Positions 1 through 42,637 of a stretch of DNA of 42,637 nucleotides are shown piece after piece; positions within the stretch are counted from its first letter, which is position 1, and each line of letters starts with the position of its first letter. Source of the DNA: Acidobacteriota bacterium (lineage in GTDB: Bacteria > Acidobacteriota > Vicinamibacteria > Vicinamibacterales > UBA2999); contig CANKJK010000006.1 of assembly GCA_947482665.1 (NCBI GenBank), forward strand, positions 208,651-251,287. The letters are read 5' to 3'. The position numbers and the translations under genes are program-made. The notes beneath the pieces were generated by a model, which was not told the origin of the DNA, made no database searches, and saw nothing but the letters and a program-made list of their open reading frames with translations.

Positions 1-401
1 CCCAGATGGTGCACGCCCAGGCCGAAGCGCTTCAGGTGGTCATAGATCGGACCCGACTTCGTGACCGGTTCCAGCAGCTCCAGGTAGAAATTCGGCATCG
101 GCACGTAGGCGACCTTGGCCTCCACCTTCTTGCCGTCGGGCAGGTCGAAGGTGATCTTCTGAATCTCCGGCACCGGAATCCCGAAGATGTCCGCATAGCC
201 CTTCACGACCGGACGCAGATCGGCGCAGACAATGCCGAGGTGTGTGAGCGGCGACTTGGTCAGCAGGGTCGGCTTCTGCGGGATGGAGGTGGTTTGCGCC
301 GGCGGCGCTACCGAACCCGGCGTCTGCATATGAGCGGGTTGACCTGAGCCCAGCGCCAGCGCGAACAGGGCCACAACACAGACGTGCTTCAGACTACGCA
401 T
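1..401 (-). CDS. Exported VOC/glyoxalase-fold protein, 3' end outside window
   Basis: The minus-strand frame opens with ATG at 401 and runs off the window edge after 133 codons, so the C-terminus is missing. Residues 1-20 form a signal-peptide-like segment (MRSLKH followed by VCVVALFALALG). After a Pro/Gln-rich linker, a domain starts near residue 52 with THLGIVCADL and continues through FGIPVP, FYLELLEP and GVHHLG. These strands resemble the vicinal oxygen chelate fold, in which the HLG/HHLG histidines and a Glu usually bind a metal. It is closest in feel to methylmalonyl-CoA epimerase or glyoxalase-like proteins, but the signal peptide argues for an extracytoplasmic protein of unknown substrate. 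A GGAGG ribosome site sits just before the ATG. Family assignment is fairly safe; the activity is unknown. Confidence 0.75.
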   Translation of the reverse strand, partial: MRSLKHVCVVALFALALGSGQPAHMQTPGSVAPPAQTTSIPQKPTLLTKSPLTHLGIVCADLRPVVKGYADIFGIPVPEIQKITFDLPDGKKVEAKVAYVPMPNFYLELLEPVTKSGPIYDHLKRFGLGVHHL

Positions 402-421
402 CAATTCCTCCAGAGGACGCC

Positions 422-427
422 ACTATA
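422..427 (-). promoter_or_regulatory. -10 box of the VOC gene
   Basis: Read on the minus strand this is TATAGT, matching the TATAAT consensus at five of six bases. It lies 20 bp upstream of the ATG at 401, and GGAGG falls between the two, giving a short leader of about 14 nt. No convincing -35 box was identified. Confidence 0.5.
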
Positions 428-482
428 CGCGGCGGAACGTGACCGGCCAAGCTCTCCCGGCACCACGGATGCCTCTCGGTCG

Positions 483-2828
483 TCATCGCGCGGCTGCAGG
501 CGCCGCTCCCGGTGCGTGCACCTGCACTTCGGCGACGTGCCAGGCAGGCGAGGCCCTATCCAGACGGCGAACCCGAAGATACCGCGCCGGCCGTCCATCG
601 AATCCGAAGCGCAGTTCGGCGTTGCGGGGGCTGCGGATGAAGCCCAGGAAGGTCGGCGCGAAGCCGGGCCCCTCCCAGGCAGACGCCCAGGCCTCTCCGT
701 CGAGCGACGTGTCGATCGCTAGGCGTCGTGGAAAGTCGAAGAAGGCCCGGCCCATGGACAGCGTCAGCCCGCCGACGTCCTGCTCGGCACCGAGATCCAA
801 CACGATCCATCCGTCCGCCTTCGGGGAGACGTCCGTCCAGCCGGTCTCAGGGTCCCCGTCGTGCATCAGCCGAGCGAGTTCCGGCTCGCGCACCGCGCGC
901 ACGTCCGCCAGGGGCAGCGCAGGCCCGAGTGAGGGAGGGGCCGAGGCCTGCGGCAGGCGATAGAGCGTGCGCACCCCGTCGCCACCGATGCGCGTCACCC
1001 CGGAGCCTGCCATGACGTAGCGGCCGATGGCGCCATCGGCGTCCGCCGCTCCGTCCACGACGACATCCATCGGCCCGAGGGTCGCCACGGCTGCCAGCAG
1101 CGCCGGGTCGTGCACGGCCAGCCCCTCGCGCAGCGCAGCGTAGTGCGGCGGGTCGTAGCCGCTGATGCCGTTCATCACGCGCCGCCGATGGATCGCGGCA
1201 CGCAGCGTGGCCCCACCGTCGAAGTCGGGTCCAAGCGGCAGTTCCAGGAGCGGCGTGGTCTGCCCTGCCGGCTCCACGCCAGGCCAGAGCACCTGCGGGT
1301 GGGCCATCGGCACGGGCAGCAGCCACCCATCCAGCACCACCACGGCCGCCGCGAGACCGGCCACCATCCGCGCCCGGCGTGGGTCCGCCGGACGACACGA
1401 GGCGAGCGCCAGACCTGCCGTCACCGAGAGGCACAGGAGGCCGATCATCTTGATCTGGGTAGGCACGCGCAGTTCATCGAAACCCGGCAGATGCATGAGC
1501 CAACCATAGGGGGCCGGGTCGAGCACGACCTGGCCGTGGACGCGCAGCACCGGGCCACACGCGAGCACGCCGAAGAGAACGATGCCCACGCCGTAGAAGA
1601 GCGACGGCCGGCGTTCCGCCAGGGCGCGCCGGAACGCAGGCGTGGTCCACAGGAGCCACCCACCGGAGAGCCCGAGCAGCAGGAGCGCCCGGTCCAGCTG
1701 CCGCAGCTTCAGAGGCACCGGGCCCAGCGCGGTGTTGATCGGTCCCTGCCACAGGACCCACGCCACCGCGGCGGCACTGAGTGCCGGCAATCCCGCCAAC
1801 ACCACGCGACCGGTCGTCCACGGTGGCCAGCCACCAGGTGCGTGCCCCTCGCTGCCCGTGCGACGCACGCGCCACGCCACCACAGCCACGAGCAGCAGCG
1901 CGACGGCGGCGAGCCCCGGAAAGAGGTTGTCCTTTCCGGCCGGGAGCAGCGCGTGCCACAGCCGCGAGAGCTCCCCGACCTCCCACCACGATTGCGGACC
2001 CGCGCTGAAGTAGCCGATCTCCTCGAGCGAACGCCGCGCACCGGCCTCGACATGCAGGGCGCGATAGCGCAGCAGCATCGGCACGAGCGGCAGGCTCGCC
2101 ACCACGCCCGTGACCACCATGGGCAGCAGTGCCCGTCTGGCCGCAGACGTCGAACCGAAATAGAGCAGCCACAGCCCCACGATTAACCCGCCGTAGAGGA
2201 TGTAGTAGCCATTGGCGAAGCCCTGATGCACCCAGGCGAGACCGAAGAGCAGGAGCCAGGGCCAGCGGCCATCACGCAGATACCCGTGCAGCGCCACCAG
2301 GCAGAGCGGGACGCCAAAGGTTGCCATCGTCTGGATGTGCGGCAGCGCCACGGCCCGCATGGGCGAGAAGGCAAAGGCCAGCCCCGCCACGACGGCCGCC
2401 GCCTCCCACGCCGTGAGCGCGCGCACGAGCAGATACACCGCGAGCCCCGAGAGGGGCCACATCAGGAATAGCGTGAGGTTGTAGGAGAGGACCGGATTGC
2501 CCGTCGCCCAGTAGAGCGGGCTCGCCAGCGGGTAGAGGCCGAGCAGGTTTTCCGTGAAGGCCACGACGCCCGTGGCCGGGAAGAAGTGCGGGGCGTTCCA
2601 CCAGGCTGCCGTGAGCGGCGTCACCGTGGCGTTCCAGACGAGGATGGACGTGTTCAGGATCGGGTCGCCGATGTCCGACGCAATCAGCGACCGGGCATCC
2701 CGCAGCAATGGCCACGTGACGGCGGCCGCGACGAGTGCATAGAACAGGAAGACGCCAAGCACGCGCAGGGCCCTGCTATCATGTGGCCCGCGAGCCCCGC
2801 CCCTGGCGTCCGACCTCATCTCCATCAT
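483..2828 (-). CDS. Multi-pass membrane protein (GT-C/YfhO-like) with C-terminal discoidin-like domain
   Basis: This 781-residue protein has about a dozen hydrophobic segments between residues 20 and 500 (for example around 22-42, 118-137, 210-265, 300-320 and 380-470). The early acidic signature SDIGDPILNTSIL lies in the first external loop, where GT-C glycosyltransferases keep their catalytic Asp. Residues of roughly 640-775 form a beta-rich discoidin/F5-8C-like domain (GWTDVSPKADGWIVLDLG, then YLRVRRLD), a likely carbohydrate-binding module outside the membrane. It probably transfers or handles lipid-linked sugars, and a glycosyltransferase family 2 gene lies divergent to it. The ATG at 2828 makes the N-terminus overlap that neighbour by about 25 bp. 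A GTG at 2762, directly before the first membrane helix, would remove the overlap. Substrate unknown. Confidence 0.7.
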   Translation of the reverse strand: MMEMRSDARGGARGPHDSRALRVLGVFLFYALVAAAVTWPLLRDARSLIASDIGDPILNTSILVWNATVTPLTAAWWNAPHFFPATGVVAFTENLLGLYPLASPLYWATGNPVLSYNLTLFLMWPLSGLAVYLLVRALTAWEAAAVVAGLAFAFSPMRAVALPHIQTMATFGVPLCLVALHGYLRDGRWPWLLLFGLAWVHQGFANGYYILYGGLIVGLWLLYFGSTSAARRALLPMVVTGVVASLPLVPMLLRYRALHVEAGARRSLEEIGYFSAGPQSWWEVGELSRLWHALLPAGKDNLFPGLAAVALLLVAVVAWRVRRTGSEGHAPGGWPPWTTGRVVLAGLPALSAAAVAWVLWQGPINTALGPVPLKLRQLDRALLLLGLSGGWLLWTTPAFRRALAERRPSLFYGVGIVLFGVLACGPVLRVHGQVVLDPAPYGWLMHLPGFDELRVPTQIKMIGLLCLSVTAGLALASCRPADPRRARMVAGLAAAVVVLDGWLLPVPMAHPQVLWPGVEPAGQTTPLLELPLGPDFDGGATLRAAIHRRRVMNGISGYDPPHYAALREGLAVHDPALLAAVATLGPMDVVVDGAADADGAIGRYVMAGSGVTRIGGDGVRTLYRLPQASAPPSLGPALPLADVRAVREPELARLMHDGDPETGWTDVSPKADGWIVLDLGAEQDVGGLTLSMGRAFFDFPRRLAIDTSLDGEAWASAWEGPGFAPTFLGFIRSPRNAELRFGFDGRPARYLRVRRLDRASPAWHVAEVQVHAPGAAPAAAR

Positions 2829-3498
2829 CGTCCCGGTCTACAACGAGGAAGCCACCATCGGCCAGGTGCTGGCGCGTCTGCTGACGATTGATCTGCCCGC
2901 ACGTCGGGAGATTATCGTGCTAAACGACGGCTCGAGTGACGGGACACGTGGCGCACTCGATGCCTTTGGCCGTGAGCACCCCGAGGTGCAGATGGTCCAC
3001 CTGCCCGAGAACCGGGGCAAGGGCCACGCCGTCCGCATGGGTATCACGCGCACCACCGGCACCATCGTCGCCATTCAGGACGCGGACCTGGAACTGGACC
3101 CGGCGCAACTGGTCGAGCTCGTGGCCCCGGTGATCGCCGGCGAGGCGGACGTCGTCTACGGCTCGCGGTTTCTCACCGGCTCCACGCCGATGAGCATCAG
3201 CCGGTTCGGCAACTTCTTCCTGACCTCGGTGACCAACCTGCTCTACGGCGCGTCGCTCACCGACATGGAGACCTGCTACAAGGTGATGCGCGGGGATGTG
3301 GCGCGCGGCCTGCGCCTGACCGGGAACCGCTTCGAGATCGAACCCGAGATCACGGCCCGCCTGCTGCGCTCGGGCATTCGGCTCATCGAGCTGCCCGTGC
3401 GCTTCTCTCCCCGCTCGAAGGCGGCCGGCAAGAAGATGCGGTGGCGCGACGGCGTCACCGCGGTCCGCACGCTCGTGCGCTGCCGCGTCGGCGGCTAG
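2803..3498 (+). CDS. Glycosyltransferase family 2 (dolichol-phosphate-mannose-synthase-like)
   Basis: The conserved GT2 start ISIIVPVYNEEATIG is encoded in frame from about 2818, followed by LNDGSSDGT, the metal-binding region IQDADLELDP, and DMETCYKVMRGDV. There are no C-terminal membrane helices, so this is the short cytoplasmic type that attaches a sugar to a polyprenyl phosphate. The start is a problem. No ATG, GTG or TTG lies between the in-frame stop at 2740 and a GTG at 2866, and starting at 2866 would delete the first beta strand of the nucleotide-binding fold. I place the start at CTG 2803. An ATG at 2781 is one frame away and would fit if the sequence carried a one-base error. The stop codon lies in the CTAG bordering the element at 3499. 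The family call is firm; the start is not. Confidence 0.8.
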   Translation: MASDLISIIVPVYNEEATIGQVLARLLTIDLPARREIIVLNDGSSDGTRGALDAFGREHPEVQMVHLPENRGKGHAVRMGITRTTGTIVAIQDADLELDPAQLVELVAPVIAGEADVVYGSRFLTGSTPMSISRFGNFFLTSVTNLLYGASLTDMETCYKVMRGDVARGLRLTGNRFEIEPEITARLLRSGIRLIELPVRFSPRSKAAGKKMRWRDGVTAVRTLVRCRVGG

Positions 3499-3656
3499 CA
3501 GCCCGTGGTGCAAGTCTCACGGCATTCGACGAACGATGCATCCCCACTGGCTGCGTGGCTCTTCCGTCAAATACTCCCGGTATTTTCGGTCATCGCGCCT
3601 TGCCATCGGGGCGCCTCGTCCGTCTCGGTGCAACGCGGGACTTGCACCACGGGCTG
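3499..3656. mobile_element. Small non-coding insertion with 18-bp perfect terminal inverted repeats (MITE-like)
   Basis: The left end cagcccgtggtgcaagtc (3499-3516) is the exact reverse complement of 3639-3656. Both ends are flanked by CTAG (3495-3498 and 3657-3660), a possible 4-bp target duplication. The left CTAG carries the stop of the glycosyltransferase and the right CTAG carries the stop of the convergent methyltransferase. Removing the element and one CTAG would leave two convergent genes sharing a single CTAG, the arrangement seen elsewhere in this window. The inside has no coding capacity but holds small palindromes: GATGCATC at 3535-3542, a 6-bp stem at 3569-3585, and a 5-bp stem formed by 3595-3599 and 3610-3614. 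It could be a MITE, a REP/BIME-like repeat or a large bidirectional hairpin. Confidence 0.65.
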
Positions 3657-4331
3657 CTAGCCGACCGGCGCGCCCGGCTCACCCAGGATGAGCCGGTTCT
3701 TCGGAGTGATCGTCTCGGGAATCGTCTGCGTCCACACCCGGTACCCGCGCTCGGCCAACCGGGTGGCCCGCAGGGCGTCAATCGCGAGCGCCGCATCCAT
3801 CCACCCTTCCAGCACGCCGGCCTCGCAGGTGGCGGTGTCATGGCAGCACGGCAGCACCGCGACCCGCGCCCGCGCGGACACCGCGCCGTGCAGGACCAGA
3901 TCCGTCAGCGCGCCGCAGGCGTGGCAGGACACCACAAGGTCGCCCGGGTGCACCTCGCCGCCGGTGAACGGTGTCGCACGGTACTCGATGCGGCCGGCCA
4001 GCCGAGGCCACGCCTCCACGAGCGCCGTGTGGATGCGCGTCGCCGAAGGCGGCAGTGACGGGTCGACCACGACCGCACCGGGTGATGAATCATCGAGCAG
4101 CAGCAGAAGATGCGCCAGGAGTCCGTGCCCTCCAGCGACGTCGACGACGCGGCCCCCGCGCAGCACGCGGCGCACCCGCTTCGCCATCTCCCACGCCTCG
4201 TAGAGCTCCTTGCGCGGCAGGCACCCGGCCGCGCAGACGGCGCGGGCCGCGCGGTCGAAGAGCGTGTCACCGGGAAAGCGGGCCAGATCCCGCGGCGTCA
4301 GGCGGGCCTTGGAGCCCGGAGAGAAGGTCAC
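3657..4331 (-). CDS. SAM-dependent methyltransferase, METTL25/Methyltransf_32-like
   Basis: The protein has 224 residues if started at GTG 4331, whose GTGA overlaps the TGA stop of the gene upstream; starts further upstream would lie inside that gene. Around residue 60 a Rossmann-type SAM-binding loop reads VVDVAGGHGLLAHLLL. It is followed by VVVDPS and then VVSCHACGALTD, which resembles the HxCG signature of METTL25-like methyltransferases. A Cys pair (LPCCHD) follows. The target is unknown. It is the last of three consecutive methyltransferase-fold genes, translationally coupled to the middle one. Its stop codon lies in the right-hand CTAG of the inserted element. Confidence 0.7.
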   Translation of the reverse strand: MTFSPGSKARLTPRDLARFPGDTLFDRAARAVCAAGCLPRKELYEAWEMAKRVRRVLRGGRVVDVAGGHGLLAHLLLLLDDSSPGAVVVDPSLPPSATRIHTALVEAWPRLAGRIEYRATPFTGGEVHPGDLVVSCHACGALTDLVLHGAVSARARVAVLPCCHDTATCEAGVLEGWMDAALAIDALRATRLAERGYRVWTQTIPETITPKNRLILGEPGAPVG

Positions 4332-4996
4332 TTCACGCCAAGGAAGATCGTGTGCATCGGTCCGCCCTTCTTCAGGCGGGCCCGGACACGCGACACCGTC
4401 ACACGGAACCCGTTGTAGCGGAGGCGCTGCTCGAACTTGCGGTCTTCCCACGCGGACCACACGGCGAGCGTTCCCGGTGTGCGGAGCGCCGCATGCGCGG
4501 CCGCCACGCCGCGGTTGTCGTAGAGCCCGGCATTGGCTTCGGCCGTGAAGGCCGACGGGCCGTTGTCCACATCCAGCAGGATCACGTCGAAGCCGCCGAC
4601 GTTGCCCCGTAGCGTGAAGCCCACATCGCCCAGTTGCACGCGCACCCTGGGGTCCTGCAGCGGATGGCCGGCAAGCGGACCCAGCACGCGCCGGTTCCAG
4701 TCGACGACCGCCGGGACCAGTTCCGCCACGGTCACGATGGCATCCGGGGGCAGGACGTCGAGCACGGCCCGGAGGGTAAAGCCCATGCCCAGACCGCCGA
4801 CCAGGACCCGCGGCCGCGGCGCCAGGCGAGCGGCCTCGCAGGCCAGCGTGGCCAGCGCCTCCTCGGAGCCGTGCATGCGGCTGGACATCAACGGCTTGCC
4901 GTTGGCCAGGATCACGTATTCAGAACCGGACCGCCCGAGGCGCATGTCGCCGCCTTCAGGCGTGACGGCTTCGCCCAGTTGTTCCCAGGCCTTCAC
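4328..4996 (-). CDS. Spermidine-synthase-like methyltransferase-fold protein
   Basis: The 222-residue protein starts at ATG 4996. After a short beta-rich N-terminal part (YVILANGKPLMSS) comes the nucleotide-binding loop VLVGGLGMGFTLRAVL near residue 64, then VTVAELVPAVVDWNR and the acidic strand FDVILLDVDNGP near 138. This order matches the polyamine-synthase branch of the class I methyltransferase fold. Many bacterial proteins of this branch are not true aminopropyltransferases, and neither decarboxylated-SAM nor putrescine genes are nearby. It lies 9 bp downstream of the methyltransferase at 5006 and overlaps the next gene by 4 bp, so the three are probably one transcript. Fold is confident; the substrate is not. 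Confidence 0.75.
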   Translation of the reverse strand: MKAWEQLGEAVTPEGGDMRLGRSGSEYVILANGKPLMSSRMHGSEEALATLACEAARLAPRPRVLVGGLGMGFTLRAVLDVLPPDAIVTVAELVPAVVDWNRRVLGPLAGHPLQDPRVRVQLGDVGFTLRGNVGGFDVILLDVDNGPSAFTAEANAGLYDNRGVAAAHAALRTPGTLAVWSAWEDRKFEQRLRYNGFRVTVSRVRARLKKGGPMHTIFLGVK

Positions 4997-5005
4997 CGGC
5001 GTCGA

Positions 5006-5692
5006 CTACCGCTTGACGCAGGTAACGAGCGACCAGATGCGGGGGATGTTGACCTTTTCGATCGACTGGGGCTCAAGCTTGGCCTGAGCCAGGAATGCCG
5101 GGAGATCCAGGTCGGCCTTGAAGCCGATGTGGATCGTCATCGGCGAGATCGCGCGTTCGATGGCCGCCAGAAACGGATTCGAGCTGCGGAAGTGATTCAG
5201 GATGATGATGCGGCCGCCCGTGCGGCACACGCGACGCATCTCGTTGACCACGGCGACCGGGTCCGGCACCACGCTCACCAGGTACGGCGCGTAGACGATG
5301 TCGAAGGATTCGTCCTCGAAGGTGAGCGCCGTGGCGTCCATCTCCATCAGGCGGACGTTGGTCAGCTTCTCGCGGGCCACGCGCTCACGCGCCTTCTCCA
5401 GCATCGGCCGCGACAAGTCGATGCCGGTCACGTGGCAGGTCTTCGGATAGAGCGAGGTGTTGATGCCGGTGCCGACGCCAACTTCCAGGATCCGGTCGCC
5501 GGCCTGGAGGCCCATGCGATCGCGCGCCTGGATGCGCCCCGGATGGAGCGTCGGGCCAAAGGTGAGGTCGTAGACGATGGCGAGCTTGTCGTAGACACGC
5601 TCGACGAAGTCGCTCTCAACGGCTGTCACCGACAGTGCGCGGGTCGCAGCGTCGGAGCCGAGAGTTTCAGGTTCCCGAGGGAAAGGCGCCAT
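5006..5692 (-). CDS. Class I SAM methyltransferase, PmtA/UbiE-like
   Basis: The 228-residue protein carries motif I at about residue 69 (ILEVGVGTGINTSLYP), motif post-I VTGIDLSRPMLEKAR, the acidic strand SFDIVYAPYLVSVVPDP and motif III GGRIIILNHF. The YDLTFGP region ahead of motif I is typical of phosphatidylethanolamine N-methyltransferases of the Rhodobacter PmtA type and of related quinone methyltransferases. It may therefore methylate a phospholipid headgroup in the inner membrane, making phosphatidylcholine precursors, although quinone or small-molecule substrates remain possible. A TATAGT box lies 9 bp before the ATG, so transcription of the three-methyltransferase block probably starts here rather than reading through from the gene upstream. 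Confidence 0.75.
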   Translation of the reverse strand: MAPFPREPETLGSDAATRALSVTAVESDFVERVYDKLAIVYDLTFGPTLHPGRIQARDRMGLQAGDRILEVGVGTGINTSLYPKTCHVTGIDLSRPMLEKARERVAREKLTNVRLMEMDATALTFEDESFDIVYAPYLVSVVPDPVAVVNEMRRVCRTGGRIIILNHFRSSNPFLAAIERAISPMTIHIGFKADLDLPAFLAQAKLEPQSIEKVNIPRIWSLVTCVKR

Positions 5693-5701
5693 GAGCGGTC
5701 G

Positions 5702-5707
5702 ACTATA
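5702..5707 (-). promoter_or_regulatory. -10 box of the methyltransferase block
   Basis: The minus strand reads TATAGT, with 9 nt between it and the ATG at 5692. A start of transcription about 7 nt downstream would leave almost no 5' leader, in keeping with the other near-leaderless starts of this window. No clear -35 box was seen. Confidence 0.5.
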
Positions 5708-5781
5708 GCCTCAGGAGAGAGGGAGCCACAAGGCAACCTTTCGGCGCCCACAAGGAATAGACATCACCACCCATGCTACCG

Positions 5782-7623
5782 CTATTGAATGCGGTCGAGG
5801 ACATGAAGAGTCGACTCGAGCGCATGGGCTGGCCCCGACAGATGGACGCCCTGCACGAGGCCTCGCAGCCCGCGACCCACCTCGGCCGCAATCGCGACGC
5901 CCTCTTCGGCCGCCGCGTCGGGCGCCGCGCGCCGCATGCGGTCGACCACGGCGGCTGGCACCTGCACGCCAGGCACTTCGTTCGCCATGAACTCGGCGTT
6001 CGTCGCGGAATCAAAGGGCCAGAGCCCGACCAGCACTGGAATCCTGAAGCCCTCGATCGCCTTCATGAACCGTTCGAGGGCCGCCACGTCGAACACCGGC
6101 TTTGTGACCGCGTATTCGGCGCCGGCTTCCACCTTGTAGGCAAAGCGCCGCACCTCGGCGTCGAGGATCTCGGCGCCCGGGTTCACCATCACGCCCACAT
6201 GAAAGGCCGTGGCGTGCCCGATGGACTGCCCGCCGATGTCGTGGCCGTGATTGAGCCGCGAGACCACGTTGGTCAGGCCCACCGAATCCACGTCGAAGAC
6301 GGTCGTCGCGTCGGCATAGCCGCCCACGCTGCGCGCGTCGCCCGTGACGAGCAGCACGTTGCGGATCGCCAGCGCGTGTGCGCCAAGCAGGTCCGACTGC
6401 ATCCCGAGGAGATTCCGGTCACGGCAGGAGTACTCGAGGACCGTCTCCACACCGGCATGCTGCTGCAGCAGCACAGCCAACGCGAGCGGACTCATCCGGG
6501 CACCACGGGGGCCGCCCAGGATGCTGATCGCATCCACGCCGCGGGCCTTGAGCGCCCGCGCGTGCTCCAGCGTGTCGGCGTAGTCAAAGCCCTTCGGCAG
6601 CGGCAGCGAGACGACCGTGGCGAACTTCCCGACGCTGAGCGCCTGCCCCAGCGCCGACTTCTCCGCCGGCGGCACCACGACCGGCGGGGGCTCCACCTCG
6701 TGGTGCGCCACGCCGCCACGGGCCGCACGCGCCACCGCTGACCCGCCTGTCGCCTCCAGCGCATGGACGGCCCCGGCCATTTGCCGGATGTGATCGGGAC
6801 TCGTGCCGCAGCAGCCGCCGACCAGCCGCACACCGGCCGTCACGAAGCGCCTGGCGTAGCTGGCGAAGTAGTCGGGCGAGGTGAGGTAGATATTCCGGCC
6901 CTCGATGTCGCGCGGGCGCCCGGCGTTTGGCTGGGCGGAGAGGCGCGTCTTGGTCACGGCCGCGATGCGCTCGACCGTCTCCAGCATGGGCGCCGGTCCG
7001 ATGCTGCAGTTCACGCCGATCACGTCCGCCCCGAGCGCCTCAAGCGCCGGTGCGAACTCCTCGGGCGGCGTGCCATCGAGCGAGTTGCCGTCCTCCTCGA
7101 TCGTCATCTGTGCCACGACCGGCAGCGCGCAGGCCGCCCGCACGGCGCGGATGGCGGCGCCAAGTTCGGAGAGGTCGCGGAACGTTTCGAGGACAAAGAG
7201 GTCCACGCCGCCCTCAAGCAGCGCATCCACCTGTTCGCGGAAGTAGGCCTCCGCTTCATCGACGCCGGTCTTGCCCCAGGGCTCGATACGCACGCCCAGT
7301 GGCCCGATGGCCCCGGCCACGAACACCTGTCCGCGCGCGGCCGAACGGGCCAGGCGCGCGCCTTCCACATTGATCTCGCGGAGTTTGTCGGCCAGGCCGA
7401 AGCCGCGCAGCTTCACGCGGTTGGCGCCGAAGGTGTTGGTTTCGAGGATGTCGGCGCCCGCGCGGACGTACTCGCGGTGAACGCCGGACACCAGGTCGGG
7501 CGCCGTGAGGTTCAGCGCGTCGAAGCAGCGATTGACGAAGATGCCCTTGGTATAGAGCATCGTGCCCATCGCGCCGTCGCAGACGAGCACCCGCTGGTCG
7601 AGTGTCTCAAGGAATGAAGCCAT
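5782..7623 (-). CDS. Fused homocysteine S-methyltransferase / methylenetetrahydrofolate reductase
   Basis: At 613 residues this is a two-domain enzyme of the YitJ type. The N-terminal domain (about 1-295) opens with LVCDGAMGTMLY and ends with the zinc-binding RLVGGCCGTSPDHI; an upstream Cys sits in IGVNCSIGP. This is the homocysteine-binding barrel that accepts a methyl group to make methionine. The C-terminal domain (about 320-613) is a MetF-like barrel that reduces methylene-THF to methyl-THF with FAD; ISILGGPRGARMS and VTKPVFDV are visible family blocks. The folate-binding, cobalamin-binding and reactivation domains of full MetH are absent, so how the methyl passes between active sites is unclear from this sequence. 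It lies 39 bp downstream of nuoI. Domain calls are confident. Confidence 0.9.
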   Translation of the reverse strand: MASFLETLDQRVLVCDGAMGTMLYTKGIFVNRCFDALNLTAPDLVSGVHREYVRAGADILETNTFGANRVKLRGFGLADKLREINVEGARLARSAARGQVFVAGAIGPLGVRIEPWGKTGVDEAEAYFREQVDALLEGGVDLFVLETFRDLSELGAAIRAVRAACALPVVAQMTIEEDGNSLDGTPPEEFAPALEALGADVIGVNCSIGPAPMLETVERIAAVTKTRLSAQPNAGRPRDIEGRNIYLTSPDYFASYARRFVTAGVRLVGGCCGTSPDHIRQMAGAVHALEATGGSAVARAARGGVAHHEVEPPPVVVPPAEKSALGQALSVGKFATVVSLPLPKGFDYADTLEHARALKARGVDAISILGGPRGARMSPLALAVLLQQHAGVETVLEYSCRDRNLLGMQSDLLGAHALAIRNVLLVTGDARSVGGYADATTVFDVDSVGLTNVVSRLNHGHDIGGQSIGHATAFHVGVMVNPGAEILDAEVRRFAYKVEAGAEYAVTKPVFDVAALERFMKAIEGFRIPVLVGLWPFDSATNAEFMANEVPGVQVPAAVVDRMRRAAPDAAAEEGVAIAAEVGRGLRGLVQGVHLSGPAHALESTLHVLDRIQ

Positions 7624-7662
7624 CGTGGATGGCGGACAGGCGCCGCGAGGCGCGCCGTCAGC

Positions 7663-8103
7663 CTAGGCGCGGTTCGTGGCCGGCGCGGCAGGCGCCTGCA
7701 CGAGCAGGTCGGCCTTGTCCCACACAAAGTCGTTCTTGTTATAGACCGCCAGCTCGTAATCCTTGCCCATGAAGATCGCCGACACCGGGCAGGCCTCTTC
7801 GCAATAGCCACAGAAGATGCAGCGCGTCTTGTGAATCTGGTAGATCTTCGCGTAGCGCGGACCCGCCATCACCGTGCCGTCGTTTTCGGCCGGCTCCAGG
7901 TAGATCGCGTCCGCCGGGCACGCCACCGAGCACAGCCCGCAGGCCACGCATTTCTCCAGCCCATTTTCGTCCCGCATCAGCACCTGCTTCCCGCGGTACT
8001 TCGGGAACATGGGGACCTTCTGCTCCGGATAGTTCACCGTGACCGGCTTCCGGAACATGTACTTGAGCGTGGTGGCGAATCCGATGATGAAGGGCTTGAT
8101 CAT
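7663..8103 (-). CDS. nuoI: NADH-quinone oxidoreductase subunit I
   Basis: The 146-residue protein has two classic 4Fe-4S ligand sets: CVACGLCSVACP near residue 53 and CIFCGYCEEACP near residue 95, each CxxCxxCxxxCP. The lead-in FRKPVTVNYPEQ and RYRG-type sequence KYRGKQVLM are typical of NuoI, which links peripheral-arm clusters to the quinone site of complex I. No other nuo gene is in the window, so this is an isolated copy, either a split locus or a paralogue serving another complex. It starts at ATG 8103 and shares a 43-bp divergent promoter region with the sensor kinase. The methionine-cycle gene follows 39 bp downstream and may be cotranscribed. Confidence 0.9.
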   Translation of the reverse strand: MIKPFIIGFATTLKYMFRKPVTVNYPEQKVPMFPKYRGKQVLMRDENGLEKCVACGLCSVACPADAIYLEPAENDGTVMAGPRYAKIYQIHKTRCIFCGYCEEACPVSAIFMGKDYELAVYNKNDFVWDKADLLVQAPAAPATNRA

Positions 8104-8119
8104 GGGTGTGTGAGGCCTG

Positions 8120-8136
8120 ATTCTATCACCTACAAT
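8120..8136. promoter_or_regulatory. Divergent -10 boxes for nuoI and the sensor kinase
   Basis: The minus strand reads TAGAAT at 8125-8120, 16 nt before the nuoI ATG. The plus strand reads TACAAT at 8131-8136, 10 nt before the kinase ATG. The boxes are only 5 bp apart, so RNA polymerase could hardly occupy both promoters at once. Confidence 0.5.
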
Positions 8137-8146
8137 TGCAGCTCTG

Positions 8147-9472
8147 ATGCCTCAGGGTCCGCGGCTCCTCTCGGCCGACCAGTTCCTGCTCACGGAGCTG
8201 GTGGCCAAACTGGCCGTCATGGCCGTGACGGCCACGATGGTGGCCCGATATCGCCGCTTCCGCCACATTCTGATCTTTGAGCGCCGGGCCTGGCCGGATC
8301 GGCTCGTCTTTGCCGGGGCCATCGGCATTCCCCTGGCCGTGGGCGTCCTGGCCCGCCTGCTCCTGGGCTACCAGGCAGCGGACCTCTCGCTGGAGGGCGC
8401 GTTCCTCGCCGGGCTCATCGCCGGACCCTATGCGGGAGCCCTGGTGGGCCTGCTCGTCAGCGTCCCGGCCATGACCATCGGGGGCGAGTTCATCGCCCTC
8501 CCCTTCGTGGTCGGCTGCGGCTTCGCCGGCGGCGGGCTGCGTGAGGTCTGCCCGAAGGAAGCCATCTGGCTCTTCACCCCGCTCGTGTTCGTGGACCTGC
8601 GGCGGCACGTCTGGCACTCGGTCCGCCGGCTCGAGGCCAACTGGCAGATCGTGCTGATGGTGTCGCTGGTCGCGCTGGAACTGCTCCGGCAGGCGCTGGG
8701 GGCGCGGTTCGGCATCGACCGGCTCTTCTATCTCCAGGGCGGCACGTGGTGGACGACACTGCTCGTCGTGCTGACCACGGTGCTGGCCGTGGCCACGCCC
8801 ATCCGTATCTGGAACAGTGCCCGAATCGAGCATCGGCTGCAGGAGCAGGAGAAGCTGCTGCTCACGGCGCGGGTCGAAGCCCTCAAGAGCCAGATCAACC
8901 CGCACTTCCTCTTCAACACGCTGACCTCGATTTCGTCGCTCATCCGGACCAACCCCGACACCGCCCGGACCGTGCTCACCAAGCTCTCGGGGCTCCTGCG
9001 CCGGCTCATCCGCCAGCATGAGCACTTCGTCAGTCTGCGCGACGAACTGGATGCGATCGATGAGTACCTGGACATCGAGGTGGTCCGCTTCGGACCCAAG
9101 CTCACCGTGAAGAAGGACATTGCCCCGGATACGCTGGACATCATCGTGCCCAGCATGCTGCTGCAGCCGCTGGTCGAGAACTCGATCAAGCACGGTTTCT
9201 CCCGGAAGATCGGCCCCGGCTGCCTCACCATCCGGAGTTGGCGCGAAGGCGGCCGCGCCATCGTTGAGGTCGAGGACGATGGCCTGGGCATGCTGATGGA
9301 GCGACTCAATGAGCCGATGTCGAGCGGGATTGGCCTCGCCAATGTGCGCGAGCGTCTGCGGGTCGTCTACGGATCGGCCTACCAGCTGACCATGACCAGT
9401 GAGCCCGGCAAGGGTACGTGCGCCCGCATCGAAGTGCCCGAGTTGACCGACGCCAAGGCCCTGTCGGCATGA
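8147..9472 (+). CDS. LytS/YehU-type membrane sensor histidine kinase
   Basis: The 441-residue protein has roughly six membrane helices in residues 10-230, the 5TM-LYT-like sensor arrangement. A short coiled linker (RIEHRLQEQEKLLLTARVEAL) leads to the His_kinase box LKSQINPHFLFNTLTSI near residue 247; the His in NPHFLFN is the phosphorylation site. The ATPase part shows PLVENSIKHGF (N box), VEDDGLGM (G1) and GIGLANVRERL (G2). Its TGA stop overlaps the ATG of the LytTR regulator by 4 bp, making a tight two-component pair. TACAAT just upstream implies a near-leaderless message. The signal is unknown; LytS relatives respond to cell-envelope state or small metabolites. Confidence 0.9.
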   Translation: MPQGPRLLSADQFLLTELVAKLAVMAVTATMVARYRRFRHILIFERRAWPDRLVFAGAIGIPLAVGVLARLLLGYQAADLSLEGAFLAGLIAGPYAGALVGLLVSVPAMTIGGEFIALPFVVGCGFAGGGLREVCPKEAIWLFTPLVFVDLRRHVWHSVRRLEANWQIVLMVSLVALELLRQALGARFGIDRLFYLQGGTWWTTLLVVLTTVLAVATPIRIWNSARIEHRLQEQEKLLLTARVEALKSQINPHFLFNTLTSISSLIRTNPDTARTVLTKLSGLLRRLIRQHEHFVSLRDELDAIDEYLDIEVVRFGPKLTVKKDIAPDTLDIIVPSMLLQPLVENSIKHGFSRKIGPGCLTIRSWREGGRAIVEVEDDGLGMLMERLNEPMSSGIGLANVRERLRVVYGSAYQLTMTSEPGKGTCARIEVPELTDAKALSA

Positions 9473-10254
9473 GCACGATCCGGGCCCTCATCGTGGATGA
9501 CGAACCCCTCGCCAGGGAGGACCTCCGCTATCAGCTCGCCGAACTGGGCGACATCGAGGTGGTGGCGCAGGCCACCAACGGCCCCGAAGGCCTCGAGGCC
9601 GTGGCCGAGCACCGGCCTGACCTTGTGTTCCTCGACGTGCAGATGCCCGGCCTGACCGGCTTCGAGGTGGCGCGCCGGCTGGCCGCGTCCGATGCACCGC
9701 CGCATGTCGTGTTTGTGACGGCCTACGACCAGCACGCCATTCAGGCCTTTGAGGTGAATGCCGTCGACTATCTCCTGAAGCCGGTGGACTCAGCGCGGCT
9801 TGAACAGGCCGTGCAGCGCGTCCGGAAGCGGATCGCGACCCCGGCCACACCCGCCGATCTACCGCTGAACGATCAGCTCGCGCAGCTCGTCCGCGCCATG
9901 GCGGCCAAGCCAGACCGCCGGGAGCAGGTGGCCGTCAAAGTTGGTGAGACGTTCACGCTGGTGCGGGCCGACGAGATCATCTACGCGTCGCTCGTGGACG
10001 AGTCGATTACCATAGTCACGGGGCTGGTCAGCGGCACATCCAACGACCGGACTCTCGACGAACTGCAGGCGCGGTTGGACCCGGAGATCTTCTGGAGGGT
10101 CCACCGATCGCACCTCGTCAACATCAACAGGATCAAGGAGATCGTCCCGTGGTTCAGCCGGAACTACATCCTTCGGATGAAGGACGCCAAGAGCACGGAG
10201 ATTCCGGTCAGCCGGTCGCAGACCCGCCGGCTCCGGGAGTATCTGAAGCTCTAG
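9469..10254 (+). CDS. LytTR-family response regulator
   Basis: The 261-residue protein begins with a receiver domain: acidic pocket VDDEP, phospho-acceptor in VFLDVQMPGLTG (Asp near residue 55), Thr/Ser switch in VFVTAYDQHA and Lys in YLLKPVD. A LytTR DNA-binding domain occupies about residues 160-258 (VKVGETFTLVRADEIIYASL, then FWRVHRSHLVNINRIKEI). LytTR proteins bind imperfect direct repeats about 10 bp apart, often in envelope or virulence promoters. Translation is coupled to the kinase through the ATGA overlap. The signal peptidase gene follows directly and its reading frame is already open inside this gene. Confidence 0.92.
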   Translation: MSTIRALIVDDEPLAREDLRYQLAELGDIEVVAQATNGPEGLEAVAEHRPDLVFLDVQMPGLTGFEVARRLAASDAPPHVVFVTAYDQHAIQAFEVNAVDYLLKPVDSARLEQAVQRVRKRIATPATPADLPLNDQLAQLVRAMAAKPDRREQVAVKVGETFTLVRADEIIYASLVDESITIVTGLVSGTSNDRTLDELQARLDPEIFWRVHRSHLVNINRIKEIVPWFSRNYILRMKDAKSTEIPVSRSQTRRLREYLKL

Positions 10255-10352
10255 CCGCCGCACCCGATGCGGGTCAGGCCGAACCTGTCCAGGCCGTCGC
10301 CCTCGAGGCGATCAGCGTCCCCGGGGAGATCGCCCGCGTTCATGCCGACGCA

Positions 10353-11084
10353 GTGGTGACCCTCCCGGGCGAGGCCGTCGAGGCCACCAGCACGCACGAG
10401 CCGATCCTTGCCGCCGAGTCGCCCCTGGTCGACGACATGGCGACGGCGGTGCCAGACGCGATCGGGCAGACCCTTGAGGGCACAGACGACCTGGGCGCGG
10501 AAGCGGGACCCGGGCCGATACCCGCGGACCTGCAACCCGACGCCGCCGCGCTCGCCCGTGAGCAGCTGAAGCTCTGGCGTGACGAGCTCGTGGCCTGGTT
10601 CAAGACGCTCGCCTCGGCCGCTGTGTACGCCACGCTCATCGTGACCTTCGGCTTTCAAGTGGCGCGCGTGGAAGGCCAGAGCATGGCGCCCACGCTCGAG
10701 GACCAGGATCGACTCATCGTCAACAAGCTCATCTACCGCGTGGCCGAACCGCGCCGCGGCGACATCGTGATGCTCTACTACCCGCTCAACCCGGATAAGA
10801 GCTTCGTGAAGCGGGTGATCGCCGAGGAAGGCGACACCGTCCGCATCGTGGACGGCCAGGTGTTCGTGAACGACGTGCCGCTCGGGGACGACTTCGTGGC
10901 CGATGAGTTCAAGAGCCACGATGACTACGGCCCCACCGTCATCCCCGAAGGCTACGCCTTCGTGATGGGCGACCACCGCAACAACAGCTCGGATAGCCGC
11001 CACTGGGGCTTCGTGCCGAAGAAGTACATCATCGGCAAGGTCCAGGTCCGTTGGTGGCCGCTGCCGCAGTCGCGGATGTTCTAG
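10353..11084 (+). CDS. lepB: Signal peptidase I with acidic N-terminal extension
   Basis: A single membrane anchor (AAVYATLIVTFGFQVA) is followed by the catalytic Ser motif VEGQSMAPTL, then the general-base Lys in KSFVKRVIAEEGD, and the C-terminal box MGDHRNNSSDSRHWGFV. These are all the hallmarks of the inner-membrane protease that removes signal peptides after export. The start is uncertain. GC-rich third positions continue in frame upstream to the end of the regulator gene, suggesting the coding region reaches back towards a GTG at 10149 inside it. GTG 10353 is given as a compromise, and ATG 10437 would still leave a whole catalytic domain. The extension is Ala/Asp/Glu-rich and probably disordered. 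Confidence 0.85.
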   Translation: MVTLPGEAVEATSTHEPILAAESPLVDDMATAVPDAIGQTLEGTDDLGAEAGPGPIPADLQPDAAALAREQLKLWRDELVAWFKTLASAAVYATLIVTFGFQVARVEGQSMAPTLEDQDRLIVNKLIYRVAEPRRGDIVMLYYPLNPDKSFVKRVIAEEGDTVRIVDGQVFVNDVPLGDDFVADEFKSHDDYGPTVIPEGYAFVMGDHRNNSSDSRHWGFVPKKYIIGKVQVRWWPLPQSRMF

Positions 11085-11092
11085 GGCCCTCC

Positions 11093-11296
11093 ATGCCAGC
11101 CGCATTCCGACTTCAGCGCACACTGCATGTCACGTCGCATGCCGAGGTTGAACGGACGCGGCCATCGCTCCGCTACTGGCTCACGCGTCCACCAGCCGAA
11201 CGCGTCGCCGCGGTCGAGTTTCTCCGCAGGCAAATGAATGGAACTGGCACCAGACTTCGACGAGTTCATCGCCTCGTTGAATGCCCATGGGGCTGA
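11093..11296 (+). CDS. Small protein paired with a nucleotidyltransferase
   Basis: This 67-residue protein starts at ATG 11093, 8 bp after the signal peptidase stop. It contains SLRYWLTRPPAERVAAVEFL, a pattern I associate with small bacterial proteins encoded just before single-domain nucleotidyltransferases. Its last 59 bp overlap the following gene in another frame, indicating translational coupling. The arrangement looks like a toxin-antitoxin or substrate-adaptor pair, but the role is not established from sequence. The very basic C-terminus (TRLRRVHRLVE) may be read-through of the overlap rather than a functional domain. Confidence 0.6.
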   Translation: MPAAFRLQRTLHVTSHAEVERTRPSLRYWLTRPPAERVAAVEFLRRQMNGTGTRLRRVHRLVECPWG

Positions 11297-11693
11297 ATTC
11301 CTGATCGTCGGGGCTTACGCCCTGGCGTTTCACGGTTCGCCGCGTTTCACCGGCGATATCGATGTACTCGTACGACCGACACCCGCGAATGGCCAACGCG
11401 TGCTCGACGCCATTCGCGACTTCGGTTTCCCTGTCGACGAGTTGACGCCCGCGCAACTCGTCGATACGCGCACGCTTCTCCAGATGGGCGAAGCGCCCGT
11501 GCAGATTCACGTCATGAGCGCCATCAGCGGCGTCACGTGGGACGAAGCCTGGCGTGACCGAGAGGAGGGCCCCTGTGGCTCCAACACCGTCGGCTATCTG
11601 GGTCGTGCGTCGTTCCTGAAGAACAAGCGTGCGAGCGGACGCCCAAAGGACCTTGCGGACATCGACGCACTAAGCGAAGGCCAGGCAGAGTAA
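11238..11693 (+). CDS. Minimal nucleotidyltransferase (DUF6036/MNT-like)
   Basis: The 151-residue protein begins MELAPDFDEFIASLNAHG. The nucleotidyltransferase core is FLIVGAYALAFHGSPRFTGDIDVLV, where the glycine-rich helix plus GDIDV supply the metal-binding acidic pair of the pol-beta superfamily. The tail LKNKRASGRPKDLADIDAL is typical of proteins that modify or pair with RNA- or toxin-related partners. It overlaps the small gene before it by 59 bp. Such pairs are often called toxin-antitoxin systems, some of which AMPylate their partner, but no toxin domain such as HEPN is visible here. Family confidence is good; the function is inferred. Confidence 0.75.
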   Translation: MELAPDFDEFIASLNAHGAEFLIVGAYALAFHGSPRFTGDIDVLVRPTPANGQRVLDAIRDFGFPVDELTPAQLVDTRTLLQMGEAPVQIHVMSAISGVTWDEAWRDREEGPCGSNTVGYLGRASFLKNKRASGRPKDLADIDALSEGQAE

Positions 11694-11714
11694 CGCGTCG
11701 CGTCCCGCCATCCC

Positions 11715-12728
11715 CTACGGCGCCAGCGACGCCGCGTAGGCGGAGAGGGCCAGGATGTCCTCGTCCGTCAGCTTCTCTGTGGCGGCTTTCATCAGGCCCG
11801 ACCACGCACCGTGGCGGGCGCCCGTGCGGAAGTCATTGAGCTGACGCCCCAGATAGCTCGTGCTGCGGCCCGCGATGGCGGGCACCGGACCGATGCCGCG
11901 CAGGTCCGCCCCGTGGCACGGCGTGCAGGCCACCGTCCGACCCTTGCCTCCCGTCGTCGCGAGTTCGCGCCCCTTCTTGATGCTGCCCGGCGGCACATAG
12001 GCCACGAAGCCACTCCGCGGATCGCGATAGCCCTCGAAGCGCGCCGTGTCTTCCGGGCCTTCGAGAATCTGATTGCCCAGCGCCTCGGTGGACTCCGTTC
12101 CCACCTTCACCCAGAGCTGACCGAAGTAGATGTGCGCCGGCACCTTCGCGGCCTCGATCACCTTCACCCACGGCGTGTACTTCATGGAGCCGAAGTAGCG
12201 GGCGGCCTCGCGGATCTCGTCGTCCGTCATCGCCTTCGCGAACTGCCCCATCTGCACGGCGTTGCCCTTCTTGGGGTTCGCGCTCTTCCGCGTGCCGTCG
12301 CGATAGTCGAGCATCTGCTGGATGAAGTAGGCCTCTGGGAGGCCAGCCACGGCGGAGTTGTCCGGCTTGCCCTTGCCGTTTGGGTAATGGCACACACCGC
12401 ACGCGCTCACGCCCGGCTTTCTGCCGTTCTTCACAATCGGTGGCATCGGCGGGTGATCCTCGGGCCACCAGTCCGCGGCGTTCGTCATGTCGGTCAGCGC
12501 CGCGCGCGTCAGCTTCGCGGGAGAGCCCGGCAGCGTCAGCTCACCCTCGGGTCGCTGAAACGGCAGCTCCGCAGGCTTCTGCCCTGGCGCGAGCACCGGT
12601 GGAATGCCATAGGCCCAGGGAATGAGGTGCAACTCAGGCTGAGCAAGCAACGCCGCAGTGCCCGCCGCAACGAGGGCGATGGCAGCGACGGCGGCGGCAG
12701 CGGTGCGGAGTCGGAGCGTGGGCGTCAT
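11715..12728 (-). CDS. Exported dihaem cytochrome c
   Basis: The 337-residue protein opens with a signal peptide or anchor (residues 8-29, AAAAVAAIALVAAGTAALLA). Two CxxCH haem sites are present: CGVCH near residue 110 and CTPCH near 262. The second domain is class I-like, with an NDFRTGARHG stretch and the likely axial Met in GLMKAATEKLTDEDI. The first motif is followed by YPNGKGKPDN and a domain with MGQFAKAMTDDEI. It should act in periplasmic electron transfer. Its ATG overlaps the stop of the SDR gene upstream by 4 bp (ATGA), so the two are coupled; the electron donor is not evident. Confidence 0.85.
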   Translation of the reverse strand: MTPTLRLRTAAAAVAAIALVAAGTAALLAQPELHLIPWAYGIPPVLAPGQKPAELPFQRPEGELTLPGSPAKLTRAALTDMTNAADWWPEDHPPMPPIVKNGRKPGVSACGVCHYPNGKGKPDNSAVAGLPEAYFIQQMLDYRDGTRKSANPKKGNAVQMGQFAKAMTDDEIREAARYFGSMKYTPWVKVIEAAKVPAHIYFGQLWVKVGTESTEALGNQILEGPEDTARFEGYRDPRSGFVAYVPPGSIKKGRELATTGGKGRTVACTPCHGADLRGIGPVPAIAGRSTSYLGRQLNDFRTGARHGAWSGLMKAATEKLTDEDILALSAYAASLAP

Positions 12729-13597
12729 CGCGGGAAGCCTACACCCACGAGCTTCTCGCTCTCCACCCAGAACCGCTCCAGCACCGCCGCGTCCTCAACC
12801 AGGGCATGCGGCGTCCGCGGCTGACGTTCCTTCCAGTAGCCACCCGTGCTCTGGCCAGGTTCCTCCGCCGTCGCGAGCCAGATGAGTGTGTCCGCGCCCT
12901 GTTCCTCAGTCACCTTGGGCAGGTCCTTCGTGTACTCCTGCACCTGCTGTGAGGCGTAGGTGAAGAAGAGCGACGCGGTGGGCCCGGGCGTCATGGCGTG
13001 CGTCACGATGCCGGTGCCGGCCAGGCGCGCGGCCAGCGCCTTGGTGAAGAGCATGTTGGCGAGCTTGCCGGCCGAGTAGGCGAAGCCGGCATCGTAGTGA
13101 CCGAGCCCCTGCATGTCGTCGAGGTTGAGCCCGGGGATCATCTCGTGCGCCTCGGACGAGGTCTGGATGATGCGCACGGATCCGGCCGGCGCATCGGCCG
13201 CGGCGGACTTCAGCAGCGGCAGCAAGCGATTGGTCAGCAGGAACGGGCCGAGATGGTTGCCGGCGAAGTTCGCTTCGAGGCCTTCGCTCGTCATCACGAG
13301 GCGATCCGTGATGCCGCCGGCATTGTTGAGGAGGACGTCGACGCGGTCGGTGAGCGCGGCAATCTCTTGGGCAAGGCGCTCGGCATCGGCCATGAGGGAG
13401 AGGTCGCCGCGGAGCATGTCGACGCGGCCGCCCTGGCTGGCCGCGCGAATCTCAGTCGCGGCTGCGGCGGTGCGCTCGGGATCGCGGCCGGTGGCGATCA
13501 CATGCCGGCCCTGCGCAGCGAGGGCTGTGGCTGCCACTTTCCCGATGCCAGAACTGGCTCCGGTGACGACGGCGACGCGCTGACGAACTGCTTCCAC
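12725..13597 (-). CDS. Short-chain dehydrogenase/reductase, retinol-dehydrogenase-like
   Basis: The 290-residue protein starts at GTG 13597 with GAGGAGG upstream. It has the cofactor loop VVTGASSGIGKVAA, the NADP-favouring TGRDPERT, and the structural motif LLNNAGG. The catalytic Tyr-Lys pair is in FAYSAGKLANM, with the Ser in IQTSSEAHE. This pattern is closest to the broad retinol-dehydrogenase/WW-domain-oxidoreductase-like group, which reduce varied carbonyls; the physiological substrate cannot be read from sequence. The gene overlaps the downstream cytochrome c start by 4 bp, hinting that the oxidation is linked to periplasmic respiration or that they are simply cotranscribed. Confidence 0.85.
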   Translation of the reverse strand: MEAVRQRVAVVTGASSGIGKVAATALAAQGRHVIATGRDPERTAAAATEIRAASQGGRVDMLRGDLSLMADAERLAQEIAALTDRVDVLLNNAGGITDRLVMTSEGLEANFAGNHLGPFLLTNRLLPLLKSAAADAPAGSVRIIQTSSEAHEMIPGLNLDDMQGLGHYDAGFAYSAGKLANMLFTKALAARLAGTGIVTHAMTPGPTASLFFTYASQQVQEYTKDLPKVTEEQGADTLIWLATAEEPGQSTGGYWKERQPRTPHALVEDAAVLERFWVESEKLVGVGFPR

Positions 13598-13670
13598 GGT
13601 GTATTCCTCCTCGAGTTCGCAGGGAGGCTACCACGCTACCCGCGTCAGGCGGCGCAGCGCCCCTGCAATG

Positions 13671-14891
13671 TCACCGCGCCTGGAGAGCTCGCTCGACGAC
13701 CGTGACCAGCCGCTCGGCCTGGTGTTCGTAGGCGAGCACTGCGTTCGCCTCACGATGGAGGCGCTCGCGGCCCGCCCGCAGTGCGTCGCGACGCGCGATG
13801 CAGTCGTTCAGCACCGAGGCGAGGCCAGCCGCATCGCCGGAACGGTACGTCGCACCGCCACCCGTCAGGAGGCCCAATACTTCACGCTGCCCCGCCGTCG
13901 CGCTCGCCACCACGAACAGGCCATTCTGCAGATACTCGAAGATCTTGTTACTGGCGGTCAGGTCCTTGCTCTGAAAGCGGGGGGACTCCAAGGCCAGGCC
14001 GACGTCGTGGCGGGCCACGGCCGCAGAGAGCTGGTCGGGTGGCACCACGCATTCGATGTGCACCCGTGGCCACAAGTCCGCCGGCACGAGACCGCGCATC
14101 CACGACACGGCCGCCTCCGACGCCCGTGCCCGGATCTCCACTTCCCACTCGCCGGTGAGCAGCGGCATGGCCGCGCACAGGTCCTCGAGTCCGCGTCCCG
14201 CGCCCAGTGTCTGCGAGAACCAGACAAAGCGAACCGCGTCCGTGGCCGGCGGCGGCGTAGAGGGCCGCACAGCCACCGCGTTATAGATGGTGTGTGGTGT
14301 GGCGCATCCATATGCAGCGGCAAGAGCCGCGGCCATGGCATTCGACGTCGTGGTGACGAACGCCGCACGCGGGAGCACCGCACGCTCAAGGCTGGACAGA
14401 AACTGCTTCTGCGCGTCGCCGCCCCAGTCGCATCCGGCGTCGTTCTCCGAGTGCCAGTCCTCTACATCGACCGCTACGCGGTAGCCCTCAGCCAGGAGCT
14501 GCACGCCGGCCCAGAGCGCGGGTTCCAGGTGCAGGATCGTGAGGTCCGCGTGCTCCTCACGCGCTGCGGTCAGCAGGCTCGTCGCGGCGTAGCCGAGCGC
14601 GGAAGGACTCCTGACGCCGTAGCGCAGAAGCGCCCGGCCCACGCGAGACGTCGCGCGGTTGACGAGCCGCCAGGCCTGGACCGGCAAGGAGGTCCCAACC
14701 AGATTCGCCGAGATGCGGTGGCGCCAGCGTCGTCCCACGAGCATCTCGGCATCCAGCGCCGCGTCACGGGCGTTGTAGGAGGCACCGATGACGGTGACGT
14801 CGTGACCGTGGGCGGCGAGGGCGTCCGCCTCTTTCCAGACGCGCGGGCTGGTGCTGAAGTGTCCGCTGGTGACGATGGCTACTTTCGCCAT
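13671..14891 (-). CDS. Glycosyltransferase family 4
   Basis: The 406-residue protein begins MAKVAIVTSGHFSTSPRVWK at ATG 14891, inside the end of moaC (13-bp overlap). The N-terminal Rossmann domain resembles GT4 (the HGHDVTVIGAS strand), and the acceptor part includes VDVEDWHSEND. The donor-binding C-terminal domain contains FVWFSQTLGAGRGLEDLC and NKIFEYLQNGLFVVAS, where the Glu of the FEYLQ segment occupies the EX7E region. It likely uses a nucleotide-sugar to extend a cell-surface or lipid-linked glycan. The neighbouring moaC and rex genes do not suggest a pathway. Family confidence is high, the sugar unknown. Confidence 0.82.
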   Translation of the reverse strand: MAKVAIVTSGHFSTSPRVWKEADALAAHGHDVTVIGASYNARDAALDAEMLVGRRWRHRISANLVGTSLPVQAWRLVNRATSRVGRALLRYGVRSPSALGYAATSLLTAAREEHADLTILHLEPALWAGVQLLAEGYRVAVDVEDWHSENDAGCDWGGDAQKQFLSSLERAVLPRAAFVTTTSNAMAAALAAAYGCATPHTIYNAVAVRPSTPPPATDAVRFVWFSQTLGAGRGLEDLCAAMPLLTGEWEVEIRARASEAAVSWMRGLVPADLWPRVHIECVVPPDQLSAAVARHDVGLALESPRFQSKDLTASNKIFEYLQNGLFVVASATAGQREVLGLLTGGGATYRSGDAAGLASVLNDCIARRDALRAGRERLHREANAVLAYEHQAERLVTVVERALQAR

Positions 14892-15370
14892 GCCGCCGCC
14901 CGGCGATAGGTTCCGGATCGGCCGCCGCGCTTCTCCACCACGCACAGACCGTCCACGACCATCGTCTTGTCGACGGCCTTCACCATGTCGTAGATGGTCA
15001 GCGCGGCCACGGACGCAGCCGTCAAGGCCTCCATCTCCACGCCGGTCTGGCCGGTCGTGCGCACGGAGGCGTCAATGCGATAGCCACGACGCGTGGGCGT
15101 GATCTGCACGTCCGCGTGAGAGATGGGCAGCGGATGGCACAGCGGAATCAGTGCGGACGTCTGCTTGGCGGCCATGATGCCGGCCAGGCGCGCCGCCTGG
15201 AGCGGGTCGCCCTTCTTCACCGCACCGGTGCGTATCGCCTTGCGGGCTTCGGCACTCATGGTGATCTCGCACCTCGCCGTGGCGGCACGGTCGGTCACGG
15301 ACTTGGCGGTGACGTCCACCATCGTGACGCGTCCCTTGGCGTCCACATGCGACAGTTTGTGTGCAGCCAC
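14879..15370 (-). CDS. moaC: Cyclic pyranopterin monophosphate synthase
   Basis: The full-length 163-residue MoaC starts at GTG 15370. Conserved blocks include MVDVTAKSVTDR near residue 17, KKGDPLQAARLAGIMAAKQ with the catalytic Lys pair, PLCHPLPISH, and GVEMEALTAASVAALTIYDMVKA with the acidic active-site residues. It converts the MoaA product to cyclic pyranopterin monophosphate in molybdenum cofactor synthesis. The start overlaps the rex stop by one base. A molybdopterin oxidoreductase and a MOSC protein occur later in the window as possible users of the cofactor, but no other moa gene is nearby. Confidence 0.95.
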   Translation of the reverse strand: MAAHKLSHVDAKGRVTMVDVTAKSVTDRAATARCEITMSAEARKAIRTGAVKKGDPLQAARLAGIMAAKQTSALIPLCHPLPISHADVQITPTRRGYRIDASVRTTGQTGVEMEALTAASVAALTIYDMVKAVDKTMVVDGLCVVEKRGGRSGTYRRAAAWRK

Positions 15371-16026
15371 TAGGCCTCCGCCTCATTCGCGAGATAGAAC
15401 GAGAGACTCTCGAGCGACACGGTAAAGTCCACGCTCTTCACCTTGACGTTGGGTGGAACGGTCAGCGACGCCGGGGTGAAATTCAGGATCGCCTTGATCC
15501 CGAGGGAGACGACGTGGTCAGCCACGACCTGGGCGCTGGTGACCGGCACCGCGATCACGGCAATGTCCACGCGCTTCCCCAGTCGTTTCAGGTCACGCAT
15601 GCCGTAAATAGGCACGCCGCCCTTGGACTGCTGGCCCACCTTGCTCACCGAGGCGTCAAAGAGGGCGACGATCTCGAAGCCTTCGTTCTTGAAGCCCTGG
15701 TAATCCGCCAGGGCCAGGCCCAGGTTGCCGGCGCCGATGATGCCCACGCGCAGGCTCTTGTCGAGACCGAGAATCTGCCGGATGTGCCTCTTCAGGTCGC
15801 GGACGTAATAGCCCACGCCGCGCACGCCGAACTCGCCAAAATACGCGAGGTCCTTCCGGATCTGGGCGGCGTTCAGACGGAACTGCTCCGCCAGAGACTG
15901 GGAGGACACGGTCTGCACCCCGGCGATGTCCAATTCTGAAAGGCACCGGAGATAGACCGAGAGCCGGTTGGTGGTCAGCTCCGAGATCTGGTCCGATGAG
16001 GTCCGCCGCCTGTGCGCGCTCTTCAC
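15370..16026 (-). CDS. rex: Redox-sensing transcriptional repressor Rex
   Basis: Started at GTG 16026 the protein has 218 residues, normal for Rex. Residues 1-80 form the winged helix (LSVYLRCLSEL, SSQSLAEQFRLNAAQIRKDLAYFGEFGVRGVGY). The NAD(H)-binding domain has GIIGAGNLGLALADY near residue 94. The tail PNVKVKSVDFTVSLESLSFYL is the domain-swapped helix of the dimer. Rex releases DNA when NADH rises and typically controls respiratory and fermentative genes. I found no clear TTGTGAA-type Rex operator near its own promoter. Frames further upstream are open but have no Rex similarity, and TACAAT 11 bp before the GTG supports this start. Confidence 0.93.
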   Translation of the reverse strand: MKSAHRRRTSSDQISELTTNRLSVYLRCLSELDIAGVQTVSSQSLAEQFRLNAAQIRKDLAYFGEFGVRGVGYYVRDLKRHIRQILGLDKSLRVGIIGAGNLGLALADYQGFKNEGFEIVALFDASVSKVGQQSKGGVPIYGMRDLKRLGKRVDIAVIAVPVTSAQVVADHVVSLGIKAILNFTPASLTVPPNVKVKSVDFTVSLESLSFYLANEAEA

Positions 16027-16037
16027 GGGTGCTGGTG

Positions 16038-16074
16038 ATTGTACCGAAAGCCCACGACGGCGCCCCCGTACAAT
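16038..16074. promoter_or_regulatory. Divergent -10 boxes for rex and the exported Ig-like gene
   Basis: ATTGTA at 16038-16043 reads TACAAT on the minus strand, 11 nt before the rex GTG. TACAAT at 16069-16074 on the plus strand lies only 6 nt before ATG 16081, so that message would be leaderless. The 54-bp intergenic space leaves little room for -35 boxes outside the coding regions. Confidence 0.5.
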
Positions 16075-16080
16075 CAGCAC

Positions 16081-17169
16081 ATGCGGCAACGTGCTGGCCG
16101 GTTGGCCGTCCTGCTTCTCCTCCTCGTGCCCGTGGCGGCGCAGACCCCCTCGCGACTCACCACGCTCGAGGGCCTGCGGCTGTTCCCGTCCTATTTCCAC
16201 CTGCAGCCAGTGGTGGTGCACGGGACAATCACGCGGTCGCCTACGCGGGTGACGCTCCGCACCGAGACGCACGAGATGCGGCTCCTCCTGCCAGCCGGGA
16301 TGGCGGCGCCGGAGGGTCCGGCCGAAGCGCGGGGGCTCTTTCTCGACGTCGGCAAGCTTGAGCGCAATGACCCCCGGTTGACCGGCTACGAGAGGGCCGC
16401 GGATGACGCATGGCCGAAGCCTGGCGAGGAGCTGCTCCTGCGCGTGGAGCGCGTGTCGGAGACACCGGCGCGCGCCGTGCTCTCCATCCGCGCGCTGGCG
16501 CTGGAGCCCTGGACATTCCTGGGGCAGACGGTCACGGTCGTCGGGCAGTTTCGCGGACGCAACCTCTTCGGCGATCAACCCGGCGCCCCGAAGGCCAGCA
16601 CCTTCGACTTCGTACTCAAGGCGGGCGACGCCTCGGTCTGGGTGACGAATCTCAGGCCCAAAGGAAAGGGCTTCGACCTGAGCGTCGATGCGCGAGTGGA
16701 CAGCCGCTACTGGCTTGAGGTGACCGGCACGGTGAAAGTGACCGACGGTCTCGTGCGGATCGACGCGACCAAGCTGGCGGAAGCCAAGGAGCCCTCGGCC
16801 GCAACGACGGAGCGGGAAGCCCTGCCACCGCCTCCCCCGCCGTCACCCCCGGTCGAGGTGGTTTTCAGCGACCCCACGCTGGACGACATCGACGTGCCGC
16901 TGACCGGGAAGCTCCGCATCCAGTTCTCGCGGAACATCGATCAGGCCTCGCTCGCGGAGCATGTTCGCATCACCTACGCCGGCCCCTCGGACCTGACCGT
17001 GTCGGCCTGGAAGGTGCACTACGACGCCGGGGCGCACGCGCTCGAAATCGTCTTTGCCCGCCCGCTGGATCCGGGCATGACGGTCACGGTGACGTTGACG
17101 GCAGGCATCGTCGGCTTCGACAAGGTGCCACTGATCCCCTGGACGATGACGTTCAAGACCGCGCGGTAG
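16081..17169 (+). CDS. Exported protein with C-terminal Ig-like (Big_5) domain
   Basis: The 362-residue protein starts at ATG 16081 with a signal peptide (RLAVLLLLLVPVAAQ). An N-terminal beta-rich region of unknown type (VVVHGTITRSPTRVTLR) follows. Near residue 245 there is a proline spacer (PPPPPPSPP). The last 100 residues match the bacterial Ig-like pattern of Big_5 domains: FSDPTLDDIDVPLTGKLRIQFSRNID, then VTVTLTAGIVGFDKVPL and WTMTFKTAR. A periplasmic or outer-surface structural role is likely. The 3' end overlaps the convergent plsC by 17 bp. No enzymatic motif is visible. Confidence 0.75.
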   Translation: MRQRAGRLAVLLLLLVPVAAQTPSRLTTLEGLRLFPSYFHLQPVVVHGTITRSPTRVTLRTETHEMRLLLPAGMAAPEGPAEARGLFLDVGKLERNDPRLTGYERAADDAWPKPGEELLLRVERVSETPARAVLSIRALALEPWTFLGQTVTVVGQFRGRNLFGDQPGAPKASTFDFVLKAGDASVWVTNLRPKGKGFDLSVDARVDSRYWLEVTGTVKVTDGLVRIDATKLAEAKEPSAATTEREALPPPPPPSPPVEVVFSDPTLDDIDVPLTGKLRIQFSRNIDQASLAEHVRITYAGPSDLTVSAWKVHYDAGAHALEIVFARPLDPGMTVTVTLTAGIVGFDKVPLIPWTMTFKTAR

Positions 17170-17932
17170 CTCTTTCCTCGTCGAGCAGCACCTGGATGGC
17201 GGCACGCACGCGCGCGATGAGGGCTTCCTTGTCTGAAATGGAAAGTCCGGCGGTAGGAATCGGGTCGCCCACCCGCACACGCACGGTGACCGGATAGACG
17301 AAGGCACTGCCCTTCCGCATGGCCGCACGGCCGCCGGTCACGGCGACCGGAACGATCGGCACCTGCGCCTGGAGCGCCATGATGAAGCCGCCCTTCTTGA
17401 AGGGCAGGAGTTCCCCCGTCCGGCTGCGCGTGCCTTCCGGGAAGATCAGAAAAGACAGGCCCGACCGCAGCGCGGCCGCGCCCCGCGCGATGGAGGCCAT
17501 CGACTTCGTGCGGTCCCCCCGGTCGATTGGCACGAAGCCACCAACGTCGAACACCGTGCCCATGACTGGGAACTTGTGCAGTTCGGCCTTGTACAGCACA
17601 TGCAGTTGCGGGTGCAGCACCTTGAAGAGCACCGGCGGGTCCACGTTGCTTTCGTGGTTCGAGCAGAAGACCACGGCGTCGCGAGGCACGCGCTCAAGGC
17701 CCGTCACGGTGTACCGGATCCCCGCCGAGCGCAGCGCCAGCCAGGTGCCGGCATGCCCCAACCGGTAGAGGCCCCACTTCCAGCGGAACACGATGGCAAT
17801 GAAGACGCCGACCGGGCCGGCGATGGCGATATAGACCAGGGTCACCAGATAGGCGGCGATCGAGCGGATCGCGGCCAGCGGCGTGCCCGCCGCACGGGCG
17901 TTGCGGGGTGGGGTACTCACCGCTGAGGGCAT
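17153..17932 (-). CDS. plsC: 1-acyl-sn-glycerol-3-phosphate acyltransferase
   Basis: The acyltransferase motifs are intact: block I NHESNVDPP gives HX4D, block II is GFVPIDRGD, block III FPEGTRSRTG, and block IV VPIVPVAVTGGR. A membrane segment precedes block I (YLVTLVYIAIAGPVGVFIAIVF). It transfers a second acyl chain to lysophosphatidate to make phosphatidate at the inner membrane. ATG 17932 is preferred, giving 259 residues; a longer start at 17989 would translate the carD terminator hairpin. TACGCT, 11 bp upstream on the minus strand, is a possible -10 box. Confidence 0.92.
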   Translation of the reverse strand: MPSAVSTPPRNARAAGTPLAAIRSIAAYLVTLVYIAIAGPVGVFIAIVFRWKWGLYRLGHAGTWLALRSAGIRYTVTGLERVPRDAVVFCSNHESNVDPPVLFKVLHPQLHVLYKAELHKFPVMGTVFDVGGFVPIDRGDRTKSMASIARGAAALRSGLSFLIFPEGTRSRTGELLPFKKGGFIMALQAQVPIVPVAVTGGRAAMRKGSAFVYPVTVRVRVGDPIPTAGLSISDKEALIARVRAAIQVLLDEERATARS

Positions 17933-17950
17933 CAGTGATTTCGAGCGTAC

Positions 17951-17986
17951 AACAAAAAGCCCGGGCTGGTGGTGCCAGCCCGGGCT
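17951..17986 (-). terminator. Rho-independent terminator of carD
   Basis: On the minus strand a perfect 12-bp stem (AGCCCGGGCTGG paired with its complement) closes a 5-nt loop and is followed by TTTTTGTT. It begins 24 bp after the carD stop and ends just before plsC, so the two genes are separate transcription units. Confidence 0.9.
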
Positions 17987-18010
17987 CACGGCATCGGAGT
18001 GGTATGAGGG

Positions 18011-18628
18011 CTACGATGCTCGAGCGGCAGTCCGCCGGGGCGCCGCGGCACTCACGGCGCTCGCGGGGATCACCTTGGCCTTGGCGGCCTTGGCCGTCTT
18101 GGCGCGCGCGGCCGACCGGGCGACATTGCGAGCCTTGACGACAAAACACTTCTCAAGGGCGCTGTCCACCTGGGACTCGATGTCCACGGCCTTCGCGCGA
18201 ATCACTTCCGAGATCTCGGACACGATCAGGGCCTTCGCCCGATCCAGCATCCGCTTCTCCCGGAACGAGAGACTCTTTGATTTGGCCAGGAAGGTCAGAC
18301 TCTTGAGCACATCGGTCATGTCGTAGATCGACCCGGTGCGCATCTTGTCCGAGTTGTCCTTGAACCGGCCCTTCCAGTTCTGGTGGTTGTCGATCCGCCC
18401 ATCACTCAGCAGACCGAAAATCCGTTCGACCTCTTCGTCCTCGATCGCCTTGCGGAGACCAACACCGTCGACATTCGCAACAGGCACGAGCACCGTTGTG
18501 TCGTTGCCGACGATTCTGAGATGGAAGAAACCGCAGGTCGTGCCAAGGATGGTCTTCTCTTCAATCCTTTCAACGATCCCGAGACCATGGTTCGGGTAGA
18601 TGACCTTGTCACCAACCTTGAATGTCAC
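18011..18628 (-). CDS. carD: CarD-family transcription regulator
   Basis: The 205-residue protein starts at GTG 18628, preceded by GGGGGA. The N-terminal RNA-polymerase-interacting Tudor-like domain reads FKVGDKVIYPNHGLGIVERIEEK, and the family's basic helical region follows (LSFREKRMLDRAKALIVSEISEVI). The C-terminal 30 residues are Ala/Lys-rich and basic (RSAARAKTAKAAKAK), a likely DNA-binding tail. CarD binds the polymerase beta subunit and stabilises open promoter complexes, especially at rRNA and growth-related promoters. It is flanked by its own promoter and terminator and is not part of the sulfur operon upstream. Confidence 0.93.
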   Translation of the reverse strand: MTFKVGDKVIYPNHGLGIVERIEEKTILGTTCGFFHLRIVGNDTTVLVPVANVDGVGLRKAIEDEEVERIFGLLSDGRIDNHQNWKGRFKDNSDKMRTGSIYDMTDVLKSLTFLAKSKSLSFREKRMLDRAKALIVSEISEVIRAKAVDIESQVDSALEKCFVVKARNVARSAARAKTAKAAKAKVIPASAVSAAAPRRTAARAS

Positions 18629-18689
18629 GCGTCCCCCGTTGCTGGAAATGCTGTGGATGGCAGGAAGAAAACCCCAAGAAACTGCGTTC

Positions 18690-18719
18690 ATTATACGGGG
18701 GACCACAGCCCGTCCGCAA
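18690..18719 (-). promoter_or_regulatory. Promoter of carD (TTGCGG-N18-TATAAT)
   Basis: The minus strand has a perfect TATAAT at 18695-18690 with TTGCGG 18 bp upstream. Transcription would begin near 18683, giving a leader of about 55 nt with a Shine-Dalgarno sequence. This is the best consensus promoter in the window and contrasts with the near-leaderless starts elsewhere. Confidence 0.75.
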
Positions 18720-18945
18720 TGAAAATTGGCCGAAAATAGGCCGTTTTTAACAGTTTATCCCTGATTCCTGCCCCTCCGCTGCAGTCCTGGTCCACGAAGT
18801 GGAGGCAGCCGTGAGGAGCTAAGTCCGTGTGGGAGTGAGGGTTGTCGAGCCAAGGCCCGCGGATATCGCGCATCGTCAATCTCATGACGGTGCGTGACGA
18901 AATCGTGGTTCCCTGGAGGGAGCCTGACTATTGGTGTAGCGCCCC
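18720..18945 (+). other. Non-coding stretch with several hairpins; possible structured RNA
   Basis: There is no convincing gene between carD and the sulfur operon. The AT-rich left end has GGCC-GAAAATA-GGCC followed by GTTTTT (18728-18748), a possible weak terminator. A 5-bp TCCAC/GTGGA hairpin with loop GAA lies inside GCTGC/GCAGC arms at 18778-18809. A 13-bp stem pairs 18866-18878 with 18885-18897 around a 6-nt loop and uses two G-U pairs that exist only in plus-strand RNA. GGTTCCC and GGGAGCC at 18907-18924 also pair, with one G-U. These suggest a plus-strand RNA, but no known family is recognised. Confidence 0.35.
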
Positions 18946-19965
18946 TCAGGGCCTGGCGAGGGCCAGCTCGATGATCTCCATGACGAGCTGCGGATAGGTA
19001 CGTCCCGCCTTCCGCGCCGCCATCGCGAGCTCCGCCCGTGAGCTCAACCAGGGGTTCGGATTGACCTCAATCACCTGGACGGCGCCGTCCGCCTGGAGCC
19101 GCATGTCGACTCGGCCGTAGTCGCGCAGTTCCAGCGCCTGATACGCGGCGATGGCCGTACGCTGTGCCAGCACAACGGTTTCCTCGGGAAGGTCCGTGGG
19201 AATCACAGACTTCGTATCGCGGTAGGCGCGGGTGCCCTTCCCCCACTTCACCTCGGCAGCGGCGATCTTCGGCGTGCCCTCCGGGAGCTTCGAGAGGTCC
19301 AGCTCCACGATCGGCAGGGCTTCGGGCTTGTCGTTGCCCAACACCCCGACGTAGATCTCCCGGCCCTCGACGTACTCCTCGATGAGCACTGGTGAGTCAA
19401 AGTGCTGGTGGAGCCAGTCGATCCGCTCCATGAGTTCCTTGATGGAGCTGACGACCGCACTGAACTCGATACCGATGGAGCCGTCTTCGCGGGCTGGCTT
19501 CACGATGACGGGAAACTGCAGGTCGTGCGAGAAGTCGAGCCGGCCGCGGAAGCTGCTCGCGAAGACAGGGGTGCGGATGCCATGGAAGGCGAAGATCTTC
19601 TTCGCGATGGCCTTGTCCTGGGCCAGCATCAGGCCGTGGGTACCTGAACCGGTATACCGCTTGCCGAGCAGTTCGAGGTAACCGGCAATCTTGAAATCCG
19701 CCGTGTCGTCCTCACCGAAGGATTCGGTGAGATTGAAGATGAGGTCGCAGTCGAGGCGGGCCAGGGCCTGGAGGCTCTTGGGGGTGCCATCCAGCTCCAC
19801 CAACACGGGCTGATGCCCCTGCCTGGTGAGCACATCGGCCACCTCCTCCTCGACCTCCTTCTTGTCGAGCGTCCGGGTCACCGGCGCCTTGTCGGGTGTG
19901 GCTGCGTGGTCGTCCTCCTCGACCAGAACCCGGTCAAAGAGGACGGCCACCTTCAGCGTGCTCAC
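18946..19965 (-). CDS. ATP-grasp ligase, D-Ala-D-Ala-ligase-like
   Basis: The 339-residue protein starts at GTG 19965 (GTGA overlaps the stop of the gene before). The fold follows D-alanine-D-alanine ligase: LDCDLIFNLTESFGED near residue 70, YTGSGTHGLMLAQDKAIAKKIF, ATP-binding FPVIVKPAREDGSIGIEFS, VEEYVEGREIYVGVLG-like IEEYVEGREIY, and the metal site RVDMRLQADGAVQVIEVNPNPWL. It joins a carboxylate to an amine or amino acid through an acyl phosphate. True Ddl enzymes usually lie near mur genes, whereas this one ends a sulfur-assimilation operon, so another substrate is plausible. Family is confident; the product is open. Confidence 0.78.
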   Translation of the reverse strand: MSTLKVAVLFDRVLVEEDDHAATPDKAPVTRTLDKKEVEEEVADVLTRQGHQPVLVELDGTPKSLQALARLDCDLIFNLTESFGEDDTADFKIAGYLELLGKRYTGSGTHGLMLAQDKAIAKKIFAFHGIRTPVFASSFRGRLDFSHDLQFPVIVKPAREDGSIGIEFSAVVSSIKELMERIDWLHQHFDSPVLIEEYVEGREIYVGVLGNDKPEALPIVELDLSKLPEGTPKIAAAEVKWGKGTRAYRDTKSVIPTDLPEETVVLAQRTAIAAYQALELRDYGRVDMRLQADGAVQVIEVNPNPWLSSRAELAMAARKAGRTYPQLVMEIIELALARP

Positions 19966-21803
19966 GCGGAGCACTCTCCTTCCATGACTTCCGGATTGAA
20001 CTCCGTCGTCTGGTCGAGGTCAACGTAATCTTCCGGCTTCACGTCGGTGATCGTCAGGCCTTCCAGATCGCCGAGCACGCGCTTGGCATCCTCGATCGTC
20101 ATCGAGCGGAAGAAATCTGCCGCGGGCTGGTCGCCCTCGTGCGTGTCGCGATAGTGCACGACCAGGCGCTCAACGGCGTCGGTCAGCCGGCGTGCCGGGA
20201 TCTTGGCCACGACGCGGCCAAAGTCAGCCCGTTCGGCGCCCACGCGGCCGCCGATCATCAGGAAATACTGCGGGACGGCCTTGCCGCCCAGCCTCCGCAC
20301 GCTGCCCTGGAAGCCGATCGCGGCGATGTGATGTTGACCGCACCCGTTTGGGCACCCGCTGATCTTGATGTCGGCACCGTCCGCCGCGCTGACCAGGTCG
20401 GGCCGGTTGGAGAGGAACTCGGTCAGCACGCGGCCCAGGCTGCGCGAGTGCGTCACGGCAAGGCGGCAGCTCTCTGCGCCTGGGCAGCTGGTGACATCGG
20501 CCACGGTGTCCGCATCGGCCGCACCGAGCCCGGCCTGCTGCAGCGCCGCCCAGAGCTTGCGCAGGTTGATCTCGGGCACCCAGCGGATGACGAGATTCTG
20601 CTGCGGCGTCACGCGCACTTCGCCATCCCCATAGGCGCGGGCGATGGCGGCCACGGCACGCATCTGGCCGGCCGTGATGTCACCGAGCACCAGCCGCACG
20701 GTCGCCGCATGGTAGCCAGCCTGCTTCTGCTTCCGGACGTTGGTCTCGGCCCAGCGGGTGTAGTTCTCCGTGAGCACGTTCAGCTTGATGTGGCCGGGGT
20801 GCAGGCCAGGCCCGGACGTCTTGGTCGCGGTCACCATCGCCACGATCTCGGTGTGGCTCGGCGCCTCTGGCCGCGTCCAGTCGGGAGCCGATTCGACAGG
20901 CGGATGCTCCGGATCGAACGGCAGCGGCTTCCGCCCTTCCGCCCGCACCTCGAGGAGAGCCGCGTCGTAGGCGGCCCGCCACTTCTCCCAGCCGAGCGTC
21001 TTGATAAGGAACTTCAACCGGTTCCGCTGGCGGTGCTGGTAGTCACCCAGCCGGTGATACACCAGCAGCATCGCCTCGATGACCTCGAAGATCTCGTTGG
21101 CCGGGAGGAAGTCATAGAGCTCGTACCCGGTCGTGCACATGATCGACGTGCTACCGGCCACGGTGATGCGGAAGCCCCGGACCTGGCGGCCCTCGACCTC
21201 ACGAATGCGGGCGCGCAGACCCACGTCGTTAATCGACGTGACGGCGTGATCGACGGCGCACCCTTCAAACGCAATCTTGAACTTGCGCGGGAGGACTGCC
21301 GCCAGCTTATGGCGGAGGAAATACCGGGTCGTCGCCTCACCGTAGGGACGTACGTCGAAGATCTCGTCGTGGGCCACACCCGCGAACTGGCAGGCCGTGA
21401 TGTTCCGGACCGCGTTGCCGCACGCCTCGCGTGCGGTGATGCCCGTGGCCGCGAGGATGCGCTGCGCCGCTTCTACGTCGTGCAGCTTGACGAAGTGGAA
21501 CTGGACGTTCTGCCGCGTGGTGATGTGGCCGAACCCACGGGAATAGCGCTCTGCCACCTCGGCCAGCGCCCCGAGTTGCTCGCCATTGGCCACGCCCTGC
21601 GGCAGCTTGATGCGCAGCATCGAGTCCTCGGGGCCGCGCTGGCCGTAGGTGCCCCGCACCAGGCGGAATTTCCGCCAGTCGTCGGCCGACACCTCGCCGC
21701 TCTCGTACTTGCTGAGCACATCCACGAACTCGTCGATGTCCTTCTCGTCCGAGAACGAGAAGGCTCGCCGGCCGAGCGTTGCCGGATCTTCACTGACGGC
21801 CAT
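19962..21803 (-). CDS. sir: Sirohaem-dependent sulfite/nitrite reductase
   Basis: The 613-residue protein starts at ATG 21803 behind GGAGGT. It has the two-fold repeat of the ferredoxin-type reductases: RGFGHITTRQNVQFHFV in the first half and VTPQQNLVIRWV in the second. Cluster and sirohaem ligands are SCPGAESCRLA near residue 447 and ISGCPNGCGQHH near 485. It takes six electrons to reduce sulfite to sulfide, or nitrite to ammonia. The APS reductase and sirohaem synthase genes beside it favour sulfite. The C-terminal 40 residues after RDTHEGDQPAADFF are acidic. The start overlaps the cysG stop by 14 bp. Confidence 0.9.
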   Translation of the reverse strand: MAVSEDPATLGRRAFSFSDEKDIDEFVDVLSKYESGEVSADDWRKFRLVRGTYGQRGPEDSMLRIKLPQGVANGEQLGALAEVAERYSRGFGHITTRQNVQFHFVKLHDVEAAQRILAATGITAREACGNAVRNITACQFAGVAHDEIFDVRPYGEATTRYFLRHKLAAVLPRKFKIAFEGCAVDHAVTSINDVGLRARIREVEGRQVRGFRITVAGSTSIMCTTGYELYDFLPANEIFEVIEAMLLVYHRLGDYQHRQRNRLKFLIKTLGWEKWRAAYDAALLEVRAEGRKPLPFDPEHPPVESAPDWTRPEAPSHTEIVAMVTATKTSGPGLHPGHIKLNVLTENYTRWAETNVRKQKQAGYHAATVRLVLGDITAGQMRAVAAIARAYGDGEVRVTPQQNLVIRWVPEINLRKLWAALQQAGLGAADADTVADVTSCPGAESCRLAVTHSRSLGRVLTEFLSNRPDLVSAADGADIKISGCPNGCGQHHIAAIGFQGSVRRLGGKAVPQYFLMIGGRVGAERADFGRVVAKIPARRLTDAVERLVVHYRDTHEGDQPAADFFRSMTIEDAKRVLGDLEGLTITDVKPEDYVDLDQTTEFNPEVMEGECSA

Positions 21804-23205
21804 GCCGTACCTCCACACTGTCCTGCTGTTCATTTGTCGTAAGCCGGGCCAGGAGCCCACGCACACCCACGACTTCGCCAACCACGATGACCCCGGGCTG
21901 CCCGCTCAGGGGCGCTGCCGCCAGGTCCTCCAGACGGCCCGTCCACACGGATCCCGCCGCCGTTGCCGCACCGCACACGATGGCGGCCTGGGCCTCCGGC
22001 GCCCACCCCCTCGCGACCAGCGCCTCGACTATCGCCTGGCGCCGCGCCAGGCCCATCATCACCACGAGCGTGACCCCGTCGGGTCGCACGCCAGAGAGGG
22101 CCTGCTCGATCGCCTCGAGATGGTGTCCGGAGACGACCATGAATGCCGTCGCGACGCCACGATGCGTCACGGGAATGCCCGCAAGGCCGGCAGCGGCAAT
22201 GGCGCTGCTCACTCCCGGGATCACCTCGAATGGGATCCCGGCCTCCGCGAGGGCCACGGCCTCTTCCGCACCACGGCCGAAGACGTACGGGTCACCCGCC
22301 TTCAACCGGACGACGCGCTTCCCTCGCGACGCGGACCGGATCAGGAGGCCGTGAATCGTGTCCTGACACACCCCGCGGCCACCCGCGCGCTTCCCCACCG
22401 AAAAGCACTGCGCCTTCGTCCTCCCGGCCAGGGCTTCACCGTCGGCGAGGGCGTCGTAGAACACGATATCGGCCTCGGCAATCCGCTCCGCCGCCCGCAC
22501 GGTCCAGAGTGCCGGGTCGCCAGGGCCCGCGCCGACCAACGACACGAACCCGCGCCCGGCCTGCATCGCCGACGCCGCTGCGCCGGCGTCGTCGAGTACG
22601 GCGCTCACCCGCGCGTCCAGCGTGGCCGCCTCGGTGTCGAGTGTTCGCCGCGCATAGAGGTCGATCAGGCGCTGCAGCAGACGGCCGCGGCGCTGCTCCA
22701 TGGGCACACCGTCACGCTTCCAGACCACGCGCTGCTGGATCGACTCCTCGACCCACGCATCCAATTCGGCGGGCAGCAGATCGTCCAGCGCCTCGCGCAG
22801 CAGGCCCGAGATGGCCGGCGCCAGGCCTGCCGTCGAGAGGGCCACGGTGGCGCGGCCGCGTGAGACCACGCCGCCGGCATACGCCGACGCATGGTCGGGG
22901 TCATCCACCGCATTCACGAACAACTGCCGGGCATTGCCGGCGGCAAGCACGGCCCGATTCACCTCGGGCGGCGCGGCCGCGACGGCCAGCCACACGCCGT
23001 CCAGGTCCGACTCCTGAAAGGCGCGACGGACAAAGGTTGCGGACAGCGACGCGGCCTCCGCGCAGATCTCCGGCGCCACGATCGTAACGTCGGCGCCCGC
23101 CGTCACCAGTCCGGCCGCCTTGCCCGCGCCGACAGGACCCGCGCCCACGACGAGGACGCGCCGGCCAGTCAACTTCAGGAAGAGGGGGAACAGCGGGTCA
23201 CTCAT
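21790..23205 (-). CDS. cysG: Fused sirohaem synthase (precorrin-2 oxidase/ferrochelatase plus SUMT)
   Basis: This is a CysG-type fusion of 471 residues. The N-terminal part (1-205) has the NAD loop VLVVGAGPVGAGKAAGLV and the dimerisation segment GLAPAISGLLREALDDLLP of precorrin-2 dehydrogenase/ferrochelatase. The C-terminal part (about 213-460) is uroporphyrinogen-III methyltransferase: VSLVGAGPGDPALWTVRA, RLKAGDPYVFGRGAEEAVAL and EVIPGVSSAIAAAGLAGIPVTHRG. Together they make sirohaem, the cofactor of the sulfite reductase encoded next. It begins 4 bp after the cysH stop. Confidence 0.93.
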   Translation of the reverse strand: MSDPLFPLFLKLTGRRVLVVGAGPVGAGKAAGLVTAGADVTIVAPEICAEAASLSATFVRRAFQESDLDGVWLAVAAAPPEVNRAVLAAGNARQLFVNAVDDPDHASAYAGGVVSRGRATVALSTAGLAPAISGLLREALDDLLPAELDAWVEESIQQRVVWKRDGVPMEQRRGRLLQRLIDLYARRTLDTEAATLDARVSAVLDDAGAAASAMQAGRGFVSLVGAGPGDPALWTVRAAERIAEADIVFYDALADGEALAGRTKAQCFSVGKRAGGRGVCQDTIHGLLIRSASRGKRVVRLKAGDPYVFGRGAEEAVALAEAGIPFEVIPGVSSAIAAAGLAGIPVTHRGVATAFMVVSGHHLEAIEQALSGVRPDGVTLVVMMGLARRQAIVEALVARGWAPEAQAAIVCGAATAAGSVWTGRLEDLAAAPLSGQPGVIVVGEVVGVRGLLARLTTNEQQDSVEVRHGRQ

Positions 23206-23209
23206 CCGG

Positions 23210-23917
23210 CTACTTCACCAGCGTGACAGGCGCCACGTGCAGTCCGCACTCGGTCTTGTCGCGCCCGCGCCAGCGGCCCGAGCGAATGTCCTCGCCCGTG
23301 CCGATGGGCGATGTGCAGGGTTCGCACCCGATGCTCGGGTACCCCTGGTCATGCAGCGGGTTATAGGGCACGTCGTGGACCTTGATGTAGTCCCACATCT
23401 CCTCGACCGTCCACGCCGCCAGCGGGTTCAGCTTCACGAGGCCAAACGCCTGATCCCACTCGACCACCTGGGCGTGCTTCCGCGTTTCGCTCTGCTGACG
23501 GCGGATACCGGTAATCCAGGCCTGACGCACGCTGAGCGCCTTGCGCAGCGGCACGACCTTGCGCGCCCGGCAGCACTGATCCGGCTCACGCTCCCAGAGA
23601 CGGTCAATCTCCGGAGCCGTGGGACCGCTGTCGGGAATCAGATCCGAGCGGAGCCCCTCGATGCTGATGCCGTACTTCTTCTCGAGCCGGGACCAGAGCG
23701 CGTACGTCTCGCGGAAGAGCACCGCCGTATCGATCGTCTGGATCCGAATGGGAAGCCTGTGCCGTCCGATGACATCCACCAGCACGCAGTCCTCGGCACC
23801 AAGCGCCGAGAGACACACCAGCCCGTCCCCGAAACGTTCGGACGCCCAGGTGAGCAGATCCACTGGGCTCATGCGCTCCCAGTCAGCGTGGCGGGCTTCG
23901 ATATCGGCAGGCAGCAT
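23210..23917 (-). CDS. cysH: Adenylyl-sulfate (APS) reductase
   Basis: The 235-residue protein carries the adenylyl-binding loop (LSALGAEDCVLVDVI) and both cysteine pairs that hold a 4Fe-4S cluster: DQCCRARK near residue 112 and IGCEPCTSPI near 196. The active-site cysteine is in TECGLH near the C-terminus. The CC plus CxxC pairs mark the assimilatory APS reductase branch, which bypasses APS kinase, rather than the cluster-free PAPS reductase of enteric bacteria. It yields sulfite for the reductase downstream. ATP sulfurylase genes are not in the window. It lies 19 bp after the second threonine-synthase-like gene. Confidence 0.93.
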   Translation of the reverse strand: MLPADIEARHADWERMSPVDLLTWASERFGDGLVCLSALGAEDCVLVDVIGRHRLPIRIQTIDTAVLFRETYALWSRLEKKYGISIEGLRSDLIPDSGPTAPEIDRLWEREPDQCCRARKVVPLRKALSVRQAWITGIRRQQSETRKHAQVVEWDQAFGLVKLNPLAAWTVEEMWDYIKVHDVPYNPLHDQGYPSIGCEPCTSPIGTGEDIRSGRWRGRDKTECGLHVAPVTLVK

Positions 23918-23936
23918 ATCGGTCAGGCGTCTCCCC

Positions 23937-25181
23937 TCAGCGTCCGGCGAGTTCTGGCGTACCCGCCATTACGGCTTCGAAATCCTTCAACCCCTTGCCC
24001 ACCTGAATGGACTCGGGCACCCGGTCGCGCATCACATCGGCGGTCTTGTAGCCGTTGCCCGTGATGACCACGACGACGGACTCGTCCCGCTTGATGGCGC
24101 CGCGTTCGATCAGCTTCTTCGTGCCGGCGAGCGTCGTGCCGCCGGCCGGCTCGGTGAAGATGCCTTCGGTATGCGCCAGCAGCTCGATGGCGTCCAGAAT
24201 TTCCGGATCGGTCGCGGCCACGCCACTCCCCCCGGTGCGCTTCAGCGAGGCGATCACCTGGAAGCCGTCTGCCGGATTGCCGATCGCGAGCGACTTGGCG
24301 ATGGTGTGCGGACGCACCGGCTCCGGGAAGTCCAGCCCGGCCTCAAGGGCGTTGATGACCGGCGAGGATCCGGCCGGCTGCGCGGCGTGAATCTTGGGCA
24401 ACTTGCCGCTCACCAGGCCCAGCTCGATAAACTCCTCGAAGCCGCGCAGGATGCGCGGCAGCAGTGTGCCGCCGGCCACCGGCGAGACGACGTGATCCGG
24501 GAAGCGCCACCCGAGCTGTTCCGCGACTTCAAAGCCCATCGTCTTGGCGCCCTCCGCGTAGTAGCTGCGGAGGTTGATGTTCGCAAAGCCCCACCCGTAG
24601 CGGTCCGCCAGCTGCGTGCAGAGACGGTTCACATCATCGTAGTTACCGGCCACGGCGAAGACCTTCGGGCCGTAGATGGCCGAGCCAAGCACTTTGGACG
24701 GCTCCAGATCGTTCGGGATGAAGACCATGCAGTCCAGCCCGAGACGTGCCGCGTGCGACGACACGCTGTTGGCCAGATTCCCGGTCGAGGCGCAGCCGAA
24801 CACCGTGCATCCGAACTCGATGGCCTTGGTGGCCGCCACCGAGACGACGCGGTCCTTGTAGGAGAACGTCGGATGGTTCACCGAGTCATCCTTGATGTAC
24901 AACTCGCGGACGCCCAGGGCCTTCGCAAGGCGGTCGGCCTTCACCAGCGGCGTGTAGCCGGAGTAGAAGCCGGTCTTCGGCTCCTCGACCGGCAGCAGCT
25001 CGCGATACCGCCACAGGGAGTGCGGCCGCGATTCAATCAGCGCACGTGTCACCACGCCCTTCATGGCTGCGTAGTCGTAGGTCACCCGCAGCGGACCCAG
25101 GCACTCGCTGCACACCCACAACGCCTCCGCGGGATACGCCTTCCCGCACAGGTGACATTCCAGTCCTGTCACGAAGCTCAT
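23937..25181 (-). CDS. Threonine-synthase-like PLP enzyme, second paralogue
   Basis: The 414-residue fold-type II PLP enzyme has an N-terminal zinc ribbon (CHLCGKAYP, then VCSECLGPL). The PLP Lys is in HPTFSYKDRVVS near residue 107, and the phosphate-binding loop is CASTGNLANSV. It is clearly different from the other ThrC here, which has NPTGSFKDLG. Members of this branch are usually annotated threonine synthase. Placement after thrB and directly before APS reductase, sirohaem synthase and sulfite reductase makes a sulfhydrylase using O-phosphohomoserine or another phosphorylated amino acid a reasonable alternative. A GAGAGGA ribosome site precedes ATG 25181, 3 bp after thrB. Confidence 0.8.
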   Translation of the reverse strand: MSFVTGLECHLCGKAYPAEALWVCSECLGPLRVTYDYAAMKGVVTRALIESRPHSLWRYRELLPVEEPKTGFYSGYTPLVKADRLAKALGVRELYIKDDSVNHPTFSYKDRVVSVAATKAIEFGCTVFGCASTGNLANSVSSHAARLGLDCMVFIPNDLEPSKVLGSAIYGPKVFAVAGNYDDVNRLCTQLADRYGWGFANINLRSYYAEGAKTMGFEVAEQLGWRFPDHVVSPVAGGTLLPRILRGFEEFIELGLVSGKLPKIHAAQPAGSSPVINALEAGLDFPEPVRPHTIAKSLAIGNPADGFQVIASLKRTGGSGVAATDPEILDAIELLAHTEGIFTEPAGGTTLAGTKKLIERGAIKRDESVVVVITGNGYKTADVMRDRVPESIQVGKGLKDFEAVMAGTPELAGR

Positions 25182-25184
25182 CGT

Positions 25185-26090
25185 CTATCCTCTCGCTCCG
25201 GTCGCCACGGCGTCTGCCGTGACGGGCTCGGCACTCACATCACGCACGGTCACGGGCGTCCCCGACGCCCGGTAGATTGCTTCCAGCTTTCCCGCGATCC
25301 GGTCGCGCCCCTCCGTCGCGAACGCGACGATGGACGGCCCCGCGCCGCTCAGGCACACCCCGAGCAGGTCCGGGTCCTCCAGCGCAAGCGCCGGCGCCAG
25401 TTCCGGAATCAGCGCCGCCCGCTGCGGCTGATGCCAACGGTCCTTGAGCGCCTCGCGCAGTGACGCGCCATCCCCAGTGGCCACGGCGTGCATCAGGCGC
25501 GCCACGCGCTGCAGATTGAAGAGCGCATCGGCCCGCGAAAACGACTGCGGCACCACTTTCCTGGCCTCGGCCGTCGGCAACGGACGCGACGGCGTGGCAA
25601 TCAGCATCCGGATCGAGGCCGGCCATGCCAGCGTCGCCACGCTGACGCGCCCGTCCTCGTGCTGGAGCGCGGCCACCATGCCGCCGCGAATCGCCGCGGC
25701 CGCGTTATCGGGATGCCCTTCAAGCGCCGTGGCCGCGGCCAGCAGGTCCTCATCCGGAAGCGGCGCGACGACAGCCTCGAACAGACGCAGGCCGGCGACC
25801 GTCGCGGCCGCGCTACTCCCCATCCCCGAGCCGATCGGAATGTCGCTCTCGATATCGATTACGACCGACGGCAGGCCGGCAGGCGCGCGCGACGCGAGCG
25901 ACCGGTAGGCACGCTCAACGCCGTTCTCCGTGGGCACCGGCGGATTCGCCTGGCGCACCGTGACCGTGCCGCGACCGTCCGGCGTCTGCGACACCAGCCG
26001 CACGCGCAGATACACCTGCACCGCCACGGCGAGCGTGTCAAAGCCGGGGCCGAGATTGGCCACCGACGCCGGGACGGCAATCGTCAGCAT
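25185..26090 (-). CDS. thrB: Homoserine kinase
   Basis: The 301-residue GHMP kinase begins IAVPASVANLGPGFDTLAVAV. The nucleotide loop is IPIGSGMGSSAAATVAGLRL near residue 87, and the C-terminal motif LSGAGPSIVAFA closes the fold. It phosphorylates homoserine with ATP to O-phosphohomoserine, the substrate of threonine synthase. Its start overlaps thrC by 7 bp and the next PLP gene follows 3 bp after its stop, so it feeds two threonine-synthase-type enzymes encoded on either side. Confidence 0.95.
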   Translation of the reverse strand: MLTIAVPASVANLGPGFDTLAVAVQVYLRVRLVSQTPDGRGTVTVRQANPPVPTENGVERAYRSLASRAPAGLPSVVIDIESDIPIGSGMGSSAAATVAGLRLFEAVVAPLPDEDLLAAATALEGHPDNAAAAIRGGMVAALQHEDGRVSVATLAWPASIRMLIATPSRPLPTAEARKVVPQSFSRADALFNLQRVARLMHAVATGDGASLREALKDRWHQPQRAALIPELAPALALEDPDLLGVCLSGAGPSIVAFATEGRDRIAGKLEAIYRASGTPVTVRDVSAEPVTADAVATGARG

Positions 26091-27313
26091 CCGCTCTCCA
26101 CCTTCGCGCGAACCATATCGGGCTCGGGCTTCGGCTCGGTCGTTCCCGGCTCCTTCAGCAGGTGTCCGGTCAGGATGCAGATCACCCGCTCCTGCTCGCC
26201 GATCCAGCCCGAGGCGCGCAGGCGCTTGATGCCGGCCAGCGCAGCCGCAGAACCCAGCTCGCAGCCAATCCCGTCTCGGCCGATCACCGTCCGCGCTTCG
26301 GCGATTTCATCGTCCGGCACATCGATCGTCGTGCCGTTGGTCAGCTTGAGCGCCCGCACGGCCTTGCGCCAGGAGACCGGCGCGCCGATGCGAATCGCCG
26401 TCGCAATCGTCTTCGGGTCCTTCAGCGGCGTGAGTTCGGAGGCGCCGCTCTGCCACATGCGCACGAAGGGATTGGCGCCTTCCGCCTGAATCACCGCCAC
26501 GCGCGGTACTCGGTCAATCAGCCCGAGCGCCAGCATGTCCTCGAGCGCCACACCGACGGCGGAGACGTTGCCGAGGTTGCCGCCTGGAAGTGCAATCACG
26601 TCAGGTGCCTTCCACCCGAGTTGTTCCATCAACTCGACGGTGAAGGTCTTCTGGCCGGCGACCCGGAACGGGTTCAGCGAATTCAGCACGTAGGTCGACT
26701 CGTCCGCGCCCTCGAGCATCCCGGCCAGTGCGTCATCGAAGTTGCCGCCCACGCGCACCAGTTCGGCGCCGTAGGCCTCGGCCTGCGCCACCTTCGCGGA
26801 GGCGACCGACTGCGGGAGGAACACGCGCGCCTTGAGGCCCGCGCGAACGGCATAGGCCGCCATGGACGCCGCGGTATTGCCGGTGGAGGCACACGCCACG
26901 AACTTCGCACCGCGCACCGCCGCGCGTGTCACGGCGGCCGTCATCCCGAGGTCCTTGAAGGAGCCCGTGGGATTCCAGCCGAGGTGCTTGATATAGAGAT
27001 CGTTGACGCCCGCGAAGCGGCCCGTGGCCAGCCCACGCAGGACTGGTGTATTCCCTTCGCCGAGCGTGACGATGTCGTTGACGTTCTCGGTCAGTCCGGC
27101 GAGCAATTCACGGAAACGCCAGACGCCGCTCCGGTCCGCCGGCTCAATGGACGAGCGGCGCTCCGACCATAGCGCACGCAGCTCGGCCGCCGACGCGGTC
27201 GGCCGTTCCGGCACCAGTTCGAGCGGGGCGCCGCACTCGGGGCACACGCGGTCCTCGCGCAGCCGCGAGGTCTCCACGCTACAGGGTTTGCTGCAACGCA
27301 ACTGCATGGTCAC
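26084..27313 (-). CDS. thrC: Threonine synthase
   Basis: The 409-residue PLP enzyme starts with a short zinc-ribbon-like segment (LRCSKPCSVE and CPECGAPLELV). EGNTPVLRG and NPTGSFKDLGMT carry the substrate pocket and the PLP Lys near residue 119; CASTGNTAASMAAY binds the phosphate. LPGGNLGNVSAVGVAL near 245 is the second glycine loop. It converts O-phosphohomoserine to threonine. The ATG overlaps the hom stop by 4 bp. Order and motifs match the normal thr operon enzyme, unlike the paralogue downstream. Confidence 0.93.
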   Translation of the reverse strand: MTMQLRCSKPCSVETSRLREDRVCPECGAPLELVPERPTASAAELRALWSERRSSIEPADRSGVWRFRELLAGLTENVNDIVTLGEGNTPVLRGLATGRFAGVNDLYIKHLGWNPTGSFKDLGMTAAVTRAAVRGAKFVACASTGNTAASMAAYAVRAGLKARVFLPQSVASAKVAQAEAYGAELVRVGGNFDDALAGMLEGADESTYVLNSLNPFRVAGQKTFTVELMEQLGWKAPDVIALPGGNLGNVSAVGVALEDMLALGLIDRVPRVAVIQAEGANPFVRMWQSGASELTPLKDPKTIATAIRIGAPVSWRKAVRALKLTNGTTIDVPDDEIAEARTVIGRDGIGCELGSAAALAGIKRLRASGWIGEQERVICILTGHLLKEPGTTEPKPEPDMVRAKVESGC

Positions 27314-28617
27314 TCCCCAGGAAGCACGGGCATCACGAGCACCGGCTCCGCGTGGAAATCTTCAGCATCGATCTCACGCATGGCGCCGGCCAGTGCCGTC
27401 GCCTCGCACGGTTCCACCGTCACGACAAACGGCAGGTGGTCTTTCGGGAATCCCGACTCCTGCAGCACCGCGTCCACGTTGATGCCGTGCCGCGCCAGCG
27501 CCACCGTGATCGACGCCAGGATGCCCGGCCGGTCCTTCACACTGAAGCGGATGTAGTACGGCCGCATCGGCGCCGCCGATACGGACGTGGGGGTCCACGC
27601 CGGCTCCGCACCCGAGCGCGTCTGGCGCGCCAGTGCGACGAGGTCGGACACCACCGCCACGGCTGTGGGGTATCCGCCGGCACCCTGGCCGCTAAAGGTC
27701 GTGTTGCCGCCGAAACGGCCCGTCAGCGTCACAAGATTCTGCGGGCCCGTGTTCCGCGCGTAGTTGGAACTGTCCGGCACAAGAGCCGGCCCCACGAAGG
27801 CGCGCACCGCGCCGCTGGCATCACATTCCGCCATCGAGATCTGGCGGATGGTGCCACCGAGCCGCTTGGCGTAGCGGAAGTCGATGGCGTCAATGCGCCG
27901 GATGGAACCTGTCGAGATCTCCGACGTGCGGATGTAGCGCTTGAAGGCCACGCCGACAAGCACGGCGAGCTTCGCCGCCGCGTCATGGCCGTCCACATCG
28001 GAGGTCGGGTCGGCCTCGGCGAATCCCAGGCGCTGCGCCTCGCCGAGGGCGTCGCTCATCGAGTCCCCACCGGTCATGCGGCTCAGGATGTAGTTGCAGG
28101 TGCCGTTGAGGATGCCGACCACGCGCGTGAAGGTGTCGCCCGCGAGGCCCGTGCGCACGGCGTCGATGATGGGGACGCCACCCGCCACCGCGGCTTCGAA
28201 CCGGAGCCGCGCCCCGCTCGCCGCGGCCAGGGCCAGCAGTTCGGGCGCGTGCGCCGCGAGCAGGAGCTTGTTGGCCGTGACCACCGAAATGCCCTGCGCG
28301 AGCGCCGCCGACACCCATCCGTACGGCAGCTCCACGCCCCCGACGGTTTCCACGATCACGTCGGGCTTGGCCGTCAGGACGGCCGCCGCGTCGTCCGTCC
28401 AGGTGACCGACGGCGCCACCCAATCCGCCCGCTTGCGGGCGACATTCCGGTTGAAGATCGCGACGAGCGCGAGCTCCGAGGCAAGCTCCGTGCGCTCCGT
28501 CAGGATCCGCACAACCGACTGGCCGACCGTGCCGAAGCCGAGCACCGCCACGCGCAGCGGGCTGGAGGCCTCTGCTGCCGTCGACGACTGTCTCTCTCCT
28601 GCTGCTGCTCCTGCCAC
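27310..28617 (-). CDS. hom: Homoserine dehydrogenase with ACT domain
   Basis: The 435-residue protein starts at GTG 28617, with GGAG 7 nt upstream; starts further up would lie before the attenuator. The NAD(P) loop is VAVLGFGTVGQSVVRIL. Catalytic-domain blocks include VTANKLLLA, FEAAVAGGVPII and LNGTCNYILSRM, then the acidic EADPTSDVDGHDAAAKLAVL. The last 85 residues form an ACT domain (YIRFSVKDRPGILASITVALARHGIN), the usual site for threonine feedback inhibition. It reduces aspartate semialdehyde to homoserine, the branch point to threonine and methionine. An upstream leader peptide and terminator indicate attenuation. Confidence 0.94.
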   Translation of the reverse strand: MAGAAAGERQSSTAAEASSPLRVAVLGFGTVGQSVVRILTERTELASELALVAIFNRNVARKRADWVAPSVTWTDDAAAVLTAKPDVIVETVGGVELPYGWVSAALAQGISVVTANKLLLAAHAPELLALAAASGARLRFEAAVAGGVPIIDAVRTGLAGDTFTRVVGILNGTCNYILSRMTGGDSMSDALGEAQRLGFAEADPTSDVDGHDAAAKLAVLVGVAFKRYIRTSEISTGSIRRIDAIDFRYAKRLGGTIRQISMAECDASGAVRAFVGPALVPDSSNYARNTGPQNLVTLTGRFGGNTTFSGQGAGGYPTAVAVVSDLVALARQTRSGAEPAWTPTSVSAAPMRPYYIRFSVKDRPGILASITVALARHGINVDAVLQESGFPKDHLPFVVTVEPCEATALAGAMREIDAEDFHAEPVLVMPVLPGE

Positions 28618-28647
28618 GTATGCTCCGAACTTGAACTGAACCGGCGT

Positions 28648-28687
28648 AAAACAAAAAACCCGCCTGACCTTGGCTGGCCGGCGGGCG
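28648..28687 (-). terminator. Attenuator terminator before hom
   Basis: On the minus strand CCCGCC (28685-28680) pairs with GGCGGG (28664-28659) and is followed by TTTTTTGTTTT. It lies 26 bp after the leader peptide stop and 30 bp before the hom GTG. The leader coding region contains CGGCGGG (28756-28750), which could pair with CCCGCCG (28685-28679) of the 5' arm as an antiterminator. Confidence 0.8.
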
Positions 28688-28712
28688 TTGGAGTCCCGAT
28701 GTCGATGCGTCC

Positions 28713-28832
28713 CTATGCCTGACTGGGGACGCCCCGGGATCCGCCGCAACCCGCCGTGGGCACGCACCAACAGGCGCGCGTGGGCCGTGCCGTGCGGCAT
28801 CCCGTCGTCGTCGTGGCGATCACACTGAACAT
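28713..28832 (-). CDS. Thr/Cys-rich attenuator leader peptide (thrL-like)
   Basis: The 39-residue open frame begins MFSVIATTTTGC. Codons 7-10 are four consecutive ACG Thr codons preceded by an Ile codon (ATC, codon 5). In all there are 7 Thr and 4 Cys (codons 12, 21, 23, 29), plus one Trp. This resembles E. coli ThrL in principle: scarcity of charged tRNA stalls the ribosome, alters RNA folding and prevents the downstream terminator. The Cys codons are unusual for a Thr leader and fit an operon that also makes sulfide. The start is only about 5 nt past the predicted transcription start, with no Shine-Dalgarno sequence. Confidence 0.75.
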   Translation of the reverse strand: MFSVIATTTTGCRTARPTRACWCVPTAGCGGSRGVPSQA

Positions 28833-28842
28833 CGTGAGAGGA

Positions 28843-28872
28843 ATGGTACACCGCCCCTCCCTGATGAGGCAA
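28843..28872 (-). promoter_or_regulatory. Promoter of the thr-cys operon (TTGCCT-N18-TACCAT)
   Basis: The minus strand has TTGCCT at 28872-28867 and TACCAT at 28848-28843, each matching four of six consensus bases and spaced 18 bp. RNA would start about 4-5 nt before the leader peptide ATG. Confidence 0.55.
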
Positions 28873-28959
28873 GGGGCCGCGCGGGGTCCGTTTCCCCGGA
28901 ACCGCTTGCCAACGCACGGCTTACGGCACCATGTCCGGCCCTGCGTGAGACAATCGGGC

Positions 28960-30252
28960 GTGGCCCCGGACGACCCGGTCTTCGCGCGCATTACCCGCGC
29001 CCTTCGCCACCGTAACTACCGCCTCTTCTTCGGCGGCCAGTCGGTGTCGTTGGCGGGCAGTTGGATCACGCGCGTGGCCACCAGCTGGCTGGTCTATCGC
29101 CTCACGGGGTCGGAACTGCTTCTCGGCGTGGTCGGCTTCTGCGGCCAGATTCCCGCGCTCGTCCTGACGCCCTTCGCTGGCGCCCTGGTGGACCGCGTGG
29201 ATCGGCGGAAGGTCCTCCTGTGGGCACAGTGGCTCTCGGCGGCGCAGTCGGCCGTCCTCGCGGCGCTCACGCTCGCCAATCGCATCACCATCCCCGAACT
29301 CATCGTCCTGCAGCTCATCCAGGGTGCCGTCAATGCCTTCGAGATGCCGGCGCGCCAGTCGTTTGTCGTCGAGATGGTGGAGGACAAGCGCGATCTGTCG
29401 AACGCCATCGCGCTCAACTCGATGATGGTCAACGGCAGCCGGGTGATCGGACCCTCCATCGGCGGGGCGCTCATCGCCGGCGTCGGCGAAGGCTGGTGCT
29501 TCGCCGTGGACGCGGTGAGCTATCTGGGCGTCATCTGGTCGCTGATGGCCATGCGCACGACGCCGTCGACCGTGCGCACGCTCGCACCCGCCCTTGAGCA
29601 GATCCGCGACGGGTGGAACTACGTCCGCTCCTCCGCGCCGATCCGCACGTGCCTCACGCTGGTCGCCATCTCCAGCGTCATGGGCATGCCGTACATGGTG
29701 TTGATGCCGGTGATGGCCAAGGAGGTGCTGGGCGGCGGACCGAGTACGCTCGGCCTGCTCATGACCTCGGTGGGTGTCGGCGCGCTCGCGGCGGGTGTCT
29801 ATCTGGCGTCGCGGACGTCCGTCCGCGGCCTGAGCCGTGTCATCCTCACCGGCACAGTGCTCTTTGGTGCCGGGCTCGTCGGCTTCTCCTTCACCCAGCA
29901 TGTCGGGATGGCCGCGTGCATGCTGGCCGTGGCCGGAGTCGGCTTCATCTCGCAGATGGCGTCGAGCAACACCCTGATTCAGACGATTGTGGACGAGCAG
30001 TTCCGGGGGCGCGTGATGGGCTTCTACACGATGGCGATCGTAGGCACGATTCCCGTGGGGAGCCTGCTGGCGGGCGTGGTGGCCGAGCGTGTCGGCGCGC
30101 CGCTGACGATCCGTCTCGGTGGGCTGGTGTGCCTGGCGAGCGCCGTGTGGTTCGCGACCAGACAGTCGGACCTGCGCGACGCCATCAGAGAGGTGTACCG
30201 GCACGAGGGCCTGGTCCGGCCCGAGCCGGTCACGGCGGAGACAGGACCATGA
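28960..30252 (+). CDS. Major facilitator superfamily exporter (MFS_3/EntS-like)
   Basis: The 430-residue protein starts at GTG 28960, 5 nt after a GACAAT box; GTG 28945 is an alternative. It has 10-12 membrane helices and begins with FARITRALRHRNYRLFFGGQSVSLAGSWI, the typical N-terminus of MFS_3 drug or siderophore exporters. The cytoplasmic loop 2-3 signature reads GALVDRVDRRKVLL. A conserved FEMPARQSFVVEMV segment follows near residue 130. It probably exports a small hydrophobic compound by proton antiport. The stop overlaps the ATG of the DAC-like gene by 4 bp, suggesting cotranscription. Confidence 0.85.
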   Translation: MAPDDPVFARITRALRHRNYRLFFGGQSVSLAGSWITRVATSWLVYRLTGSELLLGVVGFCGQIPALVLTPFAGALVDRVDRRKVLLWAQWLSAAQSAVLAALTLANRITIPELIVLQLIQGAVNAFEMPARQSFVVEMVEDKRDLSNAIALNSMMVNGSRVIGPSIGGALIAGVGEGWCFAVDAVSYLGVIWSLMAMRTTPSTVRTLAPALEQIRDGWNYVRSSAPIRTCLTLVAISSVMGMPYMVLMPVMAKEVLGGGPSTLGLLMTSVGVGALAAGVYLASRTSVRGLSRVILTGTVLFGAGLVGFSFTQHVGMAACMLAVAGVGFISQMASSNTLIQTIVDEQFRGRVMGFYTMAIVGTIPVGSLLAGVVAERVGAPLTIRLGGLVCLASAVWFATRQSDLRDAIREVYRHEGLVRPEPVTAETGP

Positions 30253-31382
30253 GCGGACCCTCCTATAGCGTGGCGGCGTCGGTCGCCGGCCGCATCCGAG
30301 AGCATCTGCGGGTGCACCGGGAGTCAGAACTCGACACCGCCGATCTCCCGGACGCGGCGCCGCTGCCGGACCTCGACGTCATCACGGCGATGATCGACGC
30401 GGCATTCTGGACGAGCCTGCGCCGCGAGGAAGGCACGCTGCCCAAGATCTCCCTGGCGCTCGTGCCGCCGACGGCGGGTGTGCAGCCGCTCCTTTTCGCG
30501 CACGCCATCCCGCTCGACGCCGCCACGCTCGCCAAGCTGGCCCCCGCCGTTGAACGCTCGGGCATCCACCTCGGCGCCTGGCCAGTGGACGGCCGGCTCA
30601 TGGTCTGGGGCACCGCGCGGCTGCTGCCGCCGCTCTCGTTCATCGTGGAAACCGTGGCGCCGGGCCTGCTCGTCATCAAGCATCGGCCGTGGGCGCACGC
30701 CGCGAAGTTCGTCAACGTCGCGGTGCTCGAGGGCGACCGGATCAAGGTCATCGACGAACGCGCCTCCACGATGGCGGACTGCCCCCCGCTGCTCGACGCC
30801 CTGCTGCGGTTCGACGCCCATGGCTCCGCGCTCGCGGCGGACAACATGCTCGTGCGCCTGGCCGTCTCCATGCGGCTGCACAATCGAGGTGGGACGCTCA
30901 TCGTCGTGCCGGACGAATCCGACCAGTGGCGTCAATCTGTCCTGCACCCGATGGCCTACAGCCTGATGCCGCCCTTCCGGGACCTGGCCGACCTTGGGCG
31001 CGACCCGCGCAACGAGGCCGACTGGATCGAGCGGCGCGATCGCGCCGTGGATGCCATCGCGGGCCTCACGATGGTGGACGGCGCCACGGTCATTACGCAC
31101 CGCTACGACGTGCTGGCCTTTGCGGCCAAACTCGGTCGCCGCAAGGGAGCCGACCCGGTCAGCCGCATCATGATGACCGAGCCCATCGAAGGTGCCACGG
31201 CCACAGAGGTCGACCCGGGCCAGGTTGGCGGCACGCGCCACGTCTCGGCCGCGCAGTTCATCTCGGACCAGCCCGATGCCCTGGCGCTGGTGGCCTCGCA
31301 GGACGGACGCTTCACGGTGTTCGCGTGGTCGCCCTGCGCCAGCCGGGTCTACGCCCACCGCGTCGACGCGCTGCTGATGTAG
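30249..31382 (+). CDS. DAC-like (DACNV-type) protein, possible c-di-nucleotide synthase relative
   Basis: The 377-residue soluble protein has a sensor-like N-terminal region (1-215) of unfamiliar sequence. The C-terminal part resembles the DisA/CdaA diadenylate cyclase domain: MVDGATVITHRYDVLAFAA contains the DGA motif, and GGTRHVSAAQFISDQPDALALVASQDGRFTVFAW aligns with the GTRHRAA...SDA..VVSEE.G.IS block. In true cyclases this motif is RHR; here it is RHV, so catalysis may be altered. It would make or sense a cyclic dinucleotide in the cytoplasm. Coupled to an MFS gene by a 4-bp overlap. I rate family membership moderate and enzyme activity uncertain. Confidence 0.6.
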   Translation: MSGPSYSVAASVAGRIREHLRVHRESELDTADLPDAAPLPDLDVITAMIDAAFWTSLRREEGTLPKISLALVPPTAGVQPLLFAHAIPLDAATLAKLAPAVERSGIHLGAWPVDGRLMVWGTARLLPPLSFIVETVAPGLLVIKHRPWAHAAKFVNVAVLEGDRIKVIDERASTMADCPPLLDALLRFDAHGSALAADNMLVRLAVSMRLHNRGGTLIVVPDESDQWRQSVLHPMAYSLMPPFRDLADLGRDPRNEADWIERRDRAVDAIAGLTMVDGATVITHRYDVLAFAAKLGRRKGADPVSRIMMTEPIEGATATEVDPGQVGGTRHVSAAQFISDQPDALALVASQDGRFTVFAWSPCASRVYAHRVDALLM

Positions 31383-31477
31383 GCCGCCGCCCGGATATCC
31401 CTCGGTCGCCCCCTGGAGGCGATGCCAACCCTCGAGGGGAGTCCGACGTGCGATACTAGGACCGCACTTCCCCCGGG

Positions 31478-31566
31478 GCCTGAGTGGCGGAACTGGCAGA
31501 CGCAGGAGACTCAAAATCTCCCACCGGTCACCCGGTGTGTGGGTTCGATTCCCTCCTCAGGCACCA
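31478..31566 (+). tRNA. tRNA-Leu (anticodon CAA)
   Basis: A complete class II cloverleaf is present. The acceptor stem GCCTGAG pairs with CTCAGGC, and the anticodon stem GGAGA/TCTCC encloses loop CTCAAAA with CAA at positions 34-36, reading UUG. A long variable arm, GGTTCGATTCC in the T loop region and an encoded CCA (31564-31566) complete it. A GATACT box lies 20 bp upstream. The YtxJ-like gene starts 8 bp after the CCA. Confidence 0.97.
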
Positions 31567-31574
31567 CCTTCTTC

Positions 31575-31946
31575 ATGACACCACTCACACCGGGCACCCT
31601 CCGCGACGTCGCGCACCTCGACTCCCTCGTCGCGGATTCCTTCGACAAGCCGCTCGTGATCTTCAAGCACAGCCGGAGCTGCGGGACCTCGCACGAGGCA
31701 CAGGATGAACTGCAGGCCCATCTGGCCCAGGCACCGCGGGACGCCACCTACGTGATGATCACGGTGCAGGAGCAGCGGCCGCTCTCGGATGCGATCGCTC
31801 AGCGCTTCTCGTTGCGCCACGAAACGCCGCAGGTGCTGGTCGTACGGGACGGCAGGTTGGTCTGGTCCGCCACGCATTTTCGTGTCACCGCCGACGCCCT
31901 TGGTAAGGCCATCGATCAGGCCGCGGCCGCCCAGGCGGCGCTCTAG
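31575..31946 (+). CDS. ytxJ: YtxJ-like bacillithiol-system thioredoxin-fold protein
   Basis: The 123-residue protein has a thioredoxin-like fold: FDKPLVIFKHSRSCGTSHEAQDEL with one active-site cysteine, then TYVMITVQEQRPLSDAIAQRF, and the cis-Pro strand HETPQVLVVRDG. The FKHS start is the signature of YtxJ/DUF2847 proteins, proposed monothiol bacilliredoxins that remove bacillithiol from proteins. YtxJ relatives usually have CPIS where this protein has CGTS. It follows tRNA-Leu by 8 bp, so may be cotranscribed with it. Its TAG stop shares the CTAG with the convergent flavoprotein gene. Confidence 0.82.
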   Translation: MTPLTPGTLRDVAHLDSLVADSFDKPLVIFKHSRSCGTSHEAQDELQAHLAQAPRDATYVMITVQEQRPLSDAIAQRFSLRHETPQVLVVRDGRLVWSATHFRVTADALGKAIDQAAAAQAAL

Positions 31947-33211
31947 ACCCGAGACTCCGAGAGCCGCCGCGCCATCGCGGTGCCGGCGACCCAGCCGGAC
32001 GACCATGCCCACTGGAAGTTGAAGCCACCGAGGCGACCGTCCACGTCCAGAATCTCCCCGGCCAAATAGAGTCCAGGGCACCGGCGCGATTCCATCGTGG
32101 CGGGGACCATCTCCTCCAGCGGCACACCGCCTGCCGTGACCTCGGCGTGCTGGTAGCCCCGGCTATCCGTGACAGTCAGCGGCACCTCCAGAAGGCCCCG
32201 AATCGCCGCGCGACGGTGTTCGCGTGAGAGTTGCGAGAGCGGCACGACCGGATCCGCGCCCGCGTGCCGAAGCAATCCCTCCAGCACGGCGGACGGCAGC
32301 ATCCCAGCCAGTTCGCTCCGAAGCGTGCCCCTGGGGTGGACCCGCACGGCCTCGATGAGCAGCTGCTCCAGCCCCTCGAAGGTGAGGCCAGGTAGGGCGC
32401 TCAGCAAGACGTCAGGTCTCCGGCCCTCTTCGACCGCACGGTGCCAGTGACGCGACGCATCGAGCGCGGCTGGGCCGCTCACGCCGGTGTGCGTCCAGAG
32501 CAGCGACCCGGCCACCACGTGCCGGTCTCCCCCATCGCGAACCGTCAGGGCGGCGGGATGACTCACTCCTGAGAACGCGGCAAAGGGCGAGTTCACGATA
32601 ACCAGCGGTACCAGCGCGGGCGTCGGCGGCACGAGGCTGTGCCCGAGTGCGCGGGCCAGCGCATAGCCGAAGCCGTCGCTCCCGGACTTGGGCAGCGACT
32701 TGCCGCCCGTTGCGAGGAGCACCGTACGGGCGTCAACCTCGCCGGCCGAGGTGACGATGCGGAATCCCGCACCGGACGGGTGGACCTCCGTCACGCGGTG
32801 GCCGGTCCGGATCTCGATGCCGGCGCCCTTGCAGGCGCCCAGCAGGGCCTCGAGGACGGTGCGGGAACGGTGCGTATCCGGGAAGAGCTTGCCGCCTTCC
32901 TCCTCGTGAAGCGCGACGCCGGCGACGCGGAACCAGTCGGCCGTGCGCGAGGCCGGAAACGCCCGCAGCACATGGCGGACCACGCGCGACGGGCCACCCT
33001 GGAAGTCGCGATCGGTGACCTCCGTATTGGTCACGTTGCAGCGCGAACCGCCACTGACGAGAATCTTCGCGCCCACCGACTTCGCGCCGTCCAGGCAGAC
33101 CACGCGCACGCCGGGCACAGCCGTGGCGGCCGCGATCGCGGCAAAGAGCCCCGCCGCGCCCGCACCAACGACCACGATGTCGGTTACTGTGTTGTCCTCG
33201 CTGACACCCAT
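31943..33211 (-). CDS. HI0933/BaiN-type FAD-dependent oxidoreductase
   Basis: The 422-residue flavoprotein starts at ATG 33211. The FAD loop is VVVGAGAAGLFAAIAAA, followed by VGAKILVSGGSRCNVTN, a highly characteristic block of the YhiN/BaiN group. LLATGGKSLPKSGSDGFGYALA and the C-terminal AGEILDVDGRLGGFNFQWAWSSGWVAG complete FAD binding. Members reduce unsaturated steroids or other compounds, but most are uncharacterised. The start codon overlaps the permease start in CATG, and the stop shares CTAG with ytxJ, so both boundaries are maximally compact. Family confidence is high; substrate unknown. Confidence 0.88.
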   Translation of the reverse strand: MGVSEDNTVTDIVVVGAGAAGLFAAIAAATAVPGVRVVCLDGAKSVGAKILVSGGSRCNVTNTEVTDRDFQGGPSRVVRHVLRAFPASRTADWFRVAGVALHEEEGGKLFPDTHRSRTVLEALLGACKGAGIEIRTGHRVTEVHPSGAGFRIVTSAGEVDARTVLLATGGKSLPKSGSDGFGYALARALGHSLVPPTPALVPLVIVNSPFAAFSGVSHPAALTVRDGGDRHVVAGSLLWTHTGVSGPAALDASRHWHRAVEEGRRPDVLLSALPGLTFEGLEQLLIEAVRVHPRGTLRSELAGMLPSAVLEGLLRHAGADPVVPLSQLSREHRRAAIRGLLEVPLTVTDSRGYQHAEVTAGGVPLEEMVPATMESRRCPGLYLAGEILDVDGRLGGFNFQWAWSSGWVAGTAMARRLSESRV

Positions 33212-34493
33212 GTCTGCCCCGACGCCTGCCTCGTCGCCGCGCACGCTCGACATCATCGGCGGCCTCACCACGTTCGTCACGATGGCCTACATCGTGATCG
33301 TCAACCCGGCCATCCTCTCGACGCCGGGCACCGGCATCCCGTTCTCCGGTGCCGCCACGGCCACTGTACTCGTGGCGGCCTCGATGACGCTGCTCATGGG
33401 CCTCTACGCGCGGCTGCCCTTCGCCGTGGCCCCCGGGATGGGCATCAATGCGTTCGTCGCCTTTACGATCATCCTGCGCGACGGCGTCGCCTGGCAGACC
33501 GCCTTCGGGATGGTGTTCTGGGCCGGCGTGCTCTTCCTGCTCATCTCGCTGACGCCCCTGCGCGAGCAGATGGCGCGCGCCATCCCGGTGCCGCTTCGTC
33601 TCGGCGCCGCCGCCGGCATCGGCCTGCTGCTGACGCTGCTTGGGCTCAAAGCCGCCGGGCTCATCGCCGCCGACGCCGTCACGCTCGTCAAGCCAGGCAC
33701 GCTGGACCACCGCGCCGTCTTCCTGCTGCTGGGGCTCGTGGTCTCGGCCGCGTTGATGCGCCGCAACAGCCCCGTCGCCTTCCTGGCCGGCATCTTCAGC
33801 GTGACAATCGGGGCCTGGGCACTTGGCTACGCCCGCCCACCCGCTCAGCTCGTCAGCGCGCCGGACTTCTCGTCCGTCCTCTTCAAGCTGGATATCCGTG
33901 GGGCGCTGGCTCCAGCGCTTCTCCCCTCGGTCATCGCGATCCTCTTCACGGATCTGTTCGACTCGGTGTCGACCTTCATGGGCGTTGCGACGGCCTCGGG
34001 ACTCACGGACGAGCGAGCGGAGCCGCTGCGGTTGCGACAGGGCCTCATCGTGGACGCCTGGGCCACGCTAGGAGCGGGCCTGGCGGGCACCTCCTCGGGG
34101 ACGGCCTTCGTGGAAAGCGTGGCCGGCATCCGGATGGGCGCGCGCACGGGCCTGGCCTCGGTGGTGACCGCGCTCTGCTTCATCCCCTGCCTCTTCATCG
34201 CGCCGCTGGCGGCCGCCGTGCCCGACTACGCCACAAGCGCGGTGCTCGTGCTGGTGGGTGTCGCGATGTTCAGGACGGCCAGCGGCATCCGCTTCGACCA
34301 CATCGAGGAGGCGCTGCCGGCCTTCCTGACGCTCGTGCTCATTCCACTGACGCTGTCGATCACGCAGGGACTGCTCTGGGGCTTCGTCGCGCATGCCGCG
34401 CTCTCTATCGCGACCGGGCGCGCCCGCGAGATCAGCGTGGCGATGTGGGTGCTGGCCTCCATCGCTGGCGGGCTGCTGCTGATGGGCCGCTAG
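33210..34493 (+). CDS. NCS2-family purine permease (AzgA-like)
   Basis: The 427-residue protein has about 12-14 membrane helices. RTLDIIGGLTTFVTMAYIVIVNPAIL near residue 10 and APGMGINAFVAFTI near 68 are typical of AzgA-type adenine/guanine permeases. The C-terminal SSGTAFVESVAGIRMGARTGLASVV is also conserved. It imports nucleobases by proton symport. The ATG overlaps the ATG of the divergent flavoprotein, so its promoter must lie in that gene; TACTGT at 33184-33189, 20 bp before the ATG, is a possible -10 box. Its TAG shares CTAG with the convergent small gene. Confidence 0.9.
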   Translation: MSAPTPASSPRTLDIIGGLTTFVTMAYIVIVNPAILSTPGTGIPFSGAATATVLVAASMTLLMGLYARLPFAVAPGMGINAFVAFTIILRDGVAWQTAFGMVFWAGVLFLLISLTPLREQMARAIPVPLRLGAAAGIGLLLTLLGLKAAGLIAADAVTLVKPGTLDHRAVFLLLGLVVSAALMRRNSPVAFLAGIFSVTIGAWALGYARPPAQLVSAPDFSSVLFKLDIRGALAPALLPSVIAILFTDLFDSVSTFMGVATASGLTDERAEPLRLRQGLIVDAWATLGAGLAGTSSGTAFVESVAGIRMGARTGLASVVTALCFIPCLFIAPLAAAVPDYATSAVLVLVGVAMFRTASGIRFDHIEEALPAFLTLVLIPLTLSITQGLLWGFVAHAALSIATGRAREISVAMWVLASIAGGLLLMGR

Positions 34494-34717
34494 TTCGATG
34501 CGGCGGTGTCCGGCTCCTGCCAGCCGTCCTTGAGCAGGATGCTCTTCACGTGGTCCGCGCGGGCGAGCGCCAGGTCAAGTGAGTCGTAGTTCTCGGCGCG
34601 GTCCATCAGTCCGTCCACAAACCAGGTGACGGTGATCGGAGGCGCGGTGCCGATCACGGTGGCGTGCGCCACCGAACGGCCACGCATCAGGCGCCAAAGC
34701 ACGGTGGGCCCGTCCAT
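34490..34717 (-). CDS. Small hypothetical protein, 75 residues
   Basis: The protein has the look of a compact alpha/beta domain: VLWRLMRGRSVAHATVIG, ITVTWFVDGLMDRAENYDSLDLALARADHV and LLKDGWQEP. No membrane segment, signal peptide or known motif is present. The codon use is normal for this genome, and its last bases share CTAG with the permease stop, which supports a real gene. It starts 2 bp after the stop of the 70-residue gene before it, so they likely form a two-gene transcript divergent from ispG. Function unknown. Confidence 0.6.
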   Translation of the reverse strand: MDGPTVLWRLMRGRSVAHATVIGTAPPITVTWFVDGLMDRAENYDSLDLALARADHVKSILLKDGWQEPDTAASN

Positions 34718-34719
34718 CC

Positions 34720-34932
34720 CTACTCCGGGCGGGCGGCGTCACGGCCGGGCATGGCCACGACCTTTCCGGCGTGATGGTCGTCACGAACGCAGCCACTGCC
34801 GCGCTCGAGAATCGTGCCGACGAGCCGGCCGAGGAAATCCCGCGAGGTCGCCACACGGCATCCGCACAAGAGCGCAGCGGCGGGCCCTGCGGAGGGAGGG
34901 GCACCGGGAGGGGGTGGGGTCTGGTCCGTCAC
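34720..34932 (-). CDS. Small Cys-containing hypothetical protein, 70 residues
   Basis: After a proline-rich start (TPPPPGAPPSAG) the protein reads LLCGCRVATSRDFLGRLVGTILERGSGC, then DDHHAGKVVAMPGRDAA. Three Cys and two adjacent His could bind a metal, but no known zinc or cluster motif is complete. The GTG start lies exactly 6 nt after TACAAT on the minus strand, the spacing seen at other leaderless starts here, which supports it as a gene. It precedes a second tiny gene by 2 bp. Function unknown. Confidence 0.6.
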   Translation of the reverse strand: MTDQTPPPPGAPPSAGPAAALLCGCRVATSRDFLGRLVGTILERGSGCVRDDHHAGKVVAMPGRDAARPE

Positions 34933-34938
34933 GGCGAC

Positions 34939-34973
34939 ATTGTAGCGGGCCGATCACGCGGACCCCTTATGAT
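34939..34973. promoter_or_regulatory. Divergent leaderless promoters of ispG and the small-gene pair
   Basis: ATTGTA at 34939-34944 reads TACAAT on the minus strand, 6 nt before GTG 34932. TATGAT at 34968-34973 lies 6 nt before ispG ATG 34980. Equal spacing on both strands implies both messages start at or next to the start codon. Confidence 0.6.
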
Positions 34974-34979
34974 CAGCCG

Positions 34980-36224
34980 ATGCCCGCTCCCGTTCGCCTC
35001 CACAAGACCGTCGGCGTCAAGGTCGGCCACGTCCAGGTGGGCGGCGGCGCCCCCATCGTCGTGCAGTCGATGACGATGACCGACACGGCTGACGCCCGCG
35101 GCACCGCGCAGCAGTGTATCGAGCTGGCCGAGGCCGGCTCCGACCTGGTGCGCATCACGGTGAACCTGCCGGAGTCAGCCGCGGCCGTGCCCGAGATCAA
35201 GCAGCGCATGCTCGATGCCGGCTGCACCGCTCCGCTCATCGGCGACTTCCACTACAACGGGCACCTCCTGCTGACGAAGTTCCCGGCCTGCGCGGCCGCG
35301 CTGGACAAGTACCGGATCAATCCCGGCAACGTCGGCACGGGCGCGCGCCGCGACGAACAGTTCGCCACCATCTGCAAGGTGGCTGTCGACCACGCCAAGC
35401 CCGTGCGGATCGGCGTCAACGGTGGGTCGCTCAACCAGGACCTCGTCCTCGCCCGCATGCAGGAGAACACGGACAAGGACCTCGGGCTCACCTCCGAAGA
35501 CATCCTGAACGACTGCATGGTGCGCTCGGCGCTCCAGTCAACCGACCTCGCGCTCGACGCCGGTCTCCGGAAGGACCAGATCATCATCTCGTGCAAGGTC
35601 TCGCGGCCGAGAGATCTCATCGCCGTGTACCGGGACCTCTCGCGCCGCACCTCGCAGCCGCTCCACCTCGGCCTCACCGAAGCGGGCATGGGCATGAAGG
35701 GCCTTGTGTGGTCGGCCTCCTCCATGGGGGTGCTGCTCAACGAGGGCATCGGCGACACCATCCGCATCTCTCTCACCCCGCGCCCCAACGGCGACCGGCG
35801 CGACGAGGTGTATGCCGCCTGCGAGCTCCTGCAGGCGCTCGGCCTGCGCGCCTTCGCGCCGAGCGTGACCGCGTGCCCTGGCTGCGGCCGCACCACCAGT
35901 TCCACATTTCAGGAACTGGCCGAACGCACGCAGGACTACATCCGGGAGCAGATGCCCACGTGGAAGCGCGAGTACGAGGGCGTCGAGAACCTGACGCTGG
36001 CGGTGATGGGCTGCATCGTCAACGGCCCCGGCGAATCCAAGGCCGCCAACATCGGGATCTCCCTCCCAGGCACGGGCGAGGAGCCGCACTGCCCCGTCTA
36101 CATAGACGGCCGGCACGCGACGACGCTCAAGGGGACGTACGAGGAACTTGATATCGCCTTCCGCCAGCTGGTCAACGACTACGTCGCGTCGCACTACGCG
36201 CGGCAGACAGAAGAGGTGCGGTAG
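34980..36224 (+). CDS. ispG: 4-hydroxy-3-methylbut-2-enyl diphosphate synthase
   Basis: The 414-residue protein starts at ATG 34980. It contains VGHVQVGGGAPIVVQSMTMTDT, the barrel core PLIGDFHYNGHLLL and YRINPGNVGTG, and the cluster ligands CPGCGRTT near residue 300 and GCIVNGPGE near 344. IspG reductively opens methylerythritol cyclodiphosphate in the MEP isoprenoid pathway, with a 4Fe-4S centre. A longer upstream frame has no IspG similarity, and the TATGAT box at 6 nt supports this start. No other isp gene is in view. The DoxX-like gene begins at the last base of its stop. Confidence 0.96.
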   Translation: MPAPVRLHKTVGVKVGHVQVGGGAPIVVQSMTMTDTADARGTAQQCIELAEAGSDLVRITVNLPESAAAVPEIKQRMLDAGCTAPLIGDFHYNGHLLLTKFPACAAALDKYRINPGNVGTGARRDEQFATICKVAVDHAKPVRIGVNGGSLNQDLVLARMQENTDKDLGLTSEDILNDCMVRSALQSTDLALDAGLRKDQIIISCKVSRPRDLIAVYRDLSRRTSQPLHLGLTEAGMGMKGLVWSASSMGVLLNEGIGDTIRISLTPRPNGDRRDEVYAACELLQALGLRAFAPSVTACPGCGRTTSSTFQELAERTQDYIREQMPTWKREYEGVENLTLAVMGCIVNGPGESKAANIGISLPGTGEEPHCPVYIDGRHATTLKGTYEELDIAFRQLVNDYVASHYARQTEEVR

Positions 36225-36586
36225 TGGCGAGACCGTCGATGACAGCGAAGCGGTGGGTCCTGCACGGAGTATTGGCGCTGCTCTTCATCGCCTCGGGCAT
36301 CGGCAAGTTCTTCACGCCGATCGAGCTGCTCACGTCCGGACCCGTCGCCCTGCCCGTGTGGTTCTACTACGTCATCGGCGTCTGCGAGACGCTGGGTGGA
36401 GTGGGTTTGCTCCTGCCGGTGGCAACCGGCATCGCGCCTGGATTGACGCGACTCGCCGCGGCGGGCCTGACGGTCATCATGGTGGGTGCGACGGCGATGA
36501 CGGCCATGGGCACACCGAAGACCCTGGCCGCGCTGCCGTTTGTCGTGCTGTGTCTGGTGGCCTCCGTGGCCTGGACACGCCGGTAG
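36224..36586 (+). CDS. DoxX-like membrane protein
   Basis: The 120-residue protein has four membrane helices (about residues 12-28, 45-65, 72-92, 98-116). The DoxX pattern is seen as LHGVLALLFIASGIGKFF, YYVIGVCETLGGVGLLLPV and PKTLAALPFVVLCL. DoxX-family proteins are inner-membrane proteins often linked to thiol or oxidative stress, with mostly unknown activity. Start GTG 36224 overlaps the ispG stop by one base, so translation is coupled. An internal ATG at 36239 would remove only five residues. Confidence 0.78.
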   Translation: MARPSMTAKRWVLHGVLALLFIASGIGKFFTPIELLTSGPVALPVWFYYVIGVCETLGGVGLLLPVATGIAPGLTRLAAAGLTVIMVGATAMTAMGTPKTLAALPFVVLCLVASVAWTRR

Positions 36587-36635
36587 GACTCACGAACGGT
36601 CGGGGGCCGACGGCCGGCCACCCGGCCGTCTGTGG

Positions 36636-37361
36636 TCAGAAGCTGAAGGCGAGGCCAATCGAGAAGACCGGAAGCACCTTCAGCACATCGATCGTGTCGT
36701 TGATCTTGGCTTCCTGCGCGCGCACTTCCGCCTGAAGCCCAGCGTCGGTCGTGATGCTGCGGCAGGTCAGGCCCCGCGTATCGCAGGCATTCCCCGAGAG
36801 TCCCAGCACCGCCGTCGGCGCCTTGGCGTAGACCACGCCGAGCTCAAACGGCACGCTCCAGTGCCTGCCGCTCCTGGGCACGATGTTGCCCCACCCGAGC
36901 ATCAGGCTCGGTGCGACGCGGCGCTCGAATGTAATGGCCACGGTACCGGTCACCGGCTTCGCGGGGTCGCTGGTGAAGTCCTGATTGCCCAGCGTGAAAG
37001 TCCGCCCAGCCGGCACACTGGCCACCGCCGTGGCCTCGTTGCCGTTATAGAGCATGACGCCAGGGCTCAGATGGAAGCCACCGCCAAGCGGAAACCAGTC
37101 AAGCGATGCGGACGCTGTTCGCAGCTTCAGGCTGGCGTCCAACGTGATGCCATCATTGTCGAACGCATGGCTGAGACTGAACCCGCTGAAGCCCGCGCGG
37201 ACATTGACCTTGTGCCCGACGGGAACCGCGACATCTACGCCTGCGCCCAGGACGCCGATCTTGACGGCCACGCCACCGTGCGCCACCGATGACTGCGCCG
37301 CCGCGCTCGCGGCGATGGCCAGCGAGGAGACGACCCACAGAACCATTCCTGCTTTCTTCAT
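36636..37361 (-). CDS. Exported outer-membrane-like protein
   Basis: The 241-residue protein has a clear signal peptide (MKKAGMVLWVVSSLAIAASAAA with AQ cleavage) and GGGAGG-like ribosome site before the ATG. The mature part is Gly-rich with alternating beta strands (VNVRAGFSGFSL, GFHLSPGVMLYNG, VTGTVAITFER) and ends in a terminal Phe (GLAFSF), a hallmark of outer-membrane barrels. Two Cys (NACDTRGLTC) may form a disulfide. It probably forms a small barrel in the outer membrane; no ligand can be named. It stands alone downstream of the MOSC gene. Confidence 0.72.
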   Translation of the reverse strand: MKKAGMVLWVVSSLAIAASAAAQSSVAHGGVAVKIGVLGAGVDVAVPVGHKVNVRAGFSGFSLSHAFDNDGITLDASLKLRTASASLDWFPLGGGFHLSPGVMLYNGNEATAVASVPAGRTFTLGNQDFTSDPAKPVTGTVAITFERRVAPSLMLGWGNIVPRSGRHWSVPFELGVVYAKAPTAVLGLSGNACDTRGLTCRSITTDAGLQAEVRAQEAKINDTIDVLKVLPVFSIGLAFSF

Positions 37362-37454
37362 GACGACACATCCCTCCCGAGAAATTGAACCTGCATAAAC
37401 TGTGCAAAGGCACGGCCAACGCCGCGGATGATTCGCGCGACGCCCCGACTGTCA

Positions 37455-38006
37455 TCAGGCCTGCCGTCGCACGGTATCACCCACGCGCACGGTGCCAGCC
37501 CGGACAACTTTGGCATTGATGCCACGCAGGTTCAGCTCGCGGCCGACAACCGAATTCACGAACGTCATCGCATCACGCCCGAAGCGCTCCACGAACTTCG
37601 CGCAGCCCGTGTGCGGCTGGTTGGTCACCTCAACCACCGCTGAACCGAGAGTGAGTTGCGTCCCTGGGGGAAGGTTCGCCGCACTGAGGTCCAGGTCCAC
37701 ATAGAGCTGGTCGCCCGCCAGAGGCCAACGGTCCCGCTCCCCGGCCACGAGCGCCACGGCCCGGGCGTTCATCAGATTGAGCTGCATGTCCGGATGACGG
37801 CGTCCATCCGCGGTGCGGGTGCTGCCCCGGTCTTTCCAGGTGTCGCCGACCAGCCCGTCCGCGAGGTCAAGCTCTCCAACCTCCAACACCTCGCGTTGAC
37901 CCATGGCCGGTCGTCGGACGATCAGCTCGAGTACGCCGGCATGCCTGGGCGCTTGGCGTACGTGTTCGAGACCCGCGCGTAAGGCATCACTGGTGGCATA
38001 CGTCAT
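37455..38006 (-). CDS. MOSC-domain protein
   Basis: The 183-residue protein starts at ATG 38006, overlapping the upstream dehydrogenase stop by 4 bp. GVLELIVRRPAMGQREVLEV opens the MOSC fold, followed by GDTWKDRGS and MQLNLMNARAVALVAG. The conserved Cys lies in VTNQPHTGCAKFVERFG near residue 137, and LNLRGINAKVVRAGTVRVGD ends the domain. MOSC proteins bind the molybdenum cofactor or carry sulfur on the Cys. Stand-alone versions may act in detoxification of N-hydroxylated or other compounds. Substrate unknown. Confidence 0.85.
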   Translation of the reverse strand: MTYATSDALRAGLEHVRQAPRHAGVLELIVRRPAMGQREVLEVGELDLADGLVGDTWKDRGSTRTADGRRHPDMQLNLMNARAVALVAGERDRWPLAGDQLYVDLDLSAANLPPGTQLTLGSAVVEVTNQPHTGCAKFVERFGRDAMTFVNSVVGRELNLRGINAKVVRAGTVRVGDTVRRQA

Positions 38007-39307
38007 CGTGCACCTTCCTCTCGTGCATCCGCGCCCCCCTGTGCCGAGCCGGCCGGGATGTCGCGCGGTCGACCCGTGATGAGCCGCACGCTGCGCTGAC
38101 GCGTGACGTAGGCGCCAGCCCACTGCAAGAACACCGACGCCCGATTACGGAAACCGATGAGCTGCGCGATATGGAGAAAGAGCCAGCCCAGCCACGCCAC
38201 GAACCCCGTCAGCCTGAGCCATCCGAAGTCCGCGATCGCGCTCCCGCGGCCCACGATCGCCATGCTGCCGTAGTTTCTGTACCGGAACGTCGTCGTCGGC
38301 TGCCCCGCAATCCTGCGCCGGATCATCGTCGCCGCGTGCGCGGCTCCCTGCATGGCCACCTGCGCCACACCGGGCAGCGCCGTCCCACCCTGCTGGAACG
38401 ATGCGGCGTCTCCCACGACGAAGACTTCCGGATGCCCAGGGAGCGAGAGGTCAGGCTCCACGATGGCCCGGCCCGCGCGGTCGAGCGGCACGCCCAAGGT
38501 CGCGGCCAGGGGCGACGCCGCGACGCCGGCTGCCCACACGATCGTCCCTGCAGCCAGATACTGCCCGCCGATCTGCACGCCGTTCGGGTCAATCGCCGAC
38601 ACGGAGGTCCCTTCGACGACTTCCACGCCAAGGCGCAGCAGCGACTCCCGTGCGACCTTCCGCAGCGGTTCCGGGAACGAGGGCAGAATCGTCGGCCCGG
38701 CATCGACGAGCACGATGCGCGTGCGGGACGTGACGATGTTGCGGAACTCTTCCCGAATGGTGCGCCTGGCCATCTCAGCCAGCGTGCCCGCCAGCTCCAC
38801 TCCTGTCGGTCCCCCGCCGACGATGACAAACGTCAGCAGCCGATCGCGGGCGTCGTGATCGGCTTCGCCCTCAGCTTTCTCGAAGGCCGTCAGCATCCGG
38901 CGGCGGATGTCGAGAGCATCATCGAGCGACTTCAGCCCGGGCGCCACGGCGGCCCAGTCGTCGTGCCCGAAATAGGCATGGCTCGCCCCAGGCGCCACGA
39001 TGGCGTAGTCGTAGGGGAGCGTCCCGCCATCTGCCAGGACCAGCTGTCGCGCGGCCGTGTCCACGCGCACCACATCGGCCATCAGCACGCGCACGTTGGC
39101 GTAGCCACGCAGAATCCAGCGGATCGGCGCGGCGATGTCGCCTGGCGAGAGCAGCGCGGTCGCCACTTGATAGAGCAGCGGCTGGAAGACGTGGTGGTTG
39201 CGGCGGTCCACCAGCGTGACCTCCACGGGTGCGCCGCCCAGCGCCCGCGCGGCCGAGAGACCCCCGAAACCTCCGCCGACAATCACGACTCTCGGGATCT
39301 GGGCCAT
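38003..39307 (-). CDS. NDH-2-type NAD(P)H dehydrogenase
   Basis: The 434-residue flavoprotein starts at ATG 39307. FAD binding is at VVIVGGGFGGLSAARAL and the NADH site at FVIVGGGPTGVELAGTLAEMA near residue 165. The RNHHVFQPLLYQVATALLSPGDIA segment is a signature of NDH-2. A hydrophobic C-terminus (LTGFVAWLGWLFLHIAQLIGF) anchors it to the inner membrane. It oxidises NADH and reduces quinone without pumping protons. A TACGCT box 9 bp before the ATG could be the -10. The MOSC gene follows with a 4-bp overlap. Confidence 0.9.
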   Translation of the reverse strand: MAQIPRVVIVGGGFGGLSAARALGGAPVEVTLVDRRNHHVFQPLLYQVATALLSPGDIAAPIRWILRGYANVRVLMADVVRVDTAARQLVLADGGTLPYDYAIVAPGASHAYFGHDDWAAVAPGLKSLDDALDIRRRMLTAFEKAEGEADHDARDRLLTFVIVGGGPTGVELAGTLAEMARRTIREEFRNIVTSRTRIVLVDAGPTILPSFPEPLRKVARESLLRLGVEVVEGTSVSAIDPNGVQIGGQYLAAGTIVWAAGVAASPLAATLGVPLDRAGRAIVEPDLSLPGHPEVFVVGDAASFQQGGTALPGVAQVAMQGAAHAATMIRRRIAGQPTTTFRYRNYGSMAIVGRGSAIADFGWLRLTGFVAWLGWLFLHIAQLIGFRNRASVFLQWAGAYVTRQRSVRLITGRPRDIPAGSAQGGADAREEGAR

Positions 39308-39603
39308 CGTCTCTTCAGCGTACCTCCAACCAAGCAGGATGCGGAACATCGGCGAGGCCGTCCGGCCGTGTGACACAGCCGTGACACGGTGATGACCGGG
39401 GTGCGGCACACACTCGCCGCGCCAGGCACCCGAGAGATGACACCGTCACCAGACGAGGGCGCGGCAGCCAGCGATGACCCCTGATGGGGTGCCGACCGGC
39501 AGCGTCACAGGCCACGGGGCATGGCCACGCTCTTGCACTCACCCCGGCTAAATCGCCGCTGCCTCAACCGTTCGCCTATTGCAACGCTTGGGGCACGACC
39601 GTC
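39308..39603. other. Intergenic region between NDH-2 and HtrA genes
   Basis: No credible gene is seen in this 296-bp divergent spacer. It contains two GTGACAC copies (39371-39377 and 39383-39389), an NDH-2 promoter candidate near 39319, and GC-rich DNA with no clear consensus promoter for the protease gene. I see no known regulatory motif. Confidence 0.4.
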
Positions 39604-41079
39604 ATGGAGCCTGACTCAATGCCCATCGCCCACACCCACGTGCGCACCCTGGCCGCCGTGCTGGTGCTCTCATGTGCCACGCGCTCGCTCGCGGCCTCGC
39701 CCGCGGTCGATCAGCGCGCCTCGGCCCCCGTGCCGCAGCCCTCGCTCTCGCAGCTCAGCCTCTCGATCGAATCGCTGGTCACGCGGGTGTCGCCCAGCGT
39801 CGTGCAGGTGCTCGTCACCGGGTATGGCCCCATCCAGAGTGGTAATGAGCGGGACGCCGATATGGTCCTCGGCCGGCAGCGCAGCATGGGGTCCGGCGTC
39901 ATTATCGACGCCGCGGGCCTCATCATCACCAATGCGCATGTCGTCGCAGGGGCGCAGCGCGTGCAGGTGATTGTGCCGGCGCCGGCACCGACTGGCGGCA
40001 CCTCTCCTCTGCGGTCTCTGGTCAGCGCGCGAGGACAGACGGTGGACGCTCGGGTCGTCGGGACGTCTGAGGAGGTCGACCTGGCCCTGCTCAAGGTGGA
40101 CCTGACGGACCTCCCGGCGCTGCCGCTGGCCAACTACGACGCGCTCCGGCAGGGACAGATGGTCTTTGCCTTCGGCAGCCCGGAGGGCCTCCGCAACTCC
40201 GTGACGATGGGGGTCGTCAGCGCCGTGGCGCGACAGCCCGACGTCGATCACCCGATGGTCTACATCCAGACCGACGCTCCCATCAACCATGGCAACAGCG
40301 GCGGGCCGCTCGTCAACGTCAACGGAGAGGTCGTCGGCATCAACACCTTCATCCTCAGTGAGTCAGGTGGCAGCCAGGGACTGGGCTTCGCGATTCCCAG
40401 CGCGGTGGTGGCCGCGGCCACGCCCCAGCTCCGGCAATTCGGGCACCTCCACCGTGGCGGCATCGGTGTGAACCTCCAGGCCATCACCCCCGAGATGGCG
40501 CACGGGCTCGGCCTGGCCCGCGATGCCGGGCTGGTCATTGCGGACATCCTGCCGGGAGGCCCTGCCGACACGGCCGGCCTGCACATTCAGGACGTGATCG
40601 AAAGCATCGACGGGGTGCCGATGGACAGCCTCCTCGCCCTGGCGTTCCACTTCTATACGCGGCACAACGGCGACGCCGTGTCGGTCAATATCCTCCGCGG
40701 GTCGGAGCACCTGACCGTCCGCGTAGGGGTCATCGAGCGGTCCCATGACCAGGACCAGCTCGGCCACCTCGTCGACCCTGAACAGGACAGCGTGCCCGCG
40801 CTCGGTATCGTGGGACTGTCGATTGACGAGCGCGTGGCGCGCTTGGTGCCCGAGATGCGCCTGCCCTCGGGTGTGATCGTGGCTGCCCGCGCCTGGGACG
40901 CCCATGCCGCGGATGTCTCGCTCTCGACGGGCGACATCATCCACCGCCTGAACAGCACACCGATTGCCGACCTGGGCGACCTGCGCCGGTCCCTGGCCGC
41001 GCTCAGCCCTCGTGCGCCGGTCGTGCTCCAGATCGAGCGCACCGGACAATTGATGTTCGTCACCTACGAGACGAACTGA
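39604..41079 (+). CDS. HtrA/DegP-type serine protease with PDZ domains
   Basis: The 491-residue protein starts at ATG 39604 or 39619, each giving a signal peptide (VRTLAAVLVLSCATRSLAA). The trypsin-like domain carries the catalytic His in IITNAHVVAG, Asp in EEVDLALLKVDL and Ser in NHGNSGGPLVNVNGEVVGIN. Two PDZ-like domains follow: the first around LVIADILPGGPADTAGLHIQDVI and the second around GVIVAARAWDAHAADVSLSTGDII near the C-terminus. It should act in the periplasm on misfolded or envelope proteins. The long first start at 39484 is rejected because it would bury the signal peptide. Confidence 0.9.
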   Translation: MEPDSMPIAHTHVRTLAAVLVLSCATRSLAASPAVDQRASAPVPQPSLSQLSLSIESLVTRVSPSVVQVLVTGYGPIQSGNERDADMVLGRQRSMGSGVIIDAAGLIITNAHVVAGAQRVQVIVPAPAPTGGTSPLRSLVSARGQTVDARVVGTSEEVDLALLKVDLTDLPALPLANYDALRQGQMVFAFGSPEGLRNSVTMGVVSAVARQPDVDHPMVYIQTDAPINHGNSGGPLVNVNGEVVGINTFILSESGGSQGLGFAIPSAVVAAATPQLRQFGHLHRGGIGVNLQAITPEMAHGLGLARDAGLVIADILPGGPADTAGLHIQDVIESIDGVPMDSLLALAFHFYTRHNGDAVSVNILRGSEHLTVRVGVIERSHDQDQLGHLVDPEQDSVPALGIVGLSIDERVARLVPEMRLPSGVIVAARAWDAHAADVSLSTGDIIHRLNSTPIADLGDLRRSLAALSPRAPVVLQIERTGQLMFVTYETN

Positions 41080-41110
41080 CCGCGACGCCCGTGGGTGCCG
41101 GCCCGTTTGG

Positions 41111-41116
41111 TACACT
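41111..41116 (+). promoter_or_regulatory. -10 box of the molybdopterin oxidoreductase
   Basis: TACACT lies 8 nt before ATG 41125, so the transcript would be almost leaderless, as at several other genes here. TTGG just before it does not form a proper -35 box. Confidence 0.45.
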
Positions 41117-41124
41117 CCACAGCT

Positions 41125-42637
41125 ATGCCCCTCACGCGCGTGGAGTCCGCCTGTCCGCTCGACTGCCCGGATGGCTGCAGTCTTTCGGTCACCGTTGAAA
41201 ACGGCAAAGTCACGGTCATCGACGGCTCGACCGCCAACCCCACGACCGGCGGCTATATCTGCCACAAGGTGCGGCGCTTCGGCGAACGCGTGTATGGGCC
41301 GGACCGCGTGCTCTATCCGCGGGTACGAAAGGGCCCGAAGGGCCTCGGCCTCTTCGAGCGGGTCTCCTGGGATGAGGCACTGGCCCGCGTGGCGGAGGGA
41401 CTCGCCAAGGCCCGTGAGGAGTGGGGCGCCGAATCCATCCTCCCGGTGTCCTACGGCGGCTCGAATGGCCTGCTGACCCAGGACACGAGCGACGCGGCGC
41501 TCTTCGCGCGCCTGGGTGCGTCGCGCCTCGCCCGCACGCTGTGCGCGGCGCCGACCGGTGCGGCCAACATGGCCCTCTACGGCAAGATGCCGTCGGTCAC
41601 CTACGAGGATGTGCCGGACGCGCGCTTCATCATCCTCTGGGGGCTGAATCCCTCCGCCTCGGGCATTCACCTGGTGCCCTTCGTGCGCGAGGCGCAGAAG
41701 CGCGGCGCCACACTGGTCGTCATCGACCCGCGCAGCACGCCATTGGCAAAGCAGGCGGACATCCACCTCGCCGTCCGCCCGGGCACGGACCTCCCCGTCG
41801 CGCTGGCCATCCACCGGTTCCTGTTTGAGGGCGGCCACGCGGATACGACCTTCCTCGCCGCGCATACCACCGGCGCCGAGTCACTCCGTGCGCGCGCCGC
41901 CGAATGGACGATCCCCCGCGCTGCCGAGGAGGCGGGGATCACCGCCGCCGATCTGCAGCGTGTGGCCGAGGGATACGCCGCCGCATCGCCTGCCCTGATC
42001 CGCTGCGGCTGGGGGCCGGAGCGCAACCGCAATGGCGGCAATGCCACGCTCGCCATTCTGGGACTCCCGGCCGTGGCCGGGAAGTTCGGCGTGCGGGGTG
42101 GCGGCTACTCGATGAGCAATTCGGCCTCGTGGGGCTTCAACCGTGCGTGGACGGAGTCCGCGCCGGCGTCGAGCCGCCTCGTCAACCTGAGCCGGCTTGG
42201 GCATGCGCTCACGGAGCTCTCAGACCCGCCCGTCAAGGCGCTCTTCGTCTACAACTGCAACCCGGCCGTCACGGTGCCCGATCAGGCGCGCGTACTGAAG
42301 GGACTCGAGCGCGAGGACCTCTTCACGGTCGTCTTCGAACAGGTGATGACGGATACGGCTACCTACGCCGATGTCATCCTGCCGAACACGACCTTTCTCG
42401 AGCACTACGACATCGCCCGAGCCTACGGCCCGCTGTCGATGGTGCTCGCGCGTCCGGTCATCGAGCCCGTCGGGGAATCGCGTCCGAATGCCGAGGTGTT
42501 TGGCGAGTTGATTGACCGGCTGGGCCTTGGCCGCGATGGTGATGCCCGCGGCGAGCTGGAAGAGATGGTCAGCGTGATGGGCGCCATCCCCTCTCCCGCT
42601 GGAGACGGGCTCAGAGAACACGGCGTGGCCACGCCAC
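41125..42637 (+). CDS. Molybdopterin-dependent oxidoreductase, 3' end outside window
   Basis: An open frame of 504 codons runs off the window edge. It begins MPLTRVESACPLDCPDGCSL; Cys 10, 14 and 18 with Cys 46 (GYICHK) hold a 4Fe-4S cluster. The molybdopterin domains show VSYGGSNGLLTQ, RTLCAAPTGAAN (a Cys that may ligate Mo), ILWGLNPSASGIHL, VVIDPRSTPLAKQADIHLAVRPGTD and VYNCNPAVTVPDQ. There is no Tat signal at the start, so the enzyme is probably cytoplasmic or lacks an obvious export signal. It belongs to the DMSO reductase superfamily; the substrate (formate, an N- or S-oxide, or another compound) is not decidable here. A MOSC gene and moaC elsewhere supply or relate to the cofactor. Confidence 0.88.
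   Translation, partial: MPLTRVESACPLDCPDGCSLSVTVENGKVTVIDGSTANPTTGGYICHKVRRFGERVYGPDRVLYPRVRKGPKGLGLFERVSWDEALARVAEGLAKAREEWGAESILPVSYGGSNGLLTQDTSDAALFARLGASRLARTLCAAPTGAANMALYGKMPSVTYEDVPDARFIILWGLNPSASGIHLVPFVREAQKRGATLVVIDPRSTPLAKQADIHLAVRPGTDLPVALAIHRFLFEGGHADTTFLAAHTTGAESLRARAAEWTIPRAAEEAGITAADLQRVAEGYAAASPALIRCGWGPERNRNGGNATLAILGLPAVAGKFGVRGGGYSMSNSASWGFNRAWTESAPASSRLVNLSRLGHALTELSDPPVKALFVYNCNPAVTVPDQARVLKGLEREDLFTVVFEQVMTDTATYADVILPNTTFLEHYDIARAYGPLSMVLARPVIEPVGESRPNAEVFGELIDRLGLGRDGDARGELEEMVSVMGAIPSPAGDGLREHGVATP

Follow-up and report, generated by a model that had tools for sequence, protein, structure and literature searches.

Which signal would control an operon that holds genes for threonine synthesis together with genes for sulfur assimilation? 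The question is raised by a 42,637-nucleotide stretch of an Acidobacteriota genome (hereafter the window), in which seven such genes lie on the minus strand in the order hom-thrC1-thrB-thrC2-cysH-cysG-sir, behind a short open reading frame and a hairpin. To our knowledge, attenuators of the Acidobacteriota have few assigned functions. An earlier note made from the window's letters had read the arrangement as a thrL-like attenuator set over both groups of genes, with the Cys codons of the leader perhaps adding Cys-tRNA sensing, and the codon content of related leaders and the placing of front and internal leaders support this view. Here, we propose that the leader is probably a ribosome-mediated transcription attenuator, predicted to be bivalent for threonine and cysteine and to act as an OR gate over the fused operon.

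The operon and its leader in the window

The genes were named by Pfam and NCBIfam (Table 1), which give the same names as those listed in the earlier note (hom, thrC, thrB, APS reductase, sirohaem synthase and sulfite reductase) and add thrC2, a second threonine synthase family gene absent from that list. The operon holds two genes of this family, and thrC2 is the version present in most relatives' loci; speculatively, thrC1 or thrC2 might use O-phosphohomoserine for another reaction. The hom gene starts with GTG, preceded by GGAG. The neighbour upstream of the leader is a divergently oriented gene for an MFS transporter, so the leader hairpin does not end that gene and its role as terminator of the upstream gene is ruled out.

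Table 1. Features of the window operon and of the leaders compared with it (window positions unless a locus is named; dots at a sequence mark an excerpt)
Feature	Position	Strand	Sequence or remark
-35-like box TTGCCT	28867..28872	-	similar boxes in G004, G104
-10-like box TACCAT	28843..28848	-	spacer 18 nt
Leader peptide ORF	28713..28832	-	MFSVIATTTTGCRTARPTRACWCVPTAGCGGSRGVPSQA; 39 codons + TAG; ATG at 28832, stop ends 28713
Four tandem Thr codons (ACG)	28803..28814	-	Thr clustering p=0.007 vs shuffles
Cys-Trp-Cys codons TGT TGG TGC	28764..28772	-	Cys codons of relatives' Cys leaders similarly placed
CGGCGGG	28750..28756	-	pairing partner in the earlier note; complements terminator 5' arm
Preferred antiterminator element (candidate)	28728..28735	-	GGGGCGTC; 5-7 codons upstream of stop
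Intrinsic terminator stem-loop	28658..28686	-	GCCCGCCGGCCAGCCAAGGTCAGGCGGGT; -19.7 kcal/mol
U tract	28648..28657	-	TTTTTGTTTT; directly after stem-loop
hom, homoserine dehydrogenase with ACT domain	27310..28617	-	Pfam/NCBIfam
thrC1, threonine synthase family	26084..27313	-	Pfam/NCBIfam
thrB, homoserine kinase	25185..26090	-	Pfam/NCBIfam
thrC2, second threonine synthase family gene	23937..25181	-	Pfam/NCBIfam
cysH, APS/PAPS reductase	23210..23917	-	Pfam/NCBIfam
cysG, sirohaem synthase	21790..23205	-	Pfam/NCBIfam
sir, ferredoxin-type sulfite/nitrite reductase family	19962..21881	-	Pfam/NCBIfam; start codon uncertain
Front leader, G006			..RTRPCMCCLCTCRCASS..
Front leader, G016			VSGQACITVISMTCTRATCTRMRSRFIGVGADEN
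Front leader, G004			MFGTACCPVISIIGTPATAGMGMRSCITGAGAEQ
Front leader, G013			MFGTACCTVISIGTMTRTGMAMRSCITGAGAEQ
Front leader, G104			MGCCSCTATKTSMRNRTMRIRVSGGVCVYAP
hom leader, G147			MTENMTTPVVTTTMAPAPRGHSG
hom leader, G087			..TETPTTTLTGTTGPMRPG..
Sulfur leader, G118			VIGQSTCMCSCCCCCGLP..
Sulfur leader, G158			..TTPLDVCACCCCCMGPRG..
Sulfur leader, G060			..TPGCACCCCCCMGPHG..
Internal leader, G022			MCGCECACCCTGT..
TauE/SafE exporter and cysD, divergent	L260:124-996 and 1441-2385, contig C1		each with own Cys-bearing leader + terminator

The promoter-like boxes described in the earlier note are present and weak (8/12 consensus matches); a promoter scan of the window found none, the leader boxes lying below its threshold. 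By a simple promoter rule, comparable boxes stand at the fused-operon leaders of G004 (TTGCCA-18-TAGACT) and G104 (TTGACG-18-TATACT), and none at those of G006, G016 and G013. Since no Shine-Dalgarno sequence was seen ahead of the leader ATG and the -10 box lies only 10 nt from it, the leader mRNA would be nearly leaderless. Under the same rule, a start codon 7-10 nt past the -10 box and no Shine-Dalgarno sequence are found in the window, G004, G104 and G014.

The 39-codon frame with its four tandem ACG and four Cys codons is there as the earlier note had it. It contains seven Thr codons, all ACG, those besides the tandem run being codons 14, 18 and 26, and four Cys codons at positions 12, 21, 23 and 29, of which the Cys-Trp-Cys stretch lies about 80-86 nt upstream of the terminator stem. 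Thr is most often written as ACG across the seven operon genes (94/164), so ACG is not a rare codon here. The GC hairpin with its U tract could likewise be located; a simple terminator scan did not list this stem-loop, and the overall folding of the window leader is no better than that of shuffled sequences (z=0.00). Against dinucleotide shuffles, the leader is enriched for Thr (p=0.007) and for Thr and Cys together (p=0.002), and its Cys content taken alone is not above shuffles (p=0.18). Judged on the window by itself, Thr content and terminator are distinctive, and Cys content and pairing are not.

An Rfam scan of the window gave a tRNA as its sole match, and the threonine operon leader (presumably the family named by RF00506) was not matched above the gathering threshold. 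When 13 loci were sampled, their leaders matched no family either. On these results, we rejected the idea that the leader element is a known riboswitch or T-box. The same 13 loci contain two SAM riboswitches and nothing else, both distant from the leaders and within several kb of sulfur operons (L211:804-948, minus; L214:11538-11648, plus).

On the window by itself, one might see a Thr-only attenuator of the thrL type, in which the Cys codons are incidental to a G+C-rich sequence and the sulfur genes ride along. Thr is the only one of the two amino acids singly enriched there, and the Cys codons are scattered, with no run as in many relatives. The leaders of related operons make this reading unlikely, as set out below.

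Leaders of related operons and their codon content

A survey of hom covered 162 genomes of the order and gave 60 at E<=1e-100, the window's genome included; hom upstream regions were read for these 60, with only 70 nt present for G017. Within the window's own family, f1, 16 loci join hom to cysG in one run of genes, as does G104 of family f15, and sir belongs to the run wherever the contig extends far enough. A leader and terminator precede the whole operon in six of these 17 fused operons (window, G006, G016, G004, G013 and G104), three of the six standing ahead of an aspartokinase-like gene. The front leaders of G013, G004 and G016 are clearly homologous to one another, and the G016 operon was read from two contigs with a terminal overlap of 349 nt (98% identity). 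Operons of G014 and G027 begin at thrB, and their front leader, with Cys codons and no Thr excess, precedes thrB-thrC2-cysG-sir. As a side observation, the sulfite reductase of G006 (locus L119, sir at +6785) is only 35-40% identical to that of the window, roughly the distance seen for family f8, and the operon is otherwise similar; a gene replacement in place is possible.

Codon enrichment was scored blind to frame, by comparing the highest count in any 15 codons with that in 400 dinucleotide shuffles; as the leader sets and the comparison of front with internal leaders were defined after the first leaders had been seen, the p-values are descriptive. In the six front leaders, Thr reaches p<0.05 in three (window, G016 and G013; Fisher 0.0009), Cys in one (G006, with 6 Cys and 2 Thr; Fisher 0.054) and Thr with Cys in five, while in G004 neither is singly significant. 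When the frame is chosen by Thr, blind to Cys, all six contain at least three Cys and five contain at least three Thr; the mean is 3.8 Cys per 34 codons vs 0.2 in leaders of hom operons without sulfur genes, of which this scoring covered 25 of 26. At least two Cys with at least three Thr occur in 5/6 front leaders by the Thr-chosen frame and in 4/6 by the longest ORF, a rule that picks a different frame in G004, and the same combination is also reached by 19/38 sulfur leaders and 2/10 internal leaders, which speaks against front leaders being exceptional in this respect. Cys is higher in front than in thr-only leaders (Mann-Whitney 4e-6, or 4e-5 with the longest ORF), and the comparison of Thr in front leaders with sulfur and internal leaders gives p=0.007 by the Thr-chosen frame and 0.07 by the longest ORF.

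The thr-only set was drawn from 44 hom loci outside f1, of which 26 show a leader with terminator upstream of hom; G058 (hairpin seemingly inside a gene), G104 (placed in the fused set) and G153 (N letters) were left out, the leader of G153 being visible in the hom upstream region despite the N letters. With the window proteins as queries, no sulfur genes were found beside hom in the 26 loci within the stretch fetched. These leaders are enriched for Thr (p<0.05 in 6/26, Fisher 2e-5) and for Met (Fisher 0.04), and as a set not for Cys (2/26, Fisher 0.91); in the four of family f5, Leu and Pro seem more frequent. The promoter rule fits 4/26, with the start codon 2-28 nt past the -10 box.

Some loci with hom show features of their own. 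In L136, L138, L140 and L160 (G126, G125, G093 and G086), a small ORF of 49-76 codons with a conserved C-terminus, EAGYGYGV, lies between the hom terminator and hom; the ORF resembles a small peptide precursor or carrier. Three loci of family f3 (L141, L167 and L169) share a conserved stretch upstream of hom with a GGGCCGGACG/CGTCCGGCCC-like hairpin and a short T run, in which no obvious leader peptide was seen by eye. At L178 (G007), a terminator stands at the attenuator position with no leader ORF by rule, possibly a decayed attenuator; sir was not found in this genome, which is incomplete.

For the sulfur genes, sir was found at E<=1e-60 in 77 of the 162 genomes and 60 sir loci were fetched, of which five were set aside (G016, G014, G027, G105 and G002). 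A leader terminator lies upstream in 38 of the remaining 55 separate sulfur loci, and all 38 were kept regardless of Cys content; at the other 17 there is no leader terminator by rule or a contig end intervenes, and a hairpin more than 3 kb upstream (G048), one inside cysG (G054) and other hairpins within genes were left out. In 29 of the 38, no more than about 400 nt separate the leader from the first sulfur gene recognised; eight leaders lie about 1 kb upstream (G050 and seven of family f8) and that of G074 about 3 kb, with cysD intervening. The sulfur leaders are enriched for Cys (p<0.05 in 29/38, Fisher 6e-34), commonly in runs of Cys codons, and not for Thr (1/38, Fisher 1.0); the locus of G126 has no Cys-rich ORF. 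Ten of the 38 fit the promoter rule, with the start codon 6-21 nt past the -10 box. Nine f8 genomes in this set have a separate leader at their sulfur genes, and eight, G144 being the exception, have a second one at hom. A further arrangement occurs in L210, L211, L212, L219 and L226 (G123, G110, G120, G077 and G124), where cysG-sir-hom operons stand behind a Cys-run leader; the hom in these is another homoserine dehydrogenase, and the leaders show no significant Thr excess.

Fused operons also carry leaders inside the operon. A Cys leader with terminator was found within nine f1 fused operons in which no front leader was seen, between thrC2 and cysG in eight and apparently between the halves of cysG in G002. 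The ten internal leaders are enriched for Cys (p<0.05 in 8/10, Fisher 6e-10) and not for Thr (0/10, Fisher 1.0), and by the simple promoter rule the -10 box ends 7-10 nt upstream of the start codon in nine of the ten. The 17 fused operons divide into five with a front leader only, one with both (G004), nine with an internal Cys leader only and two with neither (G031 and G011), a near-complementary placing (one-sided p=0.018, uncorrected for kinship) in which "no front leader" for G017 rests on the 70 nt upstream of hom and is not proof of its lack. G105, G018 and G007 stand outside these classes, with contig ends involved; no internal terminator was seen in G018. On a thrC2 tree, front leaders with Thr and Cys appear in several branches and the fewest changes are two for front and two for internal leaders, and well-supported branches force only one change each, so the 17 fused operons are not independent.

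Cys leaders also occur elsewhere in the window's genome. Its cysD (L260) has a leader, MVPTLCPCACCCCPRPCEGSRARGL, and terminator, with Cys above shuffles (p=0.002), and the divergent TauE/SafE exporter gene has a weaker one, MFLTACPACCCPISVRLRAVSVCPCN, likewise with terminator (p=0.06); neither has a Thr excess. The prediction is that this genome makes use of Cys leaders, with Thr mixed in at the leader of the hom operon. A Cys leader at cysD is also present in G006, G018 and G013 and was not found in G104, and among 11 further loci of the order only four have one within 1.5 kb of cysD, two about 1 kb upstream. Outside the order, 2 of 17 cysD loci scanned have a Cys leader with terminator (G514 and G290). 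Searches with the ATP sulfurylase family PF01747 gave 0/7 genomes, and CysD scored above its cut-off in 4/7.

The leader codons of relatives, which the earlier note had expected to hold Thr and Cys, follow the genes downstream: mixed in five of the six fused operons, Thr on thr-only operons and Cys on sulfur-only operons. This argues against the Thr-only reading, as do the Cys-Trp-Cys codons of the window, positioned as the Cys codons of relatives' Cys leaders, and the fact that, G004 apart, no operon with Cys in its front leader was seen to have an internal Cys leader as well. The opposite reading, a Cys-dominated attenuator in this clade with Thr codons that are secondary in the window or stem from slippage in an ACG repeat, draws on the Cys-rich leader of G006, the Cys leaders of G014 and G027 and a possible origin of the tandem ACG by slippage; we consider it quite improbable, given that Thr is singly significant in three of the front leaders and that the window has Thr codons outside the tandem run as well. 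The bivalent reading remains the one we prefer.

Predicted pairing of the leader end with the terminator arm

If the leader is such a bivalent attenuator, its end should be able to pair with the 5' arm of the terminator. Duplex energies of leader end and arm were compared with 300 shuffles per leader, giving p<0.05 in 7/10 internal leaders (Fisher 1e-9), 10/38 sulfur leaders (1e-8), 1/26 hom leaders (0.01), 0/2 thrB-front leaders (0.05) and 1/6 front leaders of fused operons (0.036). A ribosome placed at the control codons leaves the arm more sequestered than one placed at the stop codon in 6/6 front, 2/2 thrB-front, 10/10 internal, 37/38 sulfur and 25/26 hom leaders; shuffled leaders follow the same trend to a lesser degree, owing to the larger stretch of exposed RNA. 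Compared with 60 shuffles, this switch measure gives Fisher p of 3e-8 for internal, 2e-8 for hom, 2e-6 for sulfur and 0.03 for thrB-front leaders, and neither the front leaders (0.10) nor the window (0.15) beat shuffles.

Pairing in the predicted terminator stem is kept in 73/84 cells in the six front leaders and 306/312 in the hom leaders. Compensatory changes, which the earlier note had looked to in this stem, are few, with both-side changes at three pairs in the front leaders and at three in the hom leaders, and none in one alignment of f8 sulfur leaders. The alternative pairing that it had proposed is not supported for the window: the CGGCGGG is present and complementary to the terminator 5' arm, and its pairing is at chance level, as the window's leader-to-arm duplex does not beat shuffles (p=0.68, 300 shuffles). 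CGGCGGG also ends 34 nt upstream of the leader stop codon, and thus beyond the reach of a ribosome sitting at the stop; on both grounds it was rejected as the antiterminator of the window. We favour instead GGGGCGTC, because of its position relative to the stop codon. It can pair with AACGCCC at 28689-28683, at the foot of the terminator 5' arm, and is placed much like the pairing elements of G004, G013 and G016; it is part of the window's best duplex, itself not above shuffles for the window alone.

The position of the stop codon, 24-36 nt upstream of the stem in 72/82 leaders, also bears on whether the ORF is translated at all. A hairpin that simply terminates, or that serves some other regulator (riboswitch, T-box or RNA-binding protein), beside an untranslated ORF would agree with a window leader that folds no better than shuffles. 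We judge this highly improbable in view of the recurring stop-to-stem distance, the tracking of downstream genes by the amino acid content of the leader sets, the Rfam results at the window and the 13 sampled loci, and the divergent upstream gene, which the hairpin does not end.

For the bivalent attenuator that we prefer, we infer the following course of events. RNA polymerase would start about 5 nt ahead of the leader ATG, and a ribosome would load onto the nearly leaderless mRNA. With charged Thr-tRNA and Cys-tRNA plentiful, the ribosome would reach the stop codon, about 30 nt ahead of the terminator, and cover the leader end, so that the hairpin forms and transcription ends before hom. With either tRNA short, it would stall at Thr or Cys codons 60-130 nt ahead of the terminator and leave the leader end free for pairing at the base of the terminator 5' arm; polymerase would then read on through hom-thrC1-thrB-thrC2-cysH-cysG-sir. 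A single leader would thereby act as an OR gate, opened by shortage of threonine or of cysteine; we would expect the switch to function and cysteine shortage alone to suffice.

Known leaders and the meaning of a mixed one

The leader is most likely a bivalent Thr/Cys transcription attenuator, a known mechanism in a combination that we have not found described; no Thr/Cys leader appeared in the largely open-access literature searched, which is no proof of absence. The thrL leader peptide of Escherichia coli reads Thr and Ile and is followed by an intrinsic terminator and hom/thrB/thrC-type genes. The window leader is like it in its Thr-codon peptide, intrinsic terminator, downstream thr genes and predicted reading of more than one amino acid, and differs in that the second amino acid is Cys in place of Ile and the operon includes sulfur genes, as well as in having no Rfam match, an apparently leaderless mRNA and a host among the Acidobacteriota. 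The enterobacterial ilvGMEDA leader is multivalent, reading several of the amino acids that its operon serves; the window leader would likewise serve several amino acids with one leader, and it joins two pathways, threonine synthesis and sulfur assimilation, where ilvGMEDA serves one branched pathway.

Cys-bearing leaders have precedents in Actinobacteria. Cys-rich leaders were predicted at cys operons without obvious terminators (Seliverstov 2005, PMC1262725), mycobacterial polycysteine short ORFs lie on leaderless mRNA, also at nirA (Shell 2015, PMC4633059), and translation attenuation was put forward for these ORFs (Canestrari 2020, as cited by PMC13236596, 2026). The window shares with the mycobacterial short ORFs a Cys-bearing upstream ORF ahead of sulfur genes; the leaders described here, in contrast, were found together with intrinsic terminators, and that of the window adds Thr. 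It also has 4 Cys in 39 codons and no Cys run. The Mycobacterium tuberculosis ilvB1 leader (PMC13236596) has several regulatory codons and a terminator/antiterminator choice, with the antiterminator masked by a ribosome at the stop codon, all as proposed for the window; unlike the window leader, it concerns branched-chain amino acids, another phylum and other genes.

A broader reading, which we offer tentatively as a real possibility at somewhat less than an even chance, is that the leader is a multivalent sensor of the end products made from homoserine and assimilated sulfide (Thr and Cys, and in G004, G013 and G016 also Met and Ile), and that its codons change as the operon gains or loses genes. 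The occurrence of Thr/Met leaders before thr genes, of Cys leaders before sulfur genes and of mixed ones before fused sets would fit this reading, under which cysteine starvation alone would switch on threonine synthesis. If true, one short peptide gene would couple sulfur assimilation to homoserine and threonine synthesis without a regulatory protein, and the codon content of a leader would be readable as a record of operon fusion.
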